Source: an uncultured Opitutia bacterium
GTDB taxonomy: Bacteria; Verrucomicrobiota; Verrucomicrobiia; Opitutales; Opitutaceae
Direction of reading: 5' to 3'
Assembly: GCA_903839035.1 (NCBI GenBank)
Contig: CAIMAQ010000076.1
Span: 1-58,914 of the forward strand
Length of the DNA stretch: 58,914 bases
The translations under genes and the position numbers were made by a program. Below are positions 1-58,914 of the stretch, piece after piece. Every line of letters starts with the position of its first letter. Position 1 is the first letter of the stretch. The notes under the pieces are model-generated. The model was not told the DNA's origin, did not search any database, and was given only the letters and a program-made list of their open reading frames with translations.

Positions 1-477
1 CAGCAGGAAAATCCCGAAGACATTGCCGCCGAGCCACGCCGGCACCACGAGCGGCAGATAGGTGTTCACCCAGTGCAGCGCCGCATACGCCTGGAAGAGC
101 GGGATCACGGTCACCTGCGCCGGCAGCATCAGCGTGCACAGCAGCGCGCCGAAGAGCAGGTCCTTGTGGCGGACGTCGTAGTACGCGAACGCGTACGCCG
201 CCGGGCAGCAGGTGAGCACCGTGCCGGCAATGACCATCACGGCGACAAAGGCGGAATTGAGGAAGAAGCGGTAAAACGCGAAGCCCTCCCACACCGTGCG
301 GTAATTCTGCCACTGCGGCGCCGCCGGCAGCCACGGTGCGGGGTTGCGCAGGATCTCGGGAAACGTCTTTAGGCTCGTCAGCCCCATCCACACGAGCGGC
401 AGCAGCATGATCAGCGCGCCGAGCCCGAGCAGGACGTAGACGAGCACCGCGAGGAAGCGTGGCCGGGTGTGTTCCAT
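1..477 (-). CDS. Carbohydrate ABC transporter permease, MalG-like (3' end outside window)
   Basis: This is an inner-membrane permease subunit of a CUT1-type sugar importer. The 159 visible codons start MEHTRPRFLAVLVYVLLGLG and give a first membrane helix. A periplasmic segment follows with the family pattern LPLVWMGLTSLKTFPEIL and a WQNYRTVWEGFAFYRFFLNS stretch typical of MalG-type subunits, then helices containing LMLPAQVTVIPLF. The EAA loop and C-terminus lie beyond the window. It begins 6 bases after the stop of the MalF-like permease, so the two are surely co-transcribed and probably form the heterodimeric channel. No ATPase gene is visible in the window. Confidence 0.9.
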   Translation of the reverse strand, partial: MEHTRPRFLAVLVYVLLGLGALIMLLPLVWMGLTSLKTFPEILRNPAPWLPAAPQWQNYRTVWEGFAFYRFFLNSAFVAVMVIAGTVLTCCPAAYAFAYYDVRHKDLLFGALLCTLMLPAQVTVIPLFQAYAALHWVNTYLPLVVPAWLGGNVFGIFLL

Positions 478-483
478 GGCGCG

Positions 484-1377
484 TCAGTCCCCGTAATGCA
501 CCCAGCGGCGGCCGAGGCGAAAGTTGAGCCAGGTGATGAGCAAGATCACCGCGAACAGCAGCCACGCCATCGCGCTGGCCAGGCCCATGTGAAAATACGC
601 GAAGGCCTGCTGGTAGAGGTTCAGGCCGTAGAACAGCGTCGCGCGCGCCGGTCCGCCGGGCGTCAACCCCTGCGCCGCGCCAAACGCGTAAGCGAGGTCG
701 AAGACCTTGAGCGCGCCGATCACGCCCATGACGAGGTTGAAGAAGATCACCGGCGAAATCTGCGGGAGCGTGATGTGCCGGAAGCGTGCCCACGCGCCCG
801 CGCCGTCGATGTGCGCGGCCTCGTGCAGTTCCCGCGGGACGCCCTGCAGCCCGCCGAGGAAGATCACCATCGGGTACCCGAAACTCCAGAGGCTGATCAG
901 GATCACCACCGGCAGCGCCCACGCCGGCGAGCTGACCCACGCCGGGCCCGCCACCCCCGCCAGCGCGAGCAGCCGGTTGAGCAGGCCGCCGTCGGCTTGG
1001 AAAATGTAGACGAACACCGCCACGCTCGCCGCCTGTGGCAGGATTGACGGCAGGAAATACACCGCGCGCCACCACCCGCGCCCGCCCACCGGTTGGTTGA
1101 GCAGCAGCGCCACGCCCAGCGCCGCCGCCAGCGAGAGCGGCAGCTGCACGGCGGTGAACACGAGCGTCACCTTCACCGACGCCCAGAACGCCGGGTCGGA
1201 CTTCAGCAAGTAGGCGTAGTTGCGCAGTCCGATGAAGCGCGGGGCGCTCACGACGTCATATTGGCAAAGGCTCAGCCAGAGCGAATCCAGCATCGGCCAG
1301 AGGCTGAAGAGGACGAATCCCGCCAGGGCGGGGCCCGCCAGCAGCCAGAACCACAGCTGTTCGCCGCGGCGATTCAT
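484..1377 (-). CDS. Carbohydrate ABC transporter permease, MalF-like
   Basis: This 297-residue permease has about six membrane helices. The first helix (LAGPALAGFVLFSLWPMLDS) and the segment beginning FIGLRNYAYLLKSDPAFWAS are characteristic of MalF/UgpA-type CUT1 permeases. The EAA coupling loop is visible as RELHEAAHIDGAGAWARFRHITLP, where the subunit contacts the ATPase. Its start codon overlaps the stop of the upstream binding-protein gene (ATGA), and the MalG-like partner follows 6 bases after its stop. Substrate cannot be read from the sequence; the surrounding glycosidases suggest an oligosaccharide. Confidence 0.93.
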   Translation of the reverse strand: MNRRGEQLWFWLLAGPALAGFVLFSLWPMLDSLWLSLCQYDVVSAPRFIGLRNYAYLLKSDPAFWASVKVTLVFTAVQLPLSLAAALGVALLLNQPVGGRGWWRAVYFLPSILPQAASVAVFVYIFQADGGLLNRLLALAGVAGPAWVSSPAWALPVVILISLWSFGYPMVIFLGGLQGVPRELHEAAHIDGAGAWARFRHITLPQISPVIFFNLVMGVIGALKVFDLAYAFGAAQGLTPGGPARATLFYGLNLYQQAFAYFHMGLASAMAWLLFAVILLITWLNFRLGRRWVHYGD

Positions 1378-2678
1378 GGTCCGGCGACCGCGAAGGTCGC
1401 AAGGTAGTCGTTGACCGCGGCCGCGGCGCGCCGGCCCGCTTCTTCCGGCGTGATTTCGCCCAGCACCATGCGGTCCACCTCCGGCTGCACCACCTGCAGC
1501 ATAATCTCGATGTAGTTCGGGTGCCGCGGGATCGGCAGCGAGTACTTCAGCTGCTCATAAACCGCCGCGAGGTTGTGCGGGTTGCCGGTACGCCGCGGGT
1601 CGTGGATGTGCGCGTCCGCGATCGAGCGGCGGACGGAAATGCTGCCGCGCCGCACCACCTCCTCGGTCGCGGCGGAACGCGTCATCCACTTCATCAGCGC
1701 CCACGCTTCCTCGGGATGCTGGCAGGTCTTGCTCAGCGAATAGCCCGCAATGGCCACCTCGCCGCCGGAGCGCGAAGCCGGCCCGGCGGGCAGCAACTGG
1801 ACGTCCCAGTCCAGCCCCGGCACCTGGTTGTAGTTCAGCCAGAAATTGACGTGCCCGACGACGAGCATGGCCACGCGCTGGTTGACGAAGCCATTGAGCG
1901 GCTCGAAGCCGGCGGGCGCGCTGATGTGATACTTGCTGGATTTCTCGAGGTAGAACCGCAGGCCCGTGATGGCCTCCGGCGAATCGAGCACGCAACGGCG
2001 GCCGTCGGCCGAGAACACCGTCCCGCCCGCCTGCCGGATGTAGGTGAGCCACTCACCCCACCAGCCTTCCATCCGCGAGCAGCCCCACACGCCCGGGTCC
2101 GTCGCGGTCGGGGCGTGCGTGAGTTTTTGCCCGGCGCGGACGAGGTTGTCCCACGTCCATGTCGCCGTCGGTTCCGCCACGCCGGCGGCGCGGAACAGCC
2201 CGCGGTTAAAATAGAGCAGCGAGACGTTCACCGTCTCCGGCACCACGAAGTAGCGTCCCTCGTGCTGCATCGCCGCGCGGATCTCGGGAAAATAATCTTC
2301 GAGCCCGATCTCGGCCGCATCGCGCTGCACGTACACTGTGAGGTCCCCCGTAAACGGCCGGAGATAAGCTGCCCAGACGTCGCCCGAGTAGAACATGTCG
2401 GGCGTCTGGCCCGCGGCCGCCAGCGTCTTGAACTTCATGTTGTACTCACTGCCCGGCACCCAGATGAGACGCACCTCAACACCCGGATGCAGCCGCTGGA
2501 ACTCGGCGACCTCCCGCTCGTAGTAGTCCCGCATCGGCGAGATGAACACGATCCAGCTGATCACCTTGTGTCCCGGCGCCGACCGCGGCTCACGGCTGCG
2601 GCCCGCCCACCAGAAACCCGCCGCCGCCATCAGGGCGAGAGCCAGCCAGAACAGGGATTCGCGGTGCAGCCGGGGCAT
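1374..2678 (-). CDS. Sugar-binding protein of ABC importer (solute-binding family 1)
   Basis: This 434-residue periplasmic-facing binding protein captures the sugar for the two downstream permeases. It has an N-terminal hydrophobic segment (LFWLALALMAAAGFWWAG) followed by a family 1 domain, including KVISWIVFISPMRDYYEREV, FKTLAAAGQTPDMFYSGDVW and the C-terminal HPEEAWALMKWMTR. I chose the ATG at 2678 (MPRLHRES) because the 30 extra residues of the longer frame run through a spacer repeat. There is no lipobox cysteine and no obvious signal-peptidase site after the hydrophobic segment, so the protein may stay anchored by an uncleaved helix. It overlaps the MalF-like gene by four bases. Confidence 0.9.
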   Translation of the reverse strand: MPRLHRESLFWLALALMAAAGFWWAGRSREPRSAPGHKVISWIVFISPMRDYYEREVAEFQRLHPGVEVRLIWVPGSEYNMKFKTLAAAGQTPDMFYSGDVWAAYLRPFTGDLTVYVQRDAAEIGLEDYFPEIRAAMQHEGRYFVVPETVNVSLLYFNRGLFRAAGVAEPTATWTWDNLVRAGQKLTHAPTATDPGVWGCSRMEGWWGEWLTYIRQAGGTVFSADGRRCVLDSPEAITGLRFYLEKSSKYHISAPAGFEPLNGFVNQRVAMLVVGHVNFWLNYNQVPGLDWDVQLLPAGPASRSGGEVAIAGYSLSKTCQHPEEAWALMKWMTRSAATEEVVRRGSISVRRSIADAHIHDPRRTGNPHNLAAVYEQLKYSLPIPRHPNYIEIMLQVVQPEVDRMVLGEITPEEAGRRAAAAVNDYLATFAVAGP

Positions 2679-2728
2679 GGGGGTGATGCCAGTCACTCCC
2701 AGCATCGCCCGCGGTTGAGCCGCGGGCG

Positions 2729-2861
2729 AGTTGAAAGGTGAAAACTGAAAGCCGGAGTCGATCCGCATCCCGGACGCGCGAAAGGGGCTGAAGCGCGATA
2801 AAGACCCACCGCCCGCGCCGATGCGCTTCGGCTTTCAGCTTTCAACCTTCAGCTTTCAACT
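2729..2861. repeat. Inverted pair of TTGAAAG/CTTTCAA-type repeats
   Basis: The left arm (about 2729-2756) is built from TTGAAAGGTG and CTGAAAGCC units. The right arm (2826-2861) carries the complementary CTTTCAG/CTTTCAA units in tandem. The arms are imperfect and about 70 bases apart, upstream of the binding-protein gene and downstream of cinA. The same word set recurs at 31844-31976, so this is a dispersed family. Function is unknown. Confidence 0.6.
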
Positions 2862-2882
2862 ACGCGGCGCCCGGCGCTACGC

Positions 2883-4220
2883 TTACTGCATCACACCCGA
2901 GCGGCGCACCGGCGCGACGGCGCCGTTTTGCGCGCGCACCAGTTCACGGCGGAGCCAGTCGAGCGCGGCGTTCACCGCGCGGCTCTTCACCGCGGGGCGC
3001 GGGCCGGGCCAGTTGAGTTTCTTCGACCACACACCGTGCGGCGCGTGGAGCGCGATGAAGATCGTGCCGACCGGGTTGCCGCCGGCGCCCTCCCCCTCGC
3101 TCGCTCCGGCAAAACCCGTCACCGCCAGCGCATAGTCGGCGCTGAGCGTCTCCGCCGCGCCGGTCGCCATCGCCACCGCGCCCTCGGCGCTCACGGCGCC
3201 GTGCTGCAGCAGCAGGCACTCCGGCACGTCGAGCAGCAGCATCTTGGCGTCGTTCGAGCAGCACACCACGCCGCCCGCAAAAAACTTGCACGCCCCGCAG
3301 ACCGCCGTGAAGGCCTGGGCGAGCAACCCGCCCGTGGCCGTCTCGGCCACCGCGAGCTTTTTCTCCTGCGCGCGGAGCAGGTCGGCGCAGACCTTCGCCA
3401 GCGAATCGTGGCCGTAGCAGACAAAATCCTCGCCGAGCAGCGCCGCACATTCAGCAGCCACGGTTTCGAGCTGGGCCTGGGAAAGCTTCTCGCTGGGCGA
3501 GCTCACCCGGCAGTCCACCTGGCCCTGGTGCGCGCAAAACGCCACGCTCAGCGCCTCGCCGTGGCGGTCGAAAACGGGCTGGAGGCGCGTCTCGAGCGCC
3601 GACTCGCCGATCCCCGCCGTGCGCAGCTGCACATAGGCCTCGCGGTCGAGCAGCAGCCCGAGCTTCGCGAGCCGCGGCAGCACCTGCTCGATGAACATCG
3701 GCTGCAATTCGTTCGGCGGGCCCGGCAGCATGCAGAGCACCTTGCCGGCCTGCTCCACCCAGAGCCCGGGCGCCGTGCCATTGGCGTTCGGCAGCACCTC
3801 GCCGCGCTCGAACCGGTAGGCCTGCTTCAGGTTGTTCGGCGTCATCTTCCGGCCAAATGAAGCAAACCGCTCCACCATCGCCTGCTCGATCGCCGGATCG
3901 AACACCAGCTTCTGGCCCAGCACGCCGGCCAGCACCTCGCGGGTCCGGTCGTCACACGTCGGCCCGAGGCCGCCCGTCGTGATGACCACATCCGCGGCCG
4001 CCCAGCTTTCGCGAAACTGGCGCGCAATGGCGTCGGCCTCGTCGGTGATGGTCACATTGCGGTTCAGCAGCACCCCGCGCCGGCCCAACTGTGAGCCAAT
4101 AAACGTCAGGTGGCCGTTGGCCGTCAGGCCCAGCAGCAGCTCGTCCCCGAGCGTGATCAGCTCGTAGCGTTTCGCCGCAAAGGGCGCAGGGGCGGAGGAT
4201 TGGGTGCTGGATGAAACCAT
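2883..4220 (-). CDS. cinA: CinA family protein (MoaB-like domain plus NMN deamidase-like domain)
   Basis: This 445-residue protein has the two-domain CinA architecture. The N-terminal MoCF/MoaB-like domain runs from RYELITLGDELLLGL through VVITTGGLGPTCDDRTREVL and LPGPPNELQPMF. The C-terminal PncC-like domain contains ALAVTGFAGASEGEG and NPVGTIFIAL. In characterised members the C-terminal domain deamidates nicotinamide mononucleotide in pyridine-nucleotide recycling. The usual E-S-C-T-G-G motif of that domain here reads E293-T-A-T-G-G, so the conserved serine is a threonine; activity may be altered. The N-terminus is about 20 residues longer than usual and the true start may be internal. It lies alone, divergent from the kinase-like gene. 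Confidence 0.92.
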   Translation of the reverse strand: MVSSSTQSSAPAPFAAKRYELITLGDELLLGLTANGHLTFIGSQLGRRGVLLNRNVTITDEADAIARQFRESWAAADVVITTGGLGPTCDDRTREVLAGVLGQKLVFDPAIEQAMVERFASFGRKMTPNNLKQAYRFERGEVLPNANGTAPGLWVEQAGKVLCMLPGPPNELQPMFIEQVLPRLAKLGLLLDREAYVQLRTAGIGESALETRLQPVFDRHGEALSVAFCAHQGQVDCRVSSPSEKLSQAQLETVAAECAALLGEDFVCYGHDSLAKVCADLLRAQEKKLAVAETATGGLLAQAFTAVCGACKFFAGGVVCCSNDAKMLLLDVPECLLLQHGAVSAEGAVAMATGAAETLSADYALAVTGFAGASEGEGAGGNPVGTIFIALHAPHGVWSKKLNWPGPRPAVKSRAVNAALDWLRRELVRAQNGAVAPVRRSGVMQ

Positions 4221-4310
4221 ACTTGCGAGCCGAAGAGACTAGGCGGATTCTTAGAAAATGCCAGCGTCTGTAAGTAATACACCCCAGTACCCCCTTTTGC
4301 CCCGCGCGGC

Positions 4311-4823
4311 ATGAATCCCGACGTCATCCTCCTCAACGGCACGTCTAGCGCGGGTAAAACCAGCCTCGCCCGGGCTTTGCAGCGGCGCGCGGGGATTCCG
4401 CTGTATCATGTCTCGCTGGACACTTTCACCGACATGTTCCTGTGGGAGGCGATTACGGATCCCGCCGAAAGACAGCGGTGCCACGCCCTCGGCGCAGCCA
4501 ATTTTCACCGGGCGCTGGCCCTGTTCGCCGCCGGAGCCTACGGCCTGGTCGTGGACCACCTGATTATCCTGCCCGAATGGCAGGAGGCGACGCGGCAGGC
4601 GCTGGCCGGCCGCCGCGTGCATTTCATCGGCGTGCACTGCCCGCTGCCCGTTTTGCTGGCCCGCGAACGCGCCCGCCCGGACCGCGCCCCCGGCCTCGCG
4701 GAACGGCAGTTGGCCCACGTGCACCGCAACCAGTCCTACGACTTCGAGGTGGATACGTCGCTGTCCAGCCCGGACGAATGTGCCGACCGAATCCTCGTGT
4801 TCATCCACCACCGCGCCGCCTGA
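4311..4823 (+). CDS. Chloramphenicol-phosphotransferase-like kinase
   Basis: This 170-residue P-loop kinase has a Walker A motif (GTSSAGKTS, residues 10-18). The CPT-family signatures follow: ALGAANFHRALALFAAGAYG, DHLIILPEW, then GVHCPLPVLLARERARPDRA and YDFEVDTSLSSPDECA. The characterised Streptomyces homologue phosphorylates chloramphenicol, but most bacterial relatives have no known substrate, so resistance should not be assumed. Its stop is one base before the uvrC start, implying co-transcription. It may be a general small-molecule kinase. Confidence 0.85.
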   Translation: MNPDVILLNGTSSAGKTSLARALQRRAGIPLYHVSLDTFTDMFLWEAITDPAERQRCHALGAANFHRALALFAAGAYGLVVDHLIILPEWQEATRQALAGRRVHFIGVHCPLPVLLARERARPDRAPGLAERQLAHVHRNQSYDFEVDTSLSSPDECADRILVFIHHRAA

Positions 4824-4824
4824 C

Positions 4825-6324
4825 ATGAGCGACGACGCCACACTGAAGGAAAAGGTCCGCCGGCTGCCGGACAAGCCGGGCGTCTACCTGATGAAGGACC
4901 GGCTCGGCCGCATCATCTACGTTGGCAAGGCCAAGAGCCTTAAAAAACGCGTCTCGTCGTACTTCCAGCGCGGCCGCGCCCGCACGATTTCCCAGCCCAA
5001 GATCCGCGCCCTCATCGAGTTGATCGCCGACCTCGACACCATTGAGGTGAAGTCCGAGCCCGAGGCCCTGCTGCTCGAGGGCAAGCTCATCAAGCAGTGG
5101 CGCCCGCGCTACAACACCGACTTCACCGACGACAAGCGCTTCCTCCTCGTCCGCGTGGACCCCAACGAGGAACTCCCCCGCTTCCGGCTCACCCGCATCA
5201 AGAAGGACGACCGCTCGCGCTACTTCGGGCCGTTCGCCCACAGCGGCCTCCTCCGCAAGACTCTCGCCCAGATGCGGCGTCAATTCGGCATCCTCCTCGG
5301 CGACGGCACGCCGCAGCAGCTCCCCAGCGGACACTGGCGGCTCTATGACGATGTGCGCCAGGAACTCTACGGCGCCGCCACCATCGTCTCCACCGACGAC
5401 TACCGCCGGCGCGTGGACGAGGCCTGCGCCTTCCTCGAGGGCAAGTCCCGCGAATGGCTGGCGTCGCTGCGCCGCGAGATGGTCACCTCCGCCTCCCGCC
5501 AGGAATTCGAGAAGGCCGCCGAGTTGCGCGACGTTGTCTTCGCCCTCGAAAAGACCCTCGCGAAGACCCGCAACTTCACGCGCACCGACCCCACCCGCCC
5601 GTCCGGCGACAGCGACGCCCTGCGCGAACTCGGCGAGGCGCTCGGTCTGTCCGGCCCGCCGCGCGCCATGGAGTGCTTCGATATCTCGCACATCTCTGGC
5701 ACCTTCGTCGTCGCTTCGATGGTCCACTTCACCGCCGGCCGGCCCGACAAGGACCAGTACCGCCGCTTCTCGATCAAGAGCTTCATCGGCAACGACGACT
5801 TCCGCGCCATGGAGGAGGTCGTCGGCCGCCGCTACCGGCGGCTGCGGGACGAGAGCAAGCCGTTCCCCGACCTCGTCGTCATAGACGGCGGCCGCGGCCA
5901 GATCAGCGCGGCGCTGAAGGCCTTCTTCGCCCTCGATATCACGCCACCGCCGCTCATCGGCCTGGCCAAGAAGGCCGAGACCGTGATCTTCCCCGACGCC
6001 CGCGCGCCGCTGAACCTGCCGCTCAACCACCCCGCGCTCAACCTGCTCCAGCGCCTGCGCGACGAGGCCCACCGCTTCGCCAACACCTACAACGCCGACC
6101 TGCGCTCCCGCAAAATCCGCGAGAGCGTCCTCGATGACGTCCCCGGCCTCGGCCCGGTCCGGCGCGCCGCGCTGCTGGCGCACTTCGGTTCCATCGAGAA
6201 GATCCGCGCCGCCAACGCCGCCCAGCTCGCCGAGGCCCCGGGCTTCGGCCCGAAGTTCGCGGCCGAATTATCGGAGTTTTTTAAAACCTCCCTTGCAGCC
6301 CCGACGCCCGCCGACGAGGCTTGA
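4825..6324 (+). CDS. uvrC: UvrC excinuclease subunit lacking the cysteine cluster
   Basis: UvrC makes the 3' and 5' incisions around DNA lesions with UvrB. This 499-residue protein has the GIY-YIG nuclease domain at the N-terminus (GVYLMKDRLGRIIYVGKAKS) and a UVR UvrB-binding segment (SRQEFEKAAELRDVVFALEK). The RNase H-like endonuclease domain has its aspartates at D286 (MECFDISH) and D354 (VVIDGGRGQ), and a C-terminal tandem HhH follows (VPGLGPVRRAALLAHFGSIE). It is about 100 residues shorter than typical UvrC. The usual RPC...GRC.APC cysteine segment between the GIY-YIG and UVR parts is replaced by a cysteine-free stretch, and only two cysteines remain in the protein. I chose the ATG at 4825, just after the kinase-like gene's stop. 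Confidence 0.93.
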   Translation: MSDDATLKEKVRRLPDKPGVYLMKDRLGRIIYVGKAKSLKKRVSSYFQRGRARTISQPKIRALIELIADLDTIEVKSEPEALLLEGKLIKQWRPRYNTDFTDDKRFLLVRVDPNEELPRFRLTRIKKDDRSRYFGPFAHSGLLRKTLAQMRRQFGILLGDGTPQQLPSGHWRLYDDVRQELYGAATIVSTDDYRRRVDEACAFLEGKSREWLASLRREMVTSASRQEFEKAAELRDVVFALEKTLAKTRNFTRTDPTRPSGDSDALRELGEALGLSGPPRAMECFDISHISGTFVVASMVHFTAGRPDKDQYRRFSIKSFIGNDDFRAMEEVVGRRYRRLRDESKPFPDLVVIDGGRGQISAALKAFFALDITPPPLIGLAKKAETVIFPDARAPLNLPLNHPALNLLQRLRDEAHRFANTYNADLRSRKIRESVLDDVPGLGPVRRAALLAHFGSIEKIRAANAAQLAEAPGFGPKFAAELSEFFKTSLAAPTPADEA

Positions 6325-6460
6325 TCCTCTTTGCCATGCCCACCCTTTCCCCGCACCCGGAACCGTTGCCAACCGGGTTGGTCCGTGCCGGCCAGGGGGT
6401 GGCTCGTCCCCGCTTCACGTCCGCCGTGGTCGGTGGCGGGGCCTCCGAATCAAATTTGAT

Positions 6461-8017
6461 ATGAAATTTCTCCGTCTGCTTTTCGTTTCGCTGGGTCTGC
6501 TGGCTGCCGCCCGGGCCGATGTGACCCTCGCGCCCCTGTTCCAGGATCACGCGGTGTTCCAGCGCGACCAGCCCCTGCCGGTCTGGGGCCGCGCCGAGCC
6601 CGGCGAGCACGTGACCGTGACCTTCCATGACCAGAGCATCGGCACGACCACCGGCGCAGATGGCCGCTGGATGGTTTATCTCACCGCCGTGCCCACCTCG
6701 GCCGAACCCGCCGAGCTGGTCGTGACCGGGAAAAACACCCTCACGGTGAAGGATATTCTCGTCGGCGAGGTCTGGCTCGCGTCCGGCCAGTCGAACATGG
6801 AGTGGCCGCTGAAATCAGCCGCCAACGGCGAGCACGAGGTCGCGGTCGCCAATTTTCCCCAGCTGCGCCTGTTTTCCGTCCTGCGCCACATCTCCGTTAC
6901 GCCTATTGAAACGGTCACTGGCACCTGGCAGCCCTGCACGCCGGAGTCGGTGAAGATGTTCAGCGCCGTGGCCTATTTTTTTGCCCGTGACCTGCAGCGC
7001 AAACTCGGCGTGCCCGTGGGTGTCATCGGCACCTATTTTGGCGGCACCCCCATCGAGTCCTGGATGAGCGCCTCCACCCTGCAGGGCACCGCCGTCTGGC
7101 CGGTGATCGAGGCGCGCTGGCTGAAGGATACCGCGGGTTTTCCGACGTATAAGCTGCAGTACCCCGCCCTGCGGGCCGCCTGGGGCAAGGCCGAGGAGCA
7201 TGCCAAGGCCACCCACACCAAGAATCCCCTGCCGTGGCCGCCGCCGCCCGTGGGACCCGGCACGCAATTTGATCCGAGCGGGCTGTTCAACGGCATGATC
7301 GCCCCGCTGCAGCCCTATGCGCTGCGGGGTATGATCTGGTACCAGGCTGAGCAGAACTGGGAGCACCCGGAGGAATACACCGAGCTGTTTCCCGCGATGA
7401 TCCGCTCGTGGCGTGCGCAGTGGGGCCAGGGCGACTTTCCGTTTTACTTCGTGCAACTCGCCAATTTCACCGTCGGCGCCGACTCCACCAACCGCGGCTG
7501 GGCCCGGCTGCGTGACGCGCAGCGTTCCGCCCTCGCGCTCCCGGCCACCGGCATGGCGGTCACGATCGACATCGGCAACCCGAAGGACATCCACCCGCTC
7601 AACAAGCAGGACGTCGGCCGGCGGCTCGCCCTCATCGCGAAGACCGCGGCCTACGGCATCCCCGGGGATTTCAGCGGACCGCTTTTCGCCTTCGTCACCG
7701 GCGACCACTCCGCCCTGCGCGTCCATTTCGCCCACGCCGGCACCGGCCTGATTGCGGCCAACAAACCCGTGCAATCCCTCGAGGTCGCCGGCGCCGACAA
7801 AATTTTTCATCCCGCCACCGGCAAGATCGAACGCGACACCCTGCTCGTCTCCTCGCCCTTGGTGAAGGGGCCCCTCGCCGTGCGCTACGCGTGGACCAAC
7901 GCCCCCGAGGCCAACCTCTTCAACGGCGCCGGCCTGCCTGCCGCCCCGTTCCGGTCGGACGACTGGGAAACTGCACCTCAGCCGGCCCCGGCCAGCCAGC
8001 GCGCAAATTCGAAGTAA
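6461..8017 (+). CDS. Sialate O-acetylesterase family protein (secreted)
   Basis: This 518-residue protein begins with a signal peptide (MKFLRLLFVSLGLLAAARA) and is expected in the periplasm or outside the cell. An N-terminal beta domain (LFQDHAVFQRDQPLPVWGRA) precedes the SGNH-like esterase domain. The nucleophile is predicted as S111 in GQSNMEWPL, with the glycine/asparagine oxyanion motif YFGGTPIESW and the Asp/His pair in DIGNPKDIHPLNKQDVG. Family members remove O-acetyl groups from sialic acids or from acetylated plant polysaccharides; the latter fits the other genes here. The last 40 bases overlap the convergent bicarbonate transporter gene. Confidence 0.9.
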   Translation: MKFLRLLFVSLGLLAAARADVTLAPLFQDHAVFQRDQPLPVWGRAEPGEHVTVTFHDQSIGTTTGADGRWMVYLTAVPTSAEPAELVVTGKNTLTVKDILVGEVWLASGQSNMEWPLKSAANGEHEVAVANFPQLRLFSVLRHISVTPIETVTGTWQPCTPESVKMFSAVAYFFARDLQRKLGVPVGVIGTYFGGTPIESWMSASTLQGTAVWPVIEARWLKDTAGFPTYKLQYPALRAAWGKAEEHAKATHTKNPLPWPPPPVGPGTQFDPSGLFNGMIAPLQPYALRGMIWYQAEQNWEHPEEYTELFPAMIRSWRAQWGQGDFPFYFVQLANFTVGADSTNRGWARLRDAQRSALALPATGMAVTIDIGNPKDIHPLNKQDVGRRLALIAKTAAYGIPGDFSGPLFAFVTGDHSALRVHFAHAGTGLIAANKPVQSLEVAGADKIFHPATGKIERDTLLVSSPLVKGPLAVRYAWTNAPEANLFNGAGLPAAPFRSDDWETAPQPAPASQRANSK

Positions 8018-9012
8018 ATCGGGATCCCGCAGACCACGTTGAACGGAAACGTGATGACCAGCGCGGCCGTGAGGTAATAGGCCGGGTTGGCCTCCGGCAG
8101 CGCAATCCGGACTGCCGCTGGCGCCGCAATATATGACGCGCTCGCCGCCAGTGTCCCCAACACCGTCGCCCCACCCACCCCGAGTCCCACCCACCGCCCC
8201 AGCGCGACCGCCAGCAGGCCGTGCAGGAGCGGCATCACCACCGCAAAACCGCAGAGAAACGGCCCCGCCGTCTTCAGGTCGCGCAGCCGCCGGCCCGTCA
8301 CCAACCCCATCTCAAGCAGGAACAGCGTCAGCACGCCCTTGAACGGCACGTCGAACAGCGGCGCGACTTGCTCAAAGCCTTTCTTGCCGGATACCCACCC
8401 GATCAGCAGCCCCCCGAGCAGCAGCATGATCCCCTTGCTCGTCAGCAATTCGTGCAGCACCCGCGGCCGGGCTCCCGGCAACGGCACGGCGAGGGCGTTG
8501 AACCCCAGCGCCGCCTGGCTTGGCACTAGCCCGCCCGCTTCCACCGGCTCCGCCCGCCGGACCAGGTAGAGCGCCACCAGGATCGCCGGCACCTCCATCA
8601 CCGCCAGCAGCGCCGGCATGAAGGGTTCGGCCGCCACCTGATGCGCCTCGAGGAAGGCCAGGCACGCCCCGAACGTGACGACCGAGACGGACCCGTAGTG
8701 CGCCGCGATGGCCCCCGCATTCGTGGGATCAAACCGCCCGAACCGCCGCAGGATGACATAGCTCCACAGTGGGATCGCCCCGCACAGGCCGAGCGCCAGC
8801 GCCAGCGGCCGTACGAAATCCGCCGGCATAACCCCGTCCAGCTTCGCCCCGCCCTTCAGCCCGATGGCCAGCAGCAGGTAAATGGTCAGCGCCGCCGACA
8901 ACGGCTCCGGGATCTTCAACTCGCTCCGCACCAGCGTGGCGAAAAGGCCCAGCCCGAAGGCGAGCACCATGGGCGACAACAGGCTGGGTCCGAGGGTGTG
9001 GAGAATGTCCAT
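7978..9012 (-). CDS. SbtA-type sodium-dependent bicarbonate transporter
   Basis: This 344-residue inner-membrane protein has about ten predicted helices. The first half contains LSPMVLAFGLGLFATLVRSELKIP (split here for reading), AALTIYLLLAIGLKGGAKL and TNAGAIAAHYGSVSVVTFGA, which are the recognisable SbtA (PF05982) segments with the Gly/Ser-rich sodium/bicarbonate site. The second half repeats the fold with GLLIGWVSGKKGFEQVAPLF and GTLAASASYIAAPAAVRIAL. Cyanobacterial SbtA imports bicarbonate with sodium; the role in this heterotroph is probably supply for carboxylases. It is transcribed away from the small regulator at 9103. No SbtB-like PII gene is adjacent. Confidence 0.88.
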   Translation of the reverse strand: MDILHTLGPSLLSPMVLAFGLGLFATLVRSELKIPEPLSAALTIYLLLAIGLKGGAKLDGVMPADFVRPLALALGLCGAIPLWSYVILRRFGRFDPTNAGAIAAHYGSVSVVTFGACLAFLEAHQVAAEPFMPALLAVMEVPAILVALYLVRRAEPVEAGGLVPSQAALGFNALAVPLPGARPRVLHELLTSKGIMLLLGGLLIGWVSGKKGFEQVAPLFDVPFKGVLTLFLLEMGLVTGRRLRDLKTAGPFLCGFAVVMPLLHGLLAVALGRWVGLGVGGATVLGTLAASASYIAAPAAVRIALPEANPAYYLTAALVITFPFNVVCGIPIYFEFARWLAGAG

Positions 9013-9040
9013 GCAGCCGGCGATAAGTGAAACGTGTTAC

Positions 9041-9056
9041 ATGAAGTCAACTTCAT
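9041..9056. promoter_or_regulatory. Candidate operator in the sbtA/regulator divergent promoter
   Basis: A perfect inverted repeat, ATGAAGT-CA-ACTTCAT, lies in the 90-base spacer between two divergent start codons. An AT-rich stretch (TTATTTAGTTTTCTTG) follows immediately. Position and symmetry suit a dimeric winged-helix regulator such as the neighbouring 9103-9399 product, but binding is inferred only. Confidence 0.5.
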
Positions 9057-9102
9057 TATTTAGTTTTCTTGTCTCCACCCCTGATGCCGCCATCCTGCCG
9101 CC

Positions 9103-9399
9103 ATGGCCGCCCCCGCCCGCCCACACACCAGCTGGACCTTCCTGACCAACCACACCCACGTGCTGGTCTGTCTCGACCGCAATGCGGACATCACGCTGCG
9201 CGAGGTCGCCCAAAAGGTCGGCATCACCGAGCGGGCCGTGCATGCCATCGTGACCGCGCTCGAGGCCGAGGGCGTGCTGACGCGGACCCGGGAGGGCCAG
9301 CGCAACCGCTACCGCCTCAACCGCGGCTACCGCCTGCGCCACCCCTTGGAATCCCACCGCAAGATCGGCGACCTGCTGGACTTGGTCGGATCCGATTAA
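9103..9399 (+). CDS. Small winged-helix transcriptional regulator
   Basis: This 98-residue protein is almost entirely one winged helix-turn-helix. An N-terminal helix (WTFLTNHTHVLVCLDRNADI) is followed by the HTH LREVAQKVGITERAVHAIV, the recognition helix region TALEAEGVLTRTREGQ and a wing RNRYRLNRGY. The pattern is MarR/ArsR-like without an added ligand domain. Divergent placement beside the bicarbonate transporter, with a palindrome between them, suggests it controls that gene and itself. Its ligand is unknown. Confidence 0.8.
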   Translation: MAAPARPHTSWTFLTNHTHVLVCLDRNADITLREVAQKVGITERAVHAIVTALEAEGVLTRTREGQRNRYRLNRGYRLRHPLESHRKIGDLLDLVGSD

Positions 9400-9469
9400 G
9401 GCAGAGTCGGCCGATTTTTCCTAATATTCTAGGCCGGGCGGCGTTTGAAGGGGCAGAACCCTCCCTTCC

Positions 9470-11146
9470 ATGAAACGTATCCTCGCCTCCCTCGGCGTGC
9501 TCTGCACCGCCGTCCTCGTCTCCGCCGCGCCCGTGCCGGTGGACTCTGCCATCACCGCGGTCACGGTATACACCGACCGCGCCGTCGTCACCCGCACCGG
9601 CAGCGTCGAGCTGCCCGGCGGTATCACCGAACTCACGTTCGCCAACCTGCCCCAGGCCCTCAACGAGCACTCGCTCCAGGTCAGCGGCAAGGGCACCGCC
9701 CAGGCCCTCATCCTCGATGTGGCCTCCCGGCAGACCTACGTCGACTTCACGCCCAACGCCCGCGTGAAGGAACTCGAGGATCAGCTGCGCGCGCTGCAGA
9801 AGCAGATGCGCGGGCTCGATGACCGCCACGGCGTGCTCTCGGCCCAGAGCGTCATGCTCGACCGCATGGAAGCCGCCCTCTTCGCCCCGCCGACCAAGGA
9901 CGTGCCCCGGCCCGACCTGACGCAGTTCACCAATTCGCTCACGTATCTCTCCGAGCAGAAATCCCGCATCATCGCCGAGCACGCCACGCTCGATGAGCAA
10001 CGCGAGGATCTCACGAACAAGGTCAACACGACCCAAAACCAGCTCAACGAACTGCGCGGCGCCGGCGGCCGCGGCTACAAGACCGTCACCGTCCGTGTCT
10101 CCGCCCCGCAGACCGGCAGCCTCGCCGTCGCCCTCTCCTACACTGTCCCCGGCGCCAGCTGGGTGCCGAGCTACGACGCCCGCGTCCTCAGTTCCGAGCG
10201 CGCGGTCAACCTCGGCTACTTCGGCGTCGTCCGCCAGAGCACCGGCGAGGACTGGAAGGACGTCGCCCTTACGCTCTCCACCGCGCGCCCCGGCTTCGGC
10301 GGCGCCGCCCCCGCACTCTCGACGTGGAATCTCGATGTGCTCAGCGCACGCCAGTTCGCGCTCGCCGGTGCCATGCGCGAGGATATGGCCAACGAAAGAA
10401 TGAAGGCTGCCGCTCCGGCCGTCATGAACATGCAGTCGCTCACCAGCAACGCGCCCAGCGAAACGGGTGCCCTGTTCGACAAGAAGGAAAAGGACGCGGA
10501 ACTCGCCGTCGCCACCATCGAGGCCGGCGCGACCAGCGCTTCCTTCAAGATCGCCATCTCCGCCAGCGTCCCGAGCGACAACTCGCCGCAGAAGGTGCCG
10601 ATCACCAGCGCGCGCCTCAACGCCGCCCCCGAGTACCTCACCGTCCCGAAGCGCCTCACGACGGCCTTTCTCACTGCCAAGGTCATCAACACCTCCGAGT
10701 TTCCGCTCCTCTCCGGCGCCATGAACGTCTTCCTCGACGGCACCTTCGTCGCCACCAGCGGCCTGCGCACCGTCATGCCGGGCGAGAAGTTCGACCTCGC
10801 CCTCGGCGCCGACGAGGCCATCGCCGTGAAGTACAAGCGCGTGAACAAGTTCACCGAGGACACCGGCCTGACCAACTCCGGCAAGCGCATCACCTACGAG
10901 TACCTGCTCACCGTGCAGAACAACAAGCGCACCACCGAGCACGTCATTGTCGCCGACCAGGTCCCGCTCTCCCGCAACGAGAAGATCACCGTGAAGCTGC
11001 TCTCCCCCGACGCGAAGGAAGTGAAGCCCACCGACGAGGGCACGCTCAAGTGGAACCTCGACCTCAAGCCCGGCGAGAAGCGCGAGCTGACCGTGAAGTT
11101 CACCGTCGAATACGCCAACGATGTGAACGTGATCGGCTTGGAGTAA
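9470..11146 (+). CDS. DUF4139 (MuiA-type) family secreted protein
   Basis: This 558-residue protein has a signal peptide (MKRILASLGVLCTAVLVSAA) and the DUF4140-DUF4139 arrangement of the 'mucoidy inhibitor MuiA' family. The N-terminal beta segment AITAVTVYTDRAVVTRTGSV is followed by a coiled coil (roughly residues 100-200, ARVKELEDQLRALQKQMRG and later). The C-terminal beta-rich domain includes GASWVPSYDARVLS and LTNSGKRITYEYLLTVQNN. Family members are envelope proteins of unclear biochemistry; the name comes from a colony phenotype in one organism and should not be read as function. A strong hairpin terminator follows, so it is probably transcribed alone. Confidence 0.85.
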   Translation: MKRILASLGVLCTAVLVSAAPVPVDSAITAVTVYTDRAVVTRTGSVELPGGITELTFANLPQALNEHSLQVSGKGTAQALILDVASRQTYVDFTPNARVKELEDQLRALQKQMRGLDDRHGVLSAQSVMLDRMEAALFAPPTKDVPRPDLTQFTNSLTYLSEQKSRIIAEHATLDEQREDLTNKVNTTQNQLNELRGAGGRGYKTVTVRVSAPQTGSLAVALSYTVPGASWVPSYDARVLSSERAVNLGYFGVVRQSTGEDWKDVALTLSTARPGFGGAAPALSTWNLDVLSARQFALAGAMREDMANERMKAAAPAVMNMQSLTSNAPSETGALFDKKEKDAELAVATIEAGATSASFKIAISASVPSDNSPQKVPITSARLNAAPEYLTVPKRLTTAFLTAKVINTSEFPLLSGAMNVFLDGTFVATSGLRTVMPGEKFDLALGADEAIAVKYKRVNKFTEDTGLTNSGKRITYEYLLTVQNNKRTTEHVIVADQVPLSRNEKITVKLLSPDAKEVKPTDEGTLKWNLDLKPGEKRELTVKFTVEYANDVNVIGLE

Positions 11147-11167
11147 TCCCCGGCCTGACTCCCCTGC

Positions 11168-11197
11168 GCCGCGGCCCAACCGGGCCGCGGCTTTTTT
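11168..11197 (+). terminator. Intrinsic terminator after the DUF4139 gene
   Basis: GCCGCGGCCC and GGGCCGCGGC form a perfect 10-bp GC-rich stem with a 4-base loop, followed by a run of six T. It starts 22 bases after the stop codon. Confidence 0.9.
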
Positions 11198-11527
11198 ATG
11201 CCCTCAACCGCCAGAGGGCTCTTTCCGCGCGCCCGAAATCCGGTGACTCCTGACCGAGCCCCCCTCCTCCCAGAGTTCCCTCCTCCCACAAAATTTTCCC
11301 TGATCAAGTGAAGCCCGCTCCTCTTTTTCCCCATTTCTCCGTTTCCCCATTTCCCCCGTCGGTCCGGCCTCCTGTCGTTTTCACTTAATAAGTGAAAACG
11401 ACTTTTGCCCGGGCAATTACTCCGGCGAACGCGGCTTCCATCCGCGCGAAAACCACGGCGCCCCTCCCGAACGCCGTGGTTCCAGCTACCACTCCGCCAT
11501 CTCCAACGATGGCTCGTATTGGAATTC
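11198..11527. other. Convergent spacer with pyrimidine-rich tract and palindrome
   Basis: This 330-base spacer holds no recognisable gene. From about 11255 to 11365 it is strongly pyrimidine-rich (CTCCTCCC, CTTTTTCCCC, TTTCCCC units), resembling one unpaired arm of the purine/pyrimidine inverted repeats seen elsewhere in the window. The 29-bp palindrome at 11374 is its only clear structured element. Confidence 0.5.
11374..11402. repeat. 29-bp palindrome, copy 1
   Basis: Two 14-base arms, GTCGTTTTCACTTA and its exact complement, surround a single A. This copy is perfect. It lies between two convergent genes. Four other copies occur at 27741, 28182, 42141 and 48929. Confidence 0.9.
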
Positions 11528-12184
11528 TCAGTAGTGGTAGTTCACGCCCAGCGTCAGGCCTGTGCCGTCCTTGGCATGGCGGACCGCCGCGTACTGCACG
11601 CCGGCCGTCACGCTCCAGTCCCGGGTCAGCCGATAGGCGGTCTTCACGCCGAAATTGACCTCACTCCAGTTGAAACTGGTCGCCCGCACGAAGTTCACGT
11701 ACGGCGTCAAGACGAGTGCCGGCGCCACCTGGAACTCGACGCCGGTGCCCAGGGTGTAGGCGAACGAGTGGTCCGACGCGCCGTGGCCATCGCGCCATTC
11801 CCAGCCCGCGCGGGCCTGGACATAGGGCTTGCCCCAGTCGAGCGCGGTGAAGGCGGTGACGCCGCCGCTGATTCCCTGCTGCGTCAGCCGCCGCACGGAG
11901 TCGTCGGCCCGCTTCCAGCCGTAGGCGAGGTTGAAGTCCAATCCCACCGCGAGCGGTTGATTGACATCGAACGTGAAGCCGCGCCACTCGCTCGGCGACG
12001 CGCCCGACACGTGATCGGAGGTGAAGGCCACGCCGCTGTAGCCGGAGCCCAGGAGGCTCCAGCTGTGGGCCTCGGGGGCCGGCGTGGCGGTGGGCGTCGC
12101 GTCCTGCGCCCGGGCCGGGCACGCGAAGCCGAGGGTGGCCGCGGCGGCCAGCAGAGTGATGCCAAGTTTGGTTTTCTGTTTCAT
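11528..12184 (-). CDS. Outer-membrane beta-barrel protein
   Basis: This 218-residue protein has a signal peptide ending in PARAQDA and a mature part made of alternating amphipathic strands (SWSLLGSGYSGVAFTSD, GLDFNLAYGWKR, YVQARAGWEWRDG, DWSVTAGVQYAAVRHA). It ends in the aromatic residue tyrosine (GVNYHY), as outer-membrane barrels normally do for Bam recognition. The length suits an 8- to 10-stranded barrel. Substrate or function cannot be inferred. It is divergent from the peroxiredoxin gene across a 185-base spacer that must contain both promoters. Confidence 0.8.
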   Translation of the reverse strand: MKQKTKLGITLLAAAATLGFACPARAQDATPTATPAPEAHSWSLLGSGYSGVAFTSDHVSGASPSEWRGFTFDVNQPLAVGLDFNLAYGWKRADDSVRRLTQQGISGGVTAFTALDWGKPYVQARAGWEWRDGHGASDHSFAYTLGTGVEFQVAPALVLTPYVNFVRATSFNWSEVNFGVKTAYRLTRDWSVTAGVQYAAVRHAKDGTGLTLGVNYHY

Positions 12185-12369
12185 GATAGGATCCTTTGGT
12201 TGTTACCCGCCGTGAGCTGGACCAGGGCGATTGCGCGGTGTGACGCCCGTTCGCGCGAATGGGCCCGGGATTTAATTTTCTAAAAAAACCCGCCCCCCGG
12301 AACTTTTTGGCGGGATTGTTCCATACCCGGCACTTGCGAAAATCCCGCTACCCGCTATCTTTGGGCAGT

Positions 12370-12885
12370 ATGAAACTCCGCCCCCTCCTCGTGATTACCT
12401 CCTTCCTCGCCATGTTCTCTTTCACCCGCGCCGAGCCCCTCAAGGTCGGTGATTCCGCCCCCGCCGTCTCCGGCGTTACCGAAACCGGCGCCAAACTCGC
12501 GTTCGCCGACGTCTACGCCAAGCAGCCCTACACCCTCGTGTATTTCTACCCGAAGGCCGACTCCCCCGGCTGCACCGCCCAGGGCTGCTCGCTCCGCGAC
12601 GGCTATGAGGCGCTCACCCAAAAGGGCGTGGCCGTCATCGGCGTGAGCCATGACGACGTGGACGCCCAGAAGGCCTTCAAGGACAAGTACCACCTGCCCT
12701 TCACCCTCATCGCCGATCACGACGGTGCGGTCATCTCCGCCTTCGGCGTTCCCACCTATCCGGTCGTCGGCTTCGCCCACCGCCAAGCCTACCTCATCAA
12801 GAGCGGGAAAATCATCTACACGGACTACCGGGGCACGACCAGCACACAGGCCGAGGCCATCCTGGAAGTCATCGCCGCGCAGTAA
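12370..12885 (+). CDS. Secreted peroxiredoxin, BCP/PrxQ type
   Basis: This 171-residue thiol peroxidase has a signal peptide (LLVITSFLAMFSFTRAEP), so it should act in the periplasm. The peroxidatic and resolving cysteines are C68 and C73 (SPGCTAQGCSLRD), the five-residue spacing of the atypical PrxQ/BCP group. The conserved arginine region, however, is replaced around VPTYPVVGFAHRQAYLI. I chose the ATG at 12370 because it begins the signal peptide. A terminator hairpin follows the stop. Confidence 0.9.
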   Translation: MKLRPLLVITSFLAMFSFTRAEPLKVGDSAPAVSGVTETGAKLAFADVYAKQPYTLVYFYPKADSPGCTAQGCSLRDGYEALTQKGVAVIGVSHDDVDAQKAFKDKYHLPFTLIADHDGAVISAFGVPTYPVVGFAHRQAYLIKSGKIIYTDYRGTTSTQAEAILEVIAAQ

Positions 12886-12908
12886 TCCTGGCTCTCATTC
12901 GTTTTGTC

Positions 12909-12937
12909 AGGCGGGGGCATCGCACCCCGCCTTTTTT
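12909..12937 (+). terminator. Intrinsic terminator after the peroxiredoxin gene
   Basis: AGGCGGGG pairs with CCCCGCCT across an 8-base loop and is followed by six T. It begins 23 bases after the stop codon. Confidence 0.88.
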
Positions 12938-12970
12938 GTGCGCCGACAAAACCAAGTTCCCCGTGATCCA

Positions 12971-12991
12971 GTGTAACCCATTGGGTTACAC
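12971..12991. repeat. 21-bp perfect palindrome
   Basis: GTGTAACCCA and TGGGTTACAC flank a central T. It sits in the convergent spacer between the peroxiredoxin gene and the kinase-fold gene, directly after the terminator. A related but imperfect arrangement of GTGTT/AACAC words occurs at about 17696-17720 in another convergent spacer. It may be a minus-strand terminator stem or a protein-binding site. Confidence 0.6.
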
Positions 12992-13047
12992 TTCCTCCGG
13001 GAAACAGCTGCGCGCGCGGACGAGTGGGGGTTCGCGCCGGGCGATTT

Positions 13048-13980
13048 TTATAGTTCCTCGTCCCGCGCCCCCGGGAGAACGGAAGCCGTCGGGTCGAGCC
13101 GCACGCGCTTCAGCCAGTCGGCCATCAGGGACTGGCTCGCCGCCACCGGCGCGGGCCAGGGTGCCGCCACGAGGTCAATGACCCGCAGCGCCCCGTCCTC
13201 ACACCGCACAAAATTTCGCGCATGCAAATCCGCCACCAGCCACGCCTCCTCGCCGTGTAACAGCAGCCGGGGATGGTCGCGGTTCGCCCGCAGGAAGCGC
13301 GAGGGAATCTCGATCAGCCCCGCCGGCAGCACGCCGGACACATCGTCCCCTTGCGGCAGCGGCTGGCCGAGCGTCTGCTTTGCCACGACAATGCCCTCGG
13401 GCGTCACCGCCACCACCTCGGTCGCCATCCCGCCGAGCGCGTGGATGAGCAATAGTTTCTCCAGCAGCCCGCGATAGTCGCCCAGCCGCGCCTCCGCCAG
13501 CAGCGCGCCTTCGTCCCCAGGCTGAAACCCAAACACGCTGCCGATCCGCTTCTCCTCACGCGGCAGGTAGAATTTATAGACCGAACCGTCCGTTTCCGCC
13601 GCAAAGGCCCACGCCTCCACCCCGCCGCCGATCCGGCGCAGCCGGGCATTCGCCTCTTCCAGGGGATTTTCCGCCGCGGCGAGAAATCCAAAATCATCCA
13701 GCGTCCGCAGCGGCAGCAGCGCGCGCCACGCCCGGATCACGTCACCCAGCGCCGCCCATTCCGGGCCGGCGGCCTCGAGCAGGCTTACTTCGTCTTCCGC
13801 GAGGACGACGAGATCGCGGTCCGAATCTGCGCGGAGACCGCATTCGGCTGCCGCCGCGCCGAGGCGAGCGAGCGCTTCCAGTCGTCGCTCGTGATCGTGT
13901 TGAAGAGCGGCGCGGTCGTCCGCGCCCGGGAGGGTGCGGCCGCGGATGCGGGTGGGTTGTCCGGTGAAGGCATCTTGCAT
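13048..13980 (-). CDS. Kinase-fold protein resembling the polyvalent-protein kinase domain
   Basis: This 310-residue protein has no signal or membrane segment. The second half resembles the small protein-kinase domain described from polyvalent proteins (pPKc-like). It has a lysine-bearing strand TDGSVYKFYLPREEKR, a helix KLLLIHALGGMATEVVAVT, a strand EGIVVAKQTLGQPL, the catalytic-loop-like VADLHARNFVRCEDG and a metal-site-like LRVIDLVAAPWP. The last aspartate stands where DFG-type Asp is expected. The first half (about 100 residues, charged and alanine-rich) is unassigned. The substrate is unknown, and the assignment is by motif memory only. Confidence 0.55.
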   Translation of the reverse strand: MQDAFTGQPTRIRGRTLPGADDRAALQHDHERRLEALARLGAAAAECGLRADSDRDLVVLAEDEVSLLEAAGPEWAALGDVIRAWRALLPLRTLDDFGFLAAAENPLEEANARLRRIGGGVEAWAFAAETDGSVYKFYLPREEKRIGSVFGFQPGDEGALLAEARLGDYRGLLEKLLLIHALGGMATEVVAVTPEGIVVAKQTLGQPLPQGDDVSGVLPAGLIEIPSRFLRANRDHPRLLLHGEEAWLVADLHARNFVRCEDGALRVIDLVAAPWPAPVAASQSLMADWLKRVRLDPTASVLPGARDEEL

Positions 13981-14077
13981 GAGTCCGCCATGGGCGAAAC
14001 GTCGGTGGCGGCGGACTCAAACGCAACGCCGGTTTGCCGACAAGTTATTCGCACACGAAACGCGGACCGTAATAAAC

Positions 14078-14165
14078 CTTAAGCGCGGAAGCGCGGAGGA
14101 GCGGAAATACCAGAAATCGATCCGGCTCCCTGAATTTTCCGCTCCTCCGCGTCTCCGCGATAAAG
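14078..14165. repeat. Imperfect inverted repeat of GCGGAGGAGCGGAAA type
   Basis: The left arm (about 14078-14109) has units AAGCGCGGAAGCGCGGAGGA. The right arm (about 14137-14165) is its near complement, TTTTCCGCTCCTCCGCG onward. A 27-base loop separates them. It ends directly at the stop of the CNNM-type gene, so on the minus strand it could act as a terminator stem. It belongs with the purine-rich inverted repeats at 18599, 32901 and 38616. Confidence 0.7.
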
Positions 14166-14167
14166 TC

Positions 14168-15505
14168 TTAGGCCGAGGCCTGCTCCGCGGTCGCGGCGGC
14201 CGGCGGCGCCTTCGCCACCAGCACCTTGTCCACCCGGCGGCGGTCCATGTCCACGACCTCAAAGCGCCAGCCCGACCAGTCAAAATGATCGCCCGCCGCC
14301 GGGATGCGGCCGAAATGCGTAACCACAAAACCGCCCAGCGTCTGGAACTCCGCTTCATCCTCGTGCGGCAGCTCGACCGTCAGGCCCAGCAGCGTCTTCA
14401 GCTCGCTCGTCGCGAGCGTGGCGTCGATCAGCCAAGAGCCGTCGTCCCGCTTCTTCGCCTCGGGCTGGTTGCGCTGGCCCGGGCTTGGCAGGTCGCCGAC
14501 GATCGCCTCGAGCACGTCAATCAGCGTCACCAGGCCCTGCACCGCGCCGAACTCATCCGTGATGATCGCGATGTGCTTGCCAGACTTCTTGAACGACTCG
14601 AGCAGCTGGATCGCCGTCAGCTTGTCCGACACGATCAGCGGCGGCAGCAGCAGGTTCTTGAGCGTCGTCGGCAGCCCGATCGCCGAGTGCGCCCAGAGCG
14701 CCTTCACCGGCACCATGCCGACGATCTGGTCGCGGTTGTTCTGGTAGACGGGAAAATACGAGTGGCCGCTGGTGACGATCTTGCGCCAGTTGGTCTCCTC
14801 GGGGTCGTCGAGATTCAGAAAAACGATTTTCGGCCGCGGCGTCATCAGCGCCGTTACCGGCAGCTGGTCCAGCGCGAGCACCCCCTCGACCATCTGCTGT
14901 TCCGCGCGTTGAAACACGCCGGCGTGCAGGCCCTGCTCGATCAGTGCCCGCACCTCGTCGTCCCCCACGGTTTCCGATGCCGGCCGCGCGCGCAGCCGGA
15001 TCAGCCGCGTCATGCCATCCGTCGCCAGCTCCAGCAGCCGCAGGAACGGCGCCGCCAGCCAGGCCAGCCCGCGCATCGAACCCGCGAGCAGCGCGGCGAC
15101 CTTTTCGGGATGTGCGCGGCCGATGCGCTTCGGCACGAGTTCGCCAAACAGCAGCATGAACGCCGACAGCCCCACCGTGATGATCATAAAGGACAGCGCC
15201 CCGGCATACGGCGCCAGCACTTCCACCCGCGCCAGCTGCGTCGTGAGCTGCCCGGCTAGCTTGGCCCCGCCCAGCACACCGGCGATCATGCCGGAAAGCG
15301 TCAGCCAGAACTGCACCAGCGCCAGAAAGCGCGTCGGATGCTCCGCGAGCTCCAGCGCCTTGGCCGCCCCGGTATCGTTTTTCGCCGCCAACTCCCGCAA
15401 CCGGGCTTTGCGCGCCGACACGACCGCCGTCTCCGCCATGGCGAGGAGGCCGTTGGCGAGCACAAGGAGACAGACGATCAAAATTTCAACCGGCAGACTG
15501 AGCAT
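14168..15505 (-). CDS. CNNM/CorC-HlyC family membrane protein (DUF21-CBS-CorC_HlyC)
   Basis: This 445-residue integral membrane protein has the full family layout. A DUF21 domain with four hydrophobic segments (ILIVCLLVLANGLLAMAETA, LALVQFWLTLSGMIAGVLGG, LSFMIITVGLSAFMLLFGEL, LAGSMRGLAWLAAPFLRLLE) comes first. A CBS pair follows (VTALMTPRPKIVFLNLDDPE; HIAIITDEFGAVQGLVTLID), then a C-terminal CorC_HlyC domain (ELPHEDEAEFQTLGGFVVTH). Characterised relatives export or sense Mg2+ or Co2+; the 'hemolysin' label is historical. It is monocistronic and divergent from the aldolase gene. Confidence 0.93.
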   Translation of the reverse strand: MLSLPVEILIVCLLVLANGLLAMAETAVVSARKARLRELAAKNDTGAAKALELAEHPTRFLALVQFWLTLSGMIAGVLGGAKLAGQLTTQLARVEVLAPYAGALSFMIITVGLSAFMLLFGELVPKRIGRAHPEKVAALLAGSMRGLAWLAAPFLRLLELATDGMTRLIRLRARPASETVGDDEVRALIEQGLHAGVFQRAEQQMVEGVLALDQLPVTALMTPRPKIVFLNLDDPEETNWRKIVTSGHSYFPVYQNNRDQIVGMVPVKALWAHSAIGLPTTLKNLLLPPLIVSDKLTAIQLLESFKKSGKHIAIITDEFGAVQGLVTLIDVLEAIVGDLPSPGQRNQPEAKKRDDGSWLIDATLATSELKTLLGLTVELPHEDEAEFQTLGGFVVTHFGRIPAAGDHFDWSGWRFEVVDMDRRRVDKVLVAKAPPAAATAEQASA

Positions 15506-15653
15506 AGGCGGACCGGTAGGCTGTTCAGACCGGCCTAGGACGCAAATCCTTTACAGAACCTATTATCCAACAGTTACTTCCTGATTGGCTAAGTCTGAGC
15601 AACTTCTGGGCTTGAACCCGCCCCCGTGCGCCCGTCCTGATAGCCTTCCCGCC

Positions 15654-16484
15654 GTGAAAACCGCCCGCCTCAACCGCCTTTTCAACCCCAAGACCGGCCG
15701 CTGCTTCGACGTCGCCATCGACCACGGCTTTTTCAACGAGGGCTCCTTCCTCGCCGGCATCGAAAACCTGCCGCGCGCCATCGCGATCCTCGCCGCCGCC
15801 GCCCCCGACGCCATCCAGCTGACCGTCGGCCAGGCCCCCCACCTCCAAAAACTGCCCCAGCGCCCCAAGCCCGCCCTCGTCCTCCGCACCGACGTCGCCA
15901 ACGTCTACGGCACCCAACTGCCGCGCGCGTTGTTTTCCCGCGTGATCGAGGACGCCGTGCTGCAGGCTGTCCGCCTCGACGCCTCCTGCGTGGTCGTGAA
16001 CCTATTCCGCATCCCCGAGCAGCCCGAGGTCGCCGACCAGTGCATCCAGAACATCCTCAAGCTGAAGCCGGCCTGTGACCACTACGGCATGCCGCTCATG
16101 ATCGAGCCCCTCGTCTTCCAGCCCAACGCCAAGGCCGGCGGCTACATGGTGGATGGCGACCCCACCAAGATCATCCCGCTCGTCCGTCAGGCCGTGGAAC
16201 TCGGCGCCGACATCATCAAGGCCGACCCGACCGACGACGTCTCGATCTACCACAAGGTGATCGAAACCGCCGGTGGCATCCCGGTTCTCGTCCGCGGCGG
16301 CAGCAAGGCCCCCGAGGCCGAAATCCTCGCCCGCACCGCCGCCCTGATCGCCCAAGGCGCCTCCGGCATCGTCTACGGCCGCAACATCATCCAGCACCCC
16401 AAGCCAGCCGCCATCACGCGCGCGCTCATGGCCGTCGTCCACGACGGCGTCTCCCCGTCCGAGGCGCTCAAATTCTTGGTTTAA
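15654..16484 (+). CDS. DhnA-type class I aldolase (LsrF/FbaB family)
   Basis: This 276-residue TIM-barrel aldolase starts at a GTG (15654); the longer reading from a TTG adds 23 unconserved residues. Family features are FDVAIDHGFFNEGS near the N-terminus, MIEPLVFQPN, the Schiff-base lysine region LGADIIKADPTDD, and the C-terminal phosphate-binding glycines PVLVRGGSKAPEAEIL and GASGIVYGRNIIQHPKP. Relatives act on fructose 1,6-bisphosphate, sulfofructose phosphate or autoinducer-2 phosphate, so the substrate is not fixed. The Gfo/Idh gene 76 bases downstream on the same strand suggests a joint sugar pathway. Confidence 0.88.
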   Translation: MKTARLNRLFNPKTGRCFDVAIDHGFFNEGSFLAGIENLPRAIAILAAAAPDAIQLTVGQAPHLQKLPQRPKPALVLRTDVANVYGTQLPRALFSRVIEDAVLQAVRLDASCVVVNLFRIPEQPEVADQCIQNILKLKPACDHYGMPLMIEPLVFQPNAKAGGYMVDGDPTKIIPLVRQAVELGADIIKADPTDDVSIYHKVIETAGGIPVLVRGGSKAPEAEILARTAALIAQGASGIVYGRNIIQHPKPAAITRALMAVVHDGVSPSEALKFLV

Positions 16485-16560
16485 GTTGGAGCCAACCGAT
16501 TTGGAGGATTGTCAGGGATCATGACCTTAGCCTCCGCCCATCGCCCATCATCTATCACCC

Positions 16561-17682
16561 ATGACCCCAGTCAGAATCGGCATCATCGGCGGCGGCCTCA
16601 TGGGTCGCGAAGCCGCCAGCGCGCTCGCCCGCTGGTTCGCACTCGTGGATTTTCCGGTGAAGGCCGAGCTCGTCGCCGTCTGCGACCTCCAGCCCGGCCT
16701 GCTCGACTGGTTCCGCCAGGTGCCCACGGTCAAGACCCTCGTCACCAGTCACCGCGAGCTGCTCGCGCGCGATGACATCGACATCGTCTACGCCGCCGTC
16801 CCGCACCACCTGCACGAGGAAATCTACCTCGACGTCCTCCGCGCCGGGAAGGACCTCTTCGCCGAGAAACCCTTCGGCATCGATCTCGCCGCCGCCCGCC
16901 GCATCCGCGATGAAGCCAAGAAACTCGGCCGCTTCGTCCGCGTGTCGTCGGAGTTTCCCTTCCTCCCCGGCGTCCAGCGGGCCTGGTCGCTCGCCGCCAG
17001 CGGATCGCTCGGCCGCATCCTCGAGGCCCGCTGTGCCTTCCTGCACTCGAGCGACCTCGACCCGACCAAACCCATCAACTGGAAACGGCAGACGAAGTTC
17101 TGCGGCGAAATCGGCGTGATGGGCGACCTCGGCCTGCATGTCGCCCACGTCCCGCTGCGCCTCGGCTGGAAGCCCACCAGCGTCTACGCCCAGCTGCAAA
17201 AAATCTACCCAACGCGCCCCGACGGCAAGGGCGGCACCGCGGCCTGCGACACCTGGGACAACGCCAGCCTCCACTGCAGCGCCCCCATCGCCGGCCACGC
17301 CACGCCGCTCACGCTCGAGATGAAGCGCCTCGCGCCGACCGAGACCAACACCTGGATCTTCGAGGTCCTCGGCACCGACCGCGGTGTGCGTTATTCGACG
17401 AAGGAGCCCAAGACCTTCTGGTCCTTCCGCCGCGATAAGGAGCAATGGTGGGAAAAGACCGACCTCGGTTTCGGCACGCCCTTCAAGACGATCACGGGAG
17501 GCATCTTCGAACCCGGCTTCCCCGACATCCTCCAACAGATGTGGGCCGCCTACCTCGCCGAACGCGCCGGCGCCCTCGGCGATAAATTCGGCTGCGCCAC
17601 CCCGGACGAAGCCGTCGCCCACCACGAAATCTGGGCCGCCGCCCTCGCCTCGCACAGCGGGCAGAAGGTCGTGGCACTTTAG
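16561..17682 (+). CDS. Gfo/Idh/MocA family oxidoreductase
   Basis: This 373-residue NAD(P)-dependent dehydrogenase has an N-terminal Rossmann motif (IGIIGGGLMGREAASALARW) and the family signature with the catalytic lysine EKP in GKDLFAEKPFGIDLA. A C-terminal substrate domain holds the histidine segment VMGDLGLHVAHVPLRLGWKP. Members oxidise or reduce hydroxyls of sugars, inositols and sugar acids; the exact substrate is unknown. It follows the aldolase gene and converges with the deacetylase gene. Confidence 0.92.
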   Translation: MTPVRIGIIGGGLMGREAASALARWFALVDFPVKAELVAVCDLQPGLLDWFRQVPTVKTLVTSHRELLARDDIDIVYAAVPHHLHEEIYLDVLRAGKDLFAEKPFGIDLAAARRIRDEAKKLGRFVRVSSEFPFLPGVQRAWSLAASGSLGRILEARCAFLHSSDLDPTKPINWKRQTKFCGEIGVMGDLGLHVAHVPLRLGWKPTSVYAQLQKIYPTRPDGKGGTAACDTWDNASLHCSAPIAGHATPLTLEMKRLAPTETNTWIFEVLGTDRGVRYSTKEPKTFWSFRRDKEQWWEKTDLGFGTPFKTITGGIFEPGFPDILQQMWAAYLAERAGALGDKFGCATPDEAVAHHEIWAAALASHSGQKVVAL

Positions 17683-17741
17683 CGTGTAGGCCCGGTGTTC
17701 ACGCGTAACACGTAACACCTAAAACCTAACCCGACCAAAGT

Positions 17742-18590
17742 TCAGCCCAGCTTCGCGATCCGTCCCGCCACATCCGCCCGCAGCCGATCGATGTGACCCA
17801 GCGCAAACTCCGCCACGCTCAGTTTCTCATCCGCCACGAGCGGCGTCAGGTCCATCGCCCAGGCGATTTCCGTAAACTTGTCCGTCGCGTGCGAGGCATA
17901 GAAGGTCGCATTCGCCTGCCGCCGGCCGATCGCCGCGAGGTCGTAGCGCTTGCCGCCGGCGATCTGGGAGTCGAACGCCTGCATGAGCTTTAGCGCCAGT
18001 TCCGGATGCGCGCTGCAATCCAGCGGCAACTTCTCGTTGTCCATCAGCCAGTCGAGGCCGCGCCAGGCTTCCACCCCAACAACTTTCTTTGGCCGCTGGG
18101 CCGCCGGCAGCGAACGGATCGCCTCGAGGCTGCGCAGCAGCACCGCCACGTGCGTATCGTGCTTGTCCGCCGGCTGGTGCAGGTAAACGACGCTCGGACG
18201 GCACGCCGCGAAAATCGCCTTCAAATCCGCCGCCACGCCGCCGTGACCGGATTTCTTCACGTCCGCGCTGGGATGCCCGAGCTGAAGCTGCAGGTTGTAC
18301 TTCCCCAGCCGCGCCGCCGCGCGCTGTTCCTCGCGGCGCACGTCCATCATCTGGGCATCGGTCATCGCCGCGTACTTTCCCGCCCGTGGGGAGCCGGCGC
18401 CATTCGTCACTGTCACGCCCGTGAAAAACTTGTCGGCCTTCCCATAACACTCCGCGACCGCCGGGTAGGCGTTGATCTCGATGTCATCCTGATGGGCGAT
18501 CACGCAGAGGTGCGTCGTCCGCGCGAGCGCGACCGCCGCATCGCCGCCCTCCGGCACAAAAACATCAGCATCAGCTCTCGAGAACTTCAT
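17742..18590 (-). CDS. PIG-L family deacetylase
   Basis: This 282-residue zinc-dependent N-deacetylase of the GlcNAc-PI/LmbE fold has the metal motif CVIAHQDDIEINAYPAVAEC, with the second histidine in DKHDTHVAVLLRSLEAIRS. Members deacetylate GlcNAc-containing lipids or small molecules. It is the last gene of the minus-strand set with the anomeric kinase, GH116 and nucleotidyltransferase, but a 22-bp-arm inverted repeat separates it from the kinase gene and may interrupt transcription. A role in amino-sugar handling is inference. Confidence 0.9.
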   Translation of the reverse strand: MKFSRADADVFVPEGGDAAVALARTTHLCVIAHQDDIEINAYPAVAECYGKADKFFTGVTVTNGAGSPRAGKYAAMTDAQMMDVRREEQRAAARLGKYNLQLQLGHPSADVKKSGHGGVAADLKAIFAACRPSVVYLHQPADKHDTHVAVLLRSLEAIRSLPAAQRPKKVVGVEAWRGLDWLMDNEKLPLDCSAHPELALKLMQAFDSQIAGGKRYDLAAIGRRQANATFYASHATDKFTEIAWAMDLTPLVADEKLSVAEFALGHIDRLRADVAGRIAKLG

Positions 18591-18598
18591 GGGCAGAG

Positions 18599-18664
18599 TT
18601 TGCCCACGGAACCCACGGAATACACGGAATAAAATTTCCTGCTTCCGTGGGTTCCGTGGGCAAA
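18599..18664. repeat. Inverted repeat with perfect 22-bp arms
   Basis: The left arm 18599-18620 contains TGCCCACGGAACCCACGGAA. The right arm 18643-18664 is its exact complement, with a 22-base A/T-richer loop holding one more ACACGGAAT unit. It exactly fills the space between two minus-strand genes. The periodic ACGGAA units link it to the other purine-rich inverted repeats in the window. Confidence 0.85.
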
Positions 18665-18668
18665 AATA

Positions 18669-19784
18669 TCAGGACCTCGCGATGATCGCATCCATCGCGC
18701 CTTTCGCCGCCTCGATGCTCCGCACGAGCGCGAACTGCGTCCGGCACCGGTCCAGGTTGTGCCGCGGGTGCTTGATTTTGTAATAGGTGTCGCCCTGCAG
18801 GTAGTCCGTCAGGAAGCGCAGCCCATTCTCGTAAGCCATCAGCTTCCCCGCAAAACCGAGATGGGCCCGCTCGATAGCGTTAAGCACGCCGCCCACTTCC
18901 GAGGCGAGATACCCCTGTACCAGCGCGTGAAACGGTGGCAGCACCACGTGCATGTTGCCGGCGTCGGGGTCGTCCTCGTACGTCGAACTCGCCGACGTGC
19001 GGACCATCTCGCCGAAATCGTACAGCGGCAGCCCCGGCATGATGGTGTCGAGGTCGATCACGGCCACCGTCTTCCCCGTGGCGTCGTCGAGCATCACGTT
19101 GTTGATCTTGGTGTCGTTGTGCGTGACGCGCTCCGAGATCTGCCCCAGCGCGAGCAGGTTCAGCAGCACGTCGGCATCCGCTTCGCGGGAAAATGCGAAA
19201 TCAATCTCCGCCGCCACCTCACCCTTTCGCCCTGCCGCGTTCTCCCCCACGGCCTTGCGGAAGTTCTCAAACCGGCTGCGCGTATGGTGAAAATTCGGAA
19301 TCGTTTCAAACAACCGCCCGCCCGGCAGGTCCGCCAGCTGCGCCTGGAATTCCCCGAACGCGGCCGCGACCGCAGTCGCCTGCGCCTCGGTCGTCACGCG
19401 GTCCACGGTGTGCGCGCCCTCGATGAAATCGTACACCCGCCAGTAGCCACCGCCGGCATCCTGCGCGAAGGCCCGGCCGTCCTTCGCGGGGACCAGCGTC
19501 AGCACACGTTTCGCCGCCGCCTCGCCCGCCGCCGCCCGCACCTTCGTCGCGATGTGCGCGGTCACCCGGCGCACGTTGTCCATCAGCCCGGGCACATCCT
19601 TGAAGATGCGGTGGTTGATCTTCTGGAAAACATAGCGGCGCGTCCCCGCGCCCTCGGCAAACACCGCCGCGTAGGTCTCGTTGATGTGCCCGCTGCCGTG
19701 CGGCGCGGCGGACACCATCCGGCCGGGCAGCGGGAAGGCGGAAATGACTTCGTGAAATTCGGGCGGGATAACGGCGGAACTCAT
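18669..19784 (-). CDS. NahK-like sugar anomeric kinase (APH fold)
   Basis: This 371-residue aminoglycoside-phosphotransferase-fold kinase resembles N-acetylhexosamine 1-kinase. It has the N-terminal motif GSGHINETYAAVF, YVFQKINHRIFKDVPGLMDN, the catalytic loop ERVTHNDTKINNVMLD and the metal-binding VIDLDTIMPGLPLYDFGEMV. Such enzymes phosphorylate C1 of GlcNAc, GalNAc or other hexoses. Its ATG overlaps the stop of the GH116 gene by four bases, so it is translated with it. A nucleotidyltransferase lies upstream, fitting salvage of a released sugar to sugar-1-phosphate and then NDP-sugar. Confidence 0.85.
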   Translation of the reverse strand: MSSAVIPPEFHEVISAFPLPGRMVSAAPHGSGHINETYAAVFAEGAGTRRYVFQKINHRIFKDVPGLMDNVRRVTAHIATKVRAAAGEAAAKRVLTLVPAKDGRAFAQDAGGGYWRVYDFIEGAHTVDRVTTEAQATAVAAAFGEFQAQLADLPGGRLFETIPNFHHTRSRFENFRKAVGENAAGRKGEVAAEIDFAFSREADADVLLNLLALGQISERVTHNDTKINNVMLDDATGKTVAVIDLDTIMPGLPLYDFGEMVRTSASSTYEDDPDAGNMHVVLPPFHALVQGYLASEVGGVLNAIERAHLGFAGKLMAYENGLRFLTDYLQGDTYYKIKHPRHNLDRCRTQFALVRSIEAAKGAMDAIIARS

Positions 19785-22345
19785 GCGGCGGGCGCTATTT
19801 CAAGCGTCAGCGGCCGCCCGGGCGCGAGGGTTTTCTCGGATTTAAACTCCTTTTGCCCGAAGCCCGTCAGGGCCAACCGGCTCAACTTCAGCCCTCCCCC
19901 CAGCACCGTCAGGGTTACTTTCGTCCGCCGGCGCGTCGGCGCGAGGTCCACCGTGCCCCACGCCGTTCCGATCGACCAGAACCAGTTCACATGCCGCTTG
20001 CTCGGGGCGAAGCTCAGTCCGCCCGTGACCGCGGAGTAGTGAAAGCCCGTGAGCGCCGGGATCAGCCCCCAGCTGTTCATCGCCCGGGCGTAGTGGTGAC
20101 CGCACTCGGCCTCGTCGAAGGGGTTCCGCTTCCGGCCGTCGTAGCGCTCGCGGATGTCCCGCACGACCTTCAGCGCCTCGCGCACCATGCCTTCCTGCGC
20201 GAGGTGCAGCGCCACGCAGTATTCAAACCCCGTCATTACCTCCGTGTAATACGGGAACGGCCGCGCCGGGCGCTGACCGCGGGGATACGACGCCATCAGC
20301 AGCGCCGTCTCGTCGCCCAGCACATAGCTGCGCATGTGGTTGAAATGCCCGTCAAAGCCATGCCGCCGGTTGTGCGCGAGCACCGCGCGCAGCGCCTCGC
20401 GCTCGTGCACCGGGTCCAGTAAATGGCCAAGGCCCTCGAAATGCGCGTTCACCTGTCCCGCCAGCTGGTCCACGAGGCAACCGGCGCCCAACTGGTAATC
20501 CGGCGCCGTTGCGCTCTTGCCCTCAATCCCGGCCACGAGTCCCGTCCGCACCTTGTCCCAGCTGCCCGGCGGCTGGATGCGGTGCTCGTAATAATCGCCG
20601 TTGAACAGGTTCGCATCGACCCACGCCCGGCCGCGTTCGAACAGATCGCGGCACTTCGCGGCGAATTTCTTTTCCCCCAGCGCGAGCGCCATTTCCTCGG
20701 CCGCACGCAATGCGCCGAGGTACCACGACGCCATCTGCGGGTTCGGCCCGAAATACTCCACGTCCATCGTGTTATGCTGCGCACCTTCCATCACACCATC
20801 CTGGTCCGCATCCCAGCCGCCCGGCAGCCACGCAAACTCCAGCGCCAACTTCGCCCGCGGCCAGAGTCCCTTCAGCCACGCCGTGTCGCCCGACAGCCGC
20901 CACTCGCGGTGCAGCTTGATCAGGCAGCCCATCTGCCCGTCCGCCGCCGCCAGCCCCCAGCTCGACCCAACCTTGAGCGGCAGCGCCACGCGGAAGGTCA
21001 TCAGCCCGTCCGGCTGCGTCATGAACTCCGAAAACTCCGTCTCCCGCATCGAGCGCGCGAGGTCCGGGAACAGGTGCGCCGTCGCGTGCTCGTAATTCCA
21101 CACGTGCGTGCAGCTGCCATGACAGCTCCCGCGGCGATCGAAGCAGCCTTCCCAGCCGTAGAATTTCCCGTCCGCCGTGCGGAAACAGGTCTGTGAACGC
21201 AGCGTCGAGAGGTTGAACAACGCCGCCTCGCGCACTTCCGCCGGCAGGTCGCTCTCCGTCACGCCGCGCACAAACGCCAGCGTGTCGCGCTCCAGCGCCG
21301 GCCAGGCCTTCGCCGCGTGCTCCGCCGCCGCCCAGGCATCGGCGAACTGCGTCGCATAGAAATTCCCCACGAGCGTCGGCGGCTCCGTCGCCGGCCGGCT
21401 CCACGTCTCGCGGTTCGGAAAATGCCAGGCCACGACAAACTCCACCGCGCGTTCGCTCATCGCCGGCACCTCGATCGCCACCGCCAGCGATCCCGTGGGC
21501 GTGTCATTTTTCGACGTCCGCACCTCCAGTTTGCCATCCGTTGCGAAATCATCCCAGAAATCGAGCAGCGAGTCCGCGGGCCAGACAAAGTCCTGCCAGC
21601 AGGCCCGGTGCGTCACGCCTTTCCTGGCCGTCGTCGCCAAGGCCATCGTACCCCAGGCCACGTGACCGCGCTCCACGCCATCCGAGCTCATCGCGAGCCC
21701 GCGCAACCCGCCCGCCTCGCGCCACTCGTTGCGGTTGCCCGCCGCGCCCGCCGGAAACAACCGGCCGCGGAAATCGTCCAGCTTCAGCGCGAACCCGTCC
21801 GCCCCGATGAAATTCGGCAGCACCGCGGCCACTGACGCGCTCACCGGCGCCCGCGAGGGATTGCGCAACACCACGCGCACGAGCGCCACCGGCAGCCCGC
21901 TGCGCGCGCTGTCACCAGGAATAAACGGGTTAAAAACCTGCACGACGGCACCCAGCGGCATGGCCTCATCGGCCAGCTCCACCTGCGCCAGCGGATACGC
22001 CGCGCGAAACGTGCAGCGGCGGAACCGCGGCAGGCCGGCCTGGCGCGTGGGCGACCCTTCCTCGCCTTCCCACTCACCCACCGGCAGCGGACCCTCGAGC
22101 AGCCGCGTCACCGGCGCCTCGCCCCGCCGCGCCGCGCGCACCGCAAAGAACGGCGCCGCGCCGCCCTGCCCCGACGGCGTGTAGTTTTTCGCCGGCCGGT
22201 TCATGATTTCCCAGTGACGCCACGCGCCCCACCCCGTGAAAGAGACCGTCCCGGTCCCAATCCCGCCTACGGGCATCGCCACGCGCGCCAGGTTACCGTT
22301 GGTGTAGGACTTGAGGACGGGCCAGCCGGAGGGGGAATTTTTCAC
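19781..22345 (-). CDS. GH116 family glycoside hydrolase (GBA2-like)
   Basis: This 854-residue enzyme has the GBA2-type N-terminal beta domain (AMPVGGIGTGTVSFTGWGAW) and the DUF608 catalytic barrel. In the barrel, SCTHVWNYEHATAHLFPDLA contains candidate nucleophile E419, and DGVMEGAQHNTMDVEYFGPN contains candidate acid/base D528; this residue assignment is tentative. Family members cleave beta-glucosides, beta-xylosides or beta-GlcNAc. No signal peptide is seen, so it should act in the cytoplasm on imported glycosides. It is coupled to the NahK-like kinase downstream and to the nucleotidyltransferase 63 bases upstream. Confidence 0.9.
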   Translation of the reverse strand: MKNSPSGWPVLKSYTNGNLARVAMPVGGIGTGTVSFTGWGAWRHWEIMNRPAKNYTPSGQGGAAPFFAVRAARRGEAPVTRLLEGPLPVGEWEGEEGSPTRQAGLPRFRRCTFRAAYPLAQVELADEAMPLGAVVQVFNPFIPGDSARSGLPVALVRVVLRNPSRAPVSASVAAVLPNFIGADGFALKLDDFRGRLFPAGAAGNRNEWREAGGLRGLAMSSDGVERGHVAWGTMALATTARKGVTHRACWQDFVWPADSLLDFWDDFATDGKLEVRTSKNDTPTGSLAVAIEVPAMSERAVEFVVAWHFPNRETWSRPATEPPTLVGNFYATQFADAWAAAEHAAKAWPALERDTLAFVRGVTESDLPAEVREAALFNLSTLRSQTCFRTADGKFYGWEGCFDRRGSCHGSCTHVWNYEHATAHLFPDLARSMRETEFSEFMTQPDGLMTFRVALPLKVGSSWGLAAADGQMGCLIKLHREWRLSGDTAWLKGLWPRAKLALEFAWLPGGWDADQDGVMEGAQHNTMDVEYFGPNPQMASWYLGALRAAEEMALALGEKKFAAKCRDLFERGRAWVDANLFNGDYYEHRIQPPGSWDKVRTGLVAGIEGKSATAPDYQLGAGCLVDQLAGQVNAHFEGLGHLLDPVHEREALRAVLAHNRRHGFDGHFNHMRSYVLGDETALLMASYPRGQRPARPFPYYTEVMTGFEYCVALHLAQEGMVREALKVVRDIRERYDGRKRNPFDEAECGHHYARAMNSWGLIPALTGFHYSAVTGGLSFAPSKRHVNWFWSIGTAWGTVDLAPTRRRTKVTLTVLGGGLKLSRLALTGFGQKEFKSEKTLAPGRPLTLEIAPAA

Positions 22346-22408
22346 GGCAAAAATCGCGCGGGGAAAACAGCTGTGCTTCTTTTTTCCGGAGCCACCGATC
22401 CGGGGCCA

Positions 22409-23335
22409 TCAAAATAGTTGAGCTGGGTAGTTACCCGTACGCACCAGTTCCGCGATCGCCGCCATGACGCGCGGCTTGTCCTCGCGGTAGGTCACCCCGA
22501 ACCACGCGCTCCCCGTCGGCAGCACGCGCACCGCCGCCTCGTGGCGTGCAATCATCTCCGACACCGCCGCCGGCAAATAAAACTCCGCCTTCAGGTCGGT
22601 GCCGCGCGCGGCCAGAAACTCGTGCAACTGCCGGTCCAGTCCCGCAAACAGCGCCGGCGTGAAGCCCCAGCAGTTCATCGAGACCGTTTCCTGGCCGGAA
22701 AATTTCTTCTTCGCGCCCACGTCCGCCGCGAGGATCCCCGGCTGCTCCGTGATGGACTCCAGCAACCCGCCGGGCCCCGTGGCGCAAAGCCCGCGCGCGA
22801 CCGCGCCGTGCTCGGACAGCGTGTTGGCCATGGTGAACCCCACCATCGCGAACTGCGCCGCCATCGTGCGCGGCGTGCGATGACCCGACATCGGGTCAAA
22901 GCCGCGCGGCGAAGCCACCGGGCTCGTCAGGAACTTCGCCAGCTGCGCGAAGGAGTCCGCCCCGTAAAAATCGTCCGCATTGATCACCGCAAACGGCTCG
23001 TGCACCGCCTCGCGCGCGCACCACACCGCATGTCCCGTCCCCCAGGGTTTTTCCCGGCCCGCCGGCAGCGCAAATCCCGCCGGCAGTGCATCGGGCGCCT
23101 GGAAAACGTAGTCCACTGCGATCCGGCCCGCGTACTTGGCGCCGATCTGCTCGCGAAACACGGCCTCAAAATCCCGCCGGATCACGAACACCACTCGCCC
23201 GAAGCCCGCGCGTAGCGCGTCGAACACCGCATAATCGAGCACGGTTTCCCCGGAAGGCCCGACCGGATCGATCTGCTTGAGCCCGCCGTAGCGCGAACCC
23301 ATGCCCGCGGCGAGAACAAGGAGCGTGGGTGACAT
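22409..23335 (-). CDS. Sugar-phosphate nucleotidyltransferase
   Basis: This 308-residue NTP-transferase opens with the nucleotide-binding motif LLVLAAGMGSRYGGLKQIDP. The metal-binding Asp pair is in FAVINADDFYGADSF, and PWGTGHAVWCAREAV marks the substrate loop. I chose the ATG at 23335 (MSPTLLVLAAG), because the 12 residues before it are not conserved. The nucleotide and sugar cannot be specified. As first gene of the GH116-kinase operon it would convert the kinase product (a sugar 1-phosphate) to an NDP-sugar. Confidence 0.88.
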   Translation of the reverse strand: MSPTLLVLAAGMGSRYGGLKQIDPVGPSGETVLDYAVFDALRAGFGRVVFVIRRDFEAVFREQIGAKYAGRIAVDYVFQAPDALPAGFALPAGREKPWGTGHAVWCAREAVHEPFAVINADDFYGADSFAQLAKFLTSPVASPRGFDPMSGHRTPRTMAAQFAMVGFTMANTLSEHGAVARGLCATGPGGLLESITEQPGILAADVGAKKKFSGQETVSMNCWGFTPALFAGLDRQLHEFLAARGTDLKAEFYLPAAVSEMIARHEAAVRVLPTGSAWFGVTYREDKPRVMAAIAELVRTGNYPAQLF

Positions 23336-23395
23336 CGGAGCCAACCAGACGAAATTGTCGCAGGCGGTCAATGCCCCAGCCGAAGCAGACCAAGC

Positions 23396-23549
23396 GGGTT
23401 TAAGTCGGAAGCCAGGAACCGGAGGTGGTCGTCGGTTCCCACACCGACGACAAGCGCCTGTCCGCGTGCAGATCTATCGTCGGTATGGAAACCGACGACC
23501 ACCCCAGCCCCCGATCGTTCCCGGCTTCATGGCTTCCGGCTAAAAACCG
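23396..23549. repeat. Long imperfect inverted repeat in a divergent promoter region
   Basis: The left arm (23396-23451) reads through TCGGAAGCC, GGTGGTCGTCGGTT and CCGACGAC. The right arm (23478-23549) holds the matching GTCGGTATGG, AACCGACGACCACC and GGCTTCCGGC. The arms extend over about 50 bases with mismatches and bulges. It fills the spacer between the nucleotidyltransferase start and the GH38 gene. The GH38 reading frame stays open through it, but this part is not conserved protein. Confidence 0.75.
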
Positions 23550-23616
23550 ACACCCTCCCCACCTCCCGCCACGTCGGGCTCGCAATGACATCCTCGCCGC
23601 TCTACTTCCCTCTCCG

Positions 23617-26600
23617 ATGCTGCCCCTCAATCCCCTGCTCTCGATGACGCCCCTGCGCGCCCAGCGCGGTGTGCTGCGTCTGGCCGAAATGATCTGGTCG
23701 GACCCGCGCCCACTGGCCGTCGAGGCCACCGCCAGCCGCCCGGATCATATCCCGCTGGCTGTCGGCAAAAAAGCCCCGCGCCGCCCCGTGCGCGCCGGGG
23801 AGGCCTGGGGTCGGCTCTACGACCAGCGCTGGTGCAAGGTCACCTTCCCGTCCGGCGGTCCGCGCTGGATGCGCTGGGACGAACAGGGCGAGGCCACCCT
23901 CTTCATCAACGGCACGCCGTTCTACGGCTTCGACGTCGCCCACCGCACCGTTGAGCTCCCTGCCGGCGTGCGCGAGGTCTGGGTCGAGTCACTCTGCTGC
24001 CAGGCCGCCGTCTGGCACCCCGACGCGAAGGGTCTCGCCGAAAACGGCAACCTCTTCCGCGGCGCCTCACTCCTCCGCCGCGACGACTCCGCCTGGGCCG
24101 CGTACCACGACCTGAACTGCCTCTACGATTACCTGATCGAGCTCCGCGCCCGGGAACTCCCCGGCGTGCCGCGTGAACTCCAGGCCATGGCGCAACAGCC
24201 GCCGCTGATCGATGTCTCGGCGCAGTTCCGCCGCCTGCTACGCGGACTCGACCTCGCGCTCGATGCCTTCGACACGTCCGGCGTGGAGGCCCTGCGGCGG
24301 GCGCTGGCCGCGGTCTACCGCGAGATGAAGGACGCCGCGCCTTTCTCCCGCGCCGCGCTGACCGGCCACTCCCACCTTGACCTCGTCTGGCTCTGGACCG
24401 AGCAGGTCGGCGAGGGCAAGGCCGTGCACACGTTCTCCAACGTCAACCGGCTGATGGCGCTCTACCCCGAGTTCCGCTTCGCCTACTCACAGTCCGCGAG
24501 CTACGAAGCCGTCGCCCGCCGCTCGCCCGAGCTGCACCGCGCCGTGAAGGCCCGCCTGCGCTCCGGCCAGTGGGAAGCCACCGGCGGCATGTACGTCGAG
24601 GCCGATTCCCACGTCCCGTGCGGCGAGGGCCTCGCCCGCGCGTTCATCGTCGGCCAGGAATCGTTTCGCAAACTCACCGGCCGAAATTCCCGCGTGCTCT
24701 GGTTGCCCGACTTGTTCGGCTTCAGCGCGTGCCTGCCGCAGTTGATGAAGCTGAGCGGCGTGGATTATTTCTTCACGACCAAGACCACGTGGAACACCAC
24801 CAACCGCTTCCCGCACTCCAGCTTCGTCTGGCGCGGCGCTGGCGGCCACGCGGTGGTCAGCCACGTCACGCAGGGCGTGCAGTTCAACAACACCCTCGCC
24901 GTCGACCAGATCAACGCCTCCGCCCGGCAAAACCAACAGGGCGACATCCACAACGAGGTCCTCATGCCGAACGGCTACGGCGACGGCGGCGGCGGCCCAA
25001 GCGAGGAAATGTGCGAGCGCGCCCGCCGGCTCAACGCACTGCGCGGCCTCCCCGCCCTGAAATGGGACCAGCCCGAGGCCTTCTTCGACCGCCTCGCGAT
25101 GAAACGCGCCCAGCTCCCCGCCCTCGATGGCGAAATCTACCTGGAATATCACCGCGGCACGTTCACGACGCAGAGCCGCGTGAAGTCCCACTTCCGCGAC
25201 CTCGAGCGTGCCCTGCAGGCCCACGAGGCCGTCCTCGTCGCGACTCAGGGAACTCCTGGCTCCGATCTCGCCCACGCCTGGCGCCGCATGGTCTTCGCGC
25301 AGTTCCACGACTATATCCCCGGCAGTTCCATTCCCGAGGTCTACGTGAAGGGCCTCCCGGAACTCGCGCGACTCACCCGTGAGCAAACAGCCGCAGCACT
25401 CCGACAGGTGGAACGCATTGCCCCCAATGCGTTGAAACGTCGGTCCGCGAACCAGCGCGTTGAGGGCAACACGCTCCACCTCTTCAACCCCCTCCCTCTC
25501 GCCCGCCGCTGTGTCGTCGCCGGCAAGGTCGTCGACCTCCCGCCGCTCGCCGGCGTTCGCCTCTCCGACGCCATCGTCCGTGGCGTGCCGAAAGTCACCG
25601 TCCAGGCCCGCACCCTGTCCAACGGCCGCGTCACCGCGCGCCTCGATGCCCGCGGCGAACTCGCCGCGCTCAGCGTGGACGGCCGCGCCATCGAGCTCTC
25701 CGCCGGTGCCGGCCGGCTCGTCGCCTATCCCGACCACGCCGCCAATTTCGGCCCGTGGGACATTGACCGCTCCACGCTTTCGCTCGGACAACCCGCGCAC
25801 GGTCCGGCGAAAATCGTCACCGGCAAAGATTCCATTGCTGTCACCCGGAAACTCGGCGCCCAGAGTACCGCGACGGTGCGCTACTCACTCGAGCCCGGCG
25901 CGAGCGTGCTCCGCCTGACCGTCGAGCTCGACTACCACGAGGAGAACTCGCTCCTGAAACTGCATTTTCCGACCGCTTACCGCGGACGCGAGGTGCGCTG
26001 CGGCACGCCGTTTGGCAGCGTGCTGCGGCCGCAGCTCGCCACCACGCGCGAGGCCGAGGCGATGTTCGAATGGCCGATGAGCCGCTGGGCGACGGTGAGC
26101 TCCGAGGGCGAACGCTCCGGCCTGTTCGCGCTGACCGAAAATAAATACGGCGTCAGCGTCCGTGACGGCGACCTCGCCGTCACGCTCCTCCGCACCCCCC
26201 GCCACGTCGGCTACGAGGACCATGGCCGCGCCTATCCGCAGCAACTCAGCCGCCTGCCGAAACCCGCCACGATCTACACCGACCTCGGCCGCCACACGAT
26301 CGAGCTCGCGCTCGGCTTCTACGATCTCACCGCCCCCCGCGCCGAGCAACCTGCCACGCAGGCCGAGAATCTCTTCACCCCGCCCCTGGCCTACCGTGGC
26401 GTCCCCCAGACCTCCGCCTTCACCGGCCTCGAGGGCGGCGAAACCCTGATCCCCCACTGGGCCCAGCCCCAAGGCCGGGACCGCTGGGTCCTCCGCCTCC
26501 ACGAAGTTGCCGGCCAGCGCGGCACCGCCAAACTGAACTTCGCGCCCGGCTGGACCGCCCGCAAAGTGGACCTCCTCGGCAATACACTCAGCGCCCCGCT

Positions 26601-26667
26601 GCGCAACGGCCGCCTGACTTTCGCCCCGTACGAAATAGTGAGTCTGCAGCTGGCACGCCAAAAGTAA
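23617..26667 (+). CDS. GH38 alpha-mannosidase
   Basis: This enzyme of about 1016 residues releases alpha-linked mannose. The GH38 zinc site is visible in GHSHLDLVWLWTEQ (H253, D255), with the nucleophile predicted at D365 in LWLPDLFGFSACLPQLMKLS. GMYVEADSHVPCGEGLARAF and the middle-domain HDYIPGSSIPEVY are also typical. Glyco_hydro_38C-type beta domains fill the C-terminal half. No signal peptide is seen, so it is probably cytoplasmic. I set the start at 23617 because earlier codons lie in the inverted repeat; 23644 is possible. Confidence 0.92.
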   Translation: MLPLNPLLSMTPLRAQRGVLRLAEMIWSDPRPLAVEATASRPDHIPLAVGKKAPRRPVRAGEAWGRLYDQRWCKVTFPSGGPRWMRWDEQGEATLFINGTPFYGFDVAHRTVELPAGVREVWVESLCCQAAVWHPDAKGLAENGNLFRGASLLRRDDSAWAAYHDLNCLYDYLIELRARELPGVPRELQAMAQQPPLIDVSAQFRRLLRGLDLALDAFDTSGVEALRRALAAVYREMKDAAPFSRAALTGHSHLDLVWLWTEQVGEGKAVHTFSNVNRLMALYPEFRFAYSQSASYEAVARRSPELHRAVKARLRSGQWEATGGMYVEADSHVPCGEGLARAFIVGQESFRKLTGRNSRVLWLPDLFGFSACLPQLMKLSGVDYFFTTKTTWNTTNRFPHSSFVWRGAGGHAVVSHVTQGVQFNNTLAVDQINASARQNQQGDIHNEVLMPNGYGDGGGGPSEEMCERARRLNALRGLPALKWDQPEAFFDRLAMKRAQLPALDGEIYLEYHRGTFTTQSRVKSHFRDLERALQAHEAVLVATQGTPGSDLAHAWRRMVFAQFHDYIPGSSIPEVYVKGLPELARLTREQTAAALRQVERIAPNALKRRSANQRVEGNTLHLFNPLPLARRCVVAGKVVDLPPLAGVRLSDAIVRGVPKVTVQARTLSNGRVTARLDARGELAALSVDGRAIELSAGAGRLVAYPDHAANFGPWDIDRSTLSLGQPAHGPAKIVTGKDSIAVTRKLGAQSTATVRYSLEPGASVLRLTVELDYHEENSLLKLHFPTAYRGREVRCGTPFGSVLRPQLATTREAEAMFEWPMSRWATVSSEGERSGLFALTENKYGVSVRDGDLAVTLLRTPRHVGYEDHGRAYPQQLSRLPKPATIYTDLGRHTIELALGFYDLTAPRAEQPATQAENLFTPPLAYRGVPQTSAFTGLEGGETLIPHWAQPQGRDRWVLRLHEVAGQRGTAKLNFAPGWTARKVDLLGNTLSAPLRNGRLTFAPYEIVSLQLARQK

Positions 26668-26684
26668 TCCCGCGGTTCGGCAAG

Positions 26685-27029
26685 ATGTCTGCTCCGATTT
26701 CCAAGGCCACCGCACCGCACAATGTTTGGGGCGGCGTTTGCGATGGCTGGTGCCTGGTCAACCAGCCCGGGCTAAGCGTCATTGAGGAACGGGTGCCCGC
26801 GGGGATAGCGGAGGTCCGGCACTACCACAAACTCGCCCGGCAATTCTTCTATGTGCTGACCGGGGAGGCTACGCTGGAGGTCGAGGGCGTAGAGCACACC
26901 CTGCCCGCGGGCTCAGGCCTCGAAGTCGCTCCAGGCGAGCGTCACCGCTTCATGAACAAGGGAGCGGTCGTGGTCACCTTTCTCGTAATCTCGGCACCCA
27001 CCACCGTGGGCGATCGCTTTGACGCCTGA
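26685..27029 (+). CDS. Single-domain cupin protein
   Basis: This 114-residue small beta-barrel protein has cupin motif 1 as VRHYHKLARQFFYVLTGEAT and motif 2 as PAGSGLEVAPGERHRFMN. The three metal-ligand histidines (HYH...GERH) are present. It starts 18 bases after the GH38 stop on the same strand. Such proteins often isomerise or sense sugars; no specific activity can be assigned. Confidence 0.85.
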   Translation: MSAPISKATAPHNVWGGVCDGWCLVNQPGLSVIEERVPAGIAEVRHYHKLARQFFYVLTGEATLEVEGVEHTLPAGSGLEVAPGERHRFMNKGAVVVTFLVISAPTTVGDRFDA

Positions 27030-27133
27030 AGCGGGATTTCGGCTTTACCCTTTGCCTCAGCCTGCCGCCGAAAGGTAAAGAGCTGGGTCTGACCCACCCC
27101 GCCGCTCCGTCCCACCCACCTGAAAGGATTCTT

Positions 27134-27538
27134 ATGCTTAGACGCCTAGTTCTCACCGTCTCAATGGCCTGCCTGCTGGTGTCCACCAGCCATGCCTCCA
27201 CCCCGCCGGCGGAAAAAGCCGCGGCCGCCAACATTGGCTTTGTCCTGTATACCAAGAGTCTCTCACCGGGGACCCTGAACGCGCGCTGGATCTACGGGGA
27301 GACCTACCGCGGCCCGGGCCTCGCGACCGGCGGCCCCCGCGAAGGCTATGTCGGGCACTACCACGTCCGCTACTTCCTCGAGAGCGGCGAGTTTTCGGAT
27401 GAGTACGACCTGGTCATCGAGAAGACCGGTGAGGTCTACCACGTGTCGTGGATCACCGGGGGCAAGGTCAGCGCAGTTGGCGTGGGGATGGAGGGCGAGC
27501 AGGGCCTCGCCGTGGGCTGGCGCCGGGTCGCGGATTAA
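27134..27538 (+). CDS. Secreted protein of unknown function
   Basis: I do not recognise this 134-residue protein. It has a clear signal peptide (LVLTVSMACLLVSTSHAS) and a beta-rich mature part with many aromatic residues and glycines (WIYGETYRGPGLATGG, GYVGHYHVRYFLESGEF, EVYHVSWITGGKVSAVGVGM). The regular strand-turn pattern suggests a compact lipocalin- or barrel-like fold. A purine-rich ribosome-binding site (GAAAGGA) precedes the ATG. It may be co-transcribed with the cupin gene. Confidence 0.65.
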   Translation: MLRRLVLTVSMACLLVSTSHASTPPAEKAAAANIGFVLYTKSLSPGTLNARWIYGETYRGPGLATGGPREGYVGHYHVRYFLESGEFSDEYDLVIEKTGEVYHVSWITGGKVSAVGVGMEGEQGLAVGWRRVAD

Positions 27539-27740
27539 CCCGTTCAATCCTGACCTGAGTCCCGCCGAATAAGAATTTCGCTGATGCATTGCATCTGGAC
27601 CGCGGCCGAAAACGCCGGCGATCCTGCCCGCGACCTCCACCCGCTGGTCCCGCTGGCGCCCTGAGCCGGTGCTCAAACGCAAGCCGGTCTCACCGGCCCT
27701 TCCTCTCCGGCCGTCTTCCTTTACGGAAATAACACCCTCC

Positions 27741-27769
27741 GTCGTTTTCACTTAATAGGTGAAAACGAC
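27741..27769. repeat. 29-bp palindrome, copy 2
   Basis: This has the same left arm as copy 1 (GTCGTTTTCACTTA); the right arm has one change (AGGTG for AAGTG). It ends 12 bases before the start codon of the HTH-like gene, where an operator or a leader hairpin would act. Confidence 0.9.
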
Positions 27770-27781
27770 CAGGGTCACGTC

Positions 27782-28141
27782 ATGACCTCACCTGCCGCCG
27801 CTAGCGTGAATCGGGCGCTCGAACCGGTCGGCGCGCTGCTCGCCGTGGCCCAGGAACTCGCCCGCGCCGCCCGCCAAGGCAGCCGCGCCCGCCGCCGGGT
27901 GCGGTGCGGCTCCACGCTGCGGCCTGGTGCAGGGACTCCCTTGTGGAACGCGTTGGCTGTCTCCATCGCCTCCCTGCTCCGGCCTCACGGGGAAAAATCG
28001 CGCCTGGCCCGCCTGCTCGGGGTCCCCCCGCAACGCGTGCATGACTATTTCGTCCGCCGCCAGGCAGCCCCTGATGCGGAACGCACGCTCCGGCTCATGC
28101 TCTGGCTCTCCCTGCGGCGCGAGGGCATCAACCCCAGCTAG
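27782..28141 (+). CDS. Small HTH-like protein bracketed by two palindrome copies
   Basis: I do not recognise this 119-residue protein as a named family. The C-terminal half (about residues 58-112) looks like a lambda-repressor/XRE-type helical domain: VSIASLLRPHGEKSRLARLL, then GVPPQRVHDYFVRRQAAPDA, then ERTLRLMLWLSLRRE. The segment LARLLGVPPQRVHDYF is a plausible helix-turn-helix. The N-terminal half is Ala/Arg-rich and low in complexity. The gene lies between 29-bp palindromes at 27741 and 28182, with 12 and 40 bases of clearance. Autoregulation or recognition of the palindrome is a hypothesis. Confidence 0.6.
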   Translation: MTSPAAASVNRALEPVGALLAVAQELARAARQGSRARRRVRCGSTLRPGAGTPLWNALAVSIASLLRPHGEKSRLARLLGVPPQRVHDYFVRRQAAPDAERTLRLMLWLSLRREGINPS

Positions 28142-28181
28142 ATCCGCCCACCCCGCCCCAGCCTGCGCCACCGGACTCTCG

Positions 28182-28210
28182 GTCGTTTTCACTTATTAAG
28201 TGAAAACGAC
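28182..28210. repeat. 29-bp palindrome, copy 3
   Basis: Perfect arms with a central T, so it equals the reverse complement of copy 1. It lies 40 bases after the HTH-like gene's stop and in a convergent spacer with the heparinase-like gene. T and G runs (TTTTTTTGGGGGG) follow at 28228. Confidence 0.9.
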
Positions 28211-28308
28211 ATCGCGGCCACGGCCGTTTTTTTGGGGGGCGGGCGGAAGCAGGGGGGCGGTGGGTGCAGGTGATAATGACTGGGTCGGCGGCGGTCGTGG
28301 AGTCCGTG

Positions 28309-30660
28309 CTACCGCAACTCCAGCTTTACCCGCACCGCGAGCTGCCCGCTTCGGCCGCGCTGGGTGAGCGCGAGGCGGGGCTGGGTCTCGCCGTGCAGCG
28401 TTGCGACAAGGTACTGCTCCTTGCGCTCCTGCATGACCTTTTTCCAGATGGGTTCCTCGAGGGGCAGCTGTTCCATGGCGACCTCGATCCCTTCGCCCCA
28501 GGTCAGCGTCGCGCGGCCGCGGCGGCCCTGGATCACGGCGCGGCGGTTTTTCGCGTCGAGCGTGATCGGCAGCGTGGTCGTCCAGTAAAACGTCACGCCT
28601 TCGCCCTGCTCGAGCGCCCAGTCGTCGGTGATCGTGAGCTCGGCCGGAGTCGGTGAGTCCCACGTCCGCGTCCAGCGCGTGAACCAGCCTTCCCAGCCGG
28701 CTTTCAAATCCATCGTGGCGTGAAAACTTGTCGCGTCACCGCGCGCCTGCGGCGTGATGTCGGCGAAGATCGGGTTGGCCGGCCGCGGCCGCGCCCCCGC
28801 GGCGACCGGCACGAGCATGTTGTGCCGCTGGCAGTGCTTGAGGACATCCGCGAGCGGGTTGCTGTAGTCGCAGCTGCCGAAGTCCCGCGCAAACGCATCG
28901 CCGGCGAACTCCAGCACGAACGAGCCCTTGTCCTCGTGCGTGTGCGACGCCCCCGACTGGTTGCCCATCAGGAAGAGTTTCACCCGCTCGCCGCCCAGTT
29001 TCCGGTGCGACGCCAGCTGGCCAATCTTGGGCATCTCGACCAGCGGACGGAACTCCGGGCCCGTCGCCGGCACTTCGCGCAGGAGGTTCTGCGCGAGCAG
29101 CGTCATCGGCTGACCGCCCGTGCGCGCGACCGACTTGCGGAAGATTGTCACCCAGTGCGAATCCGGCATCAGCCATGCGAGGAACGCCGCGCCTTCCTGC
29201 GGGATGTACTGCGCGTCGCAGATCAGGATCATCTGCAGGTCGTCCGCCGTGCTCGCCAGCACCTCAGCCATCTGCGCCGTCGCGCGCATCGCGGCCGGAA
29301 TCAGTTCGCGGCCCACTTTGCCGCGCGCCCGGGCATAGTAGTAGCACGTGATCATCGCCTGCCGCGCCGTGAACGTGAAATACATCGGCCCCTCCGTGTA
29401 CCCGCCGTCGGGCAGCAGGATCTTCGCGAGGTTGTCGTAGAGGTCCGCCAGCGCGAGGTCGGTGTACGGTGCAACCCGTGACACCGCCGGCTTCGGATAG
29501 GGATCCGAGCGGGCCGGCATCGTTTTCTCCAGCACGAGGTAGGCGTACATCCGGCCGGGCATGAACCACGCCGTCTGGTTGCACCAAAACAGATACTCCC
29601 ACCACCAGGTGTTGTAGTTGTTCGTGCCCTGCCCTTCCTCCGCGAGCCGGCGCAGGATCAGCTGCCGGCCATAGTCGGTGAACCACTCGCCGCACAAATC
29701 AAGGATCAGCGCACAGTCGTACATCACCAGGCTCGGCACAAACGCGCGGTGCTCCCACTTGCAGCCCGGCAGCCAGCTGAGAAACGACGGATCCCAGCGC
29801 GTGCTGTGCGCGAGGCACATCGCGTACCGCGCGGCGAGCCGGCCGAGCGTCTTGTCGCGGAACAGCACCGACGCCTGCGCAGCGTTGGCGCCGTGCGTCA
29901 GCAGGTGTTTGCCCGTGTCGCGCTCGCGGCTGAAGCGCGTGTCGTTCCAGAAATTAACATACTCCGTCGTCATTTTCTCCGGCACCAGCCGCCGCGCGTC
30001 CTCAGCCTGGTCCCACAGCGGTGACGCCTTCGGCCCGCCGCCCTTCACCAGCGCAGCCCGGGCCTCCGCCAGTTCCGCCCCCGTGAGGTGCAAGCCGTAG
30101 GCGGGTTCAAACGTCGGCTCAAAGCTCTCGGGCTTGAGATAGTCCTCCCAGCGCTCATCAAACCGCGCCACCTGCCGCAGGTAACGCTCGAGTTGTCCGC
30201 CGTGCTGCAGGCCGATCCAGTTCAGCCAGCCCACGACTCCCGCCGGCTGCTGCGGATCGACAAAAATCTCCAGCGTCAACGCCGTGATCCGCCGCGCCCC
30301 GCCGAGCGGCAGGAGCAGCTCGCGTTTCTGGTGGGCGAAGGGCGGGCTGAGCATCCGTCGCTCCCCCGCATCCGTCCCGGCAACCAGCGCCACGCGCGCG
30401 CCCGGCGGCGCCATCAGCGAAAACATCAGCGTCTCGTAGTCCCCGCAAGTGAGCTCGAGCGTCCGGCTCATCCGCAGTGCGGGCGTCGCGCAATCCGCCG
30501 GCGCCCGTTGCCACTCGTAATGCACCCACGCCCAGCGTTGCACGACCTGCAGTCCCTCGGCGCCGCCGCCGTGCACGGTCCATGCGGGCAGGCCGCTCAG
30601 CGTTTCATCGAAAAACGCCTCAAAGATGGCCTCGGCCGAGTTGATGGGAGTGAGCTGCAT
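28309..30660 (-). CDS. Heparinase II/III-like protein
   Basis: This 783-residue protein resembles heparinase II/III-type polysaccharide lyases. It has a central alpha-helical toroid rich in aromatic residues (NTWWWEYLFWCNQTAWFMPG, LPDGGYTEGPMYFTFTARQA). A C-terminal beta-sheet domain follows with H573-T-H575-E-D in GASHTHEDKGSFVLEFAG and AFARDFGSCDYSNP. In characterised lyases this region holds metal or catalytic residues. No signal peptide is seen. The exact CAZy family and substrate (a uronic-acid-containing glycan is expected) cannot be fixed. It is divergent from the Gfo/Idh-to-transporter gene run, so the two may share control. Confidence 0.75.
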   Translation of the reverse strand: MQLTPINSAEAIFEAFFDETLSGLPAWTVHGGGAEGLQVVQRWAWVHYEWQRAPADCATPALRMSRTLELTCGDYETLMFSLMAPPGARVALVAGTDAGERRMLSPPFAHQKRELLLPLGGARRITALTLEIFVDPQQPAGVVGWLNWIGLQHGGQLERYLRQVARFDERWEDYLKPESFEPTFEPAYGLHLTGAELAEARAALVKGGGPKASPLWDQAEDARRLVPEKMTTEYVNFWNDTRFSRERDTGKHLLTHGANAAQASVLFRDKTLGRLAARYAMCLAHSTRWDPSFLSWLPGCKWEHRAFVPSLVMYDCALILDLCGEWFTDYGRQLILRRLAEEGQGTNNYNTWWWEYLFWCNQTAWFMPGRMYAYLVLEKTMPARSDPYPKPAVSRVAPYTDLALADLYDNLAKILLPDGGYTEGPMYFTFTARQAMITCYYYARARGKVGRELIPAAMRATAQMAEVLASTADDLQMILICDAQYIPQEGAAFLAWLMPDSHWVTIFRKSVARTGGQPMTLLAQNLLREVPATGPEFRPLVEMPKIGQLASHRKLGGERVKLFLMGNQSGASHTHEDKGSFVLEFAGDAFARDFGSCDYSNPLADVLKHCQRHNMLVPVAAGARPRPANPIFADITPQARGDATSFHATMDLKAGWEGWFTRWTRTWDSPTPAELTITDDWALEQGEGVTFYWTTTLPITLDAKNRRAVIQGRRGRATLTWGEGIEVAMEQLPLEEPIWKKVMQERKEQYLVATLHGETQPRLALTQRGRSGQLAVRVKLELR

Positions 30661-30760
30661 GTCGCGCCGCGGAAATTTTCATTTCTTTTCTCTAGTGGCG
30701 AGCGGCGAGTTGCGCCTAGTCTGACGCCGACCGCACTCCCAACCCCTCCCACGCTCCTTC

Positions 30761-31837
30761 ATGGCTGACCAACCCATCCGCTACGGCATCATCGGTGCCG
30801 GCGTCATCGCCAACTACATGGCCCGCGTCTTCACCGAGGACCGCGGCTCCACCGCCGTCGCCATCTCCGACGTGAACGCGGAGGCCGCCGCCAAGCTCGC
30901 GGCCGCGGCGGGTGGCGTGAAAAAAATCTACGCCGACTACCACCAGCTGCTCGCCGACCCGGAGGTCGACGCCGTGTACATCGCCACCCCGCCGTTCCTG
31001 CACAAGCCGATGACGATCGACGCCCTGCGCGCCGGCAAACACGTGCTCTGCGAGAAACCCTTCATGCTGAACCAGGCCGAGGTGCGCGAGGTCATCGCCG
31101 TGCAGAAGACCGTGCCGCAGCTCAAGGTCCTCTGCGCCTCCTCCCGCTACCACGGCGCCGGCATCGCCCTGAAGGCGCGGTCCATGGTCGCCCAGCGCGA
31201 ACTGGGCGAACTCTATCACGTCTCCTACACCCAGGTCACCGGCGCGCCGAAACCCGGCACGACCCTGCCCCCGTGGCGCAACGACCCCGCGAAAAACGGC
31301 GGCGGCATGACCTACGACTGGGGTCCGTATGACCTCGACTGGCTCAGCTGGATCCTGGGCGACCTGTTCCGGCCGCGCGTGGTGTTCGGCACCCTGGGCA
31401 ATTATTTCCCGCTCACGAAGGAGCGCGTGCCGCCCTGCCTCGACGTGGACGGCCATTACTGCGCCCAGATCATCTGCGAGAGCGGCCTGACCATTCTCTG
31501 GGAACGTCGCGCCGCCGAGCATGGCCCGTCGCGCCACACCATCGAGCTGCGCGGGAAAAAGGGCGGCCTCGATTCCTATTTCATGCCGATGCCCGAGAAG
31601 CCCGGCCTGCAGCACTACGCCTACGTCGGCACCGATGAGCTGAAAACCACGGTGCTGCCGGACGCCCCGCCCAATTGGGACGACGCCATCGTCCACCCCA
31701 TCCGCGAGCTGACCGCCGCCATCCGCGAAAACCGCGCGCCGTCCAACACCCTCGAGGACAACGTCCGCATCCACGGCGTGATCGACGCCCTCCTCGCCTC
31801 CGCCAAGACGCAGCAGGCGGTAAAAGTCGTCGCGTGA
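30761..31837 (+). CDS. Gfo/Idh/MocA family oxidoreductase
   Basis: This 358-residue dehydrogenase has Rossmann motif IRYGIIGAGVIANYMARVF and the catalytic EKP motif in GKHVLCEKPFMLNQAEVRE. GGGMTYDWGPYDLDWLSWIL replaces the usual GG..D.G.H segment. It heads a plus-strand run with isomerase, dehydratase and transporter genes. The substrate is probably a sugar or sugar acid taken up by that system. Confidence 0.92.
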   Translation: MADQPIRYGIIGAGVIANYMARVFTEDRGSTAVAISDVNAEAAAKLAAAAGGVKKIYADYHQLLADPEVDAVYIATPPFLHKPMTIDALRAGKHVLCEKPFMLNQAEVREVIAVQKTVPQLKVLCASSRYHGAGIALKARSMVAQRELGELYHVSYTQVTGAPKPGTTLPPWRNDPAKNGGGMTYDWGPYDLDWLSWILGDLFRPRVVFGTLGNYFPLTKERVPPCLDVDGHYCAQIICESGLTILWERRAAEHGPSRHTIELRGKKGGLDSYFMPMPEKPGLQHYAYVGTDELKTTVLPDAPPNWDDAIVHPIRELTAAIRENRAPSNTLEDNVRIHGVIDALLASAKTQQAVKVVA

Positions 31838-31843
31838 GCGACG

Positions 31844-31976
31844 AAATTGAAAGTTGAGGATTGAACGTTGAAAGACCCGGCAGCGGAAACCCGGACGCAC
31901 ACCTAAAAACCACTTCATCGCGCGGGAGCTTCCCGGCTTTCAACCGCATTCAGTTTTCACCGCTCAACTTACAACT
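31844..31976. repeat. Second inverted pair of TTGAAAG/CTTTCAA-type repeats
   Basis: The left arm (31844-31874) contains AAATTGAAAGTTGAGGATTG. The right arm (31936-31976) contains CTTTCAACC, CAGTTTTCACC and CTCAACTTACAAC. The arms are about 60 bases apart and imperfect, between the Gfo/Idh stop and the isomerase start. It uses the same word set as the pair at 2729-2861. Confidence 0.6.
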
Positions 31977-31986
31977 GGCTTCGCTC

Positions 31987-32883
31987 ATGCCCCTCCCCAA
32001 CCCGCTCTACCTCTTCAACAACCACTTCGCCGGGCACCGCCGCAATTACCCGTTCCGCACCCGGCTCGCGATTGCCGCGGATCTAGGTTTCGACGGGTAT
32101 GAGCTGCACCCGATCGAGCCCAACGACGACAAGTCCTGGGACGAGGCCGCCGCCGCGTTCAAGGCCAGCGGACTCAAACACGCCGGCATGTACGTCGTGG
32201 CCAAGGGCGCGACCGACGCGGAGTTCCCCACAATCGACGCCGAGATCGAGCGCACGCGCCGCATCATCGAGCGGCTTCACGCCATCGACCCGCAGGCGTT
32301 CCTGAATTTCACCGTCATGAGCAATCCCGCCGGCACGAGTCCGCCCGACTACCGTGAGGCCGGTTCCGCCAAGGCCGAGCCGCGTCACTGGGAACGCACC
32401 GTCCGCATCGTGCGCGCGGCCGATGACGCACTCGCCGCCCGCGGCATGAGCGGCAACCTCTACAACCACGTCTGGTTCATCATCGACACCCCGGCCGCCG
32501 AGCTGCGCGTGCTGCAGGATGCCGGCGCCAAGGTCATCCGCCCGGGCGTGGCGATCTTCCATTCCCACTTCCACCTCGGCGTCCCCGACTTCCCTGAACT
32601 GATGGCGACGCCCGGCATGGAGCGCATCGGCTATTTCGCCGTGCTCAACGGCTGGCCGAAACCCGCCGAGCCGTTCCGCACGCGTCCGCTCGACGACGGC
32701 AACATCGACATCGCTGCTGCCCTCGGGCTGCTCTGGTCAAAGGGCTACACCAGCCCGATCGTCTCCCAAGCCTACGACCTCGGCGGCGATCCCTACGAAT
32801 CCGCCCGCCGCGCCCGCGACTACATCCGTGACGTCCACGCCCGCTTCCTCCGCAATCCGGCACTGAATCCGGCCACACCCTGA
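31987..32883 (+). CDS. Sugar phosphate isomerase/epimerase-like TIM-barrel protein
   Basis: This 298-residue protein is of the xylose-isomerase-like TIM-barrel family. Typical elements are the N-terminal LAIAADLGFDGYELHPIEPN, a mid-barrel VWFIIDTPAAELRVLQDAGA, and the H-x-H segment GVAIFHSHFHLGVPDFPELM near metal-site positions. Members isomerise or epimerise sugars and inositols using a divalent metal. I chose the ATG at 31987 because the upstream codons read through a repeat. It sits between a dehydrogenase and a dehydratase gene. Confidence 0.8.
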   Translation: MPLPNPLYLFNNHFAGHRRNYPFRTRLAIAADLGFDGYELHPIEPNDDKSWDEAAAAFKASGLKHAGMYVVAKGATDAEFPTIDAEIERTRRIIERLHAIDPQAFLNFTVMSNPAGTSPPDYREAGSAKAEPRHWERTVRIVRAADDALAARGMSGNLYNHVWFIIDTPAAELRVLQDAGAKVIRPGVAIFHSHFHLGVPDFPELMATPGMERIGYFAVLNGWPKPAEPFRTRPLDDGNIDIAAALGLLWSKGYTSPIVSQAYDLGGDPYESARRARDYIRDVHARFLRNPALNPATP

Positions 32884-32900
32884 ATCGATCTTCCGATCCA

Positions 32901-32981
32901 TTTTACAGGAGGGAACAGAGGAAACTGAGCAAAGATACTTCCTCCTTCACCTCACCGTTTCCTCCGTTCCCTCCTGTAAAT
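32901..32981. repeat. Inverted repeat of ACAGGAGGGAACAGAGGAAAC type
   Basis: The left arm (32901-32929) and right arm (about 32950-32981) pair through TTTACAGGAGGGAAC and GAGGAAAC words with few mismatches. It occupies nearly the whole spacer between the isomerase stop and the dehydratase ATG. It shares its terminal TTTACAGGAG word with the repeat at 38616, so it is a second dispersed family member. Confidence 0.8.
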
Positions 32982-32989
32982 ATTAACTC

Positions 32990-34132
32990 ATGAGCCCTAT
33001 CGTCCAAGTCGAGATCGGCCGCTTCGACTATGCGGTGGCGGGGGAGTTCAAGTTCTTCGCGCCCGGCCCCGACGGCCGCGTCACCCGGCCCAGCGTGCTT
33101 GTCCGCCTGACCGATGCCGATGGCTGGACCGGCTGGGGCCAGGCCGTGCCCGTGCCGTCGTGGACCTACGAGACGGTCGAGACCGTGCTCACCACGCTGC
33201 GGCTTTACCTCGCGCCGCTGCTGCTCGGACGCGACCCCGCCGACTTCGACGGCCTCCATGCCGCGATGAACACCGCGATCCGCCCGGCATTTTCCACCGG
33301 CCAACCGTTGTGCAAGGCCGCGCTCGACCTCGCCTGCCACGATCTCGCCGGCAAGCAACGCAACGTCCCCGCCTGGAAACTGTTCGGTCCGCCCGATACC
33401 GCACGTTCCTCGCTCACGCTCAGCTGGACGGTCGCCTCGCCGAAGCCCGCCGTGATCGAGCAGCAGCTCACCGAGGGTCGCGCCCGGGGCTACCGGAATT
33501 TCAACCTCAAGGTCGGCTACCCGCAGTCCGCCGAATATGATCTGGACCTCGCGCGTCGCGTGCGCGCGTTTGCTCCGGATGGTTTTCTCTGGGCCGACGC
33601 CAACACCGGCTACACCCCCGAGCAGGCGCTCGCGATCGCGCCGAAGCTGCGGACCGCCGGGGTGGACGTGCTGGAGTCGCCGTTACCACCCACCGCAATC
33701 CGCGGCTATCAGGCGCTGAAAAAGCAGGGCGCGCTTCCCATCCTCATGGACGAGGGCATCGTCGGACCCGAGGTCGCGGCCGAGTTCATCGCGCTCGGCC
33801 TGATGGACGGCATGGCCCTGAAACCCGCGCGCAACGCCGGCCTCCGTCCATCCGTGCAGATCGTCAACCAGCTCCGCGCGGCCGGGTTGATGATCCTCGG
33901 CTCGGGCCTGACCGACCCGGATTTTTCCCTCGCTGCCGCCACGCAGCTCTACGCGTGGGCCGGACTCGCGTCGCCGTGCGCGCTCAACGGCCCGCAGTTC
34001 CTCGCCGATTCGCTCGTGGGCACGACGCTCGCACCCAAGCACGACGTGCTCACCGTGCCGACCGCGCCCGGACTCGGCCTCACGCCCGATGACCGCGCCG
34101 CGCGTTGCCTCGAGCGCGTGGCCGCGCTCTGA
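32990..34132 (+). CDS. Enolase-superfamily enzyme (mandelate racemase/muconate lactonizing type)
   Basis: This 380-residue enzyme has an N-terminal capping domain and a beta/alpha barrel. Metal ligands are predicted at D203 (FLWADANTGY), E229 (VDVLESPLPP) and D254 or E255 (LMDEGIV), with a base lysine in GYRNFNLKVGYPQ and another in DGMALKPAR. This lysine pattern points to the MLE or sugar-acid dehydratase side rather than true mandelate racemase. With dehydrogenase, isomerase and transporter genes beside it, a sugar-acid dehydratase or a racemase is the best guess. Confidence 0.85.
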   Translation: MSPIVQVEIGRFDYAVAGEFKFFAPGPDGRVTRPSVLVRLTDADGWTGWGQAVPVPSWTYETVETVLTTLRLYLAPLLLGRDPADFDGLHAAMNTAIRPAFSTGQPLCKAALDLACHDLAGKQRNVPAWKLFGPPDTARSSLTLSWTVASPKPAVIEQQLTEGRARGYRNFNLKVGYPQSAEYDLDLARRVRAFAPDGFLWADANTGYTPEQALAIAPKLRTAGVDVLESPLPPTAIRGYQALKKQGALPILMDEGIVGPEVAAEFIALGLMDGMALKPARNAGLRPSVQIVNQLRAAGLMILGSGLTDPDFSLAAATQLYAWAGLASPCALNGPQFLADSLVGTTLAPKHDVLTVPTAPGLGLTPDDRAARCLERVAAL

Positions 34133-34147
34133 TCCGCCCTTCGCTGG

Positions 34148-37100
34148 ATGTTCTCCTCCCACCCACGCCTCCGCCTGCTGCTGAAATTTGCCGCGGGCCT
34201 GGTTGCCGTCGCCGTTGTGCTCACGGGGTTTATGCTCGCGACCGCCGCCCTCTTCCGGCCCGACCTCACGCACCGTCCGGCCATGCCCTCGGCCGCGGAA
34301 GCCAGCGCCGCGCAAACCGCCCGCGCCGCCCGGGTTGATCCCGTCCATCCCCAAGTCATCTGGCGCGACGTCAATTATGCCGAGGGCGCACACGCCGCGT
34401 GGTGGCCGAAGCACGAATCGCCCATCCTGTCCGAGCTCGTGCACGACGGCAAACTGCCGCCCCTCGACCAGCGCGTCGGCCCGGAGCCGCTGGTGCTCGG
34501 GGGCGTGGATGGACTCGGCCGCTACGGCGGCACCTGGCACCGCGTGGCGATCAACTCCGAGGATCTGGAGGGCATCATGCACACCCGACTGTCCTACGTG
34601 TCACTCGTGCGCTGGTCGCCGGAGGGTTACCCGGTCGTGCCGCATCTCGCCAAATCCTGGACCGTGACGCCCGACCAGCGCGTGTGGACGTTCACCCTGC
34701 GGCGCGGCCTGCGCTGGTCCGACGGGCATCCGTTCACCGCCGGCGACATCATGTTCTGGTGGCAGCAGGAGGTGCTCTACTTCAAGTCCGACACCCTGAC
34801 CGACCCCAGCTTCATGCGGCAGTCCGGCAAGCTCGGCCGGATGGAGCAGCTGGATGAGCTCACGCTACGCTTCAGCTTTGACGAGCCCAACGGCCTTTTC
34901 CTCGAGAAACTTGCCAGCGCGGTGGATTACTTCCGCCCCGCGCACTACCTGAGGAAATTCCACCCGGCGTTCGGCGACCCGCAGTTCATCGCCGACACGA
35001 TGCGGGCGATGAACCTTCCGAGCCCCCAGGCCGTCTACAAGCGCATCCAGCACCGGCTCAATCCCGAGCACCCGCGCATGTGGCCGTGGATCTACTGCGA
35101 TTACCGCGCCTCCGCGCCGCAGGCGCTCGTGCGGAACCCGTACTATTTCGCCGTCGACCCCGCCGGGAACCAGCTGCCCTACCTGGACCGGGTGCTGATC
35201 GACGTGAAGGACCAGGCTGTGATCTCCGCCGCCGCGTCCGGCGGGGAGATTTCCATGCAGCTCCGCCACCTCGCCTTCGAGGACTACACCCTGCTCGCCT
35301 CCGAGGCGCCGCGCCGGGGTTACCGCCTGCTGCACTGGTACAACGCCACGCGCACCATGGCGCAGATCAGCCCCAACCAAAACCGCCTCGTCGATCCGGC
35401 CCGACCCGAGACGGCGTGGAAGCACCGCCTGCTGAATGAAAAGACCTTCCGCCAGGCGCTGTCGCTCGCGATCAACCGACCGGAGATCATCGCCGCGGTG
35501 TACAACGGGGTTGGCGAACCCGCGCAAAATTCCCCGGGACCCGACTCGCCGTACGGCAATGAACGACACTTCCACTCGTTCACCGCCTTTGACCCCGCCC
35601 GCGCCAACTCGCTGCTCGACGGCCTGCAGCTCGCGCACCGCGACCGCGAGGGCTTCCGGACTTTTCCCGACGGCACGCGCATGACGTGGTTCCTCAACCT
35701 CGCGAGCAGCTTTCCCCCGGACGCCGCCCAGTTTGTGGCCGACCAGTGGTCCCGCGTGGGACTCCGCACGGTCGTGCAGATCCATGTCCGCACGCTCTGG
35801 CAGGTCGAGCAGGCCGGGCTGGAGCACGATTTTACCTTCTGGCCGGGGCTGGAGGAATTCATGCCGATGCTCGAGCCGCGCTATTTCGTGCCGGTCAACG
35901 GCTCGTCGTTTTTCGCCCCCGCCTGGGGCCGCTGGTACCAGCATGGCGGCCTGCAAGGCAGTCCCGAGGCCACCCGCCCCGGACTCGAGGCGCCGCCGCC
36001 CGGCCATCCGGCCCGCCGGGCCATGGAACTCTACGATCTCGCGCAGACCGCGCCTACCGCCGCCGCGCGGATGGACTACTTTCGCCAGATCCTTGATCTC
36101 GCCGCCGAAAACATCTGGTCCATCAACATCGCCACCGCCCCGCCCGGGCTCGTCGTGGTGAAGGACGGTTTCCACAACGTCCCAGTCCGCGCGCTCTCCG
36201 GCTATTTCTACATGACGCCGGGCAACACCGGCCTCGAAACGTATTTCTGGGACACGCCAAACGACACGCCCGCCGCCGTGGCGCAGATCAAGCACTCTAT
36301 CGCCGAACCCTCGCTGCTGCCCCGCTCCGCCGCCGGCCGCGCCGCCGCCGCGGCTTCCGGCCCCACCGCCGGGCACTGGATCCTTTGGGCGCTTTCCCTC
36401 GGCGCGGTGGTGGCCTTTGGCATCGTGGCCGCGCGCCACCCGTTTCTCTGGCGGCGCGGGCTCGTGCTGGTGCCCACGCTCCTGGTCATCTCGGTCATCG
36501 TCTTCACCATCGTCCAGCTGCCGCCCGGCGATTTCATCACCTCCAAGACCCTCGAGCTCTCGCTCAACGGCGATGCCAACGCCGGCGCTCTGTTGGCGGA
36601 CCTCCGCAAGACCTTCCGTTTCGATGAGCCCGCCTGGTCCCAGTACCTGCACTGGATGGGCTTTCCCTGGTTTGTGCACTTCGACCCCGCGGACACCGGG
36701 CTGCTGCAGGGCAATCTCGGCCGCTCGATGGAGAGCAGCCTGCCGGTGAACGAAATCCTCGGCGACCGGCTGCTGCTGACCTTCGTGATCTCGGTGCTCA
36801 CCATCCTGTTCACCTGGGTGCTCGCGATCCCCATCGGCATCTACTCCGCGGTGAGGCGCTATACCTGGGGCGACTACGGGCTCACCCTGCTCGGTTTCAT
36901 CGGCATGTCCGTGCCGCCGTTCCTGCTCGCCCTGGTGCTGATGTGGGCGAGCACGGAGTATCTCGGCATCAGTGTTTCCGGACTGTTTAGCGTGCACTAT
37001 GCCGCCGACCCCGTCTGGTCCTGGGGCAAGGTCATGGACCTGTTCCAGCACGTCTGGGTCGCCGTCATCGTGCTCGGCGTCGGCAGCACCGCCGTGATGG

Positions 37101-37468
37101 TGCGCGTGATGCGCGCCAACCTGCTCGACGAGCTGAAAAAACCCTACGTCGTGGCCGCCCGCGCCAAGGGCGTGCGGCCGCTCAAGCTCCTCCTCAAATA
37201 TCCGGTGCGCATCGCCCTCAACCCCTTCGTCTCCAGCCTGGGCGCGTTGTTTCCAACCCTCATCTCCGGGGGCGCCATCGTCGCCCTCGTGCTCAGCCTG
37301 CCGACGATCGGGCCGATGCTGATGCTGGCCCTGCTCAACGAGGACACCTACTTCGCCGCCTCGATGCTCATGATCCTGAGCGTGCTCGGCGCCGTCGGCA
37401 CGCTGCTGAGCGACCTGCTGCTGCTCTGGCTCGACCCGCGCATTCGTTTCCAGGGAGGCCGCCGATGA
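34148..37468 (+). CDS. Fused ABC importer protein: family 5 solute-binding domain plus DppB-like permease
   Basis: One 1106-residue polypeptide joins two normally separate subunits. An N-terminal helix (about residues 10-32) anchors a family 5 solute-binding domain spanning roughly residues 80-720. Its markers are GLGRYGGTWHRVAINSED, LAKSWTVTPDQRVWTFTLRR, GLRWSDGHPFTAGDIMFWWQ and TFRQALSLAINRPEIIAAVY. From about residue 740 it becomes a DppB/OppB-type permease with helices and the EAA loop PYVVAARAKGVRPLKLLLKY. It overlaps the DppC-like gene by four bases, so both permease halves are made together. No ATPase gene is in the window. Family 5 proteins bind peptides or oligosaccharides; the gene context favours the latter. 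Confidence 0.9.
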   Translation: MFSSHPRLRLLLKFAAGLVAVAVVLTGFMLATAALFRPDLTHRPAMPSAAEASAAQTARAARVDPVHPQVIWRDVNYAEGAHAAWWPKHESPILSELVHDGKLPPLDQRVGPEPLVLGGVDGLGRYGGTWHRVAINSEDLEGIMHTRLSYVSLVRWSPEGYPVVPHLAKSWTVTPDQRVWTFTLRRGLRWSDGHPFTAGDIMFWWQQEVLYFKSDTLTDPSFMRQSGKLGRMEQLDELTLRFSFDEPNGLFLEKLASAVDYFRPAHYLRKFHPAFGDPQFIADTMRAMNLPSPQAVYKRIQHRLNPEHPRMWPWIYCDYRASAPQALVRNPYYFAVDPAGNQLPYLDRVLIDVKDQAVISAAASGGEISMQLRHLAFEDYTLLASEAPRRGYRLLHWYNATRTMAQISPNQNRLVDPARPETAWKHRLLNEKTFRQALSLAINRPEIIAAVYNGVGEPAQNSPGPDSPYGNERHFHSFTAFDPARANSLLDGLQLAHRDREGFRTFPDGTRMTWFLNLASSFPPDAAQFVADQWSRVGLRTVVQIHVRTLWQVEQAGLEHDFTFWPGLEEFMPMLEPRYFVPVNGSSFFAPAWGRWYQHGGLQGSPEATRPGLEAPPPGHPARRAMELYDLAQTAPTAAARMDYFRQILDLAAENIWSINIATAPPGLVVVKDGFHNVPVRALSGYFYMTPGNTGLETYFWDTPNDTPAAVAQIKHSIAEPSLLPRSAAGRAAAAASGPTAGHWILWALSLGAVVAFGIVAARHPFLWRRGLVLVPTLLVISVIVFTIVQLPPGDFITSKTLELSLNGDANAGALLADLRKTFRFDEPAWSQYLHWMGFPWFVHFDPADTGLLQGNLGRSMESSLPVNEILGDRLLLTFVISVLTILFTWVLAIPIGIYSAVRRYTWGDYGLTLLGFIGMSVPPFLLALVLMWASTEYLGISVSGLFSVHYAADPVWSWGKVMDLFQHVWVAVIVLGVGSTAVMVRVMRANLLDELKKPYVVAARAKGVRPLKLLLKYPVRIALNPFVSSLGALFPTLISGGAIVALVLSLPTIGPMLMLALLNEDTYFAASMLMILSVLGAVGTLLSDLLLLWLDPRIRFQGGRR

Positions 37469-38610
37469 ATGCCTCCACTGCGCCTTTCGCTCCCGCCGCG
37501 CGCCCCGAGTCCGTCCGTTCGCCGTGGGACCTGACCATCCGCCGTTTTGCCCGGCACCGACTCGGCCTCGCGGCGTTTTTCCTGCTCTGCCTGTTCTACC
37601 TCATGGCCGTCGGCTGCGAGTTCTTCGCGCCGGTCACGCGCGAGTGGCGCGACCTGCGCCACTCGTACTGCCCGCCACAGCCTGTCCACTTCTCGTTCGC
37701 CGCCGGGCTGCACACGGGGGCGATGCGCCGGCTCGATAATCCCGTCACCTTTGCCCGCACCTACCTCGAGGATGCCAGCGTGTCTGTTCCGCTCGGGTTC
37801 TTCGTCCGCGGCGAGCCGTACCAACTGCTCGGTTTCATCCCGCTCGAGCGGCATTTCTTCGGCGTGGATCGCGCCCAGCTCGCCACCCTGGGCCGCGGCG
37901 CCGATCCGGACGCCGTGTTTTACCTGCTCGGCGCCGACAAATACGGCCGCGACGTTCTCTCCCGCCTCATCTATGGCGCGCGCATCAGCCTCTCGGTCGG
38001 ACTCATCTCCATCGTCGTGACCTTTGTCCTGGGCATCGTGCTCGGCGGCATCTCGGGCTACGTCGGCGGCGGCTGGGACAACCTCATCCAGCGCGGCATC
38101 GAGGTGATCAACGCCCTGCCCCAGCTCCCACTCTGGCTCGCCATCGGCGCGATCTTCCCGGCCGACTGGTCGCCACTCACGGTTTATTTCTGCGTCACGG
38201 TCGCGCTCAGCCTCTTCAGCTGGACCGGCCTCGCCCGCGTGGTCCGCGGCAAGATCCTCGCCCTGCGCGAGGAGGATTACGCGATGGCCGCGCGCCTGCT
38301 CGGTGCCAGCCACGCCCGCGTGCTGTTCCGCCACCTCGTGCCCGGCTTTGCCAGCCACATCATTGTCACGCTGACGCTCTCCGTCCCCGGCATGATCCTC
38401 GGTGAAACGGTGCTCAGCTTCCTCGGACTCGGCCTGCGTCCGCCCATCGTGAGTTGGGGCGTGATGTTGCAGGACTGCCAGAACCTGCAGACCGTCGGCC
38501 ACTACCCGTGGCTGATGGCCCCCGCGCTGTTCATCATCCTGACGATCCTCGGCTTCAACTTCGCCGGCGACGCCCTCCGCGACGCCGCGGATCCGTACAG
38601 CGACCGGTAG
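37465..38610 (+). CDS. DppC/OppC-like ABC transporter permease
   Basis: This 381-residue permease is the expected partner of the DppB-like half of the preceding fusion. It has an N-terminal OppC_N segment with one helix (RLGLAAFFLLCLFYLMAVGC), a periplasmic domain of about 110 residues, and the signature YLLGADKYGRDVLSRLIYGA. The helices that follow carry the EAA loop REEDYAMAARLLGASHARVL. The C-terminal NFAGDALRDAADPYS is canonical. Its ATG lies inside the end of the fusion gene. Confidence 0.93.
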   Translation: MNASTAPFAPAARPESVRSPWDLTIRRFARHRLGLAAFFLLCLFYLMAVGCEFFAPVTREWRDLRHSYCPPQPVHFSFAAGLHTGAMRRLDNPVTFARTYLEDASVSVPLGFFVRGEPYQLLGFIPLERHFFGVDRAQLATLGRGADPDAVFYLLGADKYGRDVLSRLIYGARISLSVGLISIVVTFVLGIVLGGISGYVGGGWDNLIQRGIEVINALPQLPLWLAIGAIFPADWSPLTVYFCVTVALSLFSWTGLARVVRGKILALREEDYAMAARLLGASHARVLFRHLVPGFASHIIVTLTLSVPGMILGETVLSFLGLGLRPPIVSWGVMLQDCQNLQTVGHYPWLMAPALFIILTILGFNFAGDALRDAADPYSDR

Positions 38611-38615
38611 GGGAT

Positions 38616-38703
38616 CTCCTGTTTTTACAGGAGAAAACGGAGAGAACAGAGAACTTCATTCTCCGACTCGGTTTCCTCTGTTACCTCCTGTAAAAATCAG
38701 GAG
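38616..38703. repeat. Inverted repeat of TTTTTACAGGAG...GAGAACAGAG type
   Basis: The left arm (38616-38654) and right arm (38668-38703) pair through CTCCTG, TTTTTACAGGAG and AACAGAG words with a few mismatches. It lies exactly between the convergent stop codons of the DppC-like gene and the PhyH gene, where a two-way terminator would be useful. Its outer TTTACAGGAG word is shared with 32901. Confidence 0.8.
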
Positions 38704-38707
38704 TAAT

Positions 38708-39628
38708 TCAGCGGCTCTTCTCCAGCTTTGAGTAATCGCAGCCGATAAACAGCCCGTCGGGGCCCGCGAACTTGCGGCGGTATTCCTCCTGCGGCGCAAT
38801 CTGGGTCTCCGCGCTCCGGTAGTGGAACTGCAGCGCGCGCCGGCGCAGGCCGGAGTTGTTCACGGGCGTCTCGTGCGGCAGCAGCCCGTGGAAGATCATC
38901 AGGCCGCCCGGCGGCAGCTCGATCGGCACGGCGTCGGCAGGGTTGATGTCCGGCGTGGTGATCTCGCAGTCCACCTTCGACCACTCGTGCTTGCGCGGAC
39001 CCTGGCGATGGCCGCCGGGAATCACGTGCATGCAGCCGTTGGCCACCGTCGCCCGGTCGAGCGCAATCCACACGCCGCAGACACCGTCGAACCGGTTGAC
39101 TTCAAAATAGGCGAGGTCCTGGTGCCAGGGTTTCTCCGCGCCGCCGTTCGCCGGCTTGCACAGGGCCATGCTCGCGTAGGGCTGGAAGCCCTCGCCGAGC
39201 ACCGCCGCCAGCAGCGCCTGCAGCCGCGGGTGCTGGTGCGCGAGGAAATCGTAGATCGGCAGCTCCGTCGCGAAGGACTGGAATTTCCGGATGTTGTCCG
39301 CGAGTTCATCCAGCCGGTCCGGCCGCGCCTCGTACGTGCCCTCGACCTGAAAATGTAAATCCGACGTCCGGCTTTTGAAGAGCATGCCACGCCCGTTCTT
39401 GATCGCCTTGCCGTACGTGCCGATGCCGCCGACGTGCTCCGTCAGCGCCTCATTGAACGCATACTTGTGCACCAGCTGGTTGATGCCGTCCGACGCGTCC
39501 TTCACTTCCTGCGGCGTCAGCACCGACGTGAACGCGAGATAGCCTTCCTCGTGGTACCGCCGGACCATCGCGGCGTCGGGCCGGTCCGGCAGCGTCGCAT
39601 AGATCGCGGGTGATTTCGCGGCGTTCAT
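38708..39628 (-). CDS. Phytanoyl-CoA dioxygenase family protein
   Basis: This 306-residue Fe(II)/2-oxoglutarate-dependent dioxygenase has the iron ligands H169 and D171 (KPWHQDLAYFEV) and H252 (GLLPHETPVNNSG), with the 2-oxoglutarate arginine in LRRRALQFHYRS. Verrucomicrobial members are numerous and mostly of unknown substrate. It lies 12 bases after the stop of the GH36 gene, so it is part of that minus-strand operon and may hydroxylate or demethylate a sugar-linked product. Confidence 0.9.
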   Translation of the reverse strand: MNAAKSPAIYATLPDRPDAAMVRRYHEEGYLAFTSVLTPQEVKDASDGINQLVHKYAFNEALTEHVGGIGTYGKAIKNGRGMLFKSRTSDLHFQVEGTYEARPDRLDELADNIRKFQSFATELPIYDFLAHQHPRLQALLAAVLGEGFQPYASMALCKPANGGAEKPWHQDLAYFEVNRFDGVCGVWIALDRATVANGCMHVIPGGHRQGPRKHEWSKVDCEITTPDINPADAVPIELPPGGLMIFHGLLPHETPVNNSGLRRRALQFHYRSAETQIAPQEEYRRKFAGPDGLFIGCDYSKLEKSR

Positions 39629-39640
39629 GGCAGCCCTGTT

Positions 39641-42112
39641 TCAAAACTGAACCGACCAGTTTGTCACGCCCGCCGTGGCCGTGAGCGGCAGTTTCCGCCC
39701 GCCGCCTTCGTCCGGCCCGCCGGCCGCTCGACTCCGCTCGGGGCAAGCGATCATGATGAAACCCGTCTCGCCCTTCGGCCGCAGGAGTTTTCCGGAGAGC
39801 GTGCGGGTTTTCGGCTCCCACTTGACGTCCGACAGCTCGCGGCCGCCGCTCTGGTGAAAACTCGTGCCCACCGGCCAAGGGTGCGGCCGCGGCCGGCGCA
39901 GCACGACCAGTTTCACCGCCGGGCCATGGAAACCGATGTCCAGCAAACCCGGACCCGATTCCTGGATCGGATGCGCAAAATCTCCGGGATGCCGGTAGGC
40001 ATCCTCCGGCTGCGCCGACCGCGGGATTTCCCCGAGGAACTGACCCGACCAGAATTCGTAGGCCCAGAGTTTCGCGTCCGCCGGCAGCCCCAGCCGCGTC
40101 AGCTCCACCTGGTAACGCCGCGCGAGATTCACCCCCGAGCCGATCTCGGTTGGCGGTTCCGTCCAGTTGACCACCGCCACGAGCGTCCACTCGTCCCAAT
40201 CCGTGTGCACCGGCAGCACCCAGAGGCTGGCCCCCGCTGGCTCGCGCTCGCTGGGGGACTCCAGCGCGATCAGCCGCGCGGTCTTCGGGTCGGTTTTCTC
40301 CTTCGACTTGATGAGGGTCAGGTACGGCAGCGTGCCGGTCTTGATCGGGTGAAACAAATCCACGGGCCGGGCCGGCGTGGTATTCGGCGGCAACGTGGCC
40401 AGCAGCACCGCCCAGCGGTCCTCCGGCAGCACGGTCAGGTCGTCACCGATGTCCACGTGCCCCGCCCCCATGAACGTGATCGTCGCGCGCAGCCGCGCCT
40501 CCTCCAGCGTACCGGGCAAGCCGACGACAAAGCAGGACGGCTGCAGCAGCGCCCAGCGGGACTTGAACAGGTGGCACGCGTAGCTCGTGTACACCTCGCG
40601 CAGGTGCCGCCAGCCGAGGCCGGTGTTGCCCGTGTCCATGATGGCATAACTGAGCCCCATGATGCCCGCCCCGGCGAGGTCCGTGCCCGAGCAGTCGAGC
40701 ATGAGCGCCGGCTCACCCGTGGAATTCAGCGCGTCCTGCGCGATGCGGAACGCGGTCTGCACCGCCTCGCGCGCCCGCGGGTTGACCAGCCGCGGATCGT
40801 GCCGTTTGCGCAGGTCCGCGCCCGTGACGATGCCGGCAAAATCCCATTTCACATAGCGCACGCCCTGCTGCGCCAGCGCGGTGAAGTTTTCCCGCAGCCA
40901 CTCCTGCGCCCCCGGGTGCGACACATCCAGCGCGTACATCGGGCAGAACGGCTCCCAGAACCAGTGATAATTGACAAACGGCTTCCCGTCGGCACCGCGC
41001 AGCAGCCACTCCGGATGTTGCTTCGCCACCGGGTGCGTGTCCGCAACGCACAGCACGCCCACCCACACGCCGAGCTCGAACGTTTCCTTCCGCAATTCGC
41101 CGCTCAGCCAGCCGAGGCCGTGGGCGAAACGCTCGTTCACCTCGAAGTACGTCGGGATGTTATCCTTCTCCCAGCCGAGATCGAGCTGCAGGTACTTCAG
41201 CCCGAGCTGGTCCAGGTGCCGCGACCGCGCCGCGCGCGCATTCGCGAGCACGTTTTTTTCGCTCACGCCCAGCCGGTACGGATACCAGCTGCACCAGTTC
41301 GCAAGCGGCGGCGGCGGCAGGGCAAAGCCGTTGCGCGCCTTGATCCGGTCACCATGCGCGTCGAGCAGCGCCTGCGGGTCCGGCCCCGCCTCCAGCACAA
41401 AATCGCCCAGCGCCAGCGTCTCGCCCGGCGCGACCGGATAATCCCCGCCATCGAAATCAACCGTGAACTTCCGGAACGGCGCCACCTTCACGGGCCGGGC
41501 GGTTTTCGGGCCGCCGGCGCCCGCCACTTTCATCCCTCCATCCACGTTGTTGGTCCCCGACACCAGCTTCCCCGCCGCCAGCTTCATCCGGCCCGTCAAA
41601 TTCGGCAGCCACCGGTCAACCGTTTCGAAGCCCACCAGCAGCCCGCTTCGTCCGGCCGGGTTGTAGAAGACCACATGATTCTGGGAGACGAATCCGCCCA
41701 CGGTGCCGTCCAGCGCCTTGAGCTGGTCACTGCCCGTCACCATCTGCCGCGGGGTGCGCACCCGGCCCAGATAGGCATTCTGTTCCAGGATCCGCACCTC
41801 GGCGGGTTTGGTCCCAAGCGCCAACCGCGCGCATTCGAAAAGGGTCACCTGGTTCACCGCCACCGCCTGTGTTGCGAGATTGTGCAGGCTGCTCGTGATC
41901 CGGACGCGACCGGGCGTTTCCTGGTCAAAGACCTGCCGCAGTTCCACCTTGCTGCTGCGCCACGTGGCCGTGCGCTGCTTCGCGGCTCCCTTGATCCCGG
42001 CGAAGTGCAACGCGGCGGCGCGTCCGTCCAGCGTGAGTTTGGGCCCGCCCGGCCCCGTTTCAAATCCACCCGCGGCCCACGTGATCTTCCCTGCCTTAAT
42101 GGTGATTTTCAT
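39641..42112 (-). CDS. GH36-like (clan D) alpha-galactosidase family enzyme
   Basis: This 823-residue cytoplasmic enzyme has no signal peptide. It has an N-terminal beta domain, then the clan D barrel: LGLKYLQLDLGWEKDNIPTY, the nucleophile region GVRYVKWDFAGIV (D424), and the LMLDCSGTDLAGAGIMGLSY segment where the acid/base is expected. That segment lacks the usual SC-GGG motif, so this is a divergent subfamily. I chose the ATG at 42112 (MKITIKAGK), since earlier codons lie in the 29-bp palindrome at 42141. It stands between a Gfo/Idh and a PhyH gene, all on the minus strand. Confidence 0.82.
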   Translation of the reverse strand: MKITIKAGKITWAAGGFETGPGGPKLTLDGRAAALHFAGIKGAAKQRTATWRSSKVELRQVFDQETPGRVRITSSLHNLATQAVAVNQVTLFECARLALGTKPAEVRILEQNAYLGRVRTPRQMVTGSDQLKALDGTVGGFVSQNHVVFYNPAGRSGLLVGFETVDRWLPNLTGRMKLAAGKLVSGTNNVDGGMKVAGAGGPKTARPVKVAPFRKFTVDFDGGDYPVAPGETLALGDFVLEAGPDPQALLDAHGDRIKARNGFALPPPPLANWCSWYPYRLGVSEKNVLANARAARSRHLDQLGLKYLQLDLGWEKDNIPTYFEVNERFAHGLGWLSGELRKETFELGVWVGVLCVADTHPVAKQHPEWLLRGADGKPFVNYHWFWEPFCPMYALDVSHPGAQEWLRENFTALAQQGVRYVKWDFAGIVTGADLRKRHDPRLVNPRAREAVQTAFRIAQDALNSTGEPALMLDCSGTDLAGAGIMGLSYAIMDTGNTGLGWRHLREVYTSYACHLFKSRWALLQPSCFVVGLPGTLEEARLRATITFMGAGHVDIGDDLTVLPEDRWAVLLATLPPNTTPARPVDLFHPIKTGTLPYLTLIKSKEKTDPKTARLIALESPSEREPAGASLWVLPVHTDWDEWTLVAVVNWTEPPTEIGSGVNLARRYQVELTRLGLPADAKLWAYEFWSGQFLGEIPRSAQPEDAYRHPGDFAHPIQESGPGLLDIGFHGPAVKLVVLRRPRPHPWPVGTSFHQSGGRELSDVKWEPKTRTLSGKLLRPKGETGFIMIACPERSRAAGGPDEGGGRKLPLTATAGVTNWSVQF

Positions 42113-42140
42113 GGCTGAGAGAGGGCGCCGGCCGTTCCGC

Positions 42141-42169
42141 GTCGTTTTCACTTAATAAGTGAAAACAAC
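42141..42169. repeat. 29-bp palindrome, copy 4
   Basis: The left arm is identical to copy 1 (GTCGTTTTCACTTA); the right arm ends ACAAC instead of ACGAC. It lies 28 bases upstream of the GH36 start, between two tandem minus-strand genes, so it is in promoter or leader position. Confidence 0.9.
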
Positions 42170-42219
42170 GGTGCGGCGCGAGCGGTGGGGTGTGGGCCGT
42201 GGGGTGTGGGTGGAGGCGG

Positions 42220-43134
42220 TCAAAGCTTCACTTCCTTGCCGCCGTTCGCGCTGCTCTCGTTGGCGGCCTCGATGAAGCGGATGATCTCGATTGTCTCCTC
42301 CGGATCGATCGGCGTCGCGCCGCCCTGGAAGAACGCGAGGAACGCCTCGCTCAGGCTCGCGTAGAACGGCTTGGTCTGCGCCTGCACGTTCACCACCGCG
42401 GTGTTTTTTTCAAAATGCACCAGCCCGAGCATCTCGTAGTTGCCGGTGCGGTTGCCGCGCACGGTGCCGAGGCGGCCGTCCGCCCAGCTGCCGGTCGCCA
42501 CGTCGTAGTCCTTGTTCGAGACGCAACGCACGCTCTGGCAGCCGCGGCCCATCGTGGTGAACAGCATTTCCACGGCGTGGATACCGTACCAGTAAAGGCC
42601 CGGATTCGTCGGCTCGTGCGCGGCGGCGCCGCAGAAGTCCGCACCCTTGACCGTCGGGCGCGTCTCGGGCGTGACCACTTTCACCAGCGCCTCGCTGAAG
42701 CGCAGCGAGGACGACGAGAACAGCTTCACGTTGTGCTGTTTCGCCGTGGCAAAGATCGCCTTCGCGTCGGCCGTGCTGACCGCAAAGGGCTTGTCCATGA
42801 ACACCGGCCGGCCGAATTTTGCGATCCGCGCGAACTGGCCGGGATGCGTCCGGCCATCGAGCGACGTGAGCAAAATCGCATCGCATGCCTCCGCCACCGC
42901 CTCGGGGCTGTCCACGATCGTGACGCCGAACTTGTCGCGCAGCTCGGCGGTGTAGCCGGGGATGCGGCTGATGCTCGAGTGAATATCCGGCGATCCGCCC
43001 GGCCAGGCCACCGTCACGCGCGCGCCCTTCAACGCCAGCTTCGAGGCCGGATTGTTGAAGATGTCGCTGAAGACGAGCACGTGCGAGGTGTCGAGTCCGA
43101 TGATGCCGAGTTTCAGGTCGCCGGGGGGGGTCAT
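42220..43134 (-). CDS. Gfo/Idh/MocA family oxidoreductase
   Basis: This 304-residue dehydrogenase starts MTPPGDLKLGIIGLDTSHVL. The Rossmann loop GIIGLDTSH lacks the full GxGxxG glycine set, so cofactor binding may be altered. PVFMDKPFAVSTADAKAIFA carries the DKP version of the catalytic lysine motif. I prefer this start over one 30 codons upstream because the motif then begins near the N-terminus. It probably heads the operon with GH36 and PhyH, although the 29-bp palindrome lies between it and GH36. Confidence 0.85.
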   Translation of the reverse strand: MTPPGDLKLGIIGLDTSHVLVFSDIFNNPASKLALKGARVTVAWPGGSPDIHSSISRIPGYTAELRDKFGVTIVDSPEAVAEACDAILLTSLDGRTHPGQFARIAKFGRPVFMDKPFAVSTADAKAIFATAKQHNVKLFSSSSLRFSEALVKVVTPETRPTVKGADFCGAAAHEPTNPGLYWYGIHAVEMLFTTMGRGCQSVRCVSNKDYDVATGSWADGRLGTVRGNRTGNYEMLGLVHFEKNTAVVNVQAQTKPFYASLSEAFLAFFQGGATPIDPEETIEIIRFIEAANESSANGGKEVKL

Positions 43135-43236
43135 GCTCCGCGACACTGCGAGGCCGGGCGCGGTGGTTCCAGCGCAGAGTGTGCGCGTATTCTGTATTTT
43201 CATCCGGCCGCGTCCTGTGCACACTCCGGCACTCCG

Positions 43237-44247
43237 ATGGCTTCCTCTCCCCCTCCCGCCCCACTGCCGCGCGTCCGCCTGCTCGCCACCGGCGGCACCA
43301 TTGCCGGCGCCCAGACCGGCGGCTCGCGCAGCTACCAGGCCGGGGCGTTCTCGATCGACGCCCTCATCCAGGCCGTCCCGCAGCTCGCCACCCTCGCCCG
43401 GCTCGAGGTCGAGCAGGTCGCCGCGCTCGGCAGCCAGGACATGAACGAGGCTATCTGGCTAAAGCTGGCCGCGCGCGCGGAAGCCACCCTCGCCGACCCC
43501 GACATTGCCGCCGTCGTCATCACCCACGGCACCGACACCATGGAGGAGACGGGCTATTTCCTGAACCTGACCGTGCACAGCCCGAAACCGGTTGTGCTCG
43601 TCGGTGCGATGCGCCCCGCCACCGAAATCAGCGCGGACGGCCCGATGAACCTCTACAACGCCGTCGCTGTCGCGGCTTCGCCCGACACGCGCAACCGCGG
43701 CGTGCTCGTCGTCGCCAACGACGAGATCCATTTCGCCCGCGAGGTCAGCAAGACCAACACCACGCAGGTCGGCACGTTCAAGGCCTCCCACCGCGGCCTC
43801 GCCGGCCTGGTCCATGCCGGCCGGCTGCACCTCTACGGCCCGCCCGTGCGCCGGCACACCACCGCGAGTGAGTTTTCCCTCGCGGGTCTCCCGGCGCTGC
43901 CGCGCGTGGACATCGTCTATGCGCACGCCGGCATGGGGCGCGAGCTGATCGACGCCGCCGTCCGCGCCGGCGCGAAGGGCCTGGTCATCGCCGGCGTCGG
44001 CGACGGCAACCTGAACGAGGCCGCGCTGACCGCCACGGCGGCCGCCGCGCGCGCCGGGGTGGCCGTGGTCCGCAGCTCACGGACCGGCGGCGGCGTGGTG
44101 GAGCGCAACATCGAGGTGGACGACGACGCGCTCGGCTTCATCGCTTCCGACGAACTCAACCCGCAGAAGGCCCGCGTGCTGCTGATGCTCGGCCTCACCC
44201 GCACCGCCGACCCGCGGGCGCTGCAGGAGTTGTTTTTTACGTACTAG
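43237..44247 (+). CDS. L-asparaginase (type I/II asparaginase family)
   Basis: This 336-residue amidohydrolase converts asparagine to aspartate and ammonia. The first catalytic threonine is T18 in LLATGGTIAG. The second motif is T96-H-G-T99-D100-T in VITHGTDTMEETGYFLN, and LVGAMRPATEISADGPMNLY and KTNTTQVGTFKA follow. No signal peptide is visible, so it is probably cytoplasmic despite type II-like motifs. It is divergent from the Gfo/Idh gene, and its 3' end overlaps the convergent membrane-protein gene by 11 bases. Confidence 0.93.
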   Translation: MASSPPPAPLPRVRLLATGGTIAGAQTGGSRSYQAGAFSIDALIQAVPQLATLARLEVEQVAALGSQDMNEAIWLKLAARAEATLADPDIAAVVITHGTDTMEETGYFLNLTVHSPKPVVLVGAMRPATEISADGPMNLYNAVAVAASPDTRNRGVLVVANDEIHFAREVSKTNTTQVGTFKASHRGLAGLVHAGRLHLYGPPVRRHTTASEFSLAGLPALPRVDIVYAHAGMGRELIDAAVRAGAKGLVIAGVGDGNLNEAALTATAAAARAGVAVVRSSRTGGGVVERNIEVDDDALGFIASDELNPQKARVLLMLGLTRTADPRALQELFFTY

Positions 44248-44743
44248 GCGGAGATTCCGGGACCGGCTTGCCCAGCTCCAGGTCCTGCTCCCGGCTGTGG
44301 CGCAGCGCGTAGGCCATGTAGAGCACCACGATGATGTTCGTGAGAAAGATGCTGAATTTCACCCAGCCGAAGCGGGGCCACATCTCGTAAACTTCGACCG
44401 GCAGATAGATCGCGCTGGAGGCCAGGGCGAACCACTCCGCCCAACGCCGCTCGTTCCACAAACCATACGCCTCGATGGCGCGGACAAGCGCATACAGCGC
44501 GGCCAGACCCGCAAACAGCCAGAGGGTGCCATCGGTGACCTTGTTCGCCGCATCCAAAAAAATCTTCGGGTACTTGCTCGCCGGGTTGAGGTGGCTGTGC
44601 CGCACGAGCGTTTCCGCCACCTCCTGCACGTCGCGATGGATCAGCGCCAGCAGCCCGAAGCCCGCGAGCAGCACGATGGCCGCCTTGACGCCCTCGACGA
44701 CGGCCACAGCCCGGACCCCGGTCTGTAACGGTTTACGCATCAT
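44237..44743 (-). CDS. DUF2127-type integral membrane protein
   Basis: This 168-residue protein has four hydrophobic segments: GVKAAIVLLAGFGLLALIHR, TLWLFAGLAALYALVRAIEA, EWFALASSAIYLPVEVYEMW and FSIFLTNIIVVLYMAYALRH. The pattern GLWNERRWAEWFALASSAIY followed by PVEVYE is the hallmark of DUF2127. The function is unknown. It is convergent with the asparaginase gene. Confidence 0.78.
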   Translation of the reverse strand: MMRKPLQTGVRAVAVVEGVKAAIVLLAGFGLLALIHRDVQEVAETLVRHSHLNPASKYPKIFLDAANKVTDGTLWLFAGLAALYALVRAIEAYGLWNERRWAEWFALASSAIYLPVEVYEMWPRFGWVKFSIFLTNIIVVLYMAYALRHSREQDLELGKPVPESPPST

Positions 44744-44914
44744 TCAACCCGCAACATAGCAGGATGACCCCGCCGGCGCAATGTCCCGGCCGTGTTGGGG
44801 CTCGCAAACGTCCTGCCCTCCGCTATCAGGGAGAGGTCCAACTCTCGCGTATCGCCTTGGAGCCAAGGCTTAACCCTTGGCCAGTCCGACCACCCAACTC
44901 TACCCTGCCGATCC

Positions 44915-45241
44915 ATGAGAATCTCGAACCAACCCGACGAGCCCGAGGAGGAACTCCCGCTGGAAGTTCAGCTGTGGCTGAACAAGGGCTGGACGATCAT
45001 CCCCACCGAGCGCCGGGGGATCGTGCTGTCGGGCCAGAAGTCCATGAAGACCCGGAGCAAAATTTTAATCGCCGTGGGCGTCCTGCTGCTGAGCTTCGCG
45101 TTCCTCCCCCTGCCCAAGAGGCTGGCCTTGGTGGGCGCGGTGTTGCTCGCCCTGGGCATTCTGGATTTCAAGTACGCGACCAAGCCTCAGACCATGTTCT
45201 TCCCCGCCGACGGCGAAAAAAAGCGTACGCTGGAACGCTGA
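44915..45241 (+). CDS. Small two-helix membrane protein of unknown function
   Basis: This 108-residue protein has an acidic N-terminus (MRISNQPDEPEEELPLEVQL), a soluble stretch (KGWTIIPTERRGIVLSGQKS), and two closely spaced helices (ILIAVGVLLLSFAFLPL and LALVGAVLLALGILDFKYA). A short charged tail ends it. I do not recognise the family. The ATG at 44915 is chosen because upstream codons in frame are not protein-like. It stands alone between convergent and divergent neighbours. Confidence 0.6.
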   Translation: MRISNQPDEPEEELPLEVQLWLNKGWTIIPTERRGIVLSGQKSMKTRSKILIAVGVLLLSFAFLPLPKRLALVGAVLLALGILDFKYATKPQTMFFPADGEKKRTLER

Positions 45242-45272
45242 GCTCGAGCGGTGGGGGCAGGGGCGCCGGCCG

Positions 45273-47294
45273 CTACCGCGCCGGCATTTTTTCGTAGGTG
45301 AGCACCGCGGACCCCGGCCGGAGGGTGATGACCAGTTCGAGCCCGGTACCCATCAGTTCGTGTCCGGCAACTTCGCGCGGAGCGGTCAGGTGGTCCAGAT
45401 CCGTGAGCCGATAGCGCGCCGCCGGGTCGAGCCCGCGCAGCTTGATTCGCGCGGTCTCATAAATGCTGCCTTCGCGGCGGAACGCCTGGACCACGCCACG
45501 CCCGGCCTCCGGGCGGTCAAACTGCCACGCCAGCCACACATCCGCGCCGAGGCTCGCCGGCGTGAGCGGGTAAAAATCACCCGAATAATTGTCCGCATAG
45601 CCGCGCCACTCCTGAATCGCCGAACGCAGGTCGGCGTAGGGCAGCGTGCGATCGCGCAGATCCCACGACCCGCCGATCAGCGGACAGGCAAAATTGCTGC
45701 GGAGTTCATAACGGCTGAACTGGCGTGGCCCGGTGGCGGTGCCGAAATACGGCAGCCAGAGCGCCAGGCCGTAGGTCTGGCATTGGTTGGACACGACATC
45801 GAAGCAGTAGTCCGAGCGCCAGAACGGCAGTGACCGGCGCATGGACTCGAGATCGATGCGCGAACCGCCGCCCGCGCACGAGTCGATCACCAGCTCCGGA
45901 TGCCGGCGGCGCAGTTCGTCAAAATGCTCCAGATAACCGGTCACGTGGTGGTTCTCCGTGATGCCCTGGCGGTCTTCGGTGTCGTTGCTGCGCCAGAGTT
46001 CCACCGGCTCGAGCACGTTGAAATCCTGCCGGTAAACATCGATGCCTTCTTTCGTCAGGATGCCGCTGATCAGGTCGGTCAGCCACTCGCGCGCCGCGGG
46101 GTTGCCGAGGTAGAGCAGTTTCGAGAGTCGCTTGGAGATGTGGTTCGCGATCAGCCACTCCGGGTGCTCGGTGTACAGGCGGTTGCTGCCCATCACGCGC
46201 TCCGGCTCGAACCACACGATGTTCTTGATGCCGGCGGCGTGCGCGTAGTTGGTGACCGCGCGTAGCCCGTGAGGGAACCGCTTGGGGTCCGCCTGCCAAA
46301 CCACCGGCTCCTGCCAGCGGCCGTTGTTCACATACCAGCCCGCGTCCATCCACCAGTAGTCGATCGCCAGCTTTTCCTCGCGGTAGCGATCAATGAAGAA
46401 CCGCTGGCTGGCCTCGTCGGCCTTCACCATGTTGTCGAACTGGTCGCTCGATGACGCCGTGAAGACGGGCTTCGGCGGCTGCCCGCCGACCCGCGGCAGG
46501 TTATAGGCGGTCATCCAGCGCCGCCAGGTGTTCTGCGCCGCAATCCAGTCGCCGCGCCAGAATTGCACCACCATCAGCGGCGTGCGGATCTCCTCGCCCG
46601 GGTGCAGCCGCAGGTGCGTGAGTTCCTGCCCGGCGGTGACGCGGATGCCGGCCTGGTCGTCGCGCGCAAACTCCACCGCCCACGCGCCGGGCCAGCCCAC
46701 GACGACGATGACCCCCGACGAGGCGCTGCGCGCGAGATTGAAATAGGGCATCACATCCGCGCACGCTCGGCCCTTGCTCGGGATGAAGCGCTTGGCCTGG
46801 CTCGGGCCGAGCACGCTTTCCTGCGGCATGAAATCCGCCGGTGAGTTGGGATAAAACGTGCCGAACTCGTGGTGCAGCAGAAATTCGCCTGCCCCCTCGC
46901 GCTCCCAGTGCGTGTCGAGCGCCTGGATGTTCTCAAGCAGCGGCGTGTCGACCGTCCCGATGTTTTTGAAATAGACCGTCCACTCGACCGTGGGAAAATC
47001 CCGGTAGCGGACGGCAACGCAGCGGACCTCGAGCCCGGTCTTCGGATCCGTGTAACTAACCTCCGCCTGCTGCCGCTGCGCATCCAGATCATGCAGCGTG
47101 GAGTGTGCTTGCCAGCCGGGTATGATTACCCGGGACGATTGACCGGCATAAGTGAAGGAGAACGCCGGCTGGAGATTACTCCCCCAAGCCTCCGCCTCGG
47201 CATACTCGGGCCCGCGCGCCGGGGCGGAGGCGAATCCGATCGGGGCCAAAACCAGGCCGGCCATCAACAGAGTGAAACATGCGGGGCGGAGCAT
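45273..47294 (-). CDS. Secreted GH36 alpha-galactosidase
   Basis: This 673-residue enzyme has a signal peptide (LRPACFTLLMAGLVLAPIGF) and acts outside the inner membrane. The barrel carries LAIDYWWMDAGWYVNNGRWQ and NIVWFEPERVM. The nucleophile is D424 in GIDVYRQDFNVLE and the acid/base is D495 in RSLPFWRSDYCF, preceded by the classic IDSCAGGGSRIDLESM. It is a complete, canonical GH36 enzyme that should release alpha-galactose from oligosaccharides. I chose the ATG at 47294 because it opens the signal peptide; longer readings are not conserved. Confidence 0.9.
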   Translation of the reverse strand: MLRPACFTLLMAGLVLAPIGFASAPARGPEYAEAEAWGSNLQPAFSFTYAGQSSRVIIPGWQAHSTLHDLDAQRQQAEVSYTDPKTGLEVRCVAVRYRDFPTVEWTVYFKNIGTVDTPLLENIQALDTHWEREGAGEFLLHHEFGTFYPNSPADFMPQESVLGPSQAKRFIPSKGRACADVMPYFNLARSASSGVIVVVGWPGAWAVEFARDDQAGIRVTAGQELTHLRLHPGEEIRTPLMVVQFWRGDWIAAQNTWRRWMTAYNLPRVGGQPPKPVFTASSSDQFDNMVKADEASQRFFIDRYREEKLAIDYWWMDAGWYVNNGRWQEPVVWQADPKRFPHGLRAVTNYAHAAGIKNIVWFEPERVMGSNRLYTEHPEWLIANHISKRLSKLLYLGNPAAREWLTDLISGILTKEGIDVYRQDFNVLEPVELWRSNDTEDRQGITENHHVTGYLEHFDELRRRHPELVIDSCAGGGSRIDLESMRRSLPFWRSDYCFDVVSNQCQTYGLALWLPYFGTATGPRQFSRYELRSNFACPLIGGSWDLRDRTLPYADLRSAIQEWRGYADNYSGDFYPLTPASLGADVWLAWQFDRPEAGRGVVQAFRREGSIYETARIKLRGLDPAARYRLTDLDHLTAPREVAGHELMGTGLELVITLRPGSAVLTYEKMPAR

Positions 47295-47395
47295 GGCGGT
47301 TTCATGGACCCAAAGTCCCGCAAGGCAAAGTCCGAACCCCTCGAATAAACACCCGGCGGCCGGGAATCGCCCCCACCCCGTGCAGTCCGTCCTAG

Positions 47396-47921
47396 ATAAA
47401 CAAGCACCAGCCGGATCCCGACGCCCAGAATCTCGCGCAGGACGCCGCCGTTGAAAAAATCCGCCAGCTCGCGACCTCCGCCCGCGTCTGCCTCTTCGGT
47501 GCTTCCGTGGGCCACCTGCCGCTCGAGCCCCGGCCGATGGCGGTGCAAGCACGTGGATAACGCGGCCAACCTCTGGTTTCTCAGCGCGCGCACCCGCCAG
47601 CAAAATCGCCCGATCAGCCGCCATCCCCAGGTGCAGCTGATGTTTGCGAACCCCGGTGCATCGGAATTCCTGAGTCTCCAGGGCCGCGCGTTCGGCAGCG
47701 ACAGTCGGCCCTTGTGCGAAACATACTGGAATCCGCTGGCCTCAGCCTGGCTCCCGGGCGGCATTGACGATCCCGAGCTCACCGTGATCCGGGTTCAGGC
47801 CCAGTCCGGCCACTATTGGGCCACCGAGTTCGGCAAAACCGTCACGTTGCTCCTCGTTGCCGTCGGCGCCCTCACCGGCAAACCCATGCCCATCGGTATC
47901 CAGGGCGACGTGCGGCCGTAG
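47396..47921 (+). pseudogene. Frameshifted pyridoxamine 5'-phosphate oxidase-like (general stress) gene
   Basis: Two adjacent frames together spell one PPOX-family protein. The first frame (47396-47560) gives AAVEKIRQLATSARVCLFGA and PLEPRPMAVQ, then a stop. The second frame (from about 47553) continues VDNAANLWFLSARTRQQNRP, HPQVQLMFANPG, ETYWNPLASAW and GIDDPELTVIRVQAQSGHYW. One extra base near 47552 joins them. No good start codon is seen in the first frame, and L-T-K-L at the beginning is missing. It is a pseudogene or a sequencing error. Confidence 0.75.
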
Positions 47922-47938
47922 CCAAAACCGGTCCGCCC

Positions 47939-48781
47939 TCAGGCGAACTTGTCGAACTTCGTCCAGTCGTAGTCCGCGCCACACGGTCCGCCCATGCCGG
48001 AGGCCTGGCGCGCGATGACGTTGCCGCGGAAGTCGTGGAGCGGGAAATACCACTCGGCGATTTCCTCCGCCGCCGCGGGCATATAGTGGCAGATAAAACT
48101 GCGGCGCCACTGGGTCGGATGCGTGTTGGGCTCGGAGCCGTGGATGACGCTGCCGTTGAAAAAAAGGACATCGCCCGGCGCCAGTTGCGCGGGAATCGCC
48201 CGCTTCCCCTCCGGCGGCGGGACGTAGTTGTTGACGAAGCTCCGCGTACCGTCGGCCGGCCCCGGGCACTGGAGCGCCAGATCGTGCGTGCCGGGCACGA
48301 CCCAGAGCCCGCCGTTTTCCGGAAAGGAGGGATCGATCGCGGTCCAGGCAGCGAGGCAGGTGCCGGGTTTCACCATCAGGTAAAAATTATCCTGGTGCAG
48401 CGCCTGTCCCCGGCTGCCGGGCGGCTTGAAGTACACCATGGACTGGCACGCGATGGGCTCGTCCTCGAGCAGCCCGCGGGCGACGGCGCCGATGCGCGGG
48501 TCGAGCATCATGCGCTTGCCGATCGGCTGGTGCCGGTGGAGATGCAGCATGCGCGGGTAGCGCTTGAGCGGGTCGGGGTCGAGCGAGCCGTCGGGGCGGA
48601 GCTGCGGCTCCCAATAACCCGGGATCGGCTGGCCCTTCGCCGCCAGCCCGTCGACGACCTGCTTTAGCTCTGCGATTTCCTCCGGCGTCCACAACCCGCG
48701 CACAATGAGGTAGCCCTCCGTGCGATAAAATTCCCGCTGCTCGGGCGTGACGCCGGGAAAGGATTGCGTGGGCGTTTTCAT
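47939..48781 (-). CDS. Phytanoyl-CoA dioxygenase family protein
   Basis: This 280-residue Fe(II)/2-oxoglutarate dioxygenase is distinct from the 38708 gene. Iron ligands are predicted at H129 and D131 (GQALHQDNFYLMVK) and H214 (NGSVIHGSEPNTHPTQWRRS, which also holds the 2-oxoglutarate arginine). The start MKTPTQSFPGVTPEQREFYR leads into EGYLIVRGLWTPEEIAELK. It is divergent from the SDR operon across a 293-base spacer that contains palindrome copy 5. The substrate is unknown. Confidence 0.9.
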   Translation of the reverse strand: MKTPTQSFPGVTPEQREFYRTEGYLIVRGLWTPEEIAELKQVVDGLAAKGQPIPGYWEPQLRPDGSLDPDPLKRYPRMLHLHRHQPIGKRMMLDPRIGAVARGLLEDEPIACQSMVYFKPPGSRGQALHQDNFYLMVKPGTCLAAWTAIDPSFPENGGLWVVPGTHDLALQCPGPADGTRSFVNNYVPPPEGKRAIPAQLAPGDVLFFNGSVIHGSEPNTHPTQWRRSFICHYMPAAAEEIAEWYFPLHDFRGNVIARQASGMGGPCGADYDWTKFDKFA

Positions 48782-48928
48782 GGAGGGGTAAACTGCGGCG
48801 AAACCTACCCGCCCTTCCCGGAGCGTCGATGTGAATTTCCGGCGGCCAAGCTACCCCGGCCCCACCGGCCCGCCACGGTCGGTGATGGTCAGTCACAGTC
48901 AGTCCCTTTCCACCTCTTTCTGCCCCAC

Positions 48929-48957
48929 GTCGATTTCACTTAATAAGTGAAAACGAC
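48929..48957. repeat. 29-bp palindrome, copy 5
   Basis: The right arm is identical to copy 1; the left arm reads GTCGATTTCACTTA (one T to A change). It lies in the divergent spacer between the PhyH and SDR genes, 147 and 117 bases from the two start codons. The rest of this spacer shows GTCGGTGATGGTCAGTCACAGTCAG-like short direct repeats near 48880-48903 but no gene. Confidence 0.9.
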
Positions 48958-49074
48958 CGCACGCGCTCTCAGGGGCGGGGGCCGCCACCGCGGGGGATCG
49001 CCTAAAGGCGCTTAATAGCTAATTGCTGCCTTGCCCGCCTCTTTCCCTGCCGGCACACCTTCGCCACCCCACCC

Positions 49075-49830
49075 ATGCCTGCCAAAGTTGCCCTCATCAC
49101 CGGCGCCGCCCGCGGCATCGGCTACGGTATCGCCACCTGCCTCGCCCGCCAGGGCACGCGGATCGTCATCGCCGACATGAACGGCGCCAGCGCCAAAAAA
49201 TCCGCCGCCCAGCTCGCCAGGGACACTGGCGTGAAAACCCTCGGGCTTGCCTGCGATGTCACCTCGCGCACCCAGGTCGCCGCGTTGGTGAAGAAAGCCA
49301 TCCAGCAGTTCGGCCAGATCGACATCCTCGTGAACAACGCCGGCATCTGCCCGTTCGTGGACATCATGGAGATGAGCGAGGACGTGTTCAAAAAGACCCT
49401 CGATGTGAACCTCACCGGCGCCTTCCACTGCACCCAGCTGGTCGCGAAGGAGATGATCAAGCGCGGGAAGGGCGGCCGGATCATCTTCATCACCTCGCTG
49501 GCCGTGAACGTCTCTTCCGCCGCCCAGGGCGACTACGCCGCATCGAAGGCCGGGCTGCACATGCTGATGAAAAGCTTCGCCATCGCCCTCGGGCCGAAGG
49601 GCATCACCTGCAACGGCGTCGCCCCCGGCATGATCCTGACCGACATGACAAAGTTTCACTGGGAAAAACCCGAGCCCGCCGCGTTTGTGAAACAACGCGT
49701 CCCCGTCGGCCGCATCGGCACGCCCGAGGACATCGGCAACGCCGTCACCCTGCTCTGCTCCGACGCCGCCGCCTACATCAACGGCGTCGGCCTCATCGTG
49801 GACGGTGGCCACCAGGCCGTGTGCGCATGA
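49075..49830 (+). CDS. SDR family oxidoreductase
   Basis: This 251-residue classical short-chain dehydrogenase has the NAD(P) motif ITGAARGIGYGIATCL and the structural ILVNNAGICPFVD. The catalytic set is S in FITSLAVNVSS plus Y and K in GDYAASKAGLHML. Its C-terminal GRIGTPEDIGNAVTLLCSD and GLIVDGGHQA are typical of sugar or 3-oxoacyl reductases. It overlaps the next SDR by four bases, so the two are co-translated and probably act in one pathway. Confidence 0.93.
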   Translation: MPAKVALITGAARGIGYGIATCLARQGTRIVIADMNGASAKKSAAQLARDTGVKTLGLACDVTSRTQVAALVKKAIQQFGQIDILVNNAGICPFVDIMEMSEDVFKKTLDVNLTGAFHCTQLVAKEMIKRGKGGRIIFITSLAVNVSSAAQGDYAASKAGLHMLMKSFAIALGPKGITCNGVAPGMILTDMTKFHWEKPEPAAFVKQRVPVGRIGTPEDIGNAVTLLCSDAAAYINGVGLIVDGGHQAVCA

Positions 49831-50570
49831 ACCTCGACCTCACCGGCCGCGTGGCCCTCGTCACCGGCGCCACCGGCGAACTCGGCCGCGCCATCTCCCG
49901 CACGCTCGCCGGCTGCGGCGCGCGCGTGGCGATCCATTACCACCGCGCCGCCGATCGCGCGGCGGCATTGCAAAAGGAACTGCCCGGCTCGGAGATTTTT
50001 TCGGCGGACATCACCGATCAGACGGAGGTCAACCGCCTGCGCGATGCGGTGAAAGCCAGGCTCGGAGCGCCCGACATCGTCGTCACCAACGCCGTGATCC
50101 AATATCGGTGGACGAAGGTGCTCGAGCAGTCACCGGCCGACTACTTGTCGCAGTTCGAAAGCTGCGTCCTGCAAAATGTCCTCATGGCGCAGGCCTTCCT
50201 CCCCGACATGATCACGAAAAAGCACGGGCGCGTCATCGCGATCAACACCGAGTGCGCGATGCAGAACGACCCGAACCAGTCCGCCTACGTCGCCGGCAAG
50301 CGCGGCATGGACGGCCTGTTGCGCGTCCTGGCGAAGGAAGTGGGCGAACACGGCATCACGGTGAACCAGGTGGCCCCCGGCTGGATGCTCAGCGAAAACC
50401 GTCCCGCTGCCGACCGGCCTGATTCCTACCGCGAGCAGATCCCGTTGAAAAAATGGGGCACCGACCAGGACGTGGCGAACGCCGTGGCCTTCCTCGCCTC
50501 CGACCTCGCGGGCTACATCACCGGCGTCTACCTCCCCGTCTGCGGCGGCAATGTGATGCCGGGGATCTAA
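49827..50570 (+). CDS. SDR family oxidoreductase with threonine at the active-site serine position
   Basis: This 247-residue SDR has the cofactor motif VTGATGELGRAISRTL. The NNAG structural motif is replaced by VVTNAVIQYRWTK. The Y-x-x-x-K pair is in NQSAYVAGKRGMDGLL, but 13 residues before the tyrosine, where serine is expected, is the threonine of AINTECAMQ. GTDQDVANAVAFLASDLAGY and a glycine-rich end (CGGNVMPGI) complete the fold. Thr can substitute for Ser in some SDRs, so activity is possible. It is the second gene of a two-gene operon. Confidence 0.9.
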   Translation: MNLDLTGRVALVTGATGELGRAISRTLAGCGARVAIHYHRAADRAAALQKELPGSEIFSADITDQTEVNRLRDAVKARLGAPDIVVTNAVIQYRWTKVLEQSPADYLSQFESCVLQNVLMAQAFLPDMITKKHGRVIAINTECAMQNDPNQSAYVAGKRGMDGLLRVLAKEVGEHGITVNQVAPGWMLSENRPAADRPDSYREQIPLKKWGTDQDVANAVAFLASDLAGYITGVYLPVCGGNVMPGI

Positions 50571-50826
50571 GCCCGCCCTGGCCGGGCGCAGCTGGAACCT
50601 CGCGCACCTAAACCCGCATGGCGCAGCGCGGTTGCGAGAACCTACGGCTATCTTCGCGGCGGAAATCACACGCTCGCTCCCACGCCCGCTAACCGCACCG
50701 GGCCCTGCGTTTTCAGAGGTAAATCACCCCGGTTTTGGCGCCGTGGAAACTGTGCCATAAAGGTGTAATTATTGTACCTATCCAGGGTTGATTCCGCAGG
50801 TGTGAAGCGCAGAACCACCCACGCCG

Positions 50827-51240
50827 ATGAAGCTCATAAACCGCAGAAGCGCCACTGTTGCCCAAGCCCCTCGGGTTGAACGCCGCGGGCAAAGCGAACG
50901 GCGTCGCGACCATGTTACGCGCGCCAAGGTGAGCAGCCGGATGATGGCACGCCACGCCGAGAAACTGCCGGATGGACCGGCGCGTAAACTGGCCCTGGAC
51001 GCCATGATCCGGCTGGCGAATGAAGCGGCCGACGCTCATGACCGCCAACTCGCGGAGGAGCGGAACGCCATGCGTCGCGATATCCGGGACCTCGCCGTCC
51101 GCTTGACCGAACACGCGCAACATGGGCACCGGCCGGCCATGAGTGACCCGGCCTCGGGGATCATCAGCAACCCGCTCATCCTACCGGCGATTGTCGTGGC
51201 GGCCGCCATCGCCGTCCTCGCGCTCTATCTCTCCCAATAA
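50827..51240 (+). CDS. Small unknown protein with conserved ERRRD...KLPDGPA block and C-terminal helix
   Basis: I do not recognise this 137-residue protein. It has an Arg-rich N-terminus and a helical block SERRRDHVTRAKVSSRMMAR then KLPDGPARKLALDAMIRLAN. A charged helix follows, and a single C-terminal membrane segment (ILPAIVVAAAIAVLALYLSQ) at the very end, like a tail-anchored protein. The central block is shared with the next gene at 51294 (ERRRD-VTRA, KLPDGPA, MRLA). It begins after 256 bases of spacer with no other recognisable feature. Confidence 0.55.
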   Translation: MKLINRRSATVAQAPRVERRGQSERRRDHVTRAKVSSRMMARHAEKLPDGPARKLALDAMIRLANEAADAHDRQLAEERNAMRRDIRDLAVRLTEHAQHGHRPAMSDPASGIISNPLILPAIVVAAAIAVLALYLSQ

Positions 51241-51293
51241 CCCTTTGGATCGTACCCTGCCGTCTGCAATTCCGCCCCCAGCTGCAAAATACC

Positions 51294-51560
51294 ATGTACA
51301 GCGAAAACAGTAATCAACGCACCCCCTCCACCCTGACCCAGACCGAGCGCCGGCGTGATTACGTCACTCGCGCCCGAGTGAACCACCGGGTGATGTCGGG
51401 TATGGCCGCAAAGCTCCCGGATGGTCCCGCCAAGGAAGCGGCGCTGCAGGACGTGATGCGCCTGGCGCAGGAAGTTTCCTCGGCCCTCGTCCGGGAGGCC
51501 GCCGAGGCGACCGAGGCCGTAATCAGCGCTGGCCACTGGCCAGACGGCTATAGCTGCTGA
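51294..51560 (+). CDS. Small unknown protein, paralogue of the preceding gene
   Basis: This 88-residue protein carries TQTERRRDYVTRARVNHRVM and KLPDGPAKEAALQDVMRLAQ, aligning without gaps to the block in the preceding gene. It lacks the membrane tail and ends in a polar, aromatic stretch. It is 53 bases downstream on the same strand. Shared residues across two unlike flanks support both being real genes and an old tandem duplication. Function is unknown; a predominantly helical adaptor-like protein is likely. Confidence 0.55.
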   Translation: MYSENSNQRTPSTLTQTERRRDYVTRARVNHRVMSGMAAKLPDGPAKEAALQDVMRLAQEVSSALVREAAEATEAVISAGHWPDGYSC

Positions 51561-51590
51561 GGGGCTGGCAGCCTCCAACAAGAGGCCAGT

Positions 51591-54086
51591 TCAGGATGGC
51601 GCGTAGGTGTAATAGCCATCGCCCGATGGTTGGGTGCGTTCTTTCCACCAGCGCCTGACGACCCACGCCTCCACGCACGCCTCGACGTCATCGGGCAGGT
51701 GGGCATGGACGGCAAAGCGGACCGTGGCGCGGGACCACTCCGGCGTCAGGCGGGCCTTGCAGACCAGCCAGGAACAGCCGAAGGACTGGGTGTTGCCGTG
51801 CTGGCGGCCGTCCGGCACCGGGGTCATCTGCACGTGTTGGTCGCCGACGCGCACAATCGTCTGCACAATCTGGATGACCGTCGGCGCGTAGCGCCATTCC
51901 TCGGTGCCTTTGCGCAGGCGGATCACGAGCGCCAGGATCGGTTGATCACCGTCCAGTGCGGGCAGCTCGCTCTCGAAATAATACGTCTTCTTTGTGAGTT
52001 TCTTGGTCGCAAACAGCTCGGTGGAGGCGAAGCGCGCGTCGAGCCGTTCGCTCGGTGCGATCGTCCGCAGCGCGAGCGAGACTCCGAGATCCGCCGCCTG
52101 TGCCGCAGAGAGGGTGCGCGCCGGGCCACGTTTCGCCTTTGCGGCGGGTGCGACTTCAAGCAGCAGGGTCTCGAACGGGCGCAGCCACACCTCGGCGGTT
52201 TCGCCGAGTCTCCAGCTTTCGCCATCCGGCCGGTGCAGCGGCTTTTTCTCCGGGAAATGCGCCGTGATCCCGAGTTTCGTGCCCGGTCGCGCCTCGAGGC
52301 CCAGACTGCCGTCGAGCGACAGCGTGACGGCGCGCGAGGCGAAATGGGCGTTGGAAAGAAACAGGAAGCTCCGTCCCCCTTTCCCGTGCGCATAACCGTA
52401 CACTTCGTTGCGAAACGGGTCGCCGGGGATCGTGCGCCGGTTTTGAAAATACGCCGCGCGCTTCTTCGCGAACGCCTGGATCCACGCCAGAAACTCCACG
52501 TCCTCGTCCGTCAGGGTGTAAAGATTGCCCCACAGGTTGGGAAAGAGCCGACTGCCGCGGCCCAGATCCATGACGAGGGACTCGCGCCAGCGTTCCATGC
52601 CCATAAAATTGCCCCAGCGGCTGTCGGACAGCCAAACCCCGAGGCTGTCCTTCATCAGCGGTGGAATCGTCTTCGCGTGATACGCGTTCTGGTCCTGCGC
52701 GAGCGTGACCGAGTCCCGGTAATACAGCGTCGGGATTGGGCTCGCGCCGGAACCTTCCATGAACAGCCCCGACTCAAAGATCGCATCGCCGTGCAGCGCC
52801 CAGAACGGCGACCCGAGGCCCCAGTACCACATGATAAACACGTCCGGATCCTCCGCGCAGGCGCTCTCCGCGAGGTCGATCAGGTTCTCGAACATCATTT
52901 CCGTCGCATATTTGCCCGGCAGGTGGCCGTGCTCGGTCTTGTCGCAGTGATAGTAGCCGCCGTCGAACTTGAGGAACTTGACCCCGTTTTCCCGGATGTG
53001 GTGGAGGACGGCTTTTTTGACGATCGAGTAGTAATTGTCCTCGCCGAAACAGAAGTACACGCCGTCGGCGCCGAGGTGATAGCCCTCGCGGTACAGCTGC
53101 GTCGGCGGCTTCCCGTCCGCAAAGGCGGATGGGTAATCCCAGCAGGATTGCAGACCCCAGGTCGTGCCGAACCACAGCCCGAATTTCATCCCCAGCGCCT
53201 TCGTCCGCCGGATGATTTCGTCCGGTCCGTGCGGGTAACTCGTCGGTTTAAAGCGGGTCAGGTCCGAGCTGAAATCCACCCAGCCGGTGTCGAGGGTGAA
53301 GTAGTCGAAGGTCACGCCCTTCTTCCGCAACTTCCCCATCAGCTCGAGCACGTCCAGTGTCTCCTCGTCCGTCAGCGTCGGATGCGCGCCCCACTGGTTG
53401 TTGATCCCGAACGGCGTGTACGTGGCCATCATCATCCGGCGCGGCTTGGTGCGCGCCTGGATGTAATCCACGAAATGCGCGTGGATTCGACCCGGTACCG
53501 CCACGCTCACGAGCGCAACGTAGCTCTGGAATTTGCCTTTCGGCTTGAGCCGCCGGCCCGGGTAATGCGCCAGCTGCAGACGCCGGTCGGTGACCTTGTT
53601 GTCCCCCACGGGATGCTCGATCGCGGCGAAAATCTCGTCGGCGATAAACGCCGGCTTGCCGTGACCCCCGCCCGTGACCGCGGCCTCGGGGGTGAAGTCG
53701 TCAAGTTCCACGTCGAGCAGCAGGACCTCCTCGCGCGCGGTGCTGGTCACCTCCACCCACTTGCGGCGGGTGGGGCCGTCGAGTTGGAAGTGGAGCGTCA
53801 CGGCGACCTGGCCCGTCGGGCTCTGCAGGTCGAACTCCGCCCGGTCCGGCCGGTTCTGCCGCGCCCGGCGGACGACAAAATCATCCACGCGCACCAGCGG
53901 CTCCGCCACGCGGTCGACGGCCGCGGAAAAAACCAGCGCCAGTTCGCGGACCTCGGTCAGGGAGTGCTGCCGCCCGGAGAGCCGGTTTTCAAAGCGGGTC
54001 GCCCGGAGGGTTCCCCCGCTCCAGTCGAAGTGCCAGGCCGCCTGTCGGTTCGAGAGCGTGCAGGCGGAGGGGGTTTTGGCGGTCAT
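51591..54086 (-). CDS. GH36-like (clan D) glycoside hydrolase
   Basis: This 831-residue enzyme has no signal peptide. It has a large N-terminal beta domain (DRAEFDLQSPTGQVAVTLHF), then a clan D-type barrel: TFDYFTLDTGWVDFSSDLTR, MKFGLWFGTTWGLQSCW and the nucleophile motif GVKFLKFDGGYYHCD (D375). The acid/base may lie in LGVWLSDSRWGNF. A C-terminal beta region of about 200 residues follows. It is more divergent than the 45273 enzyme. I chose the ATG at 54086 (MTAKTPSACTL), because the upstream 46 codons look like spacer. The substrate is probably an alpha-galactoside or similar. Confidence 0.78.
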   Translation of the reverse strand: MTAKTPSACTLSNRQAAWHFDWSGGTLRATRFENRLSGRQHSLTEVRELALVFSAAVDRVAEPLVRVDDFVVRRARQNRPDRAEFDLQSPTGQVAVTLHFQLDGPTRRKWVEVTSTAREEVLLLDVELDDFTPEAAVTGGGHGKPAFIADEIFAAIEHPVGDNKVTDRRLQLAHYPGRRLKPKGKFQSYVALVSVAVPGRIHAHFVDYIQARTKPRRMMMATYTPFGINNQWGAHPTLTDEETLDVLELMGKLRKKGVTFDYFTLDTGWVDFSSDLTRFKPTSYPHGPDEIIRRTKALGMKFGLWFGTTWGLQSCWDYPSAFADGKPPTQLYREGYHLGADGVYFCFGEDNYYSIVKKAVLHHIRENGVKFLKFDGGYYHCDKTEHGHLPGKYATEMMFENLIDLAESACAEDPDVFIMWYWGLGSPFWALHGDAIFESGLFMEGSGASPIPTLYYRDSVTLAQDQNAYHAKTIPPLMKDSLGVWLSDSRWGNFMGMERWRESLVMDLGRGSRLFPNLWGNLYTLTDEDVEFLAWIQAFAKKRAAYFQNRRTIPGDPFRNEVYGYAHGKGGRSFLFLSNAHFASRAVTLSLDGSLGLEARPGTKLGITAHFPEKKPLHRPDGESWRLGETAEVWLRPFETLLLEVAPAAKAKRGPARTLSAAQAADLGVSLALRTIAPSERLDARFASTELFATKKLTKKTYYFESELPALDGDQPILALVIRLRKGTEEWRYAPTVIQIVQTIVRVGDQHVQMTPVPDGRQHGNTQSFGCSWLVCKARLTPEWSRATVRFAVHAHLPDDVEACVEAWVVRRWWKERTQPSGDGYYTYAPS

Positions 54087-54302
54087 GAATCCAATTGAGC
54101 TGTCGATGGAACGAGAAATTGCCGCACCAGGAACGACAAGTTGTCCAAATCCTCCCAGTGGGGCGTGGAAAGTGGTCTGGTAAAGAGGAATCATTAGTTG
54201 GCCGGAATACCAACCAAGAACCAAGTGTTGTCCGAGATAGGCGACTACTCTTGGAATTGTCGTTGTGTCACTCTCCGCGTATTAGGAGCGTCTGATCTAT
54301 CA
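54087..54302. other. mgtA upstream spacer
   Basis: This 216-base spacer between divergent genes is noticeably more AT-rich than its surroundings. It contains short hairpin possibilities such as TTGG/CCAA around 54194-54212 but no sequence I can match to the Mg2+-sensing M-box or to a leader peptide. The mgtA promoter must lie here. Confidence 0.4.
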
Positions 54303-56882
54303 ATGCCCGCAAACGCTGATCGTTACACGACTCAGGAATCCCAGCTTCTATCGCAGTTGGGAGGTTCGCCGAATGGGCTGACTACGGCGGCAGCCGAAGA
54401 AATACGGGCTAAGTCTGGAACCAACACGGTGGCGGTCGGGGGCCGGCACTCGGTGCTACTGGATCTGCTCCATCGCTGTCGGAACCCGCTCGTTGTCCAG
54501 CTCCTCATTATCGCGGTGGTCTCCTACTTCATGGGAGACGTGCGTTCGACCGTGGTGGTCGGCGGCATGGTATTTCTAAGTGTTTTCCTCTCTTACTTCC
54601 AAGAGGCGCGTTCTTCCCGGGCCGTCGAGAAACTCCAGAAGCTCGTGCGCACGACCGCCTCCGTGTTGCGCGATGGCAAGGAGGCCGAAATCTCACTCGA
54701 GGACATTGTGCCCGGAGACATCGTGATCTTGGCCGCCGGGAGCCTGATCCCTGCCGACCTCCGCATTTTGGCCGCCAAGGATTTCTTCGTCTCCCAGTCG
54801 GCGCTCACGGGCGAGTCGATGCCGGTTGAAAAAAACGCGGAGACCAATCAACCCGTGGGACGCGTTCCGTTCGAGTTCACTAATGCGTGCTTCATGGGCA
54901 GCAACGTCCTTAGCGGCTCGGCCCGGGGCGTGGTGCTCGAGACCGGCGCGCGAACCCACTTCGGCGCGGTGGCCCAGAAGCTCCTCGCGAAGCGCGTGGC
55001 CACGAGCTTCGACAAGGGCGTCAATGACTTCACCTGGCTCATGATCCGTTTCATGGTGGTGATGGTTACCCTCACTTTTTTCATCGTTGGGCTGACCAAG
55101 GGGAACTGGGTGGAGGCGCTGCTCTTTGCCCTGTCCGTGGCGGTAGGTCTCACGCCGGAGATGCTGCCAATGATCATGACGGTGTGCCTCTCGAAGGGCG
55201 CGCTGATGATGTCGCGAAAGAAGGTCATCGTGAAGCACCTCCATGCCATTCAGAACTTCGGGGCGATGGACGTGCTCTGCACGGACAAGACGGGCACCCT
55301 GACGCAGGACCACGTGGTCTTGGAGCGCTACGTGGACGTGACGAACCGCTCGAGCGAAGACGTGCTGCGTTACGCCTACATGAACAGCTTTTATCAGACC
55401 GGCCTGCGTAATCTGCTCGACCGCGCGGTCCTGGCGCATAGCGACCTCGACGTGGAGCGGAACTGCCGAAAGGTCGACGAGATCCCTTTCGATTTCAAAC
55501 GCCGACGCATGTCTGTGGTCATCGACTACGAGGACCGGCACGTCCTCATTTGCAAGGGGGCGGTGGAAGAGGTCAGTGCGGTCTGCGAAAACTACCAGGT
55601 CGACGAGGACATCAATCCGCTCATCAAGCTGATTCGCGACGACCTGATGGACGAATACAAGCACCTGAGTGCTGATGGCTACCGCGTGCTGGCCATCGCC
55701 TATCGCGAATTTGACCGCACCAAGCAGGTTTTTTCCGTCGCCGACGAATCCGAGCTGACGCTGCTTGGTTACATCGCCTTCTTTGATCCTGCGAAGGACA
55801 GCTCGGCCAAGGCCATCGAAGCGCTCGGGCGCTCGGGGGTTGCGGTAAAGATTCTCACCGGTGACAACGAGCTCGTGACCCGCAAGGTCTGCAAGGACGT
55901 GGGTATGATTATCACGAAGGTCCTGACCGGCCCGCAGTTGGCCGCGTTGGACGAGGCGGCCTTCGGCCTCGCAGTCGATGAAGCCAATGTGTTCGCCCGG
56001 CTCACCCCGGACCAAAAGGAGCAGGTTATCAAGACGCTCCGCGCCAAAGGACATGTCGTGGGGTTCATGGGTGACGGCATCAACGACGTGCTGGCGATGA
56101 AGGCCGCCGACGTGGGCATATCGGTGGACACCGCGGTGGATGTAGCGAAGGAGTCCGCGGACATCATCCTCCTTGAAAAGAGTCTACTCGTGCTGGAGGA
56201 CGGCATCCTCGAGGGCCGCAAGGTCTTCGGAAACATCATCAAATACATCAAGATGGGGGCCAGTTCCAATTTTGGTAACATGTTCAGCGTCGTTGGTGGC
56301 GCCTACTTCCTGCCGTTTCTGCCCATGGCCCCAATCCAGGTTCTGGTGAACAACCTCCTCTACGATTTCTCACAGGTGGGCATCCCCTTGGACCATGTCG
56401 ACGAGGAATATCTGCTCAAGCCGCGGCGGTGGAACATCAAGAGTATCCGGAATTTCATGTTCTTCATCGGGCCGATTAGCTCGATTTTTGACTACGCCAC
56501 ATTCTTCCTGATGCTGTATTTCTTCGGCTGCGCCGCCTACAGCGCGACTGGCACCTCGGGGGCGGAGAAGGCCCATCTCGAGCAGCTCTTCCATACCGGC
56601 TGGTTCGTTGAGTCTCTCCTCACCCAGACCCTGATCGTCCATATCATCCGCACCTACCGGATCCCCTTTATCCAGAGTCGCGCAAGCAAGACGATGAGCC
56701 TCACCACTCTCCTCGTCATGGCGCTCGGCGTCTGGCTGCCGTTCTCTCCGATCGCCGGTTATCTGGGCTTCACTCCTCTCCCTGGCATCTATTTCGTCTG
56801 GTTGGCTGGCTTCCTTGTAGCCTATGGCATCCTGACCCACGGGGTGAAGACATGGTTTGCCCGGCGATTCGGCACCGATTAA
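54303..56882 (+). CDS. mgtA: Mg2+-importing P-type ATPase
   Basis: This 859-residue P3B-type ATPase moves Mg2+ into the cytoplasm. It has the actuator motif SQSALTGESMPVEKNAET and the phosphorylated aspartate D328 in VLCTDKTGTLTQDHVVLERY. The hinge motif is VGFMGDGINDVLAMKAADVG, and about ten helices include the Mg-family APIQVLVNNLLYDFSQVGIP. The N-terminal region (LLSQLGGSPNGLTTAAAEEI) is the usual cation ATPase N-domain. I chose the ATG at 54303 since earlier codons in frame are spacer. A PTS EIIA-like gene begins 3 bases after its stop. Confidence 0.95.
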   Translation: MPANADRYTTQESQLLSQLGGSPNGLTTAAAEEIRAKSGTNTVAVGGRHSVLLDLLHRCRNPLVVQLLIIAVVSYFMGDVRSTVVVGGMVFLSVFLSYFQEARSSRAVEKLQKLVRTTASVLRDGKEAEISLEDIVPGDIVILAAGSLIPADLRILAAKDFFVSQSALTGESMPVEKNAETNQPVGRVPFEFTNACFMGSNVLSGSARGVVLETGARTHFGAVAQKLLAKRVATSFDKGVNDFTWLMIRFMVVMVTLTFFIVGLTKGNWVEALLFALSVAVGLTPEMLPMIMTVCLSKGALMMSRKKVIVKHLHAIQNFGAMDVLCTDKTGTLTQDHVVLERYVDVTNRSSEDVLRYAYMNSFYQTGLRNLLDRAVLAHSDLDVERNCRKVDEIPFDFKRRRMSVVIDYEDRHVLICKGAVEEVSAVCENYQVDEDINPLIKLIRDDLMDEYKHLSADGYRVLAIAYREFDRTKQVFSVADESELTLLGYIAFFDPAKDSSAKAIEALGRSGVAVKILTGDNELVTRKVCKDVGMIITKVLTGPQLAALDEAAFGLAVDEANVFARLTPDQKEQVIKTLRAKGHVVGFMGDGINDVLAMKAADVGISVDTAVDVAKESADIILLEKSLLVLEDGILEGRKVFGNIIKYIKMGASSNFGNMFSVVGGAYFLPFLPMAPIQVLVNNLLYDFSQVGIPLDHVDEEYLLKPRRWNIKSIRNFMFFIGPISSIFDYATFFLMLYFFGCAAYSATGTSGAEKAHLEQLFHTGWFVESLLTQTLIVHIIRTYRIPFIQSRASKTMSLTTLLVMALGVWLPFSPIAGYLGFTPLPGIYFVWLAGFLVAYGILTHGVKTWFARRFGTD

Positions 56883-56885
56883 CCC

Positions 56886-57707
56886 ATGCGCAGCATCCTC
56901 ACAGCACTCCAGGAAGGTCGGCTCTACGAACTGCCGGACAACCATAAGGCCAGTGCGCTTGAGTTCCTGGCCCGCATCCTGGACGCCAACCCTGATATCG
57001 AAGTCGGCACCGACGCGATTGAGGAAATCCAGCTGCGCGAGCAGGAATGCAACACCGGCATGGGACTCGGAGTCGGCGTGCCGCATGTGCGGGCGAAGCG
57101 CGAGGAAGGGGAGCTTTTTTGTGCCATTGGCTGGTCACCGGCGGGGATCGATTACGGAGCCGCCGACGGAGCGCACGTTCACTTGGTGTTCATGTTCTAC
57201 ATTCCTGGGGCGCAGAAGAACGTCTACCTCAAGGAAATCTCGAGCCTCTTCAAGGCCGTCAAGAAAAGCGGCAGCATTGATCCAATTGCGCACGCCGAGA
57301 ACCTGAATGCTGTCCGCAACCTCCTCCTCGATTGGGTGGGGGCAGTGCTGGGCGAGTCCGGTCCCGAGGCCGTAGCCCGCATGATCAAGCTGGAGGTTCG
57401 CCAGGCGCAGGCGCCCGTCGCGCCAGCCTCTTCTGGGGGAGGACTCTCAGCACCGATCGGCCCGGGCCCCCAGACTCAGGCCATGCCCTTTGGCGTGCTG
57501 ATCGCCCCACCTGGCGCCCCGATTGTGCTCTCCTCGGACACCGCCTGGACTGCTCTCTTGGAGAAAGAAAACCACCTTGCTCCCTCGCTCGCAATGGGAG
57601 CTCCATTTGCGGCCGGTGGAAAGCAGGTCTTCGTGACTGCGGTGAAGCAATACTCCAGCGGAAGAGTTCTCTACGACTGCGTCGCGGTTTCCGCCCCCGG
57701 CGGTTGA
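56886..57707 (+). CDS. PTS EIIA (fructose/mannitol/Ntr type) domain protein with a C-terminal extension
   Basis: This 273-residue protein has an N-terminal PTS_EIIA_2 domain (residues 1-155). The phosphorylatable histidine is H67 in GMGLGVGVPHVRAK, followed by the family core HVHLVFMFYIPGAQ and LKEISSLFKAVKK. A linker rich in Pro/Ala/Gly (about 175-205) joins a second, unassigned domain (FGVLIAPPGAPIVLSSDTAW, GKQVFVTAVKQYSSGRVLYD). No EIIB, EIIC or HPr gene is nearby. EIIA-Ntr proteins control ion transport in other bacteria, so regulation of the adjacent MgtA is a reasonable inference. Confidence 0.85.
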   Translation: MRSILTALQEGRLYELPDNHKASALEFLARILDANPDIEVGTDAIEEIQLREQECNTGMGLGVGVPHVRAKREEGELFCAIGWSPAGIDYGAADGAHVHLVFMFYIPGAQKNVYLKEISSLFKAVKKSGSIDPIAHAENLNAVRNLLLDWVGAVLGESGPEAVARMIKLEVRQAQAPVAPASSGGGLSAPIGPGPQTQAMPFGVLIAPPGAPIVLSSDTAWTALLEKENHLAPSLAMGAPFAAGGKQVFVTAVKQYSSGRVLYDCVAVSAPGG

Positions 57708-57876
57708 GGTTACCCGCTGACCAGCGGATGACTTTCACCGCAAGGGGCCCGTAGCGCCCGCATTTGCGTCCCTACTAAAACTGAAAGGCTCCTGAGGTTG
57801 GAGCGAGATAGCGTGGGAACGAACCGGAGGGTCCCGCGCAAGACGGGTCCGGTAGTGTTATCCGTCTGTGCAACCC

Positions 57877-58491
57877 ATGAAAATCTCAACCCTCCTGTTC
57901 CACCTCGACCATGGCAGTCTCTCGCTGCCCTCATTCGCCCGCGGCTACGTTTGGAAACCAAGCCAGACGATCAGCCTGTTTAACTCTCTTTACCGCCTCT
58001 ACCCGGTTGGGAGCTTTATCTTCTGGACCCCCACCTCCCCGACCTCCGCGCGGCTGCACGAACCCGTAAAGGACACTCGGCCCATTGAACTTACCGTCGA
58101 CGGGCAGCAGCGTATTGCTGCGATCTACACCGCCATGCGCGGTCATGTCCCGGGATTTCTTGATGACCAGCAACGGCAACTTTGCCCGCTTTGCTTCAAT
58201 ATCGAGAACGCGGTCTTCGGCTTCTACCGGCCCGACATGAAAGATGACCCGCACTGGATCAACCTCCCAGACTTGTTCAACCGCGAGCAGATTGTCCGCG
58301 GCGAGATTCTCGATGGCTTGTATCAGACCCCCGCTGGTCCTACGCACATCGGCGAATACTCCCAGCGGTTGAACCGGTTGGGCAGTATCATGGACAGATA
58401 CGTCCATGTCGAATACCTGCCCAACGGCACCAGCCCTGAAGAGGCGGCGGAAATCTACCTTTTGGCGAACGGGGGTGGCGGCCGCAAGTAG
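57877..58491 (+). CDS. DUF262 (GmrSD-like) protein, truncated
   Basis: This 204-residue N-terminal part of a DUF262 domain has LPSFARGYVWKPSQTISLFN, then SLYRLYPVGSFIFWTP, and the nucleotide-binding motif TVDGQQRIAAIYTAM. Full proteins are 300-600 residues and continue past an INxGG-like motif. Here the reading ends right after LLANGGGGRK at a TAG, and no partner HNH domain follows. Related full-length proteins act in defence against phage DNA or as DNA-modifying enzymes. This copy is probably a decayed or split remnant. Confidence 0.75.
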   Translation: MKISTLLFHLDHGSLSLPSFARGYVWKPSQTISLFNSLYRLYPVGSFIFWTPTSPTSARLHEPVKDTRPIELTVDGQQRIAAIYTAMRGHVPGFLDDQQRQLCPLCFNIENAVFGFYRPDMKDDPHWINLPDLFNREQIVRGEILDGLYQTPAGPTHIGEYSQRLNRLGSIMDRYVHVEYLPNGTSPEEAAEIYLLANGGGGRK

Positions 58492-58650
58492 GCCGAGACT
58501 AACGGCGCCCATCTCTGCTTGGGCCATTACCGTAGCCGCTGACCCGCCACCGCCCGCCTCGGACCTCCTCCGCGGACGGCCAAAAACGATCCACTTCCAT
58601 CCGGCTAGGGATGACGAAGCAGGGTTTGATGCAGCGAAATTCTCTCCGAC
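58492..58650. other. Spacer after the truncated DUF262 gene
   Basis: This 159-base stretch would encode the rest of the DUF262 region if intact, but no frame gives a convincing continuation. Composition becomes less GC-rich towards its end. Confidence 0.35.
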
Positions 58651-58914
58651 TTAAAGCCCCTTAACGGCACCAAATTTGAAGACGAACTCAGGTTCTTCGA
58701 TCTTCCCCTGCAATGTCAGGCTGCTTTCTTCAAAACCACTTTCTTGATCGGAAAAGAAGGTTCCCGAAAATACCACGCGCTGCCCCTTTTTCAGCCTCGC
58801 AGCCTTATTGAATAACTCAGAGCCCGGTTTCAGCAGTGTGTTATCGGAAATATCGGAAACAGAATTATTCCAGGTTGTAACAGTAATACCGTGTGCGATT
58901 TCGATGGATAGCAC
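58651..58914 (-). CDS. C-terminal part of an unknown protein (5' end outside window)
   Basis: Eighty-seven codons are visible up to the window edge. They contain LLKPGSELFNKAARLKKGQR, VVFSGTFFSDQESGFEESSL and TLQGKIEEPEFVFKFGAVKG, a beta-strand pattern seen at the ends of small OB-like domains in proteins of unknown function. I cannot name the family. The coding sequence is distinctly poorer in GC than the rest of the window, with A- or T-ending codons, pointing to horizontal acquisition. It is convergent with the truncated DUF262 gene. Confidence 0.6.
   Translation of the reverse strand: MLSIEIAHGITVTTWNNSVSDISDNTLLKPGSELFNKAARLKKGQRVVFSGTFFSDQESGFEESSLTLQGKIEEPEFVFKFGAVKGL

Follow-up and report, generated by a model that had tools for sequence, protein, structure and literature searches.

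The gene at positions 27782 to 28141 (forward strand) of the DNA analyzed here was identified from its open reading frame, its homologues, a predicted model, and a fold search as encoding a putative XRE/Cro-like DNA-binding protein of 119 residues (P0001), and its location between matched palindromes is a trait of the whole gene family. The data are probably best explained by a DNA-binding protein that is encoded between its own sites, probably controls its own expression, and co-evolves with a network of further, cooperative sites dispersed over the genome. The window, which is the whole stretch of DNA analyzed, is 58,914 nucleotides long and represents contig C76 of the genome of an uncultured Opitutia bacterium (G000, a 3.39-Mb draft of 126 contigs). 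The bracketing, the specificity code, the co-occurrence of gene and sites, the phasing of neighboring sites, the conserved positions, and the loss of sites in the related genome G002 were all established computationally.

An earlier note on this DNA had described the reading frame, with a plausible helix-turn-helix (HTH), as lying between two copies of a palindrome. The frame was confirmed at its place, with an ATG start, and was bracketed over 470 bp by copies at 27741 to 27769 and 28182 to 28210. The palindrome is 29 bp long and has the form GTCGTTTTCACTTA-W-TAAGTGAAAACGAC, here termed class 1 and given without strand. The downstream copy is perfect, while the upstream copy, one mismatch from perfect, ends 12 bases 5' of the ATG and is a probable autoregulatory site. 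A purpose-built codon model trained on the region scored the frame as weakly coding (18.2 against a cutoff of 12), and a homologue of the protein was found in 17 of the 57 genomes searched (G000 counted).

Three further class-1 palindromes were dispersed through the window. The copy at 11374 to 11402 lies between convergent genes and that at 48929 to 48957 between divergent genes; both are absent from G002. The copy at 42141 to 42169 is kept in G002 and absent from G005. The extrapolated place of the 11374 copy coincides with a site of another class in G004, and palindromes of other classes are found near the place of the 42141 copy in G004 and G008. In all, the 29-mer occurred at five places of the window (11374, 27741, 28182, 42141, and 48929) with 0 to 1 mismatch in the better orientation, compared with no occurrence in 100 shuffled windows. 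Across G000, allowing up to 3 mismatches, there were 28 forward and 24 reverse matches, most sites being counted on both strands, and none for a reversed control pattern; the shuffles and this control exclude a chance origin of the palindromes. A looser 19-base pattern detected 54 sites in G000, falling into two main classes. Class 2 (TGTAACC type) is represented in the window at 12972 to 12990 by a palindrome conserved in G002, and palindromes of this type bracket the second homologous gene of G000 (C123, 9256 to 9603). The window also contained other inverted repeats: a second repeated motif, TTTTACAGGAGG...AACAGAGGAAAC and its complement, at two places (32901 to 32980 and 38622 to 38696); a 27-nt inverted repeat, 93% complementary with arms 26 nt apart, at 23424 to 23503, upstream of a gene called at 23617 to 26667; and a 35-nt inverted repeat, 83% complementary with arms 28 nt apart, at 14073 to 14170.

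The predicted structure of the window protein (mean pLDDT 77.8) contained helices at residues 53 to 66, 71 to 79 (helix 2), 83 to 90 (helix 3, the predicted recognition helix), and 99 to 113. The closest solved folds were of the Cro/C1 type (HipB, SinR, P22 c2, Cro, and controller proteins), all with weak E values of at least 0.3. The helical HTH fold and recognition helix 3 of the XRE/HTH_3 group were both found in the predicted model, and the HTH_3 profile matched 18 of 57 family members at E values up to 0.1, the window protein itself being unmatched. YdaS (Pfam PF15943, named "toxin") matched 48 of 57 members at E values up to 0.1; the window protein scored 19.3 bits, below the curated cutoff of 30. 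For the three members tested, NCBIfam gave no match and PHROG gave weak matches. With no NCBIfam match for these three and weak Pfam and PHROG matches, a known protein family was rejected as the identity of the protein.

To define bracketing, a pair of 21-base palindromes was required, one on each side of the gene within 350 bp, with at least 16 of 21 bases alike. Such a pair flanked 73 of the 100 homologous genes tested and none of 1,144 pseudo-genes set elsewhere in the same loci as controls. The 100 genes included the best 80 of 105 loci from named genomes, two weak matches (L003 and L049) having been excluded beforehand; the records of these 80 were labeled Opitutaceae, Opitutia/Opitutae, Opitutus, other genera of the group, or Verrucomicrobia, and one Akkermansiaceae, and from these relatives G000 itself is probably a member of the Opitutaceae. 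Of the remaining 27 genes, three lay near contig ends, and the palindromes of several others were less perfect on at least one side. A complete lack of association between homologues and the repeat, set beforehand as the outcome that would tell against the proposal, was therefore ruled out. The expectation of the same repeat around homologues held for the bracketing and failed for the identity of the palindrome: most homologues were flanked by palindromes of another sequence, and the window's own palindrome was found in just 3 of 57 genomes (G000, G002, and G005). Direct and inverted orientations of the two bracketing copies were both common, and cognate palindromes were either single or paired on each side of the gene. 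Two members (G070:C1:2627603-2627929 and G143:C9:39616-39951) lay inside open frames of 854 and 843 codons, respectively, which may represent fusions or chance openness in G+C-rich DNA.

The diversity of palindromes was found to follow the sequence of the predicted recognition helix, residues 82 to 88 (codons at 28025 to 28045 of the forward strand in the window gene, assigned by covariation and the model). Among the 73 bracketed genes, a helix 3 starting with PPQRVH accompanied the half-site TTTCAC in 4/4 cases and H-[RK]-[AG]-R accompanied GTTCG in 5/5; DRQ or SRQ was present in 8/8 TGTCAA rows, RQR-x-H-[LM]-L in 5/6 TGTCAT rows, and Asn at residue 87 in 11/14 TAAC rows. TGTCAC rows had PRQR, with mostly His or Asp at residue 87. 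Exceptions were L186, L189, L202, and L207, with Asn and TGTCAC, and L148, L161, and L210, with His, Tyr, and Gln, respectively, and TAAC. Mutual information with the palindrome class, calculated from 54 proteins of <75% identity, gave the top z-scores at columns 82, 87, 84, and 83. Column 49, outside the helix, came next and led for several single half-site bases; its signal was taken to reflect shared ancestry.

To control for ancestry, protein pairs (from 57 proteins) were sorted into four bins of identity outside helix 3. Across these bins, the identity at residues 82 to 88 was 0.74, 0.72, 0.75, and 0.81 for pairs of the same class, versus 0.44, 0.48, 0.52, and 0.61 for pairs of different classes, whereas for helices 2 and 4 the two kinds of pair differed by no more than 0.03; the P values of this comparison are nominal, since pairs are not independent. 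When the class was predicted from the nearest neighbor, helix 3 gave 44/57 correct and the rest of the protein was almost as good (40/57). The half-site class therefore tracks the recognition-helix residues 82 to 88 at each level of background identity, while helices 2 and 4 do not. This covariation indicates that the protein very probably recognizes its bracketing palindrome.

The number of sites per genome also went with the presence of the gene. Within 150 genomes of the family, the 73 with the gene had a median of 32 sites (quartiles 14 and 51), compared with a median of 1 in the 77 without it (Mann-Whitney P = 1.4e-18). At least 10 sites were present in 60/73 genomes with the gene versus 10/77 without a detected gene; the other 13/73 had fewer than 10 as counted with a pattern derived from bracketing palindromes, which misses some classes. 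Absence of the gene from a draft genome may reflect an assembly gap, and in G005, where contigs end beside the site of the gene and its palindromes, absence is not established. G008, 97% complete, contained 27 palindromes, in two subclasses, and no HTH gene was detected in it; the gene may have been lost recently or may fall in an assembly gap, or the sites may be bound by an unrelated protein.

A natural experiment was provided by G002, a relative roughly 93% identical to G000, with which it shares long blocks of 86 to 94% identity. Two such genes and two main site classes are present in G000, and G002 has only the second gene. A same-class site was found in G002 at 15 of 21 class-2 places of G000 (two of these places mapping to one G002 site) and at 4 of 31 class-1 places (Fisher P = 2.5e-5). 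The comparison covered 52 of the 54 G000 pattern sites, one at a contig end and one other being left out, and 24 of the 25 G002 sites, one at a contig end being dropped. Among nine sites whose stretches were chosen irrespective of what G002 has there (the five window sites, two on C62, and two on C97), one class-1 site was kept, one copy had decayed, and seven were missing, two of these losses going with the missing gene. From this one natural experiment and the family-wide counts, cognate sites are kept in the dispersed network only while the gene is present, with exceptions such as G008. Of the earlier proposal of a protein that controls itself by binding the palindrome, the putative binding is thus strongly supported by covariation, co-occurrence, and the G002 comparison, and autoregulation is plausible from the position of the upstream copy.

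Some genes had two palindromes per side, 47 to 55 bp apart and with little similarity within the pair; L136 and L175 had such a pair on each side. To examine the spacing, one locus was taken per 75%-identity gene cluster and dispersed pairs were added, some loci contributing two or three pairs. The 48 neighbor pairs up to 100 bp apart showed a best period of 11.0 bp (R = 0.55), reached by 0 of 5,000 jittered nulls. All 47 pairs up to 91 bp fell within 42 to 48, 52 to 59, 65 to 70, 77 to 81, or 88 to 91 bp, and none between, these five windows having been drawn post hoc, after inspection of the data. Gene-locus pairs alone (n = 38) gave 7/5,000 nulls, and dispersed pairs alone (n = 10) were not significant (423/5,000), and the two sets shared the same phase (V-test P = 6e-4). 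Before de-duplication at 75% identity, the set gave a similar period of 11.1. Clustering on 600-bp flanks was over-strict, merging nearly all gene loci because those flanks share the gene; it reduced 92 pairs to 19 clusters, 13 of them up to 100 bp, with 146/2,000 nulls. For the two complete genomes alone, a fixed-phase test gave P = 0.002 and a free-period test was not significant (489/3,000). For lac loops in vivo, fits have given helical repeats of 11.08 and 11.60 bp per turn (PMC1762422). The period of about 11 bp was taken to mean that proteins bound on the same side of the duplex cooperate.

Sites also appeared to keep their genomic positions while changing class. Seven of the 28 G004 sites mapped no more than 50 bp from the place orthologous to a G000 site, as extrapolated from the nearest aligned block, with differing classes; about 0.4 coincident sites were expected, assuming all sites to be confined to 0.35 Mb of intergenic DNA. 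Three of the places shared by G000 and G004 were in coding sequence, namely in an RlmN-like gene (L008/L257), a methyltransferase-like gene (L019/L252, with the same place also in G008 [L241]), and an epimerase-like gene (L094/L256). In the epimerase-like gene, G002 lacks 27 bases at the site, in frame. The RlmN site falls within a segment of 33 residues that separates two aligned parts; the corresponding segment of the best-matching solved RlmN has 5 residues. In both G004 and G008, a SpoU/TrmH gene carries a palindrome within its coding sequence at unchanged gene length. Class-1 palindromes of G000 and class-2 palindromes of G002 were found in the same intergenic regions at L022/L227 and L095/L234. 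The palindromes of L104 and L267 (G004) were accompanied by REP-like repeats of the GTAG type (such as GTAGCAGCCGACGTAAGGAGGCTG), which apparently belong to a different repeat family.

With regard to gene orientation, as classified from purpose-made gene calls, 54 intergenic sites were tandem, 25 divergent, and 22 convergent, compared with 52.3, 32.6, and 16.1 expected from intergenic length (P = 0.13). No preference for promoters or terminators was therefore seen among intergenic sites, and either role was rejected as a rule. A further 29 of the 131 sites lay inside called genes, some deep inside and others at the ends of genes or in questionable calls. The neighbors that were looked up at shared positions formed a mixed set (YbeY, RlmN, SpoU methylases, DEAD helicase, UvrD, EPSP synthase, and peptidases) and revealed no common pathway. 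The earlier suggestion that other palindrome-bearing promoters are under control of the protein is consequently not supported as a rule, the positions following intergenic length and some sites being intragenic.

The arms of the palindromes extend beyond the half-sites. In G000, class-1 copies were mostly alike over 29 bp, with complementarity stopping sharply after base 14 of each arm, and most palindromes stood without a gene between two copies. Likeness that extends to the outer bases looks like copying; these outer bases differ in relatives that share the same helix. Arm positions 10 to 14 were complementary in 55 to 100% of cases in G000 class 1, G004, and G008, 44 to 94% in G014, 21 to 64% in G030, and 24 to 62% in the class-2 sets of G000 and G002, against a background of about 27%. 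The outer arms used several base-pair types with self-complementarity kept in several genomes. Self-complementary outer arms would be needless for a dimer binding duplex DNA and would be explained by a hairpin.

In the mechanism proposed here, a small XRE/Cro-type dimer would read a symmetric site, each half-site of about 10 bases (e.g., TTTTCACTTA) being contacted by one recognition helix through residues 82 to 88; dimeric binding to duplex palindromes is suggested by the specificity code and the symmetry. Cognate palindromes would flank the protein's own gene, singly or in pairs on each side, and would recur at some tens of other chromosomal locations. Judging from its position, 12 bases ahead of the start codon, the upstream copy would most likely place the gene under autoregulation. 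Neighboring palindrome centers would be about 4, 5, 6, 7, or 8 turns of approximately 11 bp apart, and spacing in whole turns would place bound dimers on the same side of the duplex, able to touch or bridge; the phasing thus points to a cooperative complex of neighboring dimers. Protein and sites would evolve together, with sites mostly absent or decayed where the gene is missing. This core of palindrome binding, cooperation, and autoregulation by an XRE/Cro-type protein is considered reasonably likely. As to what the network is used for, an architectural role, through local DNA loops or roadblocks, is tentatively favored over a classical regulon because sites showed no promoter or terminator preference, with the regulon and a REP-like origin ranking close behind. 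The latter two concern network use and overlap with the core, and the probabilities given to the various readings are therefore not additive to one.

A classical transcription factor with a large regulon, with the palindromes as operators for the repression or activation of neighboring genes and with autoregulation of its own gene, has the binding step in common with the core. It would account for the predicted XRE-type fold, the site 12 bases before the protein's own start codon, the conservation of positions between species despite the change of class, and phased pairs like those of loop-forming repressors. It is nevertheless the less likely use of the network, as sites followed intergenic length with no upstream enrichment, 29/131 were intragenic, and the genes flanking shared positions had no common pathway. 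The palindromes could instead be REP-like selfish units of 29 bp, copied by host functions or by an unknown enzyme, with the HTH protein acting as a maintenance, regulation, or targeting factor. The likeness of most G000 class-1 units up to the sharp end at arm base 14, the compensatory outer arms, the presence/absence differences between G000 and G002, the doublets, and the presence of in-frame copies within RlmN and other genes, which is also a habit of REPs and RPEs, are all in keeping with such units, and different REPs have been described at about the same recB site of two Xanthomonas species (PMC3733652). This origin is nonetheless judged rather unlikely, given that no gene family adjoined the gene at more than 9 of the 80 loci, that duplex binding is suggested by both the specificity code and the 11-bp phasing, that positions were kept across species with a change of class, and that the SpoU/TrmH site involved no change in length.

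Two other explanations fared considerably worse. Transcribed hairpins, functioning as terminators or mRNA ends, would fit the strong hairpins predicted for the five window copies (−10.2 to −15.7 kcal/mol) and the compensatory arms. The 25 divergent sites against 32.6 expected are, however, about what intergenic length predicts, neighboring sites were helically phased, and Rfam contained no match within the window, by which a known RNA family was also rejected as the identity of the palindromes; an RNA element is accordingly very improbable. The earlier note had also raised the alternative that gene and repeats form a small transposable cassette, with the palindromes as its ends. In the comparison with relatives that it had called for, the cassette was absent from the same place in G002, G004, G001, G007, and G010, and one pair of HTH genes of 95% identity was found in different flanks within a shared block of about 900 bp (L168:3586-4482 and L169:218-1105). 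This block, however, continues beyond the outer palindromes, and its ends lie in other dispersed repeats, whereas a transposable cassette or MITE would have terminal inverted repeats at its edges, with target duplications. No direct repeats were seen by eye flanking the five window copies, and no gene family recurred within 4 kb of the gene at more than 9 of the 80 loci, so that no transposase or other gene is a fixed partner within that distance. Most G000 palindromes have no gene between two copies, and the paired palindromes of L136 and L175 are little alike. The cassette is thus highly unlikely. A virus or plasmid origin was rejected as well, no match being found in the viral contigs, phages, and plasmids searched. 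L168 also contained a second, similar palindrome pair at 3422/3469.

As a kind, DNA-binding proteins whose sites are dispersed are already known. MatP/matS, SlmA, and Noc employ tens of short symmetric sites across one chromosome that are not tied to promoters. The palindromes studied here are likewise dispersed, symmetric, and promoter independent, and differ in that the gene is bracketed by its own sites, the arms are long and self-complementary, and presence is patchy within one family (73/150 genomes). Nor was a symmetric ori/ter pattern of sites seen in G014, a single contig of 5,957,605 bp whose skew, from 20 samples of 8 kb, was noisy: GC skew changed sign at 0.9 to 1.2 Mb and 4.2 to 4.5 Mb and fluctuated noisily at 5.1 and 5.7 Mb, and the largest site-free stretch (2.54 to 4.66 Mb) was not symmetric. 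The skew of G030 was too noisy to read. The G014 palindromes were mostly paired, 66 to 183 bp apart, with unrelated DNA between them in the pairs read. XRE/Cro-C1 regulators (HipB, P22 c2, SinR, and controller proteins) resemble the present family in predicted fold and in symmetric sites near their own start codon, whereas here sites lie on both sides of the gene, many are dispersed regardless of promoters, and there is a family-wide specificity code with class change at fixed positions.

The REP/RAYT or TnpA-REP systems (REPtrons and REPINs) likewise consist of short multicopy palindromes, occurring as singlets, doublets, or clusters, mostly intergenic and also intragenic, in several classes per genome and with an associated gene flanked by the same palindromes. 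There, an IS200/IS605-type tyrosine transposase stands between the palindromes, whereas here it is the 119-residue predicted XRE-type protein. REPs also carry a GTAG (or CGTC) end tag, while the class-1 copies, inspected by eye, have GTCG...CGAC with varying neighbors, and the other classes inspected have no constant GTAG end; the palindromes here are symmetric with long stems and phased with the helix. GTAG repeats with a GTAG or GTGG end and mostly 6- to 9-bp stems have been reported for O. terrae, and REPs inside genes are on record (PMC3733652). According to the same paper, Rickettsia palindromic elements and CGTC-tagged REPs occur in frame inside genes with no dedicated transposase. In-frame intragenic palindromes were found here in the RlmN-like and epimerase-like genes, the SpoU/TrmH site involving no insertion. 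The passages of that paper on the Rickettsia elements mention no DNA-binding partner, whereas here a putative cognate binder co-varies with the palindromes. In the open-access literature searched, six core palindrome strings did not occur, the GTAG/CGTC REP paper was the only relevant one, judged by titles, on palindromes of Opitutaceae or Verrucomicrobia, and the network of sites with its binder was not found. What sets the system apart is that the gene is bracketed, that the code extends over the family while sites at fixed places change class, and that the self-complementary arms are long.

It is conceivable, though doubtful, that the protein, bound cooperatively to phased palindromes, causes existing palindromes to be replaced by those of its own class or selects for such replacement, giving a self-perpetuating network. 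If so, a change of the HTH gene would be followed by the rewriting of dozens of sites at fixed positions, some of them intragenic, in a conversion that resembles homing but has no dedicated nuclease. The findings link a family of repetitive palindromes to a putative DNA-binding partner that is not a transposase, and cooperative binding at sites phased by 11 bp is a prediction that follows from them. The 73 bracketed genes with their half-sites form a natural library from which a protein-DNA specificity code may be read, and the replacement of one DNA-binding protein by another can be followed at orthologous sites, some of them inside housekeeping genes.
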